This document shows, in pieces, positions 1 to 64,000 of a stretch of DNA of 64,000 nucleotides (positions are counted from its first letter, which is position 1; each line of letters starts with the position of its first letter). The notes under the pieces are model-generated. The model did not search any database and was not told the DNA's origin. It saw only the letters and a list, made by a program, of their open reading frames with translations. The DNA is taken from the NCBI GenBank assembly GCA_019454045.1, contig SKCR01031825.1, positions 25,749 to 89,748 on the forward strand, written 5' to 3'. The translations under genes were made by a program, and so were the position numbers. The DNA is from Zanthoxylum bungeanum. Its lineage: Eukaryota; Streptophyta; Magnoliopsida; Sapindales; Rutaceae.

Positions 1-492
1 CTTGAGGTAACTGGGTTTACCGATGCAAGTTTCCAAACCGATAAAGACGACTGTAAATCGCAATCTGGGTACATATTTTGTTTGAACAACGGAGCAGTAA
101 GTTGGAAATCTTCCAAGCAATAGACTGTTGCCGATTCAACAACAGAAGCGGAGTATATTGCTACAGCTGAAGCAGCAAAAGAGGCAGTTTGGATTTGTAA
201 ATTCCTAATTAGATTAGGAGTAGTTCCGTTAGCAGCTGAGCATGGTCCATTGTATTGTGACAATAACGGGGCTATAGCGCAAGCTAAGGAACTGCGGTCT
301 CATCAACTAACCAAGCATGTTCTTCGACGTTTCCATCTGATTCGTGAGATCATACATCGTGGCGATGTGAAGATCGAGAAGGTCGCATCAGAGGACAACA
401 TTGCAGATCTGCTTACGAAAGCTATTCCTCAGCAAAAATTTGAGCGACATGTACATAGTTCAGGTGTTAGATGCTTGAGTGACTGGCTATAA
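1..492 (+). pseudogene. Ty1/copia pol C-terminus (RNase H), broken by a stop
   Basis: Frame 1 reads through from the window edge as the RNase H end of a copia polyprotein. Visible landmarks are the GFTDAS start of the domain, the STTEAEY block, the CDNNGAIA block, the KHVLRRFHLIRE segment and the SEDNIADLLTKAIP segment before the terminal stop at 490-492. An in-frame TAG at 121-123 interrupts the domain just before the conserved TTEAEY block, so this copy cannot make a full polyprotein. The rest of the element lies to the left of the window. RNase H removes the RNA strand during reverse transcription. Lineage within copia was not resolved. Identification is secure; function is lost. Confidence 0.9.
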
Positions 493-495
493 TCC

Positions 496-505
496 AAGTG
501 GGAGA
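496..505 (+). other. Polypurine tract of the copia element
   Basis: AAGTGGGAGA lies directly between the pol stop and the TGTTGG start of the LTR. This is the usual position and composition of the plus-strand primer of plant copia elements. Confidence 0.75.
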
Positions 506-506
506 T

Positions 507-2453
507 TGTTGGACAATTACGACCCATAGCGTCACTATTTGTAAAAAACATTAAGGTTTTTGTACAAATTAGCTATGTGATAATGGAAATTACATTTTAT
601 CATTTTTTGTAATTAGATTACTTATATAAATAAATGATAAAAGTCCTTATGATTAGTTCCAGATTATAAGATATGAGACAATATCAATCCACAAAGGTTT
701 AATCATTAAATATCCCTAGTCGTAGTATTATCGAGACTGGACATCGATAATGCAGAATAGACTAGTATTGCACTTGTGCGTGTTATGGAAGAGTAACAAC
801 ATAGTTCTAATATATTTAAGTATTGGATACTTATGCAAGTGTGATAGGAGGTTGTGTTTACCGATGGTACGGAAACAGCTTCGCTCTGGATAGACCATTC
901 ATAGTCTCATTGGTAGTATGACTATGTGTCTATGGGAATCCACTTCAGGGTAGGTGTATTTGGTCTTAACCTGAGACTTGCATCGCTAGTACTTGTGACA
1001 ATCAATACGCTTTGGTTTTGGTCGTCCGGGACTTTAACAGGTTATGTGTACGCCTCTTCTAGGTTTATTGAGAATCGTAGTGTATTGGGTGTGATGTCAA
1101 GACGGAAGTATCACTTCAGTCATATGAAGATGATGATCACGCAGGGATACATAATCGATTCTCTATTATGTTGCAATTATCGGGATAATATGACAAGGTC
1201 ATGATTATCCGATTGTAGAGACTAGTTGCTTGTGATCTGATATATGCTTCGTACGGGGCAGACATTATTCCAGCCCCAGGCCTTGCATGTGACATCAGAT
1301 ACTGGATCGTAATACGCAATACTACGTATACTACGCCTGTTATAGATTATATATTCCTTTAAGAAAATTTCTGGAGAATTGGGTAGACATGGCGCTTTGC
1401 TAGAAGCCAACCATGTCTCGTAAATCGGTAAAAATGTGGTACGAGGTACGCATGTGTTCGGATAGTCCGACGACCGGATTTACTGCCAACATATCAAGGG
1501 ATCTCATGGGTCGCTTTCCGAAGATTCACGGATGACGTATGACTCGAACATAATTAATCTAGGATTAATTAGAAGAGAGAGAAAATTAATCTAGGATTAA
1601 TTACGGCAAGATTTTATCTGGGATAAAATTCAATTAGAAGAGAGAGATCGATTAATTCGGAATTAATCAATAAAATAATATTATCGATATATTAAATGAA
1701 ATTAGATTTCATAACGGAATTAAAATTGGATTTTAATTCGGGCGAACGAATAAATTTAGAATTAAATCGTGAGCGACTTTAATAGTAATTTTGCTAGGTA
1801 TAATTATTTTATTAAATTTGATTTAATTACGTCGCAACGGAAAATTCCTTAATTCGGAATTAACGAACCCGAGCCCGGAATGTGTTTGCGGGCCCACTCG
1901 GATATTGAATCAAGTGGGGCCCACATGTCACATCACATGTCTTTCTCATCACTTTTTAGTGATGGAATTTGGTGAGTTGGTAATAATGTGTTGGTGACTT
2001 GTAACTTACACAATTGTCAAAAGTGATGGACTTATTACCAACTTGGAATTGGTATATCTTTTTTTGATTTTGGAAATCAATTAACAAGTCAACTTTTTCA
2101 CTTCCTCTCTCTCTCTCCCAAAAACCGAATTCTCTCTTTTCTCTTTTACTCTCATTGCCGAGAGTTACAAGGAAGAACAATGAAATTTTGTAGCAAAAAT
2201 TTCCAAAGCTAGCACTTGAAGAATCATACATAAGTGATAGGGAAACTCTCCCATTGAGCTTGGAATCTCAAATCACTCAAAGCTTTGAGCTCAACATTAT
2301 CAAAGAAAGCTTGGAGACTTTCAAGAAGCAAAATTTTTGTTCTACACACATCCTCTCTTTCGATCATTGTAAGTATATTTCCGCTATACTTTTCTTTTGT
2401 ATTCACATTATTTCATGCTTTAAATGTTCTTGGGATGATCTTAGAGACCAACA
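507..2453 (+). mobile_element. Copia 3' LTR
   Basis: The LTR starts TGTTGG immediately after the polypurine tract and ends CCAACA, giving matching inverted ends. It is about 1.95 kb. A TATATAAAT sequence near 623-631 is a candidate core promoter. Around 1550-1870 it contains several short palindromic copies of an ATTAATCTAGGATTAATTA-like word. The 5' LTR is outside the window, so the end at 2453 rests on the terminal inverted bases only; the target duplication cannot be checked. Confidence 0.6.
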
Positions 2454-4957
2454 AACAAGAGTACCAACACAAACAAGTAATATTAAACGGCGTAATTGTA
2501 GCCTATAGCAAAAACAGAGGACAAAGATCGAACCATCGTTAGTCTCGGCAGCACGGCTTAGAGCCAATAGATAGGATATGGAAATAATAAAGAAGGATAT
2601 GGGAAGTAACAAGGAAAATCAATATGTACAATAACATAGATAATGTAGCTTACAGACGGTAATGTAATGGAAACCTCAGGATTGTTGATAAAAGTTATGG
2701 AACCCTAGAAATGGAGAAGTCGATGCAGGTACCAACAGAATGAACAATAATTCTTATTTCCTGAAGCCCGACCCCAGTAATGTGTATTCACAGATCCCAA
2801 TGGAAAACATGTATTCACTCCCAACATAGAGCTTAGTAAGTATTTGAATAGGTAAAAGAAAATATTTAACGGGACATACAAATCACGAGACAACGAGATA
2901 GCCAAACCAAGAGGTTCAACAGAACCTAGATAAGAATCATAAGATAGTTAGATTTTGTATGAGATAGAATAATTTGAATCCACGGAAAATCTAGCCAAAT
3001 CTAGAAGTGATAATCTACCTTATCTTCGAAACTGGAGGCCTTCAAGAAAGTAAAAGTTCAAAAGAGTAAAGGAATCAGAGAGAGAAATCCTCAGAAATAT
3101 GGTATACAAAGAGTCCTCATTATACTAGAATGGATGAACTAGTAAGAGAATAACACTCGAACAGAAAGTATTAGTAGTGATACCCTAACTGGTAAAAAAT
3201 AATGTAAAGCTTTCGGGAAAGTAATGACTTGAGAGGGTTAGGAAACTGAGATTAGTAGGAATAATAACAGAGGAAGTATGGTAGGAATTTTGAGAGAGCA
3301 TGAACATTAATGGGATTCTCAGTAAGATGTAGTATGACCAATAATCAGAAATGAATCACGAGTAAAGTTGAAGGAGGTAATTCAGATAGTTTCTAGTAGT
3401 AGTACCTTAGTGCGGGAGCCCAATATCGAGTATGTAAATAAGGAGGTCATCACAACCGGAAAATAGACTTTAGGACCAATCCCCACCCTCTCAACCCTTG
3501 TTAGACAACGATAGTAATGATGGACCATGATGTTCGTCCTGATGATCTCCCAGAAGAAAATGAATATGTGGTGTAGTATAGTAGCCTATAAGGCAGAGTA
3601 AGATTTACAAGGTAAGAAGACAAAGACCTAGATCATAAGAGTTTCAGGTATAGAATAGAACAAGAAAGAAGATGAGAAGAACTTTAAGTAAAAGTTTTGG
3701 AAGTGGAACAGTATAGGTAAGATGATGATAGGAAAGAATACTAGATAACCAATGATAGAAGTGCATAACATCAAGCTTGCTGAGTGATGGAATAACACTA
3801 GAATTCTATTGGATAGGAAGTGGAAGGAAGGTAACGAGTATAACCCATAAATACCCGCACACTGTACCTAGTTACTGACAAGGCAAGGTACAACCTGAAA
3901 CAAATTCATTGAGAGCTTGATGTAAGGGAAACAAGGAAATCGAGTATGGATATTGACCAGAAATTGAATCATCATCGTCGATGACATCGATAAAGATATA
4001 CAGTTTACCTTCCAGCTTTTATTACCTATTTCATACTAGTATACACATAGTTGACACAACAGTAATTTGTCCCATTAAGTTTTAGCCAACTAGAAGAAGA
4101 TCGTCAGAGATATGTTTAAAATTAGAATCCTGGATCTATGAGATATCGGAGAATCGTGATAATAACTTAGGGCATATAAGGGCTTGATCATGAACTATGA
4201 GGACCTAAGCCCAGAGAGAGATAGAGATTCAAGAACATGAAGGTCAGAACTGATGGTGGTAGAAACTCAGCAAAGAGAAAGAGAAAGTTAAATAGATAAA
4301 TTAAAAGGAATAATGCTAGGATCAGATTGAGCATATGGAGCTAGGGAGATATTTAGTAAGATTATTCTTTTGTACACTTAAAAGATGTGAAAAAGCCTAA
4401 CCATGGAGAATATTAGTATATCTAAAGACTCGGAAGTACCGGAAAGCAGAAACGAGATAAGAAAAGTAAAAAGGATGTGTGTGATAGGACACTATTTGCA
4501 GGTATTTTTGCAAGTAACGTATTTTAAGCAACACAGCTTTCTGAGGAAGTTAGTACTGCAATAGTTTTCTTGTAATCGAGGTTTATGACTAATACCGAAG
4601 TTTTCACGGTAGATTCAAAATATAACGTTACTTATTAGACAGAGCATTAAAGGGATTATATTATAAGAAAAAGGTGAAGAATCCGAGGTATACTCAGAGT
4701 CAAGAAAAACGAAGGTTAATTGTTGTAGCATGACGATAAGTGTACAGTACTCAGTAGAAGTTCATGGAATGAGAACAAGAAATTATCTCTCAGAAGGAAT
4801 TTAAGGGATTATTCACTAAAGCTCTCGGACTTTGGTGTAGTATGTGCAAGCATGGCAAGAGGTGTTGTAAGAATACAGTCAGTTGAAATTTGGTGGCCAA
4901 GAAAATAACATAATACCGAAGTTTAAACCTTAAATAAATTCGTGGACGAATCATATT
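2454..4957 (+). mobile_element. Decayed interior of a gypsy element, no usable frame
   Basis: This A/G-rich stretch has no long open frame and no domain I can recognise. It runs straight into a polypurine tract and a chromovirus-like LTR at its right end, so it is most simply the mutated internal region of that element. The left junction with the copia LTR is unclear. The small frames inside it look random. Confidence 0.35.
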
Positions 4958-4972
4958 TAAGGGGGGAGAAAA
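4958..4972 (+). other. Polypurine tract of chromovirus-like gypsy element
   Basis: TTAAGGGGGGAGAAAA follows a TTCGTGGACGAA word. The pairing of a TTCG-GACGAA word, a G-rich tract and an LTR starting TATAACACCCC is the usual 3' end of chromoviruses such as the Del/Tekay group. Confidence 0.65.
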
Positions 4973-7580
4973 TATAACACCCCGGTAATTTCGATGACTG
5001 CTACAATGACTACTATGTTATAGATGGTGTAATAGATAATATAAATCATGTTCAAGCATGTTTGTGCTGGTGAAATTACTTTTTGGACATTCGATAAATT
5101 CCTCGCAGTTCTAATACGGAATTTAGTTTATATTCTATTACGAACAACCCTTAGTATTTGGACCCTAACGTTCTCATACGTTCTCATACGATCTCCGATT
5201 TTTATAAAATATATATCTCCGGAAGGCTAAGATATAGAGCTACAACTTTTCTGTTGAACATTTTTCCAAATATTGAACAAAAATAGGTCGAATTTGGCTG
5301 TTTCCCCAGACCGTGTGCATTGTGACGAAAATAAGGAATAAAAAGAAATTGCCCTTCCAACCCAAAAGCCCATTACTCTTTTCATTTTGGCTCAATAGCT
5401 CTAAAAATCTTCCAAGTCCCTAGACTCCTCTAGAAAGAACCAAACTAATCTAGAATATAAATAAAAACCATTGGCCCCTAGTATAAATAGGACACAATAT
5501 TCATTCATCTCTAATATTTGAGAAGATGAAGAAGACGTGAGAAGGGAAAAAGAGAGAGAGAAAGGATTGCAACTTCACGAGAAATCTTGAAAAAGAATGG
5601 AGAGAATCCAACACAATAGAAATGAGAAAGGAATGCTTGTGGACTCTAATAGAGAAGAAGAAGCATGATTCAAGGTAAGGAATATTGACCCAAAACTTGG
5701 ATTGTAGAGTTTTGATGAAGTAATACTATATTAGTATTGATGTCATACTAGTGATTGCATTCACGTGGATAATGAACAAGGAAATTATTCCCAAAATTAT
5801 GAAATTCTAGATATTAAGTTAAATAAAGGTTAGAGAGTGCTTTGATGGTGGAATACTGGTATAACATGTAAGGATGTTAAAGTTCAAATAAGTGCTTGTG
5901 TGAATGTCATAGTGTGAGATGTTGGTATTGTATTTTGGAATTCGGCAGTGGAGAGTTGAATATTGGCTTGGAATCAGGACAGCATCGTGACGCGCATGGG
6001 ATAGCGTCGTGACGCCGAGTTGGAGATGCCCTATTTTTCAGGTCTGGGCGTATGGACGTCGAGATGCTCAATACTTGACGTCGCGACGCGAATCATGAAA
6101 ATACCCTCTACCTCGGATCGATGCGTGTGGGAGTCACGCCGAACATGTGAATACCCTCTACCTCGGGTCAGTGCGTGTGAGAGTCATGCCAAATATGTGA
6201 ACACCATCTACCTCAGGTCAGTGCGTGAGGGATTCACGCTGAACATACCCTATACCTCAGGTCTGTTATATGTTTTCCTAAGGTCGGTCGTGAGGAATAC
6301 TAAGGTCGGTCATGAGGAAAACTAAGGTCAGTCATGTTGAAGACTCGAGTCGGTAGTGTGGAAGACTCGGGTCGGTCGTGTAGAAGTCACAATGTATACT
6401 AATTAAGTTTATCAATTATAGATCATCGCAGGAACCGCAACTTCCTCAGGTGAAATAAAGTAATGCCAGCTAGATTCGAAATCATTGAGTGGACCCTTTT
6501 CTCAAATTGATTTTACTTAATTGCTTTTGATGTAAGACTGACTTTTCAGTGCATAGGGCTTTAGCCGAAATGATTTCCAGTTATGAATGAGCATGTTTTA
6601 GAATGTTTTGATTTGAAAAACATGATTATATCGTTTTTGGAGGCATGAGGGAAAAACTCACCTTAGTTGTAACTTGGTACAGATATTAGAATTGACGGTT
6701 ATTGGAATTGATGGATTTAGAATGTTTGCACACGTAGTTCAAGACTAGGGATGAAAGATGCCCTCGATCCTAGGGCTAGGGGACGGTGAGACGTAACGCC
6801 CCTAGACCCTAGATTCAGAGTCGAGATGATACATTGATCCCCACATTTCGCTCTAGTTCAGTGGCTTTGGGAACGGTGAGACGTAACGCCCAAGACCACT
6901 AGTTTAGGCTTTTGGGGGGACGGCGAAACGTAACACCTTATACGTCAGGTTTTTCAGAGACTGATTTTCAGAGAAAGAATTTTCAGAGACAGATTTTTCA
7001 GAGATAAGATTTTCAAAGATATGATTTTCACAAATGATAAGTTTTATGAAAGCGATTTATTTTCAGATAAGAAAAGAGTTTTCAAAAAGATAGTTTCCTT
7101 GAAGGGAATTTAGTTTCAGAAAAAGGAATTTTAATAAGTGTTTATGTTTTCGTTTTTAAATTATCCAGTCACTAGATCTTTCAAACGACTTACCCCTCCT
7201 CCACTCCCAGTTTTCTATTTTACAGGTTACCCGGAGGACGAGCTCGAGAGGATGGATATTGATGGCAGACATTAGGGTGTTTGGGACCACCAGGTCGAGT
7301 CAGAAGTTTAGCTCAGTCAGAGTCAGAGTAAAGTTGCATGCATATGATAGTATCAGTCACTGTATATGTTTAAGAAGTCCATTGATATAATTATAATGTG
7401 TAATATTATTGTGTATACAGTTATGAGTATACAATGCATCATACGTTGTTGAGTTGCGAAATGGTCCCTATGCATGAGTTGTACTTGAGATGTACTAGTA
7501 GTGATGATCATAGTCAGAGGCTCAGGGGATATGATAGCCTATTACTTGCCGGTAGCATCTCCGAAAAGGGGGATGTTACA
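4973..7580 (+). mobile_element. Long chromovirus-like 3' LTR
   Basis: The LTR begins TATAACACCCCGG (expected TGTAACACCCC, one base changed) and ends GGGGGATGTTACA, so the ends are inverted copies. Its length of about 2.6 kb fits the Del/Tekay group. A TATAAATAG box lies near 5483-5491. Internal repeats occur at 6100-6390, and a GACGGTGAGACGTAACGCC-like word recurs three times between 6780 and 6940. No 5' LTR partner is visible. Confidence 0.65.
6100..6390 (+). repeat. Two tandem repeat blocks inside the LTR
   Basis: First block, about 6100-6270: three to four degenerate copies of a roughly 50-bp unit with the words ACCTCGGGTCAGTGCGTG and CACGCCGAACATGTGA. Second block, about 6280-6390: four to five copies of a roughly 25-bp unit with the word AAGGTCGGTCGTGAGGAA. 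Both are visible by eye; copies differ by several bases. Confidence 0.7.
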
Positions 7581-8023
7581 TTAATCTTGGAATAAGTATT
7601 CTTAAGCTTGAAATCATGTAATTCTGAATTCTGCTTCCTTTTATAGACTAAAGAATAATCTTCTAGCTGGAATATGGGTCATATTTATGAAGGTGGGTCC
7701 TACTAACATGTTTAACATTCATCTTTCGGTGATGAATCAGCTGATTGTGCGGAGAGCAATCAATTTATGAAGGGTTGTTTTTCGGTTGGGTCTCTGTTGG
7801 AAAGTAGGCTGCCCTGTAGGCTTAATTGGGTCTTAGAAGATAACTGGGTCCTTGACCCAAATTTGATATGGGTTGTTTGTTGAATCGGGCCTGAGATGAG
7901 TTCGGATCCTTGGCCCAATCTTAGCCTCTGATTTGGGCTATCTGAAGGAGTTGGGCTTAGTCTGTCACATAGGCTTTAAGATGAAAATATGATAATGCCT
8001 TTGGCCCAAATTTGGCCCGTACA
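7581..8023 (-). mobile_element. LTR-like fragment with the same terminus as the 31160-36008 element
   Basis: On the minus strand the fragment begins TGTACGGGCCAAATTTGGGCC at 8023, the same terminus as the non-autonomous element further right, then diverges. It interrupts the copia LTR fragment ending at 8188. The far end was not found. It holds no reading frame. Confidence 0.4.
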
Positions 8024-8188
8024 TAAACTAAGTCTGAAAGTACATGTAGTATCCAATGGCATACGTAATAATTTATAATATGCAAATTAAAAATCAATAT
8101 TTTAATAAATGAATAACTATAAGTTTTATTACTTAAAATAAAATCTTGTTTACATATTACATTATGCTTTATGGCATATATCCCAACA
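8024..8188 (-). mobile_element. Copia LTR fragment
   Basis: On the minus strand it begins TGTTGGGATATATGCC at 8188 and runs closely parallel to the start of the solo copia LTR at 29852, including the shared GCCATTGGATACTA stretch. Only about 165 bases are left before another sequence interrupts it. Confidence 0.6.
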
Positions 8189-10278
8189 GTTCTCATCTCA
8201 AGTTAGATTCTTGAAAATGTAATCTTACAAAATCATAGATACATACCATGGGTCATGAAATATGAATTGTAAATCTTGAAACTTAAACTATAAATCATGT
8301 ACTGTAACTATAAACAAAAAACTAAAAATATGGCCTGAAAATATATAAATGACTTGAAACTATGAACTGGAACTGAAAACTATAATCATGATTGTATCCG
8401 TAGTTTACAAACTCGACCAGAAATCATATAACGTGAACTTGTAAGCATGACTGAAAATTATATAATGTGAGTTTGTAAACATGACTGAAAACCATAACAT
8501 GATTTGAGAACTAAATCGTGAACTGAAAACATAAACATGAACTGAAAACTGTATTCGTAAATTATAAACTGAAAACATGAGTTGTTAACTATAAACTATA
8601 AACATAAACTATAGTTGATAAACTTGAACTGAAAACTGTAACTATAAACATGGGAAATAAATAAGTTCTGAAAATGCATATGCAATGATCGGGATCGGGA
8701 CGTTTCACTTACATCGCCTTACTCACTGGAATTCTGACGTCACCCCCGCGTACGCTTGCATATATTAAAAGTCATGAAAATCATCACCGGTATCATAACC
8801 GGGGGCCGTGAAACCTACTTAGCGGGACCTAGCACCGTGTAAGCAGGAGAACATGAATATGAACATGAATAAGCCTAAGAGGGTTTCTGAAATACCATTA
8901 AGCGAGCTAAAGCTAAGCATACTCGAGTAGTTATAACTGTAATGGAGCCTACTTAGCGGGAACCTAGCACCACATAAGCAAGAAAACTTGAACATGATCA
9001 TGAACATGAGCACCGCGTAAGCAGGAAAACTTGAACATGATCATGAACGTAAGCGTACTCGAGGAACTATACATGAAGGGATGACACTTTACTACTGTTA
9101 TGAAAATATTTAATTATATATTCTTCTAAACATGCAAATCATATACTGTAAAGCATGAAACTTAAATTATAAATCTTAAAATCATGTAACATGAGATGTA
9201 AACATGGAACATAAATTGTAAATTATAAAACATGCAAATATAACCATAATCTGACATGTAAACTGTAAAACATAAACTGAAGACTGGAAATGAAAATTCA
9301 TGATTGCGACTGAAAATCATGGTTGAAAACTGTAAACATGAATTAGAAATTATAACATGAGCTAAAAACTATAAACATGACAACGAACTATAAACTTGCC
9401 TGAAAACATGACTGAAAATTATAAACATGTTAGTAAACATTAAACATGATAACTTATCTGTAGACTGAAACATGACTTGAAAATTGTAACATGAACTAAA
9501 AATCGTAACATGAACTAAAAAACTAAACATGACTATAAACTGTAAAACATATACTACGAACAAGACTATGACAATAAAACATTAAATGTAAACATGACTG
9601 TAAATTGAAAACTTAAACTGTAATCATGAACTGCAAACTGTAGAGTGTAACTCATAACTGTAAAATATGACATGTAAATAGTGAAGCATAACTATAAATC
9701 ATGACTTGTAAATCGTGATATGTAAATCATGAATCATGAAACGTAGTTCTAAAATCATGAAAATAATGAACAAGAAAAAATATATACATACATATATCGA
9801 AAACATGTGACAAGACCATTTGATACATGCTTAAGCAAATCATATACGACATATGCGCTAGTTTCTACTTAGCTACTCGTACGAGACCCATTACTTATTT
9901 TAGAATTGGTATGAGATGGCTACCGTCCGATTGGATTCCCTAACGAGCACTGCCATAACACAATACCAACTCACCAATCAAACTCTTCACACAAATTGCA
10001 GTCATAAATCATGAACTGAAACATGCGAATCATGATGGAAAACATGAAGATCGTAGATGAAAACCATAAAAATAGACTGAAAATGAAATCATGATCTGTA
10101 GAACATGAAACATGAGCTCTAACTTGAAAATCATAAACCGAAACTTTAAATTGTAAACTTTGAATGAAGATGCAAACTGGATTCATGGAACATGATTTGT
10201 AAATCATGAAATGTGGGTTGTAAAATATAACGACTTGGATACATACATATCTTGTCATGACTATTGAAATGCTATATG
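8189..10278 (-). mobile_element. Chromovirus-like LTR, distal part, very AT-rich
   Basis: This is the left part of a reverse-strand LTR whose start is at 13765; the two parts are separated by a solo copia LTR. It is filled with degenerate copies of short words such as CATGAACTGAAAACT and TGTAAACATGA. A GC-richer island near 8690-9070 contains duplicated CCTACTTAGCGGGACCTAGCACC words. Frames in it are chance products. The left end is truncated. Confidence 0.45.
8200..10240. repeat. Degenerate AT-rich minisatellite-like tract
   Basis: Words of 10-20 bases combining AAACTGTAAA, CATGAACTG and ATAAACATGA recur throughout with no fixed period, broken by the 8690-9070 island. This looks like old slippage-type repetition inside an LTR. 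Confidence 0.6.
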
Positions 10279-12685
10279 TGTAGGGGTTTTTAGGGGGTGA
10301 ATCCGGTAACGCAGCGGAAGCGGTGAAAATCCGATTTTCATATTTCAAAACTTTTTCTCGGATTAATTAAATAAACATATTTATTTAATATTTCAATAAT
10401 CAAATTATGAAATAAAATTCAATAAATCATATTTAAGTTAATTTACCAAATTACCCTTACTTTGGTATTTTGTCCATTTTAGTCCGAAATTGATCTAATC
10501 AATTTGAATGATTCTAAATCATTTCTAAGATGAACTTAGCATGTTCAAAACATTAAAACACCAAAAGAACCAAAATCCCCAAATTTCCCTCACAAGGCCG
10601 ATAGCCTCCTTTAGGTTCCATTTTGTGCATTTTGCACTTTCATGCTTCAAGACACATCCAAATGATATCCAATCAACATGAAACTTTATATGCATCATAT
10701 ACACACATAAATACACAACATATATGAAAACCCCCAAATTTGGAATTAGTCATGAACCCTAATTTTTCAATTTTCACAAATTGGACAAATTAGACCAAAT
10801 ACATTAAATCAATTACTTCAATCATCATTCTTCCATCCAATCCAAGTCTAAACACAATGAAACAACTCAAGATCAAATCTAGGTCATTTAAGAGTGGGTC
10901 AATAACTCTAGATTAGCAACATGGTTTCAAAAACCTTAAAAAAATGATTATAACAACAATAGTTACAAGCTTTCTTCATCACACATGCTCAACACTTTCA
11001 ACCAAAATTCCATCATAAAAAACACAAGAAATAATGAAAAGAATAACTTAAGAACATCACAAGATGTTGCCTAGATCCCAAGGAATAAATTCCTTTCTAA
11101 TAGTAAGTTTGAAAAACTTACAAAATCCAAGCTTTTCTTTAAGTTTTTCCTTTTCTCCTTCACTTGCTTTCTTTGTTTTCTTTAATGGTGTTTCTTGTAA
11201 AGTGTATTAGGTTAACCAAATGAAAAGAAAATGAAAACAATATATACTTGGACAATATTTTTCCTTGGCCGAAATTCATAAGGCCAAATACAAGTATATT
11301 AATTTCATTTTTCATTTCAAATTCATTTAAACAACTTGCATAAATATCTAAAACACTTTAATAGATATTTAAATAAGTCAACAAAGGCAACTAATATCAT
11401 TTACTTTAAATATCCTAATGTAAGATATTTATATTTTAATTAATTTAATCATTTAACAATTAAATAATTAATTAATTAATCAAATACAAATATATTAAAT
11501 ATATGTATAATATTTACATTAAATATTAAAAACATATATTCATTAGGATATAAGTCAAACAACTCATTTTGACTATTAATTAATGTGTATTTAAATTAAT
11601 CAAGTATTAAATGTAAATACACAATAATTAGGCAAATGACTATCTAGTCCCTTTAGCACGTATCTTGCGTTTAACCTTTAAACGACTTTATAAATAATCA
11701 ATATTATTTATTAATGTTGCTCTAGTGCTCTACGAGTATGTTTCATTATTGAGACTCTCTAGATTCAGGTATATCCGTCACGAAATCAAATTTCGTGTCC
11801 ATAATCTATCCACCCGTAGATTATGAAGATCACAGATAATCTCGCTGAACCATACAGGTCGAGGTCATGGAAAATGTATAATTCATCCGTCACAGGTATC
11901 CGGATAAATCCCAGAGATATAGATGTAAACGTCAAATCTCTATCGCGATTATCCAGTCGACTATTCTATTAGCAATCTCAAAAGAATGTTTAGAACTAGC
12001 TTCTAAACTTTACCACGGGCCCATGGTTTTATCTGATTACTAATCATATGGACTACCTATGCTCTGATACACAGAATTGACGGATCCTATCTTGACACAC
12101 ATAGGACACCCTGAGGATCTATCTACACCCAACGAACAGGCGGAGGTCTGATCTAAATAGATCGGTGACGTGACTTCCGTCTAAGTGTAGAAGATGTCTC
12201 ATGTGCCCACAATGGCATCTCAAGTCTAAGAATCACAAGTGCTACTCAACCCAAGAAGATTCTTATTGACGCTGGTGTACCATCCATTAAGAATCTTCGG
12301 TGAGCCGTTCAGTGTTTATCCGCTATAAACACCTACACGTCTATACTAGTCTCCAAGACTAATGGTTCATTGAGAAACCATTAGAATCATATATTCCAGT
12401 ATACGGCATATACCGGTCTCAACGGGTTTACTATACTGACCAAGTAGTGTAAACCTTGACCAGGAACTGTCTGAGAATGACAACGTCATGATACTACTCA
12501 ATGTCCGTTGCGACGCTTTTGCAACTGTATCATGACTAATCATTCTCGGGTCATTACGTTTTTACCATATAGAAAGATAGATTATATTATAGAAACTGCA
12601 TATATTATTCATAATAATAATGTTTTACAGAAGTATTTAACAGAAATACAACCGAGAATTGGCGCTCTGAGCACCAACCCCAACA
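10279..12685 (-). mobile_element. Solo copia LTR with perfect TSD
   Basis: Plus-strand ends are TGTAGGGGTTTT and AACCCCAACA, inverted copies of each other. The five bases on each side, 10274-10278 and 12686-12690, are both ATATG. No internal region is present, so this is a solo LTR (2407 bp) left by recombination between two LTRs. It is related to the LTR at 46095-48617, for example the ACCCAACGAACAGGCGGAGG stretch. It interrupts the chromovirus-like LTR. Confidence 0.88.
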
Positions 12686-13765
12686 ATATGTACTAGGATT
12701 ACATAACATGAAAACATAATATATCACAAAAATACTTGAGTAAATTATAAATCGGACATTCAAGTGAACTTAAACATAATTTGCTAGACATTTAAAGTTC
12801 AAAACATGAGAATAGTGACATCCACTCACAGAGCTGACGTGTTGTCCAAACTCTAGCGTGATCGATGAGAACATGATAAATTCTCATGCGTAGAATCTAT
12901 GAAATATGAGTTCAAGTAAGGTTAGTATATTTGAACATTGTGAACCTAAACATGCACGTGAATAACGCGTGCCCATGTTGACGAGGGAGCTCAAGATGTT
13001 TCCTAAAATCCTAAGTTATTCTAAGACACTATTACAAGGTATCCAACCTGACCAACCACTCAAGACGTCACCATATGACACAAGTAATGATCACAAGAAT
13101 TATAACAACATGAATTTTAGCTTAATACGCCCCTCTATCATGAAATTCATGCATGGATATACCCCACACTCAATATAATGACCAAACCCTAGATTTTGAT
13201 TCAACTCAAGCCATGTACAAATCATGCCAATAACCACCAATCTAAGCATGATTAACACTCTAATTAACTATAATCATGAAAAATTGACATGGGTCTTGCT
13301 TAGGTTTCCATGGATTCAAATAAGAAGCCTATAAATCATGTTAAAATGCAAGCAATTGCAAAAATAAAGGATGAAAAACTTACTTGCTTCAATTAGCACT
13401 TGGAAATGCAAATGAAACACACAAATTTCAGCTTGATTTGACAAAAATGGAGAAGAAAGAGCTTGTGAAGAACGTGGGAGAGAGAGTCTGTATTTGAAAA
13501 AATGAAGAAAAAGAGCCTATTTATATGAGCCATTCATTGAGAAGTCTGAGATTTTTATTTTCACACCCGAATTAGAACGCGCACTCGAATGCAAGTCATT
13601 CGAACGTTGGGACGATTGTGTCAGTAACGTCAGCCCTGAAATCTTGCTTGACTCATAACAACTCAATTGAACTTGGTCAACACAGCAACCCAATATGTGA
13701 GTAAAACATATCATGCATGTACAAAATGACTATGATAGACATGTCGTAATAATTAGGGTGTTATA
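12686..13765 (-). mobile_element. Chromovirus-like LTR, proximal part
   Basis: On the minus strand it starts TATAACACCCTAATT at 13765, the same altered TGTAACACCC terminus as the LTR at 4973. It continues past the solo copia LTR into 8189-10278. No polypurine tract is seen beyond 13765, where copia gag sequence begins. Confidence 0.5.
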
Positions 13766-14114
13766 GGAATAAATCCACAGACAATCTGTAAACTAATACT
13801 TGTCCTGATACATAAATAACTCCCACAACTGCTTCATCATGCTATAGGTATTAGGAATATCAACATATTACCTTTTCAATTCAGGAGTCAACAAATTGAG
13901 GATATATGACCCAACTCTTAGGTCATCATCCTTCCATTTCTCAAAGGTCTCAATTTCCTCAAGTATGGACTCCTCAGCTATAGTAATGGGTAATGGGTTC
14001 TATTACACATACCCAATCTTTTATGAGTCTAGGACAATCCTAAGATCCAGCTCTCAGTCTGTGAAGATCTTAAAGCCATTCAACTTGTTTTTATCCAGTA
14101 TAATAGCGAAATGA
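13766..14114 (-). pseudogene. Copia gag remnant
   Basis: Read on the minus strand, this stretch gives broken protein sequence resembling copia gag: an FEKWKDDD-like segment, a SYILNLLTPELKR-like segment, then a stop, then a YSMMKQLWELF-like segment. Those blocks correspond to the UBN2/gag polyprotein region. It has several in-frame stops and no partner domains nearby. Assignment is by remembered family pattern and is moderate. Confidence 0.55.
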
Positions 14115-14742
14115 TTAGATGATGTAGTAGCCGCTATCACAAATCTATCACATAGACAGCGAAAGAATGATTAGCGGATTATAGTTTCAAACAATTTCAA
14201 AAAATCAAATAGATTATAGCTTTCTAATATAATAGAAGTTCTCCCACGATTTAATGTAAAATTATAATCCCCAAACAAAATATAAAAATTTAATAATTAA
14301 ACTCCATAATAGGATGTGGACCCTGTGAATATGTTTCGGCTCACAGCTTTGGCACGTTCTCGCCTATATATATTCACAGGTAGATAACCCATTGTTAATC
14401 ACACTCAATGTGACTCCTTATTTTAATCCTGAATTGTGTTTCATTCTTACAGCTTTGGCATGATAAGAATAATGCATATTCAAAGCTATATTTGCCAATA
14501 ATAAATTCAAGATACTAATGTAGCCCTGACAACTTTGGCACGGTCATTGTTTTCATTTTCACTTGAATTTATCTCATATCAAATATGTTTTATCGACGTA
14601 AATAAAATCATATCAATTATATTCTCACAGCTTTGGCACGGCAATGATATAGTCATAAAAATTCATTTATAATGTGACTTAGAAACAAGTGTTCCCATAC
14701 ACGAGTTATTATTAGCTTTATTAATTATGGATTTTTTACCTC
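14115..14742 (-). mobile_element. Non-coding leader of the copia remnant with spaced motif copies
   Basis: AT-rich, no frame. The word ACAGCTTTGGCACG and close variants occur near 14346, 14451, 14528 and 14627, about 80-105 bases apart. Its place upstream of the gag remnant suggests a 5' leader or LTR part of the same element. Confidence 0.4.
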
Positions 14743-14748
14743 AATGGG
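14743..14748. repeat. Target site duplication AATGGG (left)
   Basis: The same six bases lie at 26853-26858 on the other side of the Athila-like element. Confidence 0.6.
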
Positions 14749-15661
14749 TGACCGGCGTAATCACACACGTATAACGCAAGCGCACGTATCGTTCAAGTAG
14801 TATAAAAACTATTGATCACACGAGGACTTAATACCTAAGCTATTAATTTATGAAGCCAAATTTTTACAAGTATCTAATGGATTAGTTGTTTGTTTGGATG
14901 GTGACTTTAAATTTAAAACAAGTAAAAATATCACAAAAGTAGATTAAAGAAAATTCAATATTATTAAACTATCCAGGGTTGTGAATCTTTCCAATATCTT
15001 TTAAGGATGAAATGGTTATCTTACGTTTGTGTAATATATTGGTTTATTAACTTGGCACACGAAATTATGTAAAAGCCTCTTCCAATGGTCAGATACAAAT
15101 ACCCAGTGTAACCCAATTAATCATATTCCTATGTCAACCAAGTTACCTGAATTCATTAAGATTAAGTTCCACATATGGCTACCCCCGCCCGACATGTATA
15201 TTCTTATCCTGTAAGGAAATCTATTAAAGGGTTATCTATCTTTAAGGAAGATCGTGGGCTATTGAGTCTAGGGCCTTAAACCTAAAATCCATTTTCCAAG
15301 TTCATTTTAAGTTTACCAGATCAATCTTATTAATGACCCGTTAACAAGAAGCATTAAGACTAAGGCTCAATAAATAAACCATTATATTACCCCAAACTGT
15401 AAAATAACGCCTTATTAACCGGTGATATTAGAAGTCATCACAACCCCAGATAACGAGTTTAGTTACCACACATATCTAAGGCTAGTAAAAACTTAAATAA
15501 AGTAAATGACATAAAGTAAATGTTGGAAAGTAAATGCTGGAAAATAAAAAGAGAAAAGTACAATAAAAGAAAATGTTGGGGTTAGAGGATCCACTTTTAA
15601 TATTTCAAAATTAGAAATCTCCATTATTGTCAATGTTTACCGATTAATTAATTATATTTAA

Positions 15662-15840
15662 CCAGACCATAAAGGCGGTAATTCCATTTGTCTCAATTAA
15701 ATCCAACCGACCATATAGGCGGTAACAAGGTTATTACCTAAACTGACCATATAGGCGGAAACTACGTCTGAAATGTAAAACCGACCATATAGGAGGTAAA
15801 TAAGGTTGTCACCTAAACCGGCCATATAGGCGGAAACTGA
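15662..15840. repeat. Five-copy GACCATATAGGCGG motif in the 3' LTR
   Basis: Copies lie roughly 35-45 bases apart with alternating tails (GGTAA and GGAAAC). The same array occurs at about 25917-26095 in the other LTR. Confidence 0.85.
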
Positions 15841-16085
15841 TTAATCCAAATTTTAATTAAAATAAGGGAGATTAATCTAATTTATGATATTAAAAGTCTC
15901 ACATTTTCACCCCAGCAGAATGAGATTACCTGCTCATGCTGGAAATGAAAACACACAAAATTTTATTAATTAAATAAAAAGAAAATACAAGAAAACTTTA
16001 ATAAATATACAAGATACTTTCCTTTAGGTTTTCATGGAGAAATTCCTCCAAAGAAAGCATGAAAAATTTACAAAGTTTAGCTTGG

Positions 16086-16093
16086 TATTTATA
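16086..16093 (-). promoter_or_regulatory. TATA box in 3' LTR
   Basis: TATAAATA on the minus strand in the LTR, with a match in the other LTR at 26337-26344. The position fits a U3/R promoter; no transcription data are available. Confidence 0.5.
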
Positions 16094-16605
16094 GGCAAAT
16101 CTAAAGACTTCAACCAATTTCTCCTCCAAACATGGCACCAAATATGGCACCAAATCCTCCACAAAACATGCAAGCAATTCCGACTAATTATGAACTTCCA
16201 GATGTTTTATCATTTCAGTCATGGAAACGTCAGAATTCGAAATTATTATAAACTTCAATGTTGTCGATCTTTGAGTCTTATTTAATTTGGAACTTGAATC
16301 ACCTCAATCCGATATTGGAGTAAGAAGTTATGGCCAAAATATGAAAATTACGCAAATCTGGAATTTATGAAATTGTACTTCGTTAGAACGCCATTTCAAG
16401 TTTTCAATCTCCAAAATCAAAATTTCAAGTCCAGTTTTTGCCCTTATTTGTTCCACATTTTGTCCTAAATGATTCCATTGAGTCCCAATTTTATTTTATC
16501 TGCAAAATAAACAAAAACACATTAAAATATTCATCGGATCCCGAGAAACTAAACAAAATATTAGGTAAAAGGGGCGGTAAATATTGATATATTTTCCGCT
16601 CATCA

Positions 16606-16618
16606 CACCCCCACACCT
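16606..16618 (-). other. Polypurine tract of the Athila-like element
   Basis: The minus strand reads TTAGGTGTGGGGGTG directly before the LTR start TGATGAGCGG. Just upstream is a TTTTGCTCGAGGACTAGCAAAA word typical of gypsy elements. Confidence 0.8.
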
Positions 16619-17100
16619 AACATTTTGCTAGTCCTCGAGCAAAACAGCAAAATAAAATACAATAAACAATTAAAATTAAACTAAGCCACTTTCGTAGGGA
16701 TCACGGTTGCATTTAGCGTATGCAACAAGCCTTTAAACCCCTAGTTGTCCCCAGTGGACGAGTTGTTGTCTCGTGAGGGCTTACAGTGACGATACCCACA
16801 AACGTCAATCTAATGCACACAAAAGCAAAAATACAAGAGAAAAGAGAATAAACAAGTTAGTGACTAAATAACTGAAACTTCCTATCCAAGTTAGTAGTTG
16901 TTTTCTTTCTTTCTAAATTACCAAATAAGTAAATTCTCCGATTATTTTTACCATTCTTCAAATACACAACCAACAAGGTATTAATCAAATTATTGTGCCC
17001 ACAATATTCATAAGTGTAGTTGAAAAGAGAGTAATATTTTTGTCCTAAAGTTATATCAAAATTCACACCTTTTTTAGCAATAGATTTTTTTTTTATTTAT
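16619..17100 (-). other. 3' non-coding region of the Athila-like element
   Basis: No frame is seen. The part at 16680-16830 is clearly related, in inverted orientation, to 63380-63535 in the second Athila-like element, which shows the two share a 3' non-coding region. Confidence 0.6.
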
Positions 17101-17104
17101 ATAC

Positions 17105-17495
17105 AATATCTTTCTTCCATGTAGCGAGCTTTGGGTCAGTGACTTCCAAGCTAGTTGGCATTAGGGCACTAGGTGTTAAGATACCCTTACAGACTTAATT
17201 ACTCGGATTTCAGATATTTTTTTTTATATAAAATAAAGAAAGCAACATCTTCAATCCATGTAACGAGCTTTGGGCCAACGACTCCCAAACTAGTTGGCTT
17301 TAAGGCACTAGGTGTTAAAACACCCATACAGACTTAATCACTCGGATTTCAGATGTTTCTTTTTATTTTTATAACATCTTTGATCCATGTAACGAGATTT
17401 GGGTCAGTGACTCCCAAACCAGTTGGCTTTAAGGCACTAAGTGTTAAGACACCCCTACAGACTTAATGATTCGGATCTCAGACGTTTTTTTTATA
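17105..17495 (-). repeat. Three tandem copies of a ~130-bp unit
   Basis: Units start near 17117, 17256 and 17385 (spacing 139 and 129 bases). Each carries CCATGTAACGAGCTTTGGGTCAGTGACTCC-like sequence, a GGCACTAGGTGTTAAGACACCC stretch and CAGACTTAAT-ACTCGGATTTCAGA, followed by a T-rich spacer. They lie in the untranslated 3' part of the element. Function unknown. Confidence 0.9.
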
Positions 17496-18017
17496 CACAT
17501 TTTTTTCTTTTTTTTTCAATTGCTTTTTAGATGCTTCCTCCAATTAAACTAGAGCAATGAATATTACAAACTTTTCAAGCACATCTCATGGCTGTATGTT
17601 ACCATTCATGTTGATAATACCTGTCAACTGAGCATATGAAGATCCAATTTAGTCAGTATTATGGAGAATTCACAAATTTAATAATTCAAAAGGAAATAAA
17701 CAAAAATTAACTTGTTACGAAAAAGGTTGAGATACGTCTCAGGAGTGGAAATTCCTTACACAACTGTCCCACACCAATTTCACCTGATTAATCAAATTAA
17801 AAACACAAAACAATTTTTTTTTTTTTTATAAAAAAAAATTAATTTTTTTTGAATTTTTTGAATAAAATTCAATTAAAATAATAAAAACAAGATACTAGTA
17901 AACTATTCCCCTCCCCCAAACCTAAATGAGATGTTGTCCCCAATGTTTTAAAAAGTAAAAGAAGTGTTTAGAAAATAGTACTTGGTTAGTTGAAATTCTA
18001 CATCTTTAAAAAGAAAA
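17496..18017 (-). other. Non-coding spacer with poly-T runs and a conserved Athila-type tract
   Basis: No frame. It includes T/A homopolymers around 17815-17860 and, on the minus strand at about 17912-17945, a GGGGACAACATCTCATTTAGG word followed by a G-rich tract, similar to sequence near the 3' end of other Athila elements. Confidence 0.5.
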
Positions 18018-18672
18018 TTAAAGGTTAAGATCCAGATTTATCTGACGCTTCTTACAACGATCATTATCAGACGAGTTAATCTTGGAAAGGATAGGGTCAA
18101 TTTGTGGTTCAAAGGCTAAAAATTGGTCAATTAAATCATGGGCAGTTCTGGCAGTGAAGATGAGATCTTTTACATGTTTTGATACGAACCCATTTCTTTG
18201 GGCATCATCAAGAAACACACAAAAAAAGTCATAAAATCCATCAGTGTTAAACAGTCCAGTCGGTTTCTGGTGTATGTTCAGGTTTGCCCAAAGTTAACAC
18301 TGTAAAAATTTCCTCCATCGTACCCAAGCCACCTGGCAAAGTAATAAAAGCATCAGCACGATTAATCATTTCTACCAGTCGTTCAGACATACCTGACACA
18401 ATCAGTTCTTCTCCGTTTGATGGTCCTATAAGATTCGCATCTACTAAGGGTTTTGGGATGATTCCCAAAACTTGACTGTCTCCTTCTTGTACAGCCCTTG
18501 AAATGATCCTCATTAGTCCAAGATTGACACCGCCATATACTAAGTGCATATTCCTTTCAGCAATGACTCTACCCAATTCCTGTGCTGCCGCTATGAATTC
18601 TGGTTTAGAACCAGCACTAGTACCGCAAAACACACAAATGTTTACAACTCGTCTTCTTGAAGTTGCTTCCAT
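18018..18672 (-). pseudogene. Intronless LOG-family gene captured by the retrotransposon, one frameshift
   Basis: LOG enzymes release active cytokinin bases from nucleoside 5'-monophosphates. From ATG 18672 the frame begins with a CVFCGTSAGSKPEF N-terminus (residues 13-26), a VYGG-V-N-LGLM loop (45-54) and an intact PGGLGTMEE motif (113-121). One extra base in the A run at 18290-18292 (ACTTTGGG on the minus strand) breaks the frame near codon 128; the next frame continues the fold through an HQKPTGLFN segment to a stop at 18018. Total about 217 codons, usual for the family. Plant LOG genes have several introns and none is present here, pointing to an RNA-derived copy. The GGGxxGLMG loop is altered (V49, R55), and the C-terminus ends LDLNL. 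It lies in element orientation between pol and the 3' LTR. Family identity is strong; activity is unknown and the written frame is broken. Confidence 0.88.
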
Positions 18673-19030
18673 TTTTTTTATGTATTTTTTCTCAAGTCTG
18701 GATGCCTTCAAGAGTGCAATGATGAGTTGAATTTATAGAACCTGAAAAAGGGTGAGTAATAATAGCACTAGTACCTGCCAAATGGCAATTATTAGCTAAA
18801 CAGTAAAATATATCGTGAAAGTCAAAAAGTCTAGATCATGTCGGAGAAAATAAAAGAAAATAAGAAAACAAATCACAATTATTATATATATACAAAGAGA
18901 AAATAATATTTACAAGAAGTAATGGCTTGAATGACGTCTATGCATCAGAGATAAGCTTCCCATCCAATTTTCTAATAAATTGGCAAACATGGTAATTTAA
19001 AGTCAGATTCCCGAGACTGAATTGTTGTCT
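18673..19030 (-). other. Spacer between the two extra ORFs
   Basis: AT-rich, no supported frame. The LOG frame stays open upstream to 18711 with a TTG codon, but the first ATG is at 18672. Confidence 0.5.
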
Positions 19031-19486
19031 TTATTTTCGGAACTGTGTATATAACATGTGAATTGCGTGATGCACATATCCACTGGAATGCATCTCAAGA
19101 GTCTTAGATATGTCATCCAAAGACTCCTTACTCAAGCCATCCCTAATGAATTTAATTTTATCTTCACGGTTATCAGATATCATTCCTAAAGAACGACAAT
19201 GAGTATTACATGTCATGCGTGCACATTTATAGCAAACACCTAGTCTTTTAGCTCTTCTTTTCTTAGCATATGTGCTTCTTCCTAAACCAGTCAGATATGG
19301 AATAAAAGAGTCAGAGGACTCACCTGCCAATCAGACCCGTGCTTCAATAAACCAACGAATGTCATTAGGAATACCTTTGATCATCAGAAGTCTCATTCGT
19401 TCTAAGCGAGCTTTGTAGACTTTCATCAGAGAGTTTTGAGGGAGAGAATGAAATTACTTGTGAATATTTGCAAGAACGTCTTCCAT
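19031..19486 (-). pseudogene. Extra ORF resembling plant-virus cysteine-rich nucleic-acid-binding proteins, two stops
   Basis: Starting at ATG 19486 the frame runs 151 codons to the stop at 19031, interrupted by TAA at 19454-19456 and TGA at 19331-19333. The central part (codons 70-98) has a lysine/arginine-rich stretch directly followed by a C-x2-C-x4-C-x3-C cluster (C85, C88, C93, C97), then an acidic/basic helix-like tail. This layout matches the small NABP of Betaflexiviridae (Pfam Viral_NABP, vitivirus and related genera), which bind nucleic acid and can suppress RNA silencing. That link comes from remembered family layout and was not searched. It sits between the pol stop and the LOG-like ORF, in element orientation. 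It is not an envelope-like protein: no membrane segment is seen. Alternative: an unrelated zinc-binding host domain. Confidence 0.6.
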
Positions 19487-19504
19487 CCTTAAATGTGACT
19501 TTAC

Positions 19505-19545
19505 CTACAAAAATAAAACACACCAAAAATAAAACACACCAAATC
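19505..19545 (-). promoter_or_regulatory. Possible 3' splice acceptor ahead of the extra ORFs
   Basis: On the minus strand a pyrimidine-rich run (two copies of GGTGTGTTTTATTTTT) ends in TTTTTGTAG, 19 bases before the ATG at 19486. The form is that of a plant 3' splice site. Splicing of downstream ORFs is known in Athila and Ogre groups; here it is inference. Confidence 0.35.
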
Positions 19546-19627
19546 TGAATATATACACAATTTATATGGGTTGCCTCCCTGCTAGCGCTAAGTTTAACGT
19601 CGTCAGCTAGAAATGACTGCCCGAACA

Positions 19628-20131
19628 TTAGACTGGATCTGAAAGTGTGACACTTTCTTTTTGTCGCTCCAATGATTCTCCCCAGTAGTGCTTGACACGC
19701 TGGCTGTTAACTTTGAATGTGTTGTTCAACTTGGGATTGTATATCTCAACAACTCCATAGGGTAACACCTGAGTAATCACAAATGGACCTGACCACTTTG
19801 ATTTCAGCTTTCCAGGGAAAAGTTTCAACCGTGAATCGTATAACAACACCTACTGCCCTGGCTCCAGTTGTCTGCGCACTATTTTTTTATCATGCCATTT
19901 CTTGGTCTTTTCTTTGTAAAGTTTGGCATTCTCATAAGCATGTAGGCGAAATTCCTCCAATTCGTTGAGTTGGTGGAGCTGTTTTTCTCATGCTGCTTGT
20001 AGATCAAGATTTAACTTTTTAAGTGCCCAGTACGCCATATGTTCAAGCTCAACTGGCAGATGGCACACTTTCCCAAACACCATTCGATATGGGGACACAC
20101 CAATGGGTGTCTTATAAGCTGTCTGGTAGGC
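19628..20131 (-). pseudogene. Integrase C-terminal region, Athila-like
   Basis: Continues the integrase frame after an in-frame stop near 20131. Landmarks are an [20 protein letters not shown] segment, the [13 protein letters not shown] segment, a second stop near 19990, then a KWHDKKI-like segment, a third stop near 19850, and an open frame (19849-19628) with FPGKLKSKWSGPF and YGVVEIYN, the usual end of Athila pol. The pol stop is TAA at 19628-19630. At least three stops make it non-functional. Confidence 0.8.
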
Positions 20132-20575
20132 CTATAGTGCGTCATCTAGTTTTTCAGACCAGTCCTTCCTTGTTGAACAAATGGTTCTCTCCAAGATTCT
20201 TTTGATCTCTCTATTTGAAACTTCAACTTGTCCATTTGACTGCGGATGGTAGGCTGTGGCAACTTTATGAGTAACTCCGTATTTGGATAGGAGTGCATCG
20301 AAGTATCTGTTGCAGAAATATATGCCACCATCACTGATAATCACCCGAGGTGTTCCGAAGCGAGTGAAAATATTCTTTTTAAGGAATTTAATCACCACTT
20401 TTGAATCATTTGACGGCAGTGCAATTGCTTCAACCCATTTGGAGACGTAGTCTACTGCAACTAGTATGTACATGTTTCCGAATGATGTAACAAAGGGTCC
20501 CATAAAATCAATACCCCATACATCAAATATCTCCACTTCCAGAATATTTTGCAGAGGTCCTTCATTTGTCCTCGA
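20132..20575 (-). pseudogene. Integrase catalytic core (DDE), Athila-like
   Basis: The open frame at 20536-20132 has all three catalytic acids: D10 in GIDFMGP, D69 in IISDGG, and E105 in [12 protein letters not shown], with 35 residues between the last two, as expected for retroviral-type integrases. The core itself looks intact; the domains on both sides are broken. It would join element cDNA to host DNA. Confidence 0.9.
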
Positions 20576-21028
20576 AATATTTCCCGTTCTCTGGCACTTG
20601 TCACATTGAAGAGTAAATAAGTAATCATTTTTAAACAGAGTGGGCTAGAACAAACCTGATTGTAGGAATTTGGCTGCAGTTTTATTTCCGATGAAGTGTC
20701 CATCGTATGGTGATGAATGACAATGCTGCAAGACATTATTGACCTCTTTCTGTGGAACACAACGTCTTAGTAATTGATCAGCACAACATTTGAACAGGTA
20801 CGGCTCATCCCAGACATAATGCTTGACTTCTTTGAAGAACTTCTTTAGTTGTTGATGAGTCCATTCCAACATCCATTTTCCCAATACTATGTAGTTGACA
20901 TAGTCAACATACCAAGGGGCATCGTGCTGTTTCATGGTAAATAATTGTTCATCTGGAAAAGTTTCTTTGATTGTCAGTTCATTGCCAGCTGTTTCTCCAT
21001 TCTCGAGCCTTGATAAGTGATCTGCCAC
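20576..21028 (-). pseudogene. RNase H end and integrase zinc-binding N-domain
   Basis: Starts with the ADHLSRLENGE segment that closes RNase H and runs to the HCHSSPYDGHF block. The frame stops after QSGLF (20645); the C-x2-C half of the HHCC domain continues in another frame ([14 protein letters not shown] sequence near 20585-20610). Confidence 0.75.
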
Positions 21029-21412
21029 TTAGTTTTCTGTCCCTTTCATGTCCTGGATTTCCACGTCAAATTCTTCTAGTAGAAGTATCCAACGGATCAA
21101 TCTGGGTTTGGCATCTTTCTTCGCGATCAAGTATTTAATTGCTGAATGATCAGTGTAGATCACCACTTTAGGACCCAGCAGATAGGAGTGGAATTTATCA
21201 AAAGCGAACACAACTGTGAGCAACTCCTTTTCAGTGGTTGTGTAGTTGAGTTGAGCTTCATTCAGAGTTTTGCTGGAGTAGTAAATGGTATGGAAAAGTT
21301 TTACTTTGCGTTGTCTCAAAACTGTACCTACAGCAAAATCACTAGCATCTCACATCACCTCAAATGGAAGGGTCCAGTCTGGTGCTACTATGATGGGGGC
21401 AGAAACCAGCTT
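21029..21412 (-). pseudogene. RNase H, Athila-like
   Basis: The open part (21319-21029) carries [22 protein letters not shown] and [13 protein letters not shown], which are conserved gypsy RNase H blocks, then an in-frame stop at 21029 before the ADHLSRLE segment. The part joining it to the polymerase contains further stops. Confidence 0.88.
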
Positions 21413-22309
21413 CTATTTCAAGATTTCAAAATTTTCGTGGCATTCTTTGGTGAAGTTGAAAGGCATATCTTTCTCCAGAAGATTGCATAGAGGTTTAGCA
21501 ATCTTTGAGAAGTCTTTGATAAATCTCCTGTAAAATCCTGCATGTCCGAGAAAACTCCGAATCCTTTTGACAGATGTAGGTGGAGGTAATTTTTCAATTG
21601 TTTCGATCTTTGCTTTGTCTACCTCAATTCCTTTTTTTGAGATCCGATGTCCCAGAATAATGCCTTCCTGCACCATGAAGTGGCATTTCTCCCAGTTGAG
21701 TACCAGGTTGGCATCTTCGTACCTTTGTAACACTTTTTCCAAATTTTGCAAGCAGTGGTCAAAAGAGTCTCCAAACACAGAGAAATCATCCATGAAAACC
21801 TCCATATTTTGTTCCAGCATGTCTGAGAAGATGGCCATCATGTAACGTTGAAATGTGGCAGGAGCATTACATAGTCCAAATGGCATCCTACGGAAAGCAA
21901 AAGTACCATATGGACATGTAAAAGTGATTTTCTCCCGATCTTCTGGGGCGATGGCTATCTGATTGTACCCTAAGTATCCGTCCAGAAAATAATAGAATTC
22001 ATGTCCCGCCAATCTGTCTAGCATTTGGTCAATGAATGGTTACGGGAAATCATCCATGCATACTATCCATCCAGTCACCGTTCTTGTTAGAATCAACTCG
22101 TTCTTTTCATTAGTGACTGCATTAATTCCTCCTTTCTTCAGCACACACTGCATATGACTCTCCCAAGTGCTATCAGAGATGAGGTAAATGATGCTGGCAT
22201 CCAACCATTTGATGATTTCTTTCTTCACGACCTCCTTCATGATTGGATTTAGTCTCCGTTGATGCTCCACTGTGGGTTTGTACTCGTCAGTCATCAGAAT
22301 CTTGTGCAT
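21413..22309 (-). pseudogene. Reverse transcriptase, Athila-like
   Basis: Two open stretches in one frame separated by a stop near 22037. The first (22309-22040) carries the HQRRLNP and VVKKEIIKWLDA segments. The second (22024-21413) carries FLDGYLGYNQI, FRRMPFGLCNAPATFQR and the polymerase motif VFMDD (FMDD at residues 77-80 of this stretch, about 21785-21796), then the ILGHRISKKGIEVD and FLGHAGFYRRFI thumb region. The active-site acids are present, but the frame is interrupted. Confidence 0.92.
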
Positions 22310-23343
22310 GAAAAATGATGGACTAATGCCTCAAATGTCTGCTATAGTCCAGCCAATGGCTTTCTTGTGTTCTCGTAACACTCTCAACAACTTTTCATCA
22401 TGCTCCAATGTTAGCGACGAAGAAATAATCACAGGTAATTTAGAAGAATTTCCTAAGAATACATACCTGAGATGGCTCGGAAGTAGCTTTAGCTCAGCTA
22501 CGGTAGTTCTTCAATCAAAGGTTTGATTCGCTCCTTTTTCGGTAGTTCTAGACTTTCCAATTGTGGTGTTGATTTGAAGCGAAATGGCTTGTCAAGATAA
22601 TTGATACATTCCAGAATTTCATCATCTAACTCGTTGTCAGTCATGTTGGTGATGCAAGCTTCACGTTTATCCGTGAAAAGTGGCATTGCATCAGTATCCT
22701 GGATGATAATATCAACAACATTAATTCTGAAACATTCCTCCTCATTTTCATCACTCGGGAATTTTGTGGCTTTGAAAACATTGAAGGTAACTTCTTGGTT
22801 CTGCACTTTCATGGTTAGTTCTCCTTTTTGTACATCAATAATAGCTCGAGATGTAGCCAAGAATGGTCTCCCCAGGATGATAGGTACATCTTTATCTTCC
22901 TCCATGTCAAGGATAATGAAATCTGTTGGGAGAATGAGTTTGTCGACTTTGACCAGCACATCTTCAACTACACCTCTCGGAAATATGAGCGTTCTATCAG
23001 CAAGTTGCAGAGATACTGAGGTGGGCATTTCTTCTCCAATCTGCAGTTTCCTGTAAATCGAAAAAGGCATCAAATTAACACATGCACCTAAATCACACAA
23101 AGCTTTACCGATGTAATGTTCTCCAATGGTGCATGGGATAGTGAAACTGCCAGGATCTTTCAACTTTGGGGGAAGTTTCCTCTGAATGATGGAGCTGTAT
23201 TCTTCTGTCAATGCTATTGTCTCGTAATCTCTCAATCTTCGCTTTCGTGAAAGAATGTCTTTCATGAATTTGACATAGCTGGGCATTTCTTCCAACGTTT
23301 CTGCAAATGGAATATTGATATGCAGCTTTTTGAATACCTCCAA
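22310..23343 (-). pseudogene. Aspartic protease and linker, Athila-like
   Basis: An uninterrupted 281-codon frame (23343-22498) carries the active-site block ALCDLGAC with the catalytic Asp at residue 84 and the ILGRPFLAT flap region. Athila-type elements use D-L-G in place of the D-S-G or D-T-G of most proteases. The linker at 22497-22310 holds a stop before the polymerase. Confidence 0.88.
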
Positions 23344-24867
23344 GAATCGAGCAAACTGCCTGTCCAGTTTATTTTTCTGGAGACGCTATGGAAAAGGTGG
23401 AGGTGGAGTTAATCTTTCTTTATCTTTTTCCTTTGCTTCTTTTTCCTCCATCTATGGAACTGCATCTTTTGGAACTTGTTCAATGGGTGCCTTGATTCCA
23501 ACATCTTTGTTGATTTCAGTACCGCTTTTTAGGTAATGGCTTGACATTGCTCTTTCCCTCTGTTCCTTGTATTTGGTTTTGTGTTGTTGGGAAGATTTCC
23601 TTGCGGTCTGTAACTCTGAGCATTGGCCAGTTGTCCAATTTGATTTTCCAGTGCCTTTATAGACGTATATTGGCTTTGAAACATAGCATCGTATGTTTCT
23701 TGTTGCTTTTTGAACATCTCTGCAATCCATTCTTTTATATCTGGTTCTTTTTCATACTCCTGGCCTTTATTTTGTTGTTGGAATCCAGGTGGTGGATAGT
23801 TCTTTTGCCCTGAATTGTTGCTCCATGCGAAATTGAGATGATTCCTCCACCCTGGGTTGTAGGTGTTGGAATATGGATTGTTCCCCTGTCGTTGAAATTT
23901 TTGACATAATTCATCATTTCTTCATGTTGGTTTGCTTCTGATTCTGGTGCTCCTCCATATGGTGAACTTGTGGATCCAACATTAACCTTCATGTTAAGAG
24001 TTTCCAGATTTTTGCAAATTAGATCCAGCTTGGCATTCATTGCAGTGTTGGCTCCAACTTCATAAATTCTAGAAATTCGTTGGATCATGCTCATTTCTGT
24101 TGGCCATAATGAATTGTTGTTGGCAATTTCTTCAATTAGGTCTCATGCTTGATCTTCTCATTTTGCCATTAAAGTACCTCCAGCAGCAGCGTCAATTATG
24201 GTTCTCATTATTCCAGAAAGTCCATTGTAGAAGGTTTGGACTTGTATCCATTTTGCAATCTCATGGTGAGGACATTTCCGGAGTAAAGCTTTGTACATTT
24301 CCCAAGCTTCGCAGAGAGATTCTGAGTCATGTTGCACAAATGATGTGATGTCATTCCTCAGCTTTGCAGTTCTGGCTGGTGGAAAATACTTTGCAAGGAA
24401 TTTGGTGGCTAGAGTGTTCCAAGTTGTGATGGAACCTACTGGTAGTGAATGTAGCCAAGCTTTAGCTCTGTCTTTCAAGGAATATGGAAAAACTCGCAGT
24501 CTCATTACTTCTTCAGCTGCTCGGTTGTAGTTGAAAGTGCCACAAACTTCCAAGAAGTTGCTGAAATAGGCATTAAGATCTTCAGTTGCATTCCCCCAAA
24601 CTGAATTGACTGTTGTATCATCTGAATGTATGTTTTGATGTCACATGCATTTACTGGTAATGGAGGAAGTACAATATAGGAAATGAAGTCGTCAACCACC
24701 GGAATGGTTCTGTCTCGAATGGGAATTGGTGGTGCAACTTCCAAAGGTTCAAGTTCCATGTTGATCAGTGCTTCTTGGCCTTCTCTCATTTCCCTTCTCA
24801 ACTGTCTGATGGTTCTTTCAATCTCTGGGTCAAGCGGTCGGATTTCAAAGCTTCTGGTTCGTCTCAT
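23344..24867 (-). pseudogene. gag, Athila-like, several frameshifts
   Basis: The first likely ATG is at 24867 (RRTRSFEIRPLDPEIE start). The capsid region is in the next frame (24553-24158), with LKDRAKAWLHSLPVGSITTW, FPPARTAKLRNDI and TFYNGLSG segments typical of Athila gag. A TGA at 24158-24160 and further frame changes near 24590, 23900 and 23730 break it. The C-terminal part (SYRPQGNLPNNTKPN and GKEQCQAIT-type blocks) is in a third frame. No zinc knuckle was seen. Confidence 0.85.
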
Positions 24868-24976
24868 GTAGTGTCTGAGAACCTGAAACACAAGAAAACA
24901 AAAATAATAAGTTAAAAAAAAATTAGACACAAGTAAATGTATCTAACCCCAAAACTAATAGTAAAAGATAAATAAG
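24868..24976 (-). other. Short leader between primer site and gag
   Basis: The minus strand contains TTTGTTTTCTTGTGTTTCAG, which has the form of a 3' splice site, 16-20 bases before the gag ATG. It may be chance. Confidence 0.3.
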
Positions 24977-24994
24977 TCCCCGGCAACGGCGCCA
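24977..24994 (-). other. Primer binding site for tRNA-Asp
   Basis: Minus strand TGGCGCCGTTGCCGGGGA, an 18-base match to the 3' end of plant tRNA-Asp as I know it, six bases from the 5' LTR. Confidence 0.9.
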
Positions 24995-25000
24995 AAAACT

Positions 25001-26852
25001 TGACCGGCGTAATAACACACGTATAATACAAGCGCATGTATCGTTCAAGTAGTATAAAAAGTATCGATCCAACGAGGACTTAATACCTAAGCTATTAATT
25101 TATTATGCCAAATTTTTATAAATATCTAATGGATTGGTTGTTTGTTTGGATGGTGACTTCAAATTTAAAACAAGTAAAAACAGCGCGAAAGTAGATTAAA
25201 GAAAATTCAATATTATTAAACTATCCAGGGTTGTGAATCTTTCCAATATGTTTTAAAGATGAAGTGGTTATCTTACGTTTGTGTAATATATTGGTTTATT
25301 AACCTGGCACACGAAATTATGTAAAAGCCTCTTCCGATGGTCAGATACAAATACCCAGTGTAACCCAATTAATCATATTCCTATGTCAACCAAGTTACCT
25401 GAATTCATTAAGATTAAGTTCCAATTATGGCTACCCCCGCCTTACAGGTATATTCCTATCCTGTAAGGAAATCTATTAAAGGGTTATCTATCATTAAGGA
25501 AGATCGTGGGCTATTGAGTCTAGGGCCTTAAACCTAAAATCCCTTTTCCAAGTTCATTTTAAGTTTACCAGATCAATCTTATTAATGGCCAGTTAACAAG
25601 AAGCATTAAGATTAAGGCTCAATAAATAAACTTTTATATTACCCCAAACTGTAAAATAACCCCTTATTAACATGTGATATTGGAATTCATCACAACCCTA
25701 GATAACGGGTTTAGTTACCACACATATCTAAGGCTAGTAAAAACTTAAATAAAGTAAATGACATAAAGTAAATGTTGGAAAGTAAATGCTGGAAAATAAA
25801 AAGAGAAAAGTACAATAAAAGAAACTGTTGGGGTTAGAGGATCCACTTTTAATATTTCAAAATTAGAAATCTCCATTATTGTCAATGTTTACCGATTAAT
25901 TAATTATATTTAACCAGACCATAAAGGCGGTAATTCCATTTGTCTCAATTAAATCCAACCGACCATATAGGCGGTAACAAGGTTATTACCTAAACCGACC
26001 ATATAGGCGGAAACTACGTCTGAAATGTAAAACCGACCATATAGGAGGTAAATAAGGTTGTCACCTAAACCGGCCATATAGGCGGAAACTAATTAATCCA
26101 AATTTTAATTAAAATAAGGAAGATTAATCTAATTTATGATATTAAAAGTCTCACATTTTCACCCCAACAGAATGAGATTACCTGCTCATGCTGTAAATGA
26201 AAACACACAAAATTTTATTAATTAAATAAAAAGAAAATACAAGAAAACTTTAATAAATATACAAGATACTTTCCTTTAGGTTTTCCTGGAGAAATTCCTC
26301 CAAAGAAAGCATGAAAAATTACAAAGTTTAGCTTGGTATTTATAGGCAAATCTAAAGGCTTCCACCAATTTCTCCATCAATTTCTCCTCCAAACATGGCA
26401 TCAAACATGGCACCAAACATGGCACCAAATCCTCCACCAAACATGCAAGCAATTCCGACTAATTATGAACTTCCGGAAGTTTTTATCAATTTTGATCATG
26501 AAAACTTCAGAATTCAAAATTATTATGAACTTCAAAATTGTCGATCTTTGAGTCTTCTTTAATCTGGAACTTGAATCACCTCAATCCGACATCGGAGTAA
26601 AAAGTTATGGCAAAAATACGAAAATTACGCAAATTTGGAATTTCCAAAATTGTACTTCGTTAGAACGTCATTTCAAGTTTCCAATCTCCAAAATCAAAAT
26701 GTCAAGTCCAGTGTTTGCCCTTATTTGTTCCATATTTCATCCTAAATGATTCCATTGACTCCAATTATATTTTATCTGCAAAATAAACAAAAACACATCA
26801 AAACGTTCATCGGACCCGAGAAACTAAACAAAATATTATGTAAAATGGGCGG
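25001..26852 (-). mobile_element. 5' LTR of Athila-like element, outer end shortened
   Basis: Close copy of 14749-16605. It lacks the outermost 28 bases present in the 3' LTR and stops at GGGCGG, followed directly by AATGGG. It has the TATAAATA box at 26337-26344 and the GACCATATAGGCGG array at about 25917-26095. It contains a small extra duplication around 26365-26430 (ATGGCACCAAAC words). Confidence 0.88.
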
Positions 26853-26858
26853 AATGGG
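26853..26858. repeat. Target site duplication AATGGG (right)
   Basis: Matches 14743-14748. Six bases, one more than the five usual for gypsy elements. Confidence 0.55.
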
Positions 26859-26860
26859 TA

Positions 26861-28957
26861 TGTGTAGACACTAAATTTTTATACATACCCCGATGATGAG
26901 TCTCTTATGGGGACATCTACGGAAAGTTGGGGAAATTGTAAAGATGAACGCCAAGAAGGAAAGTAACTTCAAGAACACATAAAATATAGCCAAAATTTGG
27001 CAGGACATCACCTATGTTCGGCCTACTTTCTCTCTAAAATAGAAAATCTGACCGGATGTACCTTGAAAATCCTAATTCCGGTCGGACACAATACAACTAT
27101 CATTGAATGAGCAGATTTTCAGTTACTGAAGTTAATGGATCTGATAATGTCTTGCAGGACATAAAATTCAAATTTAATAGTCAATCAGACATGTATCGAG
27201 CTGTCAGTACACGTGCAAAATTTAATAGTCAATCAGACATGTATCGAGCTGCCAGATGTATGTCCCAAAATATATGTCTGGCAGGACATCGGTCGTGTCG
27301 TGTCTAACGTTTTGATTGGCAATAACTTGAGATAGACTAAAGGAATGGAGGGGATATTGATCCCCTTTCATTTCTCAGGCATTTCCCCTACACTTTAAAA
27401 AGGACCATTATCCTTCACCAAGGGAGGCTGGAGAGTTTTTAGAGATCAACCCTAAAAAAAATCCTTGAAAACAAAGAAAGAAAAAGAGAGAGAGAGAGAG
27501 ATAAGGCATACTTGTGAGAAAAGCCAGTAAGGTTCTTGGGGTTCTTTCCTTCCAGCAAGCAACCAAGCAACAACCTGACGATCAGAGGCGTCTTCAAAGA
27601 TAAACTATATAGAAAATGTACGACCTTATGACAGCCTTTGTCATTTATAAGCATATTTGAGATTCTATTTTGTTTGACACAATATCTCTGGCCGGACATA
27701 TACCACGTTCGGCTGGACATGTGCACACATCTGGCCACCTATAAACATTTTATGTCAAGTTTATTGCTTTCTGTAATTATCGATGCCATTTATTCTCTGC
27801 ATGTTTATGTTATTCAATCTTATACAATCATACTATGCGGATCCAGTTGATTTATCTCGTTCATACTAACATGTATGTTACCGTATTCTCTTATATTTTT
27901 ATTATTTTATGCGCGATTTCATATGATTGATCTGTAAGTCATATCCGATCAGACCTATTACAGGTCCGACTGGACATGATTTATTTATGGCCGTGTGATC
28001 TCGTTGTATATAAGATGGAAATCCGGACGTAAGTTCCATGGCTAATTCCGAATGGATGGTAATATGGTTCACACTCGGGATACAACTCCATCAACCACTA
28101 TGAGGTAACCATTTAATTAAGAATGTATCCAAAATGCATGTTTATTATATCTTTATTTGCATATGAATGCTTCTATATTTATAGACTACACAACATGTTC
28201 GGCCTAACTTTATTGAAGTCCGGTCGGACATGCACAACTATATCCGACTGACCTTGGGTCATGTCTAGCCAGACTTCTCTGAGGTCAGGCCCTCCGAATA
28301 CATACTTTAGTCTATTTAATTGTAATTGTAGCAGTTTATTTATTGTTACTGGAATTATTGTTATCTTATTATTGGAATCACTGTCACTTACTGTTTGTTA
28401 TACTATTTTACCTACTATTATTGTGATTCTGCATTTTTAGTTACACAGTACGTATGGTCAAACTCCCAGCAAGTTCGACTGGACATTGAACATTATATCT
28501 GGCCTATAATAGCCATGTCCAGCCAACCTCTCCTAGGCCAAACCCATGTGATACTTGCCTAGATTTATTTCATCACTGTTTTTAGCAATGTCGTAATAAT
28601 TTATGGATATTTACTTTACTTCTTATCTTTATAATTCATGTTTGCGCCTTGTATGCCTTTAAACTACGTTGGTGCGTTCTTGCATTATAAGATATGAGAA
28701 TACTTATTTTAAGCGTAATTATTATACTGGCATTAGTAAGGGACCATTACAAACTAAAAATGGTTTAAGGTCAGACCTTACGAGGGGTGTAGTTTGGCCT
28801 TAAATTATTCCCAACGATTCATACTGGATGACAACTCCCTTATTCTCCGGTCAGTTCCCCCGTAGGACTATCTGTACTCTCTACTGGCTGTGAGCCTAAC
28901 AATATAGTGGTCACCGACGTCATAATATATAGCGATAAACCCCGCTTCAGTCCGACA
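26861..28957 (+). mobile_element. Ogre/Tat-like LTR, copy A
   Basis: Begins near TGTGTAGACACTAAA and ends ...CAGTCCGACA, two bases before a TGGCGACT primer-site word. It is rich in variants of GGTCGGACATG spread over 2 kb. It shares the block TTATAAGATATG... TACTGGCATTAGTAAGGGACC with copies B and C. The start coordinate is approximate. Confidence 0.6.
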
Positions 28958-28959
28958 GA

Positions 28960-28977
28960 TGGCGACTACAATGAGGA
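28960..28977 (+). other. Primer binding site, tRNA-Arg type
   Basis: TGGCGACTACAATGAGGA resembles the TGGCGACTC...GGGGA site of Ogre elements that use tRNA-Arg; several bases are mutated. Confidence 0.55.
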
Positions 28978-29846
28978 TAGAGAATCGACCCCAAAAATAC
29001 CTTGTAGTATTTATGGCGAGATTGAGGAGAACCATGTCTTCATCTTTTGCATACCTTTTTTTAACCCTAATGGTGTTGTATATCGAATAATCGCTTTCAC
29101 TCAAGGCGGTGGATTGGTATGTGATAATAACCATCACTTATTGGCATGCACCCTTAGGTATTAAGGTGTGTTCATTTGGTCGATTGAATCCTTGGGTGAG
29201 GAGACCTAGTTTTGAATAATTCTTTATATCCTTAAGTATACAAAAGGTATGTTCACTTGGTCAATTGAACTCTGGGGTAGAGAGATCTAGTTATGGATAA
29301 CTTCGCCGATAAGAGCCTAAGACTTACCCTTTAAAGCCTATATAAAAAGCCCATAGTTGTGATCCTATAAAAGCCTCTTTTATGCTTGTGTTTGGGCCAT
29401 CAATCATTTCAAGTTGTTTGAACCTGTTGTCGTGGGATGTAAACTTGTTGGGCCTTTTCAACTAGGATAAGTTTATATTTTCATGATAATTTGGCGAAAT
29501 ACTTCGAAATGATGAGAGGCCACATTGTATGCATACCGTGTTGGGCCTAAAAACATTTAGTTAGGATCCAAAAGTGCCAAAATATGAATTTGATACCCCT
29601 ATTGGCTTTCTTCCAGAAAGGTACGCCCTGTTTTGGCTCATTTGGATATCTTTAAACCATTCTAATCCCATCCAGACATAACCAAGGTTATTAAGGGTCT
29701 AATTCATCGTTTCTAAATAATATCATGATTCCATATTAGGTTTAATCATTATGTAAATGGGCGGTATTTGTTTTCTAACGATGGACAAGAACCAAGGTAG
29801 CCAAGGTTTACCCTTTGTAGCGTAGGAGAGAACGAGCTTATATACC
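28978..29846 (+). mobile_element. Ogre-like leader remnant with one tandem duplication
   Basis: No supported frame. A roughly 82-bp unit is duplicated at 29163-29244 and 29245-29305 (AAGGTGTGTTCATTTGGTCG and AAGGTATGTTCACTTGGTC). It ends at the insertion point of a copia LTR. Confidence 0.45.
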
Positions 29847-31159
29847 CCCAATGTTGGGATATATGCACAAGAGCATAATATAATATGTAAACGGGATTTA
29901 TTTTAAGTAATAAACGATGCAGTTATTCATTTATTAAAATGTTGATTTTAAAGTTTCATAGTATAAATTATCATGTATGCCATTGGATACTAAATGTACT
30001 TTCAGATTTAGGGTATAAATATTATACACAAGAAGATTTAAATATGAAATTAGTAATCCTAAATAGTCCGTAGAGAGCAAACAAAGATGGGCACTTTGTT
30101 TGTGGTTTATCTACAACTGCAGTCCATTTCATATTGTATGACGACTTTGATCCGGGTTCGTTCATGTGGTAACAAGAGAATGGAGGCACCTTATATGATG
30201 TGATCATATAGGACTGGACCAAGACATAAATGAATTTCTTCTAATATCCGTTAAACATAGAAATTCATATCATTCTGATAGATGATCATATATAGGTTGA
30301 TCTAAATCCTGAGTGCACTACGAATTCCTGCATGGTAGGTTATGTCATTTGATTTACAAAGGTGAGGTTGGTGAAGCAATCCCGATCAATAACTATATAT
30401 TTTAGGGACATGATTTGGTGTGTAGCTGGGGACGTCTTACATAGATATAGAATCCACTCATTCTTGCGAGAAGTAGATGAGTATCTTCCTTAAAAGTTGA
30501 TTTGGTACTTGAATGGGTAGATCGCTCAAGTCTTTCTATTACGAATAGAAAGATTAATATTCATAATAGTTATAAATAAATCGTTCATTAGAGAATCAAT
30601 GGTACTTATGGCACAAAATAATTAAAGGGGTATAACAGATATTATGACCCGACTCTAATTATAAGATACTAGCGGAAGGTCAATCTGTATGCATTGATTA
30701 TATCGGTGGACACCATTGACTTTCGGTATAAAATATATCTGCAGTAACGAGAGTGCAGCTTTTGGTTTTTAGTGGAATAGCCTAAAGTTAATAATTCAAA
30801 ATATTTAATTAAGGAGTTTTAATTAATATTTCGAGATTATTGGAGTTCGGAACTGTAGGTCCATTTAGTTCCCGTGTTAGCTCGTTACACTATAGAAATC
30901 CATGGAATAATTGGATAGTCCAATTATGAACTCACTTGAAAAATATTAAATAATTGGGAATTATTTATTGATATAATTATTAGTTTGATTAATAATTATA
31001 TAATGTCACACTTTGAAATTATATATTAAAGTTTTTATATATAGTTTTTATATTAATGATTATAAGATAATCATTTAATACAGAATTTGATTTTTAAATT
31101 AAATTTGATTTAATTCAAAATCAAATGTGTAATTTATATCATGATATAAGTTACATGTT

Positions 31160-31793
31160 TGTGGATGGTGATTTCGGTCGAGGTCCACAATCGAGAATGA
31201 ATTGAGGGGCACAAGCGAACCTGCAAAATAAGAATAGAGCGAACGAGGAGGTTACTGCCCACCGGTGTGGTGGAAGCCGTAGGCACTCCGACGCTCAAGT
31301 CAACAAAATATGAATAAGTCGAAGGTGAAAGGATCAAGGTCTTAGGATACCTCAACCTCCGTTTGATTGCCGTGAGGGCAGGGTATTATGTTTTGTCTGA
31401 TGATAGATGTAGTGCAAAAAATGCCTCTTCCTCTATACCTTTGCTTCTCTCTTTTATAGGCTCCCCGATGTGGGGTCTCTCTTCTGCCCGTTGGAGTCGT
31501 TGTAACTGGTGGCTTAATTAGATGGTTTATGTCTAGTAACTGACGTCTTTATGATTGTTTGTCTATCTTCTGAAACTGTCGACTTTATGTTGATGTTTAT
31601 GAGTTCTGGTTCTCTCTTGATCTGGTAACTGGTGTCTGTTGGTTCTCTCTTGATGACAATGGGCTTGGGCTCATGAGGCCTCTTTGTCTGATATTTTTGC
31701 CTATGGGCTGGACTCACTAATGGGCTTCAGGTTTGGTGGTTGGCCCTGAGGTAAATGTCGATTTTATCCTTAGGCCCAAATTTGGCCCGTACA
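31160..31793 (-). mobile_element. 3' LTR of the LARD-like element
   Basis: Plus-strand ends TGTGGATGGTG and GGCCCGTACA. Same length as the partner LTR. The small frames in it are duplicated in both LTRs and are not genes. Confidence 0.92.
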
Positions 31794-32220
31794 GTTTGTC
31801 TCATACTCTCTAAGTCTGGAAGTCCTAGACTTGGAGAGTATCATTGTTTACGTCGAGCGAATCAAAGACTCTGACAGTCGTCTCGCTGATCCTGGTGGAT
31901 GATTAAAATTTGTTAATTATCATGCTCCATGGGGGGAATCCTGACTCAAATTGCTATGTTCACGTCCTTCATTGGGTGTTACAAGTTGTTTGTCACATAT
32001 GGTGGTTCTGAAGGCAGCCTCAGTCGACGTAAGTATACGGATCAAAGTGAACATTTTATCTTGACATGAATCCGTGGGGGTGTGTTAAGTGGATTGATCA
32101 TGACAAAAGTTAAGGACTGCCACGACATGTCGTATGAAGTGTGCGAGTGTTCCTGTACGGCTTGACATGTCATATGGATCGAAGCAAACCCTATTTGTTT
32201 CGTCGAGGTTCTTCTAAGGG
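31794..32220 (-). other. Non-coding interior next to the 3' LTR
   Basis: No frame and no clear polypurine tract. The word TCGTATGAAGTGTGCGAGTG near 32130 may be the decayed first unit of the array. Confidence 0.5.
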
Positions 32221-34197
32221 GTGTCCCCGGTCGACTGAACCAGATGATGGTTCAGAAGTGGTTTCACTCGGTACGTCGTGTGAATCGAGTATACACCATA
32301 GTTCCATTCGACTGGGCATGAGTCATCTGGGGAATGTCTCCGGTCGATTGGACCAGTTGATGGTTCATGAGTAATTTCACTCGACATGTCGTATGTAACG
32401 AGTGAATTCCGTAATCCTATTTGACTCGACGTGAGTAATCTTGGGGATGTCCCGGTCGACTGAACCAGATGATGGTTCAGGAGTAATTTCACTCGAAATG
32501 TCGTATGTAACGACATGAGTAATTTCACTCGACATGTCATATGCAACGAGTGAATTCCATAATTCTATTTGACTCGACGTGAGTAATCTTGGGGATGTCC
32601 CCGGTCGACTGAACCAGATGATGGTTCAGGAGTAATTTCACTCGACATGTCGGATGTAACAACATAAGTAATTTCACTCGACATGTCATATGCAACGAGT
32701 GAATTCCGTAATTCTATTTGACTCGACATGAGTCATCTTGGGGATGTCCCCGGTCGACTGAACCAGATGATGGTTCAAGAGTAATTTCACTCGACATCTC
32801 GTGTGTAACGAGTGATTTCCATGATTCCGTTTGACTCGACATGAGTCATCTTGGGGGTGTCCCCGGTCGACTGAACCAGCTGATGGTTCAGGAGTAATTT
32901 CACTCGACATATCGTATGTAACGAGTGAATTTCATAATTCTATTTGACTCGACATGAGTCATCTTGGGGATGTCCCGGTCGACTGAACAAGATGATGGTT
33001 CATGAGTAATTTCACTCGACATGTCGTATGTAACGAGTGATTTCCATGATTCCGTTTGACTCGACATAAGTCATCTTGGGGGTGTCCCCGGTCGACTGAA
33101 CCAGCTGATGGTTCAGGAGTAATTTCACTCGACATGTCGTATGTAACGAGTGAATTCCATCATTCTATTTGACTCGACAAGAGTCATCTTGTGGATGTCC
33201 CGATCGACTGAACCAGATGATGGTTCAGAAGTAATTTCACTCGACATGTCGTATGTAACGAGTAATTTCCATGATTCCGTTTGACTCGACATGAGTCATC
33301 TTGGGAGTGTCCCCAGTCGACTGAACCAGCTGATAGTTCAATAGTAATTTCACTCGACATATCGTATGTAACGAGTGAATTCCATAATTCTATTTGACTC
33401 GACATGAGTCATCTTGGGGATGTCCCGGTCGACTGAACCAGATGATGGTTAATGAGTAATTTCACTCGACATGTCGTATGTAACGAGTGATTTCCATGAT
33501 TGCATTTGACTCGACATGAGTCATCTTGGGGGTTTCCCCGGTCGACTGAACCATCTGGTGGTTCATGAGTAATTTCACTCGACATATCGTATGTAATGAG
33601 TGAATTCCATAATTCTATTTGACTCGACATGAGTCATCTTGGGGATGTCCCGGTCGACTGAACTAGATGATGGTTCAAGAGTAATTTCACTTGACATGTC
33701 GTATGTAACGAGTGATTTCCATGATTCTGTTTGACTCGACATGAGTCATCTGGGGATGTCCCGGTCGACTGAACCAACTGATGGTTCAGGAGTAATTTCA
33801 CTCGATATGTCGAATATAACGAGTGAATTTCATCATTCTATTTGACTCGACATGAGTCATCTTGGGGATGTCCCGGTCGACTGAACCAGATGATGGTTCA
33901 TGAGTAATTTCACTCGACATGTCGTATGTAACGAGTGATTTCCAAGATTCCATTTGACTCGACATGAGTCATCTTGGGGGTGTCCTCGGTCGACTGAACC
34001 AGCTGATGGTTCATGAGTAATTTCACTCGACATGTCATATGTAACGAGTGAATTCCATCATTCTTTTATACTCGACATGAGTCATCTTGGGGATGTCCCG
34101 GTCGACTGAACCAGATGATGGTTCATGAGTAATTTCACTCGACATGTCGTATGTAACGAGTGATTTCCATGATTCCGTTTGACTCGACATGAGTGTT
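32221..34197. repeat. Tandem array, ~113-bp unit, about 17 copies, dimeric order
   Basis: The GTTTGACTCGACATGAGTC junction recurs at about 32831, 32944, 33056 and 33169, so the unit is 112-113 bases. Two unit types largely alternate: one with GTGATTTCCATGATTCCG and CAGCTGATGG, one with GTGAATTCCATAATTCTA and CAGATGATGG, giving a ~225-bp higher-order unit. Each unit contains palindromic words (GACTCGACATGAGTC, CGACATGTCG). Minus-strand frames across it repeat the same peptide but shift frame and are probably not coding. Confidence 0.93.
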
Positions 34198-34822
34198 GAG
34201 TCGAAAAAATAATTGCTTCCTCTTTGGTGTTCTATTGATTTCGTGTCGAATGCTTAGTCCGAATATAAGTTGTGTCGAAGTCTTGTATCTAAGCTTATTA
34301 AAAATATTGTGCCGAGTGACCAATTTCTTTGTGCAAATTCCATAAATGTCGTGTCGGGAGGCTACTTTTATGGTACCTATATTTTGTTAGGTATTATGTC
34401 GAATGGCGAATAGATATTGTGTCAAGTCCTGTATAGGTGTTGTGTCGAATCGATATTCCACGGGTACTGATCTTAAGCTTGAGGTGGTGTCGAATGATTA
34501 AGCAACTCGTATAAGGGGTTGCTTAAATGTTGAATCAACCTTTGACTTGATGTAGTGTCAAATTAGTACATTACATGTATTTAGATTTCTGATGTTGTCG
34601 TGTCAAATGGGGAAGACACTGGTGAAAAGCATAGATGTTGTCGCGAGTGAATAACATCTAATTGTGACAAGCTTGATTGTAATTCTTTTCTCCATTCGAC
34701 GATACCTGATAGAAGGATTCCGGATCTTCCACGTGTCATTAAATGCAGTATAACCTAATGCAAATAACGAGGCATCCTTTTGGTGGGAAAATGAGCGCTA
34801 AAATGTAGTATAATGGGAGAGC
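34198..34822 (-). other. Diverged interior with GTGTCGAAT words
   Basis: The word GTGTCGAATG and variants recur about ten times without fixed spacing; possibly ancient array units. No frame. Confidence 0.4.
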
Positions 34823-35305
34823 TTATGGGTTCACTTGCTTCATTTCGGGTGGGCTGAATTTTCGGGGCAATTCAACTGCTATAATTGACTCCACGAATGG
34901 GGTATCAGAAATTTCTCCAGCTCTGCTCTTCCTGATTAGAAGCCTTACTCCTGGTAGTCTGGACATAATCGCTTCCTTGAATTCAATCATCTCTCTTCTC
35001 ATGGAACTAGCAATTTGATGAGTTGGATCGAGAGAAGAGTTCGGGTCACGTGAAGTTGGTCGGTGATTGTTGTTTGGCCCATCCGACATGGGCGGGACTG
35101 TCGGATTGCTTCGGTCGTCTGAATCGCTGGTTTGACCTTGAGTGTTATGCTGGGGATTGGATGACAACTGCTCCATCTTTTTCTGTAGGTTTTCGTTGGA
35201 ATTTTGCATTGTCAGATTCTCCTCTTCAAGGGCTTGCAGACGTTCTTGGAGCATGGCACGTTCTGCAATCATGGGTTCCGGGGCTTGCTCATCGCTCGAG
35301 GCCAT
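34823..35305 (-). CDS. gag-like N-terminal protein of the LARD-like element
   Basis: An open frame of 160 codons starts about 70 bases downstream of the 5' LTR (minus strand). Residues 15-50 form a likely coiled coil (ERLQALEEENLTMQNSNENL region), followed by a polar linker rich in N, D, S and P (50-95) and a segment with SSMRREMIEFKEAIMSRLPG (about 103-122) ending in a FVESI-AVELP-KF block. That order is usual for the start of gag in Tat-type gypsy elements of plants. The frame ends without a capsid core or zinc knuckle, so it is a gag fragment. Whether it is translated is unknown. Confidence 0.65.
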   Translation of the reverse strand: MASSDEQAPEPMIAERAMLQERLQALEEENLTMQNSNENLQKKMEQLSSNPQHNTQGQTSDSDDRSNPTVPPMSDGPNNNHRPTSRDPNSSLDPTHQIASSMRREMIEFKEAIMSRLPGVRLLIRKSRAGEISDTPFVESIIAVELPRKFSPPEMKQVNP

Positions 35306-35353
35306 TTCCAGCTGCTTGTAGAGGTGTTTAATTTTTACAAAATCCGCTCGGTA

Positions 35354-35371
35354 GCCCCACAGTGGGCGCCA
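35354..35371 (-). other. Primer binding site, tRNA-Lys type
   Basis: Minus strand TGGCGCCCACTGTGGGGC three bases from the 5' LTR; complementary, with one mismatch, to the 3' end of plant tRNA-Lys as I recall it. Confidence 0.7.
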
Positions 35372-35374
35372 AAT

Positions 35375-36008
35375 TGTGGATGCTGATTTCGGTCGAGGTC
35401 CACAACCGAGAATGAATTGCGGGGCACAAGCGAACCTGTAAAATAAGAATAGAGCGAACGAGGAGGTTACTGCCCACCAGTGTGGTGGAAGCCGTGGGCA
35501 CTCCGACGCTCAAGTCAGCAAAATATGAATAAGTCGAAGGTGATAGGATCAAGGTCTTAGGATACCTCAACCTTTGTTTGATTGCCGTGAGGGCAGGGTA
35601 TTATGTTTTGTCTGATGATAGATGTAGTGCAAAAAATGCCTCTTCCTCTATACCTTTGCTTCTCTCTTTTATAGGCTCCCCGATGTGGGGTCTCTCTTCT
35701 GCTCGTTAGAGTCGTTGTAACTGGTGGCTTAATTAGATGGTTTATCTCTAGTAACTAATGTCTTTATGATTGTTTGTCTATCTTCTGAAACTGTCGACTT
35801 TATGTTGATGTTTATGAGTTCTGGTTCTCTCTTGATCTGGTAACTGGTGTCCGTTGGTTCTCTCTTGATGACATTGGGCTTCGGCTCATGAGGCCTTTTT
35901 GTCTGATATTTTTGCCTATGGGCTGGACTCACTAATGGGCTTCAGGTTTGGTGGTTGGCCCTGAGGTAAATGTCGATTTTATCCTTAGGCCCAAATTTGG
36001 CCCGTACA
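35375..36008 (-). mobile_element. 5' LTR of the LARD-like element
   Basis: 634 bases, ends TGTGGATGCTG and GGCCCGTACA on the plus strand, followed by the ATGTT duplication. Confidence 0.92.
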
Positions 36009-36858
36009 ATGTTAAATTTTAATTTCAAATTAAATGATATTTGATATTATATTTAATTTTTTAAATTAATAATTTTGTCGTGATAGAAATGTCATTGTCC
36101 AATATTTATATGCGTGATTAGGGTTATGATTATTTTTGTAAATGTATATTTAATTAACTTAAGCCCTAGATATAAATAAGAAGTTTTTCTCTTCACATTC
36201 TAACCCTAGCCATTTTCTCATCTTTTCAATGAGATTGAAAAAGAGAGGGGAAAAAAAGAGAAAACAATGGTGGAAAATTTTCTCAAGAAAATTTTCATAC
36301 AAGTGAGTTAACCCCCCGAGCTCACTCTCACGGATTTCTGGTGGTAAGACATAACACGGAAGACTGAGTGGTAGATCCGATCATTCATGTATTGCTCACG
36401 GCATTGTTCACATGCTTGACACATACTCACGGTAATTCACCATGCATGTAGAAGGTAATTTGAAAGTATTTGTGATTGACTCATGATGACAATGCATGTG
36501 CCAATGATTTTGTTGAACAAAGTCAATGTGAATGATCAAAAGAAACAAATGTAAGTGGCGCCCTTCATGTATGATTTTTGGAAGTCGAAAAGCCACAAGC
36601 CATTGCATGTAAATTGGCTTTGCAATGTGACGTAGCGCACCACAATTTTGAAGACCATTCAAATCGCTAAATTTCTTTTGATGAATGGGGTAAACGAGGC
36701 TGTCCACGAAACTGTTTGCAAAATGGTTTTCTGCAGTGGATCTTCATGCAACACAGTTCGGGACAGTGAAGTGTAAAAGGACAGAAAAAATTTTCAAGGT
36801 CGATTCCGGGTGTCTAAGCCACTTCCGCTGCGCGAGGGAAAGCGTTTCCTACACCCAG

Positions 36859-36953
36859 TTGGTACATAAGTTAAGCCAAACCTAAGGCACATATTGGACT
36901 TACCACGTGTGGGGGAGAAATAAGGTTGGAGGGATGTATGTTGGTTGACCATC
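36859..36953 (-). mobile_element. Ogre-like leader remnant, copy B
   Basis: Continues the sequence interrupted by the copia LTR. It joins the end of Ogre-like LTR B, whose TGTAGAAG terminus starts at 36954; a TGGTCAACC word takes the place of the primer site on the minus strand. Confidence 0.4.
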
Positions 36954-38666
36954 TGTAGAAGCGAAACGGGGTTTATCGCTATACTTATGACGTTGGTGAT
37001 CACTACACTGTTGGGCTCACAGTCCATAGAGAGTACGGATTGCCCCACAGGGAGGCTAATCGGAGAATAATGGAGTCGCCACTCGGTATGGAACACCGGG
37101 AATGATTTAAGGTTGCACTACACTCCTCGCAAGGGCCGACCTTAAATCTATTTGGGTTCGGAACTGTCCCTTACTTATGCCAGTATAATATTTACGCTTA
37201 AAAGAGGTATCCCCACATCTTATAATGCAATATCACACAAAAGAGATTTAAAGGCATACAAGTGCGTAAACATGATAAATAAAGACAATAGAAAAAATAA
37301 ATGCTTGTAAGTTATTACAATATTTATAAAACAGTAATGATATGGATCTAGACAGGCATCACATGAGTCTGGCCTCAAGAGGCCTGGCCGGATATAGCCT
37401 AAGATCAGCCGGATTTATAATCAATCTTCATGGCCAACCAGACTTATTAGAAGTCTGGCCGAGTGTACCGCATAGTCCAGAAACGTAGAAACATTTATAC
37501 TCAATAACAGATGTAATAGACATACATTATAACAATACAATAATGAAATGGCCATCCCCCAGTGGTATGTGGCATTGTATCCCCAGTATGAACCATATTA
37601 CCGTATATTCGGAATCAGCTATGGAACTTATGTCCGGGTTTCCATCCTATATATCGTGGGATCTCCAAGCCGGATATACAACATGTTAGGCCGAACATGA
37701 AATTCTCTCATGGTTCACACATCAGACAGAACACAACACGCATATTATTTTATTAAAACAATGAACTAAATAAATGCAATAATAAACCAAACATATGTGT
37801 AAAATAATAGAATAAAACTACTAAACATGTATAACATAAAACAATAGACACAATATAAAATAATTGGGCATGCAATAAAATATTGAAAGCAGTAGGTCGG
37901 CTAGATATATGTATATCAGACAGGATGTGTGTGCATATCCGGCTGGACGTAGTGCACGTCCGGCCAGAGATACTGTGTTAATAAAAAGAATCTCAAATTA
38001 AAAGGTTGTCCTCAGGTCGTACCTTTTCATGTATACTTTGGCACTGAAGACGCTTTTGATCGTTGGTTTCTTGCGGGATTCGCACCAGAAAGTCTAGAAC
38101 TCCAAGGGAAGGTAGAGGTTTTACTGTTTTTGGTTTCTCATGGTTTCTTTCTCTCAGAATTTTAGTATGCAGGTTTTTTTTTGCATATGGTTTCTAGGTC
38201 ATCTTTCCCATTTTTGTAAGAAATGCTCCATTTTTATAGTGGAATAGAGAGATCTGAAAATGGAAGGGAGACATAATCCCTCCATACACTCCAGCTCTGT
38301 CTAACATTACAAAAGACTGTAACGTTCGACATACACCTGACCATATTTATAATTTGAAATGTATATCCAACCGGCCATTGTTCATCCGTTACTTTAGTTT
38401 CTGGGATTTTGCACGTGCGTTGACCAATCAACACATGTCCGGTCGGATATATGATTTAAATTCCATGTTCGGCTAGCAATGATCAAATATCGTGTCTTTG
38501 GTAACTGAAAATCAGAGCATTTAGTGATAATTGTTCTTGTCCGATCGAATTTAGGGTTTCTCAGTGTATATGTGGCCAGATTTACTGATTAGATAGAAGG
38601 TAGGCCGGACATAGGTGATGTTCGGCTGGCTTTTGGCTATATTCCATGGAGTTCCTTTTCTTCCTG

Positions 38667-40332
38667 TAGGGGTGTTCACGGGTCAGGCCGGGCCGGGTTT
38701 TTTAAAATTTTGTGAGACCCGATCGGGTCGGGTCACGCGGGTTGGGAACCCTGAACTTGAAATTTGAGATGTGAAATCCGAACAGGTCGGATTGTCAGGT
38801 CTGCAAAAAAAATAATTTTTTAATGAATTAATTATTTTAAAATATAAATATTAGTCATTTTATGTCCCGAAAATTATCATGTATATAAAGTTTCAAGATA
38901 ACAAAAGTAATAAATAAATGAAATAATATGTTAACAGCTATTTTTTGTTCCAGGGGAGATTCGGGAAAAACCACTTCTCGAACAAACCACCCACAAGCAG
39001 TGAATTTGTTTAGTTTGTTGGGAACCAAAGCAAACTTGGCAGCAAACAAGAAAACACACAGATAAGAACAGGAGATTTAACGTGGTTCGGCGGAATGGAT
39101 CCAACCTACGTCCATGGATGCAAAAGAAGTAAAATATTTTATTGGAAGCTCGTGTCAGACCGACATGCTATTTCTCTCTCGCTTAAGCTTTTTTCTCTCT
39201 TTTACAAGTTATAACGATGCTCAGAATCCAATTAATCAACCCCTTACAATGAGTTCTCAACCCCTTTATATTGTGCGCCTAAACCCATTATTCTGCCAAC
39301 TCGTGAAGTCAGCCACGTTATCAAGTTATCATTGTGTAGACTCTCTTTCCCAGCTACCCTGCAAATTGTAGCTTCACCTCCTGACACAGCTACTCTCTGC
39401 CCTCTAAACCTCATTAACTCACCTTCTTTTGGTAACTGCTACACGCTCTGCCCATGTGCCAGCCTGGATCTCAACCACTCATAAACGGTTGCGTGTGTCA
39501 GTGGATAAGCATAAGGCTCTCTTCCATCACATCAGCCGTTGGCCTACTCCTATCTTATCAGTCATTGGGAGGCTCAAACTTCCGTTTAGGGCTTACATCG
39601 TCCGTCTAAGAACATAATGTTGCAACCCTGGCCTGTATACTCGGGTCAGTAGATCAAGTCAAGTTACGTCCTTCCTCGCATCTGCTACCAGGTCGGGTCG
39701 GTAGAAATGCCTTCACTTCCCTCACCTTCTCCTCAAAAAATGTCAAGCCAACATTAAGCTCCTCGGCCGCTTTAGTTATGGGCATGTAGAAATATTGAGA
39801 AATAGCTTCCCTTGATGCAAGTCTGAACAGTTATGATTTTCTTCTAGCTTGTATTTTCCAATTATCACCCTTCTCGGGTGTACGTGACTGTGCCTCAGCT
39901 GGCTCTCCCCGATTCTAATTCTCAGTGTTACAAAACCAAAACCGACATCCTCGGGTCGGTCTTCAAATATGGCTGAATCTGGGCCTTATGCCTGGATCCT
40001 AATCCTCTCAAGGACCTTGGGCCCCCGTCTTGGTAAGTGAAATCTCATTAATACCATTCTCCATATTTCGAATCTTCTCGGGTCCGAAAATCACCATCAA
40101 CATAATAGTAAAAACTTTAAAAAAATAATAAATTTTTTAGAAAAATAATAAATTTTTTAGAAAAATAATAAAAATATTATAGTATCAGATCGGATCGGGT
40201 TTTAATATCAAATCCGTGACCCAACCCGTAAATTTTGGTCGGGTAGGGTTAACCCAAAAAATCATTAATTTTTTTCAAAACCGCACGGGTCAGGATGGGT
40301 CGCGGGTTAACCCGAAAATTTACACACCCCTA
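38667..40332. mobile_element. hAT-like non-autonomous element with nested solo LTR
   Basis: Ends TAGGGGTGTTCACGGGTC and AATTTACACACCCCTA are inverted copies at the tips. Flanks are TCTTCCTG and CCTTCCTG, 7 of 8 equal, the duplication length of hAT elements. Subterminal regions are rich in CGGGTCGGGT words. No transposase frame. It holds the LTR at 38929-40102. Confidence 0.8.
38929..40102. mobile_element. Solo LTR or small LTR element inside the hAT-like element
   Basis: Ends TGTTAACAG and CACCATCAACA; flanks 38924-38928 and 40103-40107 are both TAATA. It contains the AACGTGGTTCGGC word common in plant copia LTRs. 1174 bases, no domain seen. The 85-codon and 62-codon frames in it are unsupported. 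Confidence 0.72.
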
Positions 40333-40414
40333 CCTTCCTGGCATCCATCCTTACAATTTCCCAATTTTTAGAAGGTGTCTTGACCACTGTTATGATCCAC
40401 TGGATGACACCACA

Positions 40415-42106
40415 GACGGTTAGGGCTGAAACAATCAATTAAAGGCGTGAGTATGGGAAGCTCTACGACATAGGTATATCTTTAAAACCTTAAATCCGGC
40501 TGGACAAAGCACAACTGTCTTTGAATGTTCAGATTGTCAGTTACCAAAGACAGGAGATCTGATTATAGCCGGCCGGATATACAATTCAAATTCAATATCC
40601 GACCGGACATGTATTAAATGGTTAAAGCAAGTGCAAATTGAGTACAACTGAAGTCATGGACTAATCAAAGTCCTGCCGAACGTACATTTCAAATTATAAG
40701 TCCGTTCAGATATCTCTCGAATGTTACACACTTCAGTGACCAGTAACGCTACACATAAGGGAGAGAAGATTGGGATTCTACTCCCCATTCCTTTCTAAGA
40801 CCTCTCCCTTACATTATAAGAAATCTCATCATCAACCACTTCCGATGAGGCTAGATTTTAGATCAGTCTGATAGAAATCCTAAAATTCTAAAAAACCCTT
40901 TAAAAGAGAAAGAGAGAACGTGAGCCACAAAACTTTAGAGTTCCACGTCTCTTGGTGCAAATCCAGCAGCAACCCAACAATCAGAGGTTTCTTCTGAGCC
41001 ACAACATACACATAAAGGTACGACCTAAGAGCACCATTCTTAATATTTCTGCCTTTTGGAGTTTCTGTTATTAACAAAGTATCTTCGGTCGGACGTATAT
41101 CACGTCCGGTCGGACATACACACACATTTGGTCGTCTATAAACATGTCAGGGCGTGTTTACTACTTTCTCTAGTTAATTGCATGCTTAGTTATTTTTATG
41201 TTACTCTTCATAATTCATTTATGTATATTTAGTTGTTTCGTTTTAACAGCTTTAGTTGGTGATATACATGTGTTTATTTTACTGTCTAAGATAATATGCA
41301 TGTTATGCTCTGTTTACTATACGATCTGTGAATGATGTCTGGTCATACTTGTCATATGTATGGCCAAACATGTATGATATCCGGTCATATGCTCCCGTTG
41401 TATATAGGATGGAAACACAGACATAAGTTCCATAGCCGATTTTGAATGGACGTAATATGGTTCGCACTCGGGATATAACTCCACATACCACTGAGGGATG
41501 GTCATTTCATTACTGTTATATTCAGAATGCATGTTTATTATATATGTTATTGCATATGTACGCTTCCGTGCAATACCTCCGACCAGACTTACATCAAGTC
41601 TAGCCGGACGTTGATAAAAATATCTGGATATTAAGTATCCAATAAAATTTTGTATGACCTGGCTTTGTATTCTGGTTTGTTTGATTAGTATTATATCATT
41701 GATTTAATTATTTATAAATATTTATATGGTATTATGTTTGATAACTATTTTGTCATTGTTTTAATAGTTTTGTTGCTTTCATTATTTGTGTTTACGCTAT
41801 TGTATGTTATATAAACTGTTTTATATGCTCTTGCATTATAAGATGTATGGATTCATCTTTTAAGTGTAAATATTATACTGGCATCAGTGAGGGACAATTT
41901 CGAACCCACAAGGGTATAAGGTTGGACATTGTGAGAGGTATAGTGCGGCCTTAAATCATTTCTAGTCTTTCATACTAGGTGGCGACCCCTTTATCTTATG
42001 GTTAGTCCCCAGTGGGGCTATCCGTACTCTCTACGGGTTATGAGCCCGATAGTGTAGTAGTCGTCGATGTCATAGGCATAGTGGTAAACCCCGCTTCGCT
42101 CCTACA
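40415..42106 (+). mobile_element. Ogre/Tat-like LTR, copy C
   Basis: Same family as A and B, plus orientation, ending CCGCTTCGCTCCTACA at 42106. No primer site follows, so it is a solo or 3' LTR. The left start is unclear because it abuts copy B. Confidence 0.55.
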
Positions 42107-42228
42107 ACCATATATAAAAGAAAATATATTGATGAAATTACTTATTTTATTTTTAATATAATATATATACACATACATGCAAGGAAATACAACATAAAAT
42201 TGGCACGACGAGCACCAACTCCAATAAC
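42107..42228 (-). mobile_element. Copia LTR end fragment
   Basis: On the minus strand the LTR start reads TTATTGGAGTTGGTGCTCG, related to the TGTTGGGGTTGGTGCTCAG start of the LTR at 12685. It is preceded by a purine tract AACAAGTGGAAGAAG at 42226-42240. Confidence 0.55.
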
Positions 42229-42267
42229 TTCTTCCACTTGTTCTAGTGTCAATTTCGATTGTATATG

Positions 42268-42492
42268 ATACATATCTCTTCTATATACTTATCAAATAAC
42301 TTGGGAAGTATAACCTTGGTGAGTTGCTCTGCCACATTGTCCTCACTCAGTATCTTGTATACGACAACGTCTCACTTTGACATGATATATCAAATAATGT
42401 GGTACTTCTGTTCCACATGCTTCAATCTCTTATGTGTTTTAGGCTTTTTTCTTGTGCAATAGCTCTATTATTATCAAATACAACGAAATCAA
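42268..42492 (-). pseudogene. Copia RNase H remnant
   Basis: Minus-strand translation shows a VFDNNRAIAQE-like block, an RLKHVEQKYHII-like block, stops, and a LSEDNVAEQLTKV-like block, the same blocks as the intact-looking remnant at window start. Several stops and a frameshift. It lies just upstream of its LTR fragment. Confidence 0.7.
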
Positions 42493-43669
42493 ATTCTCGA
42501 TGCTTGGGACCACTCCCAACATAATCGTGTGAAATATAAACTTAAATAAAAGTAAAGAAATCACAAACATAATGTAAAAGAGATTAAATGAACACGATAT
42601 ACCTCTCAGTAACCACCAATCATAAATTTGGAGTTCTATGATTCTCCAAGCACTTTCTTAAACTTCGATTTTCAAGAACCAACTAGACAATCATAAAATT
42701 ATGTGACCTCTAATGGTATTCCCACAATTATATAGTCTATCTTGTGTATGATGCAATCCAGAATACTGAAGTTCAAGTATAATCAATTAAAGATCTTTTA
42801 CAAGTTCCAGATGAGCCTATTATAAGGTCTAAGACTAAGCTCAGAGAAGTTATGCAAGGATTTATTCTAAGCAGATTGGGAGACTACATTATATTTAGTT
42901 CCAACACTATCAAGAAATACAAAACACAAGAGGAACCATCCATAATTCATTTGATTTAGATTATGCAAGAAGATTAACGAATTTAAAGACCAAGTAAATT
43001 ATAGGCGTGTGCATATTGTTTCAAATAGACTTGGATTAGTTTTATTTACTTAGTTTATGTTCTTTAAGTCATGTTTAAGTGTAACATGGGCTGATTTAAT
43101 TAAATTAATCAGGCTCAAGCTATTATGATATTGTTATTGGGTTTTGGGCTTGTTTGGTGGTTTATTTTATAATTCAGTTATTTGGACCTTAAGTATTTAT
43201 CCATTATAACTTAAGCCTTAAGTAACTAAATTTGGTCATAGGTGTGAATAATGCATGAATAGTTCTTTTTAGTTTAGGAATTCTATTTGAGTTTAGTATA
43301 TGATTTCATGATTTGAGTATGATTAGGATTGTGTTATTATATAAACCAAGTTTCATTAACAAAATTGACAAGACATCATTTATCAAAAAACATATATTGT
43401 GCTTTGTGTGAGAGTGAGTTATTTTCTAATTGGTTCTTGAAAGTACTGCAAAAACTTATCAAATGAGGTTGTTGTACTTTGTAGCGTTCAAGAAATTAGG
43501 GGTTTGTGAGGCTTTATTTTTCACGGGTTTCTAATATTTGAACATGTGTTTGGTGTTCCTTGGCGTGAGATTCTAATCTCGTGTGGGTTTTGCAAGCTTT
43601 GTTCTTGTAAGGTTTACATCAATGAAATACAACAATTTTGATAGATAATAGTCCAAAGATTAATATATG
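42493..43669. other. AT-rich stretch, no gene seen
   Basis: No frame or domain. Parts (about 43000-43650) have the look of a copia LTR but I could not place its ends. Confidence 0.3.
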
Positions 43670-46094
43670 TGGAATTTCTAGGTTTTAGGTTAAAAAACTC
43701 TAACACAAGTGAAGTTCTTTAAACACTTGTGTCTAGGTTTTAAAAACACAAGTGTTGAACATTTACACCTAAAAAAATGATAGAAATGTAGAATAAGATA
43801 AAATTTTCATACTTGCACAAAGAAGTGCCAAAAACTCTACACAAATAGGGTTTATATAGTGTTAGGGTTAGCTAAGAACCTACTAAACCGATATATGTGT
43901 AGGGCTTGTTTGGGAAGTCCATCTTCAATTTATGAATCGTTGAGATTGATTCCATAAGAGGAAAATCCTTGCAATCAAAATGAATTTCATTCTATGTATA
44001 AAAATCATTTTTGTAACAAAACGACTTGCTATTTTATCCCAAACTAGCTTGTCATTTTCTCAACTTTAGTAAAATTAATCTTCACCAAAATGGTAAGCCG
44101 GTTTGCATAGAAAATATGTGTTGTATTTTAGCTATTAGTTAAACCGATTTGGTTCAAAAAGGTAAGTTATTTTCACAAATTGTAAGCCATTTTGACCAAA
44201 TCGATTCATTGATAATATAAATTGATTTTGACCTCAAATATATCTATTTCTCGTGCTAATAAATCCTAAAATATTAACATATTTACATCATTTTATTACA
44301 CAATATAATTTTAAACTCATATATCTATAATATATGACCTATTAGGTTAATTTCCAAGCCACACGTGAAATTGGTTGTGATAGTTAAATCCATATAATCT
44401 ATCTTCCAATGATACCATCATTAGATTGTCATATTTCAATGATTATAAGTAACACCTGATAATGTATCATGACCGTCGAATGAGAAAGAATATAACTTTT
44501 TTTGTAAACGACTTATGTATGATACAATCTTTTGCTTAATCATGTATCCCACCATATGACATAGAGTATGGAACATGTCTACTCTAATAGTAAATATCTT
44601 ATTGTTGATCATAATCCTAAATGTATGGGATATAAGAATTCCTCAATCAAAATTCTTCTGTCATGGTCATGGACTTACACCATCACATATGTCAACTATG
44701 CAATAAGGTACTTAAATAACTAAATATAAGTTTATCCTGTGTTTGATGATCCTCTATCACATCTTCATTTAAAGGACGAATCAAGTTGGTGTAATAGTTA
44801 CATAACTCTCACATAAGATTGGCGAAGACCTCAAGTCTTAGGATTAACTTATATATCGTTAACAAAAATCTTCCAATAGACACATGTGATAAAACATCCA
44901 TATATAGAAACTCCATAAAGTCATTTCAATTAGTTGTTAATTGCCACAAATACTCATATAATATAGCAAGCATTCAGATCGTGCTATTAGTTTATGTGAT
45001 AAGCTCCCTTAAATGGGCAGTAATAACATCACGCTAGTCTTATCCGAATTATCAATGCTCTAGTTATTAATAATCCCACAACTGAAAACATTTATGAGTG
45101 AGAGGATCTCCTAGACCAAAACTATGTTTGGTTCTTATATAAAACACTCATAGGACTTTATCATACAAGATATCTATTTCAAAGTATAAGGATAAAAAGC
45201 TTATATGATAAATGAATTGTCATATTGTTTTATTCAATGTAAATTATTATAGTCATATTCTAATGGATCTAGGGCTACTAACATGAACTTCAATCTTCAA
45301 GAGCCAAATATATAGTCACCAATGGATTGACCTCAAATTATATCCATATAAATATATATCTACTATGTGTAATGCTACAACATTGATGGATGCTAGTCCA
45401 AATGATATAGTTTATGGGATTTAGGTTTTACTTACATAAGTGAAGAACCTTTGAACCCTAGTGTCTAGGTCTCAAACACACAAGTGTTTAACCTTAGAGC
45501 ACTTAACCAAAACAGAAAAGATGATAGAAATAAGATGAAATTTGTTGATTTCAAAGAACACCCAAAATGTTGTTTAAATTGGATTAGGATTTGTTAATTT
45601 TAGTACTAACCATTTCCTTATGAGTCAATGGTCTTTGAGGAAGCGTTTATCTTATTTATGTATTAAATATGATCACTTCCTAAATGGTAGAAACCCTAAT
45701 ACAAAATGAATTTGATTCTATCTTTAAAAATCGTTCTATTGATAAAATGGCTCGCCGTTTTATCCCAAAATAATAAGTCATTTTCTCAACTTAAGCTAAA
45801 CATGTTTATATCAAATGCAGCAAGCCGTTTTGACCAAATCGGTTCGCGATAATAGGAATTGATTTTTGACCTTAAATCTCTCTGTATCTCGTGCCAACAA
45901 ATTCCGAAATGATTTTCAAAACATGTTAAACATGCTTTATATCATTTTAACTACACGACATCATTGTTGACTCATATAATTATAGTGTGTGATTCATTAT
46001 GTTCGTTCTCAAGTCGGATATGGAATTGGTCGGGATTTATAAAATTCGTATAATCTATCATCTAATGATCACCATTATTTGGTTGTCATATTAC
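43670..46094 (-). repeat. Tandem repeat-element blocks R1, I1 and R2
   Basis: R1 (about 43670-44440) and R2 (about 45415-46094) are diverged direct copies sharing the words CACAAGTG, CGCCGTTTTATCCCAAA and TTTGACCAAATCGGTTC. Between them, I1 (44440-45410) is copied at 48845-49700. No coding frame survives. They look like LTRs plus non-coding interior of an old element. Confidence 0.55.
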
Positions 46095-48617
46095 TGTTGG
46101 GGTTTCGGGCGATGGGCGCAGCGGAAGCGCGGTTCGGGCGAAATCGTAATTTAAAACTTTTTCAAATTACCGAATAAATTATTCAATATCTAATATGAAT
46201 AAATTATTCATATTTCACCTAAAACTATTTATTCGATATCAAATAGCGACGTAAATATAAAGGAAACGTCACGAAACTTTTACGAAAAATATTTTTCCGC
46301 AAAATGACGCAAAACGCGTTTTTGACTGAACCGACCACCCAACACTTATGGGGACTGCCCAGGTCAGCCTTAATAGTGTTAGGGCAGTTCATGGGCTGCC
46401 CGAACAGTGACGAACTCACTGTTTGGACAGTCGTCACCCGGTTGGCTCAAAAGTCACCCGGTAATGCTGTTTTTCGCCGTTTTCGCTTATTTTAACTCCG
46501 AAATAATTTCTGGCAATTGTTCCAACACCCAAAACACATCCAATACATTCACAAGACATCATTTCATCACCAAAATAGAATAAACTCCAGGTCTGATCCA
46601 GAACAGAAAAATGCCAAATTTCATGCTTTAAATCCAAATTTTCAAGATTAATCAAATTAATCTCAACACCAATTCAAGTCACCACACATGAACCACCCAA
46701 GAATAATTCTAGGTATTACAAGAGTGGTCATAATATTCTAGAATGGAAATATGTCATCAAATGAATAAATTGGACAAAAATTACAATAATTCCATCCAAA
46801 ATACTTCACACATGCTTCATTACTTCCAATTCCATCCACCACAATCAAAAACCCCAAATTTAAGAAACAAAGGAACCCTAGAATCATTCTAATAACTCAA
46901 GAAAATGATAAGCAAGTTTCCAAGCTCAAGAAGATTTAGGATTGCCTTTCATCTTCAATTTCCTAGGCCTTTTTCTTGAATTTTCCTTTGTTTTCTTCAT
47001 GGTTTGTTCAAAGCAAATCCTATGGATTATTTGTGAGAGTTTTTGCCATGGTGTATTGGAGAAGAAAAAGAAAACAATTTTTTAATTTAAAAGGAGAAGT
47101 TGCCGACTTCCAAGTGCAATTTTGTCCATTTAAAATTTGATCCAATCAAACATATATTAAACTCTATATTAACCAATCAATTTGGAACACATAAAGTTTA
47201 ATTAAATAATGCCATGTGAACCAATAATAATTAGACAAATTTCATAATATTTATGAAAAAAGTTTATTAATTAATCATTTAAATATTTAACAATTAAATA
47301 TCCAAATAATCAATTAATATAATTATTATTATATATGTATTTTTATTTACAATAAATAACAAATACATATATTTATGGCATGTGTCAAAATCTTATCTGA
47401 CGCATAATTAATGTGTATCTAATCGTATTATGTATCAAATATAAAGACACAATAATTATTAAATGACCAAAATTCGCTAATGCCTGTGTTATCGTTTAAC
47501 AGATTAAACAATTTGAATTAACTCACTTAATCCGATGAAGTTTTATGAATAATTTGTATTATTCATAACGCGTTGCCCAAGTGCTCAACAAGTACACTTC
47601 ATATTGTGGGACTCTCTAAGTTTAGGTTTATCCATCACGAAATCCAATTTCGTGTCCATAATTCACCCACTCATGAATTATGACGACCATAAATAATCTT
47701 GCTAAACTATGCAAGTCGAGGTCATTGCATACGTATAATCCATCCGTCATAGGCTATCCATATTATACCTGAGATATATATGAAACTTCAAATTCGTTCG
47801 GTATAATATAGTCGACTTTCAATTTACGATCTCTAAATAACACTCGGAACTGATTTCCGATGTTATACCACGGCCATAGATTTACTAGATCGTAATCACG
47901 TGAGGATGCATATGCCATATACACAGGACTGACAGATCCTATCTTGATACGCACTGGATATCATTAGCATCAGTCCACACCCAACGAACAAGCGGAGGTC
48001 TGATCATGAATAGATCGGTGACGTGACTGCCATCAAAGTGTGGAGGATAACTCATATATCCCACTGTGGTATCTCAAGTCAAATGACCGCTATGCTCGCT
48101 TAACTCGAGAAGATTCTTATTGACGTTGGTGTACCATCTATTAGTAAATCTTCAGTGAGTCATTCAGTGTTTATCAAATAAACACCTACATGTCTATACG
48201 AGTCTCCCGAGACTCATGGTTCACTAGGATAAACCATCAGACCAAGTCACGATATACGACATGTACTGGTCTCAGTGGATTTTACTAACCAACCCATGTT
48301 AGTAAATCTTGACTAGGAACTTTATTTAAGGATATACATCTAATAGTGTGCTTCCCAATGTCAATTACAAACTACGTTGTAACTGCGCACTATATTGTAA
48401 ATCATAGGGTCTTTGTCTAATATACGTGTATCACTAAACCAGATTTAGTTTCGATCTAATCATAATCAGATATCTAATCGTAATTAGATCGAATAAGTGT
48501 ATAAAAGACAAGGGTGCTACCATTAAATTAGTAATATTATGGAAAATAGAATTGCTCGTATTCATGAATCAAACATAAATACGATCTGGATTGGCACTCT
48601 GAGCATCAACCCTAATA
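46095..48617 (-). mobile_element. Copia 3' LTR (reverse strand)
   Basis: Plus-strand ends TGTTGGGGTTTC and CAACCCTAATA; a minus-strand purine tract CAAGTGGGAGAAA lies directly outside at 48619-48631. 2.5 kb, same family as 10279-12685. Its insertion separates R2 from the second copy of I1. Confidence 0.72.
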
Positions 48618-48618
48618 A

Positions 48619-49700
48619 TTTCTCCCACTTGCTCTAGTGCCAATCCACAGTATCATATACACATCTCAATGTGTATCACATACCGTGGCCCTCAAGAGCT
48701 CACCTAGCACTCAAGAGGTAGACAACAACAAGTAAGCTCACTTTAACAAATTGAGTCCGTCTAACAAACTCAATCGTTTTCCCTAACCTGCATCATTCAT
48801 ATTTCGTAGAATCCAAATTCCACATCAATATGACTCAGACGCTATATCAGTATTGTATCATGACCATCAAATGAGAAAGAATATAATCTTTTCATAAACT
48901 ATTTTATGATATGATATTCGTCATAACTAGTATTCCAATAATGACTTAGAGTATGAAATGTGTCAACTCCAATAATCAATGGTTTAATGCTGAACATAAT
49001 CCCAATGAAATTCAATATGAAAATTTCCTCAATCAGAATTCTCCTAATATGGCCATGGATTTGAATAATTATATATGTAAACTGCGCATTAAAATACTTA
49101 ACTCACTAAACATTTGTTTTTCCGAGTTTGGAGATTTTCTATCATATATTCCACAATCTTCATGTGTTCGTCATATAACCCAATCACTCTCGTATTGGTA
49201 ATCCTTAAAAGACGACTCAAGTCAGTGTCAAAGTCGTACAACTTTCACATAAGATTAGTGAAACCCTTAAGTCTAAGAATTAACTTATACATTGTTATCG
49301 GGAGTATTTCACAACATATGGGATAAAACATCTCTATATGGAAACTCATTGAGGCAAGTTCGGTATACTTGTTAATTGCCACAAGTACTCATTTGCTACA
49401 CCAAGCATCTGTATCATGCTAGTAGCTTATGAGCCACAAGTGGGCAATAATAACATAATGCTAGTCTATCCTGATTATGAATATCATTGTTATCAATAAT
49501 CCTACAACCATGATCATTTAGGAGAGATATGATTTAGTAGACCAAAGCTATGTTTAGTTATATGTAAATCACTTAATGACATTATTATACAAGTTATCTA
49601 AGTCAAGATAAAATAATGTGCTCTTATAATAAAAGATTATCATTTTATTTCATTCAATGTAAGGTTACATAGTTATTATTACAATGCATATTACTAACAG
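48619..49700 (-). mobile_element. Copia interior remnant and second copy of block I
   Basis: 48619-48840 follows the purine tract of the LTR and has no frame. 48845-49700 parallels 44460-45250, for example GTATCATGACC-TCAAATGAGAAAGAATATAA and TTGTTAATTGCCACAAGTACTCAT. Confidence 0.55.
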
Positions 49701-50428
49701 AGGTTATACAAAGTGATATGAGTTGGCCAGCGTCAACTGACCTATGCAGACTATTTCAGAAGATTTAGAGATCATTTTGATATGAGGTCAGCGGTATTGG
49801 AAAGTAAATTCGAAGTCGAATGCGTACATAAAATAACATGTAATTTTGCCAAGAGATGTGAAATGGATAATTTTGATACAAATATAAAATATAAAATGTA
49901 ATAAATTAAGAATATTTGTGTTATAATTTGATAATAATTATTTTAAATAGAAATATATTCTCTATTTGTATCAGAATCATTCTCTTTTTCACACAATAAA
50001 ACTCCAAAAAAGTTAAAATCTAAAAATAGATTAAAAAATCGGACGATTTTGAGAAATTGGAAATCAACGGATTAATTGGTCAAAATCGCTCGAATATTGA
50101 TATCGGTTTAAAGCACTCAAAAACAACCAGATCAAGTAGCTTAAATAGTGATTTGCAATTAAAGGTCGATTAAGTACTGATTAATATAAATACTTAAATA
50201 ACCCAATTATTTATGAACATATCACCAATATCTCTCTAAAGTGACGGTGGGACACAATTTTTTTTTTCTTGTTATCTTGCTTTCATACTAGTTTTGGTCT
50301 AATCCCCTAAATAATCCAGCAACCAAATGGATCCCCAAATTTTGTGATAATAAATGCACCTCAAATATTACTCATTGCACCTCTAATATTTCTAAAATCA
50401 GGTAAATAAGATACAATTGGGTATTTAC
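49701..50428. other. Intergenic, AT-rich, no gene seen
   Basis: No frame, repeat boundary or promoter-like signal could be supported. Confidence 0.4.
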
Positions 50429-50832
50429 TAGGGGTGGTAATTTGGGTTAGGATTCGTCTATTCGTTCAATTCGATTCGCTTTAAAGTGAATACGGGTTTG
50501 AAAAAATGAATTCGTTTAATAAATTAGTCAATTCGATTCAAATTTAAGCTTATTGATTCATTTATTCGTTTAGGATTCGTTTTATTATTTTCTTTTACTG
50601 ATTATTATAATTTTTAATTAAGATTCGAGAAATTATGGTTAATTATCATGGAAAAAAATAATATTATCGATGTTTGATGAGCTATTTTTAGTAAATATAT
50701 TATTTACGTATTTCATATGTATACATAACTAAATGAATATTCGTATTCGATTAGTTTATTAAACGAATCGAATACGAATTCATCACATTTTAATTCGATT
50801 CGTTTAGAATCCGATACAAATTCGACTCATTA
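50429..50832. mobile_element. Small hAT-like MITE upstream of NDUFS1
   Basis: Begins TAGGGGTGGTAATTTGGG and ends TTCGACTCATTA; both flanks (50421-50428 and 50833-50840) are GTATTTAC, a perfect 8-base duplication. Inside, AATTCGATTCG words occur in both orientations. 404 bases, non-coding, about 245 bases from the NDUFS1 start codon. Confidence 0.82.
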
Positions 50833-50893
50833 GTATTTACAATAACACTTCTTCATTCCACCCAATTTAAAAATTTATTATTAAAATAAATCT

Positions 50894-50900
50894 TATATAA
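50894..50900 (+). promoter_or_regulatory. Candidate TATA box of NDUFS1
   Basis: TATATAA lies 177 bases upstream of the start codon; plausible spacing for a short 5' leader. It is only a sequence match in AT-rich DNA. Confidence 0.3.
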
Positions 50901-51076
50901 AAATTTTATTTTATTAATGAGATTTGCCCGCCCCGTGCAACTATTATCAAATCCTAGGTGGTTAAGACAGACCCAACACGCTCCAACATTTTATTCCGCA
51001 CAGCTGAAGACATAACCAGCAGTCACCAGTGACCTGTCACCACTCTTGAGCTAGCGAGGTCGAGCGAGAAGCGAAA

Positions 51077-54000
51077 ATGGGGTTAGGGTTATTAGCATCA
51101 AGGGCTATGAGACCCCTAAAATATTCAAACTCCAGAATTTTTCTCCGGTCCATCGTTTCTAAACCAGAGCTCCAATCACCCGAAGCTTCTTCAGCAGCGC
51201 AAGCTCCGGCCGAGCCTGATCTCCCACCGCGAACGCCTGTGGGTGGGGCCCGGGTCCATTTCCCCAATCCTGAAGATGCAATCGAAGTGTTTGTTGATGG
51301 TTACCCAGTCAAAATCCCTAAGGGCTTCACCGTTTTGCAGGCCTGTGAGGTTGCCGGCGTTGACATTCCCAGATTTTGTTACCACAGTAGACTTTCAATT
51401 GCTGGAAATTGTCGCATGTGTCTCGTTGAAGTCGAGAAATCGCCCAAGCCTGTTGCTTCTTGCGCCATGCCTGCCCTTCCAGGTGGGCTTTCGATTTATG
51501 TTCTATTTTAATTTCGATTTTTTTAATCAATTATGTTAATTTGTGTTTGATTTATTATAGGGATGAAAATTAAAACGGATACACCAGTAGCTAAGAAGGC
51601 GAGAGAAGGGGTGATGGAGTTTTTGTTAATGAACCATCCTTTGGATTGTCCAATTTGTGATCAGGGAGGAGAATGTGATCTCCAAGATCAGTCCATGGCT
51701 TTCGGTTCTGATCGTGGCCGCTTCACTGAAATGAAAAGATCTGTGGTTGATAAGAATCTTGGTCCACTGGTGAAGACTGTCATGACTCGATGTATCCAAT
51801 GTACAAGGTTAGAATCTGGTGGCATCACTTGTTTCTTATATATTCTCTGTGAAGCTGAGACTTATGTTTGTAATTAGGGATAAAGCCCTATCCCTAATTT
51901 TTTTCATAATGTCCCGTCAAGTTCCTGAATGCATATCATTTGCACAATCTGATTCAACATCATCTCATACCCCTTTTTTTTGGTTTCCTAACACACAAGG
52001 AAATTCAGCAATTTAAACAAACAGTACTCTCCAACAAAGTCAAAACTTGGACTCAACATTACAACAATGTAGCGTGTACATAATCTCATTGGCAAATAAT
52101 TATTTTTTAATTAAAAAAGAATAATAAAAGAAGAAATTATCAATTTGCCAAGTTCTAGGTTTTTAGATTATTTAAATGCAAGTCTTCTCATGATTTTTTT
52201 TCCAACTTTGGGTTCGTAAACAGCAACCAACACTTGTGTTCCAACTCCATAAAAAAGAAAATAATATTTTTTAAAAATAAATATAAGAATTTTGAATTGA
52301 AAAAATATGTTAGAAAAAAATTGGTGGTTCTAATGGAGTTGAAACCTTGAGACCAACTGACTGAGCCATGAGCATGTTGGAGAGAAAAATCGCAGAGAGG
52401 AGAAATGGTGAGGGAAAAATTGAAAGAGAGTGGAAGGTTTTAATTTATTATGTATGCACGTAATTGTTGATGGTCACATTTTTATTTATAAATAAAGGGT
52501 AAAAATGGAAAATAACAAAATAAATAGATATGTTATCATTAGTTTTTAATGACAGGGACTTGAAGAGGTATTATGAAAAAATTAATGATTTTAGGGGTAC
52601 ATCATGAAAAAATTAGGGACTTAGAGGGCTTTCTCCCTTGTAAATATTTGATTTTTTTGGGCTTTTTAGGTAAACTTCTTTTCTGATTTCACAAGTGAGA
52701 GAGTAATTATCATTCAAATGTAACACATCTAAACATTTTTTAGGGCAACTAAATTCCTTTGGTGAATGGAGTTTGTATTATTGTTTATGTGGTTCTTTAA
52801 GATTCAAACTAATTGTTGTTTTATTAAATGACCCTCTTCTTCAAAAAATAAAAAATAAAAGAAACCATGCAGGCACAGACATACTCATCTGATTACCATA
52901 TGTCGGATCTGATAACAATTAGCCTTCTATCGTTGTTTGGAGTGAGAGAAACATTATTGGTTTTATGGAGGTGTGTTGTGTTGATTGTATTTGGATAATT
53001 TCTTGGGAGATGAATGGATGGTAGGATTTTTAGGGTGGTGCTGGGAGGAAACTGAAATTTTATGAATAGAATTTTTCTTTTTGGCTTTGTTATGGTGTCA
53101 GTACAAGGACTTCATAGCCCAAAACTAATAATTTAACGTTTGGGGAGGTGGTGGTTTCCAAATGTGGAAGCTTTGAAAAAAGTTTAAAGAATGAACATCT
53201 ATCTACATTTCAAAGATTGACTTCTAGAGAAACATCACAATGTTTAAGAGACTAAGCCCAATCCATGTTGTCAAAGGTGGTAAATGTGCCAAGGCGTTTT
53301 GGTAGTTCAACCCGCCCAAGTGCTGCCTAAGAGCCGCCTTGGACTAGTCAAAGAACGGGTGGACTAGTTAAACATACATAATGTTATCTAATATATGAAG
53401 AGTCATAACTTAAAATACCTTTGAAATAGCTTGTCCAAGTGCCGCTTAGGCAGCGCGTTTAACAACATAGAGCTTAGTTATCCTTTTTTCAAAGAGGGAA
53501 GAAGACTAAAAAAATGAAAACAAGGAGAATTCCCCCACCTCTCTTTAGTAGTGTTAAGTAAAAGTAAATACTCCATTTTGAAAATTTTATTGAGGAGGAA
53601 ATGATAAGATCTTGAATCACAATTTTTGCGTGTCATAAGAAATTACATCTAGGAAAAAAAAAACATGAAATGTGAACCGTTTCTCCATGGGTCTCCAAAA
53701 ATCTAAAGGTAACTAATTTAGCTATTTAATCTTTTGGGGTTTTGCTATGATTTATATATGATTTTTCTTTTTGAAAATGACTTTTTAATTTTAACAAGGT
53801 CTTTGTCCTTAGTTGTAGCCGTGTAATTTTTACAAGCTTTTGTCTGTTCCATACAATTTCTGGTCCAACAGGTGTGTCAGGTTTGCAACAGAGGTTGCTG
53901 GAGTTCAAGATCTTGGCATGCTAGGTCGTGGCAGTGGAGAGGAAATTGGAACTTATGTGGAAAAACTCATGACAAGTGAACTTTCTGGAAACGTGATAGA

Positions 54001-57000
54001 TATCTGTCCTGTGGGGGCCCTTACTTCAAAACCTTTCGCATTCAAAGCCCGAAACTGGGAGTTAAAAGGAACAGAGAGCATTGATGTTACTGATGCAGTT
54101 GGCTCTAACATTCGAATTGATAGCAGGGGTCCAGAGGTCATGCGCATCCTCCCACGGTTAAATGAGGTATATTTCTCTTAACTGAATCAAATGTTAAGTT
54201 TGTTTACTCTTATTGTTTGTTGGTTTTTGCTGCTAAGTCAAGTTCTCACCTTGTATATGCAAGTTTTGTGTTGTCCAGGTCCAGGAACATTTTATTATTG
54301 TTTGACTAAAACAAGGCTTATTTCTCCATTAGTAAGAAACAAACTAGGAAAGTAGATTGGCTGTTTTGCATTGTTAAATAACAGGAACTTGATAAAAACC
54401 TGTCAGACACGAACAGTGTCTGGTGCATTTATCTGCGAAGGGATTTTGCTAATCAGATTATGAATCTTGTATGAAGTGGGAAACTTTCATGGATCAATTA
54501 TAATTGATCTTGTAGTTATTTCTCTCATAGTTTTGTAAGCTTTGAGAACCTTAATAATACAAACAGTGTTCTAAAACGCGCTAGGCGCTAGTCGGGCGAC
54601 AGCCCAGCGCCTAGGGTGCCTAGCGGGGGTCTAGGCAATTAGTCGGCAATCAGTTAAAACCTAATATTTTCCAACATCATAAATAATCCAAATCATATAA
54701 ATTCAACCAAAATGTAATAAAATATAAAATCCAAACTCAATCCACCATATCAGACATCAGAATCCAAAGTCAATCCATCAAACTTTCTTTAAATCATTGT
54801 AGAATTTGGAAACTGAATTATTAGTTTGGCATAATGAAGTATCAAAAGAGTTTTGCGCATAATTTGTCGGTTGAGGTGAATTTATTGTTTAGCTCTTATC
54901 TCAAGTGAATGTTACCGTTGTATATACTGACTCCAATGAGAAAGAGGTACCCTATTGTTTTTGTTGCAAATTTAACGCAATGTTACACAAGTTTGAGACA
55001 TTGCTCGCTACTGTTCTAGGGAAAGACTATAAATTAGATGATACTTTATTCCAATCGTGAAACATGAGCAGTCAAAACCAATTTTCAAAAGTAGGAAATT
55101 CAATTTGTTTGTAATAGTTTAGATCTTTCATCGATGTGCATTTCTTTTTGTTGTTCCTTCTTTTTTCCTTTTCTTTACTTGGTTGGGGAGGAAGGGTTTT
55201 CTTTATCATGTGTCATGCATAGTTGCATGTGTTAAATATTGCACTTGCTGCTAAAGGTCAAATTATTCTTTTATGTCGATCTTATCTACAAGTCTTAATT
55301 AGTTGGAGGTTGTTTGGTTATCCAGTAGTATAGTATGTGAACACCAAATGAGTTACCTAAAAAATAACATGATAATCAATTTCATTTTGCTAACAGATTT
55401 TGTTAGTATTTATCTTGCAATGGTTCATTATTTACCCTTCTAATTATTTTGTCTGAATTGCATAATAATTTTAGGGTTATTATCCTTTTCAACGTTCTAG
55501 GCATACGGTGGGGGAGCGCCTAGTGTCTATGATTTATAGGTGGCGCCTAGACGGACATGCTAAGCTGCGCTAGGCGGTTATTTTTTTTTTAATTTGTGTT
55601 TAAAATTTTGGGTTCAATTAGATTTAGGGTTAGAATTTGGTAAATTGAGGTCAATTAGGGTTAGGTTATGGCAATTGATAATAATTAGGTTTACAGTTTA
55701 ACAAATCGAGGTCAATTAGGTTTAGGATTTGACAAATTGAGGTCAATTAGGTTGAGGGTTTAGAAATTTGGGTTTAATTAGGCTTAAAAGCAAGGTTTGG
55801 GAGCTTCAAGCCGTTGTTGGTGGCTACCGGTGCATGTAGTTCCACGCTCCGCCACCTCTAGTGGCCGTTTGACGTGTGACGGTCCATCATAATCAGAATC
55901 TGCCAGCTGTTGCTGCCTCACTGTTCATGCGCTGATCTGAATCGCCATTTGCCTTAGATCTGCGCTTTTCCATGAAGCTGCCACCTAGCCCACCAATTTC
56001 GGGCAAATCGGAACAGCTAGGCACAACCTAGCGCCTAGACCTTTTTTGGGATAGTGATCCCTTTACTACAACTATCGTGAAATAATAAATGACTACAACA
56101 ATTATTTTGCCTGGCCCTTTTTTGAGACAGTGATCCCTTTACTACAACTATCGTGAAATAACAAATGACTAAAACAATTATTAAAGTGTAACACTTTATT
56201 ACCTTAACTATAAAAAAAATAACACACTACTTCTTTTCCATTACTACGATTAGCGAAATGATGATGTCATGATGAATCACAAGGGCAAATCTGTCTTCGC
56301 ACTTAAACTTATTCAAAATCCTAATATTCCTTAAAATTTGACATGCAAACAGTCTTTTTAACCCTAGATAATTTTCTACAGTTTTTTTCATTGTTAATTT
56401 TGTTTGGTTAAATATAATTTATATTTATTAGAATTTAGTTGCATTTCTTTTGTGAAGTTTTTCTTAAGGGTAATTTTGGTATTTTAGAATTCAACTAACG
56501 GGTCAACTATCAGAACAGTAGTAAAATGTTACTTTTCCATATTTCAAGTAGTAAAGTTTTCCGCTATATAATTATTGTAGTCATTTGTTATTTCACCATA
56601 GTTGGAGTAGTAAAAAGATAACAACCCAAAATTTTAATACTAGAATATACACAGATCTCTTCTCAGCCAGTTGCCACTTTGGTGCTCGTAGAATGTTATG
56701 TTGTGATTTAGAAATTAATTTGAGATTGGAAACAGTTTTTCTTTTTCTTTTGAAAGGAAATGGATGACTTTAAATTTGCAGAAAACTTTATTTTCTGATT
56801 CTGTGATACGCAACTTTCATTGTATTGACCGCTTAAATAGGGTTGGTGACATGATCCAGGAGACAACATTCAAACGTAAAGAACCGGATTGAAATAAATG
56901 AGATAATCACCCATTTTCGAATTTGCTTTATCTTGAAAGCTTGTCTATGTCCAAAATTGCTCAAGGGAGGGATTCCCCTTAAATGAAGAATGTAGGATTT

Positions 57001-59089
57001 CCAAATCCTACATTCTTCATTTAAGGGGAATCCCTCCCTTGAGCAATTTTGGACATAGCCAAGCTTTCAAGATGAAGCAAATTCAAAAATGGGTGATTAT
57101 CTCATTTATTTCAATCCGGTTCTTTAGGTTTGAATGTTGTCCCCTGGATCATGTCAGCTGGTTTCATGACTTCCTTGACGTCTATGATCTAGACGGTTTT
57201 GACTACATGCTCTAGACGATTTTGACTACATGCTCTATTTCAGATCCTCGAACTCTGTGGAGTTGTATTTTTCTCGTGTTGTGTTGTGTTTTTTTTTTTT
57301 TTTTTTTTTTTTTTTTTCCGTGTGTGGGGGAGAGAGAGAGAGAGAGAGAGAAAATTGAGATTTAGTTTTGTTTTGAGCTAGTGAACATTTGGAGACCATA
57401 TACTTTTAAAATAATTTAACCATGTTGTTTATGTCTGATTAATATGCGTATATTGAAATTTTTTTCATATATTATCAATGTTTTATGTGGCACTTAAATT
57501 TAAGAAAAATTATGGGTTTGTTTAAATTCATATCTTTTAAGCATCTTTTGAATTCAATGTCTTATTACTCCTTTTTGTCTGACTGTTTGTCTCAGGACAT
57601 AAATGAAGAATGGATTTCAGACAAGACTCGTTTTTGTTATGATGGTTTGAAGAGGCAGAGGCTAAATGATCCAATGATTCGTGGTATTGATGGGCGCTTT
57701 AAGGCTGTGAACTGGAGGGATGCCTTAGCTGTGGTTGCTGAGGTTGTGCATCAGGCTAATCCAGAGGAAATTGTTGGGATTGCTGGTCGGCTGTCTGATG
57801 CAGAATCCATGATGGCACTAAAAGATTTCTTAAACAGAATGGGTTCAAATAATATATGGTGTGAAGGAACTGGTGCGCAACCTAACGCTGACCTACGATC
57901 AGGATATATTATGAATACTACAATCAGTGGTCTTGAGAAGGCAGATTGTTTCCTTTTGGTTGGTACCCAGGTAGTGCTCAGTCACTTTTTTCTGTAGCAT
58001 GTAGTAAAAGTTGCGTCCTTTATGCTGGAATTTTACATTTTTTCTTGACCCTTGCTTGTACTATAACTTTTTTGTATGATGCATATTTCATGAGAATGGA
58101 ATATGGATCTTTTTAAGTGCTACTGTACTTTAAATTGTGTTCCAACTTTAGTATTACATTGATCTTATATTTCCATTTTTGTTTCCAGCCACGAGTAGAA
58201 GCTGCTATGGTAAATGCCAGAATCCGCAAGACCGTCCGAGCAAACATTGCTAAGGTGGGTTATATTGGCCCTGCCTCAGATTTGAACTATGATCACCAGC
58301 ATCTTGGCACTGGCCCGCAAACACTTCTTGAAATTGCTGAGGGTCGTCACCCTTTTTGCTCTGCCATCTCAAACGCTAAAAATCCAGTCATTATTGTTGG
58401 TGCTGGACTCTTTGAGAGGAAAGACAAAGATGTGATTTTCGCTACTGTCGAAGCCATTGCGAAAAATGGGAATGTTATCAGACCTGACTGGAACGGGCTC
58501 AATGTTTTGCTTCTCAATGCTGCTCAAGCTGCGGCCCTGGACCTCGGACTTCTGCCTGAATCTAGCAACAGCATTGAGTCTGCGAAGTTTGTCCATCTCA
58601 TGGGTGCTGATGATGTGAACTTGGACAAGCTTCCAGATGATGCATTCGTTGTTTATCAAGGCCACCATGGTGACCGTGGTTGTTTATCGTGCGAATGTAA
58701 TTCTCCCAGCATCAGCATACAGTGAGAAGGAAGGGACATACGAAAATACAGAAGGTTGCACTCAACAAACATTGCCTGCAGTTCCAACTGTTGGTGATGC
58801 CAGGGATGATTGGAAGATAATTCGGGCACTTTCAGAGGTAGCAGGGATGCGTTTACCATATGATACACTTGGAGGCATTCGATCGCGAATCAGGACAGTG
58901 GCACCGAATCTCTTGCGCGGGGATGAGAGAGAACCTGCTACCTTCGGGCCTTCTTTGAAGCCTGAGATCAAAAGTGAAATGGATTCAACTCCTTTCAGTA
59001 GTGCAGTTGAGAATTTCTATATGACTGATTCTATCACCCGGGCATCAAAGATCATGGCTCAATGCAGTGCAATGCTACTGAAGAAGTGA
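51077..59089 (+). CDS. NDUFS1: NADH dehydrogenase [ubiquinone] iron-sulfur protein 1, 75-kDa subunit of complex I
   Basis: Coding exons: 51077-51482, 51561-51807, 53872-54166, 57596-57970, 58189-59089; every intron is GT-AG. The product sits in the matrix arm of mitochondrial complex I and passes electrons through three clusters. Visible ligands: C101, C112, C115, C129 (2Fe-2S, N1b); H161, C165, C168, C174 (4Fe-4S, N5); C213, C216, C219, C263 (4Fe-4S, N4). An R/S-rich N-terminus of about 60 residues looks like a mitochondrial presequence. The rest is the molybdopterin-oxidoreductase-like domain. Total 740 residues, normal for plants, if the extra T at 58681 is ignored. As written, the frame shifts after residue 605 and ends at 58725; the true frame resumes and ends TGA at 59087-59089. 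A sequencing or assembly slip is the likeliest reason, because all else is intact. Confidence 0.95.
51483..51560 (+). other. NDUFS1 intron 1 (78 bp)
   Basis: GTGGGC donor and TTATTATAG acceptor; splits the codon of G136. Confidence 0.93.
51808..53871 (+). other. NDUFS1 intron 2 (2.06 kb)
   Basis: GTTAGA donor and TCCAACAG acceptor; splits the N4 cluster motif between C216-T-R and C219. It holds a 761-bp MITE (51877-52637). A second patch at about 53255-53465, with GCCAAGGCG and CGCGTTTAACAACA tips, may be another small element. Confidence 0.93.
51877..52637. mobile_element. Mutator-like MITE in NDUFS1 intron 2
   Basis: Inverted ends GGGATAAAGCCC and GGGCTTTCTCCC, with similarity continuing for about 40 bases (CCCTAATTTTTTTCATAATGT on the left, its inverse on the right). 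Flanks TTGTAATTA (51868-51876) and TTGTAAATA (52638-52646) agree at 8 of 9 bases, the duplication length of Mutator-type elements. No transposase. Confidence 0.75.
54565..56045. repeat. GC-rich patches with repeated GCGCCTAGG palindromes
   Basis: Patches at 54570-54645, 55490-55585 and 56010-56045 carry many copies of CTAGGCGC and its inverse in otherwise AT-rich intron DNA. They may be ends of one or two small transposons; boundaries not resolved. Confidence 0.4.
56041..56625. mobile_element. MITE-like element in intron 3
   Basis: The left arm has a 78-bp tandem duplication of GTGATCCCTTTACTACAACTATCGTGAAATAA-type sequence (56053 and 56130); the inverse of this arm appears at 56577-56622 (TTATTTCACCATAGTTGGAGTAGTAAA). 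No coding capacity. Exact ends not fixed. Confidence 0.55.
56847..57156. repeat. 310-bp near-perfect inverted repeat
   Basis: Two 154-base arms with only about five mismatches and no net gap are separated by two bases (57001-57002). Left tip TGACATGATCC, right tip GGATCATGTCA. In RNA it would form a long hairpin within the NDUFS1 intron. Confidence 0.95.
57289..57352. repeat. Poly-T tract and GA microsatellite
   Basis: About 30 T followed after a short GT-rich spacer by about eleven GA units. Confidence 0.95.
57971..58188 (+). other. NDUFS1 intron 4 (218 bp)
   Basis: GTAGTG donor after GTQ and GTTTCCAG acceptor before PRVEAA; no repeats. Confidence 0.93.
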
Positions 59090-59207
59090 GTGATTAGCTT
59101 TTAGATTAATCGAATAATTGTGCAAATTTACTATTTTGGCTGCAGTCAGATTATCTCAATTTAAGCTGTTTATTTGCCAAGCTTCTGGAACAATGGAAGT
59201 AATTTCC

Positions 59208-59213
59208 AATAAA
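59208..59213 (+). terminator. Candidate poly(A) signal of NDUFS1
   Basis: AATAAA lies 119 bases after the stop codon, with T-rich DNA following. Typical spacing for a plant 3' UTR. Confidence 0.5.
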
Positions 59214-59239
59214 GTAAAGCTAAGCTTTGTTTGTTTTTT

Positions 59240-59932
59240 TGTATAATGTTCTACAATGTAAAAAGTACTTTTTGCTTTGTGAAAAGAGAGATGGAGATGG
59301 AGTAGGGTTCTAATAATGATTTTGTAGGTCTTGGAAGCCTACATGGTGCATTCTTTATATATTAATGTAGAATCAAAATTTCTGAAATTTTCAAGGGAGG
59401 GTAAGTTTTCAATAATTAATGTTTTATATATTACATGGTCCTTAAGTGATCCTTTAACAAGAAGATCATCCCATATATTGTATGGAAAAACCTACACACT
59501 TAAATGTGTAATGGTGCTCTTTTAGCCTCAGGGCCATAAATGAAGACCATATGGCTAACCGATTCAATGGTTCCATCATAGTTTCTCAAGGGAAAGTTGA
59601 CAGAATTTCATTACTTAATGGCGAGTTTGCAGCTATATTAGGCCGTCCTTTTGGTTTAAGGGTTACTTTAAAATGCTAATGTTTTTAAACATATTATTTT
59701 ACCTTCCATTCCTATAATTACTTTGAAATAATTACTTCGCCTCATGCTTCATTAATTTTGACCAGTTGACTTGTATTTTTGATGTATTTGGACTTCGGCT
59801 GAGATTCCATTTCCACAGTGTCTTTTATTCTAAAATTGTAATTTGTTATAAATTTTGGTCATATACATCCATGTTTCTTGCTATAGATTCTTAAGTAGTT
59901 AGTTAGCTATGAATCATTTGTTTGATGTTGAT
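59240..59932. other. Downstream spacer, no gene seen
   Basis: AT-rich, no supported frame or repeat end. Confidence 0.4.
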
Positions 59933-62255
59933 TAATGAGTGGTAAATATATGTATATTATCCTCATTTATCTATAGATTTGTGAGTTTTTTGTATAATTT
60001 TTATTTATTTTTGTATGTGTTTTTTTTTAGCTTCAGAGGGAACAGAGACAAAAAAAACTTCGAATAAAAATAGGACAAAAGAATCATATACATAGGGCAG
60101 CACTGCAACACCAGCTTGGAGCTCCATGATACCAATCAAGAGAATTTGATCCTGAAGATTTGTAATTTTGTAATTTTGTTCATTTTAAGAGCCCATATTT
60201 AGAGCCCATATTTAAGGAAAAGGGACTTTTAGGGTTTTGAGTAGAACGAATTTGAGGAAAATGGTCCTATTTTGGAGGCCGAAAACCCTCTCAACACATA
60301 AGAGAAGTCAAGAACTAGGGAAAGAAAGATGAAGATTGAAAATTAGGGATTGACAACCTTCAACCATTAGTTTTCTCTATTCCTACTCTTAGATTTTTTA
60401 TGCTTAAATTGAATACGATGCTCTTGTATATGCTTTTATTTCTTGAACTTAACTTTTTAATAGAAACCAATTTGTAGCTTTAATTAATTAAATTAATATC
60501 TCTTTTGGTTGATATTGTGACTTTCTATTTGCGGTTGTTTGTTTTATATTGTTCTTCATAAATTTTCTATTATTTAGCAATCAATAAGGCTGATCGGAAA
60601 CAATACTGAAGTTGGAAAATGGAATTATGTGTTTGAGACAGGGAAACTATAATGAAATTAGAAGATGAATTTATGTATTTAGATATAGATAATTCAACAC
60701 ATGATATAGTTCATTAGCTGGATTTTAATATTAGGATATGAATATACCTTCATAGCATGTGTAACCTGGCCCTAATTAGAACTTGCACTTCATAAATTCG
60801 TCTTAATCTAATTAATATAGAAATATAGTTAATTGGGTAAGATCGTTTTGTCTACTTGACATTTAGAAAAGACTTGTAAATAAATTTGTATTCTAAGTTA
60901 ACAATTACTTATAGTTGTTTAATCAGAGAGAGATGAAAGATATTAAGTGAACATTAGGGGAAATTGTGACCCTAAGGCTTTTCTATTCTCTTGTTTATTT
61001 CATGTGTTTCAATTTTCCCTTTTAATGCTTTAGTTTAGATTAAAGCTTTCATAATCGCTAATCTAAATTAGACTACTAAAGTTTAGGGGTTAGCAAAACC
61101 GGTTTCGGTTCCGGTTCCGCATGGAACCGGAACCTACCCGGAAAAATTCGGTTCCGCACTAAGTGGAACCGGAACCTACCAAATTAAACAGGATATCATA
61201 TTATTCGGTTCAGGTCCGGTTCCGGTCCGGTTCCGAATTACCATATTTTAAAATATTTTAATGAAAACTACATTCCAATACGAGTTCGTAGGAAAAAAAC
61301 GGGGACCAAATCGGAGTGCGGAAGCTCAAGAACGAAAAAAAATGAAATTTTTTAATTGATATTGCATTTTTGTGATTAAAAAAAGGAATAAAGAGGAAGT
61401 GAGCAAATTTCTTTATCATTGTTGCTTCAAAAAGTCACATTTCATTACTGGTAAGCTCCTCAAAGCTTTTGGATCATATTTGGTTTGGCTTTCTGGTTAA
61501 TTCTGTTTTTCAGCTTTTTGTATTTTGTATCAGATAATTAGGTTGTTAGCTTATCAGTTCAAAATGGTATGTGGAGTTAGCTCTTTCTCATATTCACACG
61601 TTACTTTTCATTTTTCAAAGTGATTTTGGTTTTATTTTAGTAATCAAATATTGAGAATTCTTTATATTTACATTTGTTAAATATGTTTTTTAGAAAAAAA
61701 AAAAATTTAGCTTCTTGACTCACTGTTTATTATATTGCTTGCCTTAGCTAAATGAGTGGTATATTCAATTCTATATGTACCTATTCATGGGTTTCTAAGG
61801 CAGTATCAAATATTACTTTGGTGTGGAATTCATTTATCAACTTGTCAATTCTTATTGTATCCTTATTTTATTTTTTGAACGGTCATTCGTCTTAGATGTA
61901 TTCAGCTTTAGGACTCTACTTTCTGGTTCATCAAACAAGCAGCACTCTCTATCAATTCTCTGCAGTTTCATTACTTGTTTTTTCCAAAAAAAAAAATAGT
62001 TATTATTTGCTCTTTCAGTTGCTTCAGCGAACCGGTTCCATGGTCCGGTTCCGGTTCCGATTCCAAACCCGAAAAACCGGTCCGGTTCCAACCGGTTCCG
62101 GGTAAACCCGGAATTGTTGCTCACCCCTACTAAAGTTGAGATAATTTAGTAATTGACAAGAATAATAATTTCTTTTGGGATCGATATCTTTCTTTATTAT
62201 TTGTGCGATACGTGAATTTGCGTAAAATTTCTATACTTATAGAATCGTTCCATCA
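59933..62255 (+). mobile_element. 5' LTR of second Athila-like element
   Basis: Ends in CGTTCCATCA just before the primer site. About 1.27 kb after removing the hAT-like insertion. Confidence 0.6.
61084..62129. mobile_element. hAT-like non-autonomous element with GGTTCCGG subterminal repeats
   Basis: Ends TAGGGGTTAGCAAAACC and GAATTGTTGCTCACCCCTA; flanks 61076-61083 and 62130-62137 are both CTAAAGTT, a perfect 8-base duplication. Both subterminal regions are packed with CGGTTCCGGTTCC words. 1046 bases, no transposase. Confidence 0.9.
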
Positions 62256-63583
62256 AGATTTTAGCATTGTTGTCGGGAATTTTTTTATTTTTTATTAATA
62301 TTAGATTAATCAATCTTAATTTCAGTTTAGACAATAAAAACAAAAAAAATAAAATTAAGTTTGTTTATTTTTTGATTACGTATTATTGTGTTTTTACTTA
62401 TGTTCTTTTTAGATGATCCAGATTTCTAAATAAGTTTAGTTATCACTTCTTTTGCTTGATCAACCAACGGAGAACCCATCTACTTTACAAGACCCATGGA
62501 GTATCTCTATTCCCTTATATGCTTCAATTATTTTTAGAAATATTGGAAATCCCACCGCTAAATCATCTCATCTGGGCTTAAACAGAATATGTAAAATCCC
62601 CGGCTGTCCCAGACTCTTACAAGAAACGCATCATCTTGAATGCAAGATCTATAGGCCAAATCCTGAGCCCTACACCACCAAGCCACGCCCTTTAGGGACT
62701 TAAGAACAATATTAGATTTAAGTTTGGGGTAGGGAATACAAATTGTTTACTTTTGTATTTTTTTTGTTTAAAAATTTTGTTATTGTTGTTTTGTGTTAAC
62801 TTCTTTTTTTTTTTTTTTTTTTTTTTTAATTTTTGAGTTTTGTATTGGTTGGAATGATCGCATGATTATGATATGGATTTGATCCGTATTAGAATTTTTG
62901 ACTTTTAGAAAGTTATAAATGCTGATTAAGGTCAATGCTGAATTCTTAAATTAAGTTTGTTTGAGATATTTTTTTTCATATCAAAGCACTATTATCAGTT
63001 TTGTTCTAGTTTAGACTTGAAATTTGGTATTAAGATAGTTTGAATTGAGATAATTGGAATGGATGACTGATCGTTGACCTAGATGTCTCGTTTGAAATTA
63101 GTTACACGGGGCTTTAAATAATTGCTATCTACAATCTCTAATATGTGAAGTCGCCCGAGATTAAGAAAAAGAAAGTTGAGATGTTGATAATAGGTTGGTT
63201 TGACTCATGTGTTAGGATTTAAATGAGATGCATTTAATTTTTTGAAGGAAGTTGTGTTATTTACAATATTTTGAAACTTTTTTTAGCCATTGTCATATTA
63301 TATTTTGATCTTTGAGGAATTATTGTTAGAATTTGACTATGTTATGTTTGTTGTATCTTTTTTTTTTTTTTTTTTTGTTTATTTAGTAGTTTTTGATGAC
63401 GTTAGTGGGTATCATCGCTTTAAACCTTCACGAGATTACACTTGTCCTCTAGGATTACTTGGGGATATAAAAGGCTTATTGCATATGCTAAATGCAACTG
63501 TGATCCCTACGAAAGTGGCTTAGTTAGTTTTGATTCTTTTTTTTTGTTTTACTCAAGACTAGTAAATGTTTAAGTTTAGGGTG
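62256..63583 (+). mobile_element. Interior of the second Athila-like element
   Basis: It holds only short frames with no recognised domain, plus T homopolymers near 62800-62827 and 63358-63376. Ends with AAGTTTAGGGTG polypurine-like sequence before the LTR. Confidence 0.55.
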
Positions 63584-64000
63584 CGATGAGTAGTAAATAT
63601 ATAAATATTTACCACCAATTTATCTATAGAATTGCTAGTCATTAAGATCAGTTTATATAGTTTTATTTCTTTTTGCGTGTGTTTTGTAACTTCGGAGCAA
63701 ACAATGACAAATCAAAATCTTTGAGCAAAAAGGCGAAAACTGAATCAATGATAGCATTTTGGAATTAGATATATAGAGCTAGTATTGTGGCACCATCTTA
63801 GAGCGCAACGACACTAATTAAGAGGAATTTGATCTAGAAGAAGGGAGCGTCGCGGAGCCAATCATGAAAAAATCAAGATAGGAATCCAGATGCGCCAAGC
63901 ACTTTAGCGACAAGACCTTAATGCCGCGACACTCGCCCGTGTCCTATATTTAAATTTTGATCATTTTAAGAGTCCTTATTTAAGGAAAGAGACATTTAGG
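63584..64000 (+). mobile_element. 3' LTR of second Athila-like element (partial)
   Basis: Starts CGATGAGTAGTAAATAT after the purine tract and continues to the window edge. Confidence 0.6.

What the first reader, a model, noticed from the sequence alone, without database searches (positions are those of the whole stretch)
19031..19486. Virus-like cysteine-rich nucleic-acid-binding ORF in a gypsy element
The ORF after pol has a basic stretch joined to a C-x2-C-x4-C-x3-C cluster in a ~150-codon frame, the layout of betaflexivirus NABPs, some of which suppress RNA silencing. Athila elements are known for envelope-like genes here, not for this. If real, a retrotransposon gained a viral anti-silencing or RNA-binding protein. 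The frame has two stops in this copy.
Basis: partly seen in the sequence, partly recalled or inferred. Interest (0 to 1): 0.88.

Follow-up and report, generated by a model that had tools for sequence, protein, structure and literature searches.

The report
Virus-like nucleic-acid-binding gene in retrotransposon
A very abundant plant jumping gene carries, behind its usual genes, a small protein gene whose core looks like a nucleic-acid-binding protein of plant RNA viruses, next to a copy of a plant hormone-activating enzyme gene; relatives of the small gene are kept intact by selection, so the jumping gene probably uses it.

Summary
On the minus strand the window has a ~12-kb Athila-like Ty3/gypsy element. 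After pol lies an ORF with a basic run and an exact C-x2-C-x4-C-x3-C cluster. Its longest open piece (99 aa) passes Pfam's curated cut-offs for Carla_C4 (E 6.3e-8) and Viral_NABP (E 1.8e-6); 0 of 9 shuffles match either. The full frame is about 182 codons and this copy has three premature stops (codons 11, 52, 152), not two. Downstream is an intronless LOG-type (cytokinin-activating enzyme) ORF. In the same 3.96-Gb genome, 20 of 20 fetched copies chosen by integrase carry the NABP-like ORF (one as a fragment) and 18 of 20 the LOG ORF. Between element subfamilies the NABP-like frame has dN/dS 0.21-0.41; shifted frames do not behave so. Against: cysteine spacing differs from viral NABPs, no viral protein was among the listed hits, and near the window's own copy constraint is not visible. 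LOG domains in gypsy elements were published; ten full-text searches showed no report of the NABP-like ORF. Function is inferred: a nucleic-acid-binding accessory protein, possibly anti-silencing, or a stand-in for a Gag zinc knuckle that I could not find.

The parts
18938..19486 (-). NABP-like ORF, full frame of about 182 codons plus stop; premature stops at codons 11, 52 and 152 in this copy
19034..19330 (-). longest open piece (99 aa), matches Carla_C4 and Viral_NABP above Pfam cut-offs
19244..19264 (-). basic run KKRRAKR (codons 75-81)
   Evidence: coordinates derived from codon numbers
19196..19234 (-). C-x2-C-x4-C-x3-C cluster (codons 85, 88, 93, 97)
   Evidence: coordinates derived from codon numbers
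18019..18672 (-). LOG-type (cytokinin riboside 5'-monophosphate phosphoribohydrolase-like) ORF, intronless, broken by a frame shift at about residue 134 of the piece searched; low end approximate
   Evidence: Pfam Lysine_decarbox E 4.5e-20 and LDcluster4, TIGR00730 above cut-off, PDB At2g37210 E 3.8e-32, frames
20132..20644 (-). integrase core (rve)
   Evidence: E 2.2e-17
21413..22039 (-). reverse transcriptase (RVT_1)
   Evidence: E 1.7e-23
22498..23385 (-). protease region (RVP_2, weak: E 0.007, below cut-off)
24158..24640 (-). Gag (Retrotrans_gag)
   Evidence: E 6.9e-23
24977..24994 (-). putative primer binding site, six bases inside the 5' LTR; the 18-nt sequence that I recall as the tRNA-Asp complement
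   Evidence: position; a tRNA-Asp PBS is described for the related element Diaspora in PMC1142308, without its letters in the passage
25001..26852 (-). 5' LTR; its outermost ~30 nt differ from the 3' LTR
14749..16607 (-). 3' LTR, preceded by a purine-rich tract (GGTGTGGGGG) at about 16608-16617
   Evidence: exact edges inferred by eye
17088..17492 (-). three tandem ~137-nt copies between the LOG ORF and the 3' LTR

Best explanation
[quoted passage not shown] Intact versions encode a protein of about 182 aa: an N-terminal part, a middle (about residues 35-120) with a basic run and a Cys4 cluster that matches the flexivirus NABP profiles (shown), and a C-terminal part of its own. It travels with a LOG-type ORF as a two-gene cargo (shown). 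Selection on the protein sequence between subfamilies (shown) means that it has served the element. Inferred mechanism: it binds the element's RNA or derived small RNAs through the basic/Cys4 part. Within that I rank the modes: shielding the element from RNA silencing, as reported for carlavirus CRPs (about 0.4); supplying the nucleocapsid-like binding that these Gags seem to lack (about 0.3); nuclear transcription regulation, as reported for chrysanthemum virus B p12 (about 0.2). The LOG ORF would add active cytokinin in expressing cells.
For: Pfam: Carla_C4 32.9 bits (cut-off 20.9) and Viral_NABP 28.5 (cut-off 23) on the open piece; in a full-length relative the Viral_NABP match runs over 86 residues (35-120), beyond the Cys cluster. 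Shuffles: 0 of 9 match either family. Fixed in the family: 20 of 20 integrase-selected loci carry it (1 as a 200-nt fragment), LOG in 18 of 20; 18 of 20 NABP-selected loci carry LOG (in one of the other two the contig ends first). LOG follows NABP in 4 of 4 loci of other subfamilies for which I fetched the stretch behind it (of 8 such loci). Of the 150 best-scored protein matches, 133 and 140 have no stop in the matched stretch (my count of the listings; the best-scored are a biased sample). dN/dS between lineages (pairs with dS above 0.25) 0.21-0.41, integrase 0.12-0.29. Frame control: mean pN/pS 0.35 in frame against 0.88 and 1.24. Hits whose source names an organism are Xanthoceras, Acer, Rhamnella, Parasponia and Striga. 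No C-x2-C-x3-6-[HC]-x3-6-C in the gag-protease interval of the window and 13 of 13 loci examined (no positive control was run).
Against: Among the copies nearest the window no clear selection shows: common variants fall on codon positions 7/4/7 (21 rows) or 10/4/13 (39 rows), few in number, and rare ones 31/31/27; with a laxer cut-off 32/25/32; pairwise dN/dS among five of them is 0.37-0.83. Stops at codons 52 and 11 occur in 12 and 10 of 38 copies, so copies can spread without an intact frame of their own. The cysteine spacing is not that of carlaviruses. The structure model is poor (mean pLDDT 55.5) and the viral fold search gave 0 matches at E <= 0.001. No expression, binding or silencing data.
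Confidence: 0.62

Rival explanations
1. It is a nucleocapsid stand-in: a derived retroviral-type zinc knuckle moved out of Gag, matching viral NABP profiles only because both are basic and cysteine-rich.
For: The spacing C-x2-C-x4-C-x3-C is close to the Gag knuckle CX2CX4HX4C reported for the related element Diaspora (PMC1142308), and no knuckle was found in the gag-protease interval of the window and 13 of 13 loci.
Against: No CCHC family is among the five Pfam families listed for the open piece, while two viral families pass cut-offs (HMMER's filters drop most matches above about 0.1). The Viral_NABP match in a full-length relative extends over 86 residues.
Confidence: 0.2
2. The transfer went the other way: flexiviruses took their NABP from such a plant element or from a common plant source.
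For: The family is widespread and very abundant in plants: named relatives in five plant genera and tens of thousands of first-look candidates in this genome (35,739; 41,812; candidates, not confirmed copies).
Against: Passages of PMC12172455 put CRPs in both Alpha- and Betaflexiviridae, which suggests an old viral history; too few alignable positions to decide, and no viral sequences were in hand.
Confidence: 0.2
3. The cargo is passive: NABP and LOG are captured pieces carried along, and the open frames merely reflect youth.
For: No clear selection signal in NABP among the copies nearest the window; many copies with stops; about 113 of the 150 best-scored LOG matches run on into the window's shifted frame (my count; biased towards the query), so that break is shared.
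Against: Low dN/dS between subfamilies for NABP (0.21-0.41) and LOG (0.11-0.23 in the six pairs with dS above 0.7); the frame control; the order NABP-LOG kept in 4 of 4 loci of other subfamilies.
Confidence: 0.06
4. It is the degenerate envelope-like gene typical of Athila elements.
For: Same place and orientation as Athila env-like ORFs (PMC7264820).
Against: No env-like or Athila ORF family among the matches of the pieces scanned; clear viral NABP profile match; a much smaller protein than env-like ORFs (recalled).
Confidence: 0.03

Closest known systems
Carlavirus cysteine-rich / nucleic-acid-binding proteins (Pfam Carla_C4 PF01623, Viral_NABP PF05515)
   Same: Basic run directly before a Cys4 cluster; both Pfam cut-offs passed; match extends on both sides of the cluster in a full-length relative.
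   Different: C-x2-C-x4-C-x3-C instead of CX2CX12CX4C or C-X2-C-X9-C-X4-C; about 182 aa with a C-terminal part outside the viral matches; encoded by an LTR retrotransposon in a nuclear genome; suppressor activity unknown.
Athila / Calypso / Diaspora lineage of Ty3/gypsy elements
   Same: gag-PR-RT-INT order, a PBS that I recall as tRNA-Asp type, long pol-to-LTR interval with a sense ORF.
   Different: The sense ORF is not env-like; no Gag zinc knuckle was found, while Diaspora has one and lacks a third gene (PMC1142308).
LOG/YgdH-carrying gypsy elements of Citrus and Populus (PMC9289625, citing Steinbauerova 2011)
   Same: A LOG-type domain carried by a gypsy element; here an intronless LOG-type ORF after NABP.
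   Different: The main text searched and the section read name no NABP-type ORF; the full domain chart is in a supplement that I did not see, and whether those elements carry one was not tested.
Accessory ORFs with silencing- or RNA-related roles in plant transposons (VANDAL ORFs that protect from silencing; AlkB in Phalaenopsis gypsy elements)
   Same: An extra transposon protein with a presumed or shown nucleic-acid role.
   Different: Other proteins; here a virus-type domain and no functional data.

Membership tests
Carla_C4 / Viral_NABP (sequence family) | score above Pfam's curated cut-off | tested here: met
   32.9 against 20.9 and 28.5 against 23 bits
Carlavirus CRP/NABP | zinc-finger spacing CX2CX12CX4C (or C-X2-C-X9-C-X4-C) | tested here: not met
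   C-x2-C-x4-C-x3-C; viral motifs from PMC9559581, PMC8742542 and PMC3689765 passages
Carlavirus CRP/NABP | basic (nuclear-localisation-type) run next to the zinc finger | tested here: met
   KKRRAKR, with the first Cys as the fourth codon after it; localisation itself not tested
Carlavirus CRP/NABP | 3'-proximal gene of an RNA virus, after the coat protein | tested here: not met
   lies between integrase and LTR of a retrotransposon
Carlavirus CRP/NABP | nucleic acid binding and silencing suppression | not testable with these tools
   needs protein or plants
Athila lineage | tRNA-Asp-type PBS next to the 5' LTR | tested here: inconclusive
   18-nt string at 24977-24994; that it is the tRNA-Asp complement is recalled and was not checked against a tRNA
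Athila lineage | RT phylogeny | not tested
   no lineage reference set was in hand; the label rests on layout and PBS
Athila lineage | Athila ORF-1 / env-like protein after pol | tested here: inconclusive
   no such match in the pieces scanned; only 16% of Athila elements carry pfam03078 per PMC6317226
LOG (cytokinin riboside 5'-monophosphate phosphoribohydrolase) | TIGR00730 / Lysine_decarbox family | tested here: met
   115.5 against 96.35 bits; Pfam E 4.5e-20
LOG (cytokinin riboside 5'-monophosphate phosphoribohydrolase) | equivalog score NF058542 | tested here: inconclusive
   88.6 against 300 bits, but only the first 147 aa of a broken frame were scanned
LOG (cytokinin riboside 5'-monophosphate phosphoribohydrolase) | PGGxGTxxE signature (recalled) | tested here: met
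   PGGLGTMEE aligned to PGGYGTLEE of At2g37210
Retroviral CCHC zinc knuckle | C-x2-C-x4-H-x4-C | tested here: not met
   third ligand is Cys and the last gap is 3; no such family among the five listed

The most novel reading that the evidence does not exclude
An Athila-like lineage acquired a virus-type NABP and a plant LOG gene and keeps them as a two-gene module: the NABP counters RNA silencing or acts as a regulator of transcription, while LOG raises active cytokinin so that the cells in which the element is expressed stay meristematic and reach the germ line. This would be a retrotransposon that both evades silencing and alters host development to spread.
Probability: 0.18. Interest if true: 0.92.

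Novelty: new variant of a known kind. Interest (0 to 1): 0.72.

Why it matters
Extra ORFs of plant LTR retrotransposons are common. In the review of which I read two of three parts, the sense ones after pol are described as envelope-like and the antisense ones as having no clear similarity to known proteins (PMC7264820). Here is a sense one with a profile link to a protein family of RNA viruses for which silencing suppression has been reported, under purifying selection between subfamilies and very abundant. It links RNA viruses and retrotransposons by gene exchange in one direction or the other, and makes testable whether plant retrotransposons carry their own silencing suppressors. Its pairing with a hormone-activating enzyme gene is unusual.

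Tried and rejected
Plus-strand reading of the coordinates: five stops in frame 1. BFVD fold search on a low-confidence model: nothing usable (47 matches at E <= 10, 0 at E <= 0.001; a Cherry mottle leaf virus 15-kDa protein at rank 13, E 4.5, is not evidence). Viral comparators from IMG/VR: 37 stretches by peptide patterns, none confirmed; 24 loci by a motif pattern, none with a relative by profile at E <= 10. Shorter-profile protein search to reach viruses: 71 hits; the 18 that I read look element-type. NCBIfam: nothing for three NABP-like queries. PDB sequences: only two matches, E above 1. Family search PF01623 in the own genome did not complete, nor was the P0037 query. Codon-position test for NABP among near copies: no signal. 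Five relatives ending at the same residue: I put this down to the length filter of that search and dropped it. A tree of viral against element domains was not made for lack of viral sequences. Literature: ten full-text searches showed no report of a NABP-type ORF in a retrotransposon in listings, abstracts' starts and passages; only two papers hold any of four family identifiers, and their abstracts' starts are unrelated. Steinbauerova 2011 could not be read (a recalled DOI, not held).

Full report
What is there. The finding lies on the minus strand of an LTR retrotransposon. Its LTRs are at about 14749-16607 and 25001-26852, with 96 differences in 1826 aligned sites, K2P 0.055. Between them, in minus-strand order, are an 18-nt putative PBS at 24977-24994 (tRNA-Asp type by recall), gag, a weak protease match, reverse transcriptase and integrase, then the reported ORF, then a second ORF, then tandem ~137-nt repeats and the 3' LTR. 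Layout, a PBS of that type and a long pol-to-LTR interval fit the Athila/Calypso/Diaspora group as described in passages of PMC1142308; RT phylogeny was not tested.

The ORF. It begins with ATG and contains KKRRAKR and C-x2-C-x4-C-x3-C. Relatives continue about 30 codons further, and the window frame does too, to a stop at 18938-18940. This copy therefore has premature stops at codons 11, 52 and 152. I searched its open pieces apart. The 99-aa piece 19330->19034 scores above the curated cut-offs of Carla_C4 (E 6.3e-8) and Viral_NABP (E 1.8e-6); three further families are listed, all below cut-off (E 0.049, 0.2, 3.7); the 40-aa piece matches nothing. Of nine residue-shuffled versions none matches either viral family. 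Of 37 database relatives, 36 match Carla_C4 and 35 Viral_NABP at E <= 0.1.

Relatives in databases. A search with the 99-aa piece gave 61 proteins at E <= 1, an alignment search 640 at E <= 10, of which 120 are listed, and a shorter profile 71. Those whose source names an organism are plants: Xanthoceras sorbifolium, Acer yangbiense, Rhamnella rubrinervis, Parasponia andersonii (one record is already called 'Viral nucleic acid binding') and Striga hermonthica. No listed hit is named as a virus; 520 of the 640 were not listed, so I cannot say that none is.

The family in this genome. Searches report first-look candidates of 4,075 (NABP DNA), 7,990 (integrase DNA), 35,739 and 41,812 (NABP-type proteins); only the best 40 or 150 were scored, so these are not copy numbers. 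I fetched the stretch behind 20 of the 39 scored integrase matches other than the window (of the best 22 I left out one already held and one at a contig end): 20 of 20 carry NABP (one a 200-nt fragment, one in two pieces) and 18 carry LOG, three of them partly or in pieces. Eight of the 20 NABP-selected loci have no RT and no integrase match; in seven of these protease and NABP are 550-614 nt apart against 3,012 in the window, and the seven intervals are 84-99% alike in pairs, so a defective sister subfamily kept the cargo; the eighth (L022) has no protease or gag match either.

Selection. Between subfamilies the NABP frame evolves under constraint. Thirteen open frames were compared: five near the window's copy, picked for long open frames out of more, and the eight fetched from other subfamilies (themselves picked as having no stop). 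In one search twelve NABP rows gave dN/dS 0.21-0.41 in the pairs with dS above 0.25; integrase gave 0.12-0.29 in 11 pairs (8 of 11 loci gave a row; pairs with L078 and L082 were not printed, presumably because dS is saturated); LOG gave 0.11-0.68 in 21 pairs, lowest where dS is highest. A frame control on 25 pairs gave mean pN/pS 0.35 in frame and 0.88 and 1.24 in the shifted frames. Against this, among the copies nearest the window NABP shows no third-position excess (the common sites are few, 18 or 27), while gag, protease and RT do and LOG does more weakly (p 0.029, and 0.16 without methylation-prone sites); pairwise dN/dS among the five near copies is 0.37-0.83. In 38 of the 40 loci with enough cover, a stop at codon 52 occurs in 12 and at codon 11 in 10; 11 have no substitution-type stop up to codon 151, five of these also without indels. 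So copies decay, and some spread without an intact frame of their own, while the lineages stay constrained over the longer run.

Where the constraint lies. Among the 37 relatives the most alike stretch is residues 98-120, just after the Cys cluster (mean identity 0.78), then the basic/Cys part (0.69); the N-terminal part has 0.54 and the C-terminal part 0.58. Residues 98-120 lie inside the Viral_NABP match but outside the Carla_C4 match of the first relative; the part after 120 lies outside both.

The neighbour. The ORF at 18672->about 18019 matches Lysine_decarbox/LDcluster4, TIGR00730 above cut-off and Arabidopsis At2g37210 and At5g11950 in the PDB. It has no intron in two fetched loci with an open frame (217 and 218 aa in L084 and L085) and is broken by a frame shift here, a break that many of the best LOG matches share. 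In Acer a predicted protein, P0053, has NABP first and a LOG-type part after it (LDcluster4 24.5 bits, just below its cut-off of 26.3, 36% over 86 residues); this may be a gene-model fusion, but it points to the same order. LOG (YgdH) domains in gypsy elements of Citrus and Populus are published (PMC9289625, section 12, citing Steinbauerova 2011, which I could not read). LOG carriage is thus known; the NABP-type partner I did not find reported.

How it may work. Shown: a conserved, constrained ORF with a viral-NABP-type domain in a fixed place. Inferred: it binds nucleic acid through the basic/Cys4 part. Passages of PMC3689765, PMC12172455 and PMC9559581 report carlavirus CRPs as silencing suppressors and pathogenicity determinants, and p12 of chrysanthemum virus B as a transcription factor; this makes an anti-silencing or regulatory role the natural first guess. 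The rival that I take most seriously is a nucleocapsid role: no C-x2-C-x3-6-[HC]-x3-6-C occurs in the gag-protease interval of the window and 13 of 13 loci, and the strict CCHC pattern has one chance-like hit, with a stop inside, in 20 loci, while Diaspora's Gag has CX2CX4HX4C. The two are not exclusive.

Comparison and novelty. By Pfam's threshold it belongs to the sequence family; by cysteine spacing and genome context it is not a carlavirus CRP. Direction of transfer is open. I rate it a new variant of a known kind, an extra ORF of a plant LTR retrotransposon, with an unexpected protein. Of the papers I saw passages or named sections only: PMC7264820 parts 1 and 2 of 3; PMC9289625 sections 12 and 17 and passages; PMC11728184 discussion and passages; PMC1142308 section 10 and passages; passages of PMC3136472, PMC11963269, PMC6317226, PMC9559581, PMC3689765, PMC8742542, PMC12172455, PMC2410132 and PMC7145672.

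Noticed in passing
window 18019-18672 (-): Intronless LOG-type (cytokinin-activating enzyme-like) ORF next to the NABP-like ORF; about 217 aa and open in some copies, with low dN/dS between divergent copies.
   Followed up: yes
L009, L013, L014, L017, L018, L024, L028: Sister subfamily without RT and integrase matches but keeping a protease match, NABP and (except L017, where the contig ends) LOG; 550-614 nt between protease and NABP against 3,012 in the window.
   Followed up: partly
window 22400-25000 (-) and 13 loci: No zinc-knuckle pattern in the gag-protease interval in any frame of that strand, unlike Diaspora.
   Followed up: partly
window 17088-17492: Three tandem ~137-nt copies (77-82% alike to the first) between LOG and the 3' LTR.
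   Followed up: no
window 26800-26900 and 14700-14760: The outer ~30 nt of the 5' LTR differ from the 3' LTR start; ACCCAT occurs near both element flanks, perhaps a target-site duplication or a later change.
   Followed up: no
window 57443-58725 (+): Two open stretches that look, by eye and recall, like exons of a mitochondrial complex I 75-kDa subunit gene; not searched.
   Followed up: no
window 34823-35509 (-): 228-codon open frame that looks by eye like a retrotransposon gag start; not searched.
   Followed up: no
P0053 (Acer yangbiense): Predicted protein with NABP-type and LOG-type parts in one chain, pointing to the same gene order in another plant.
   Followed up: partly
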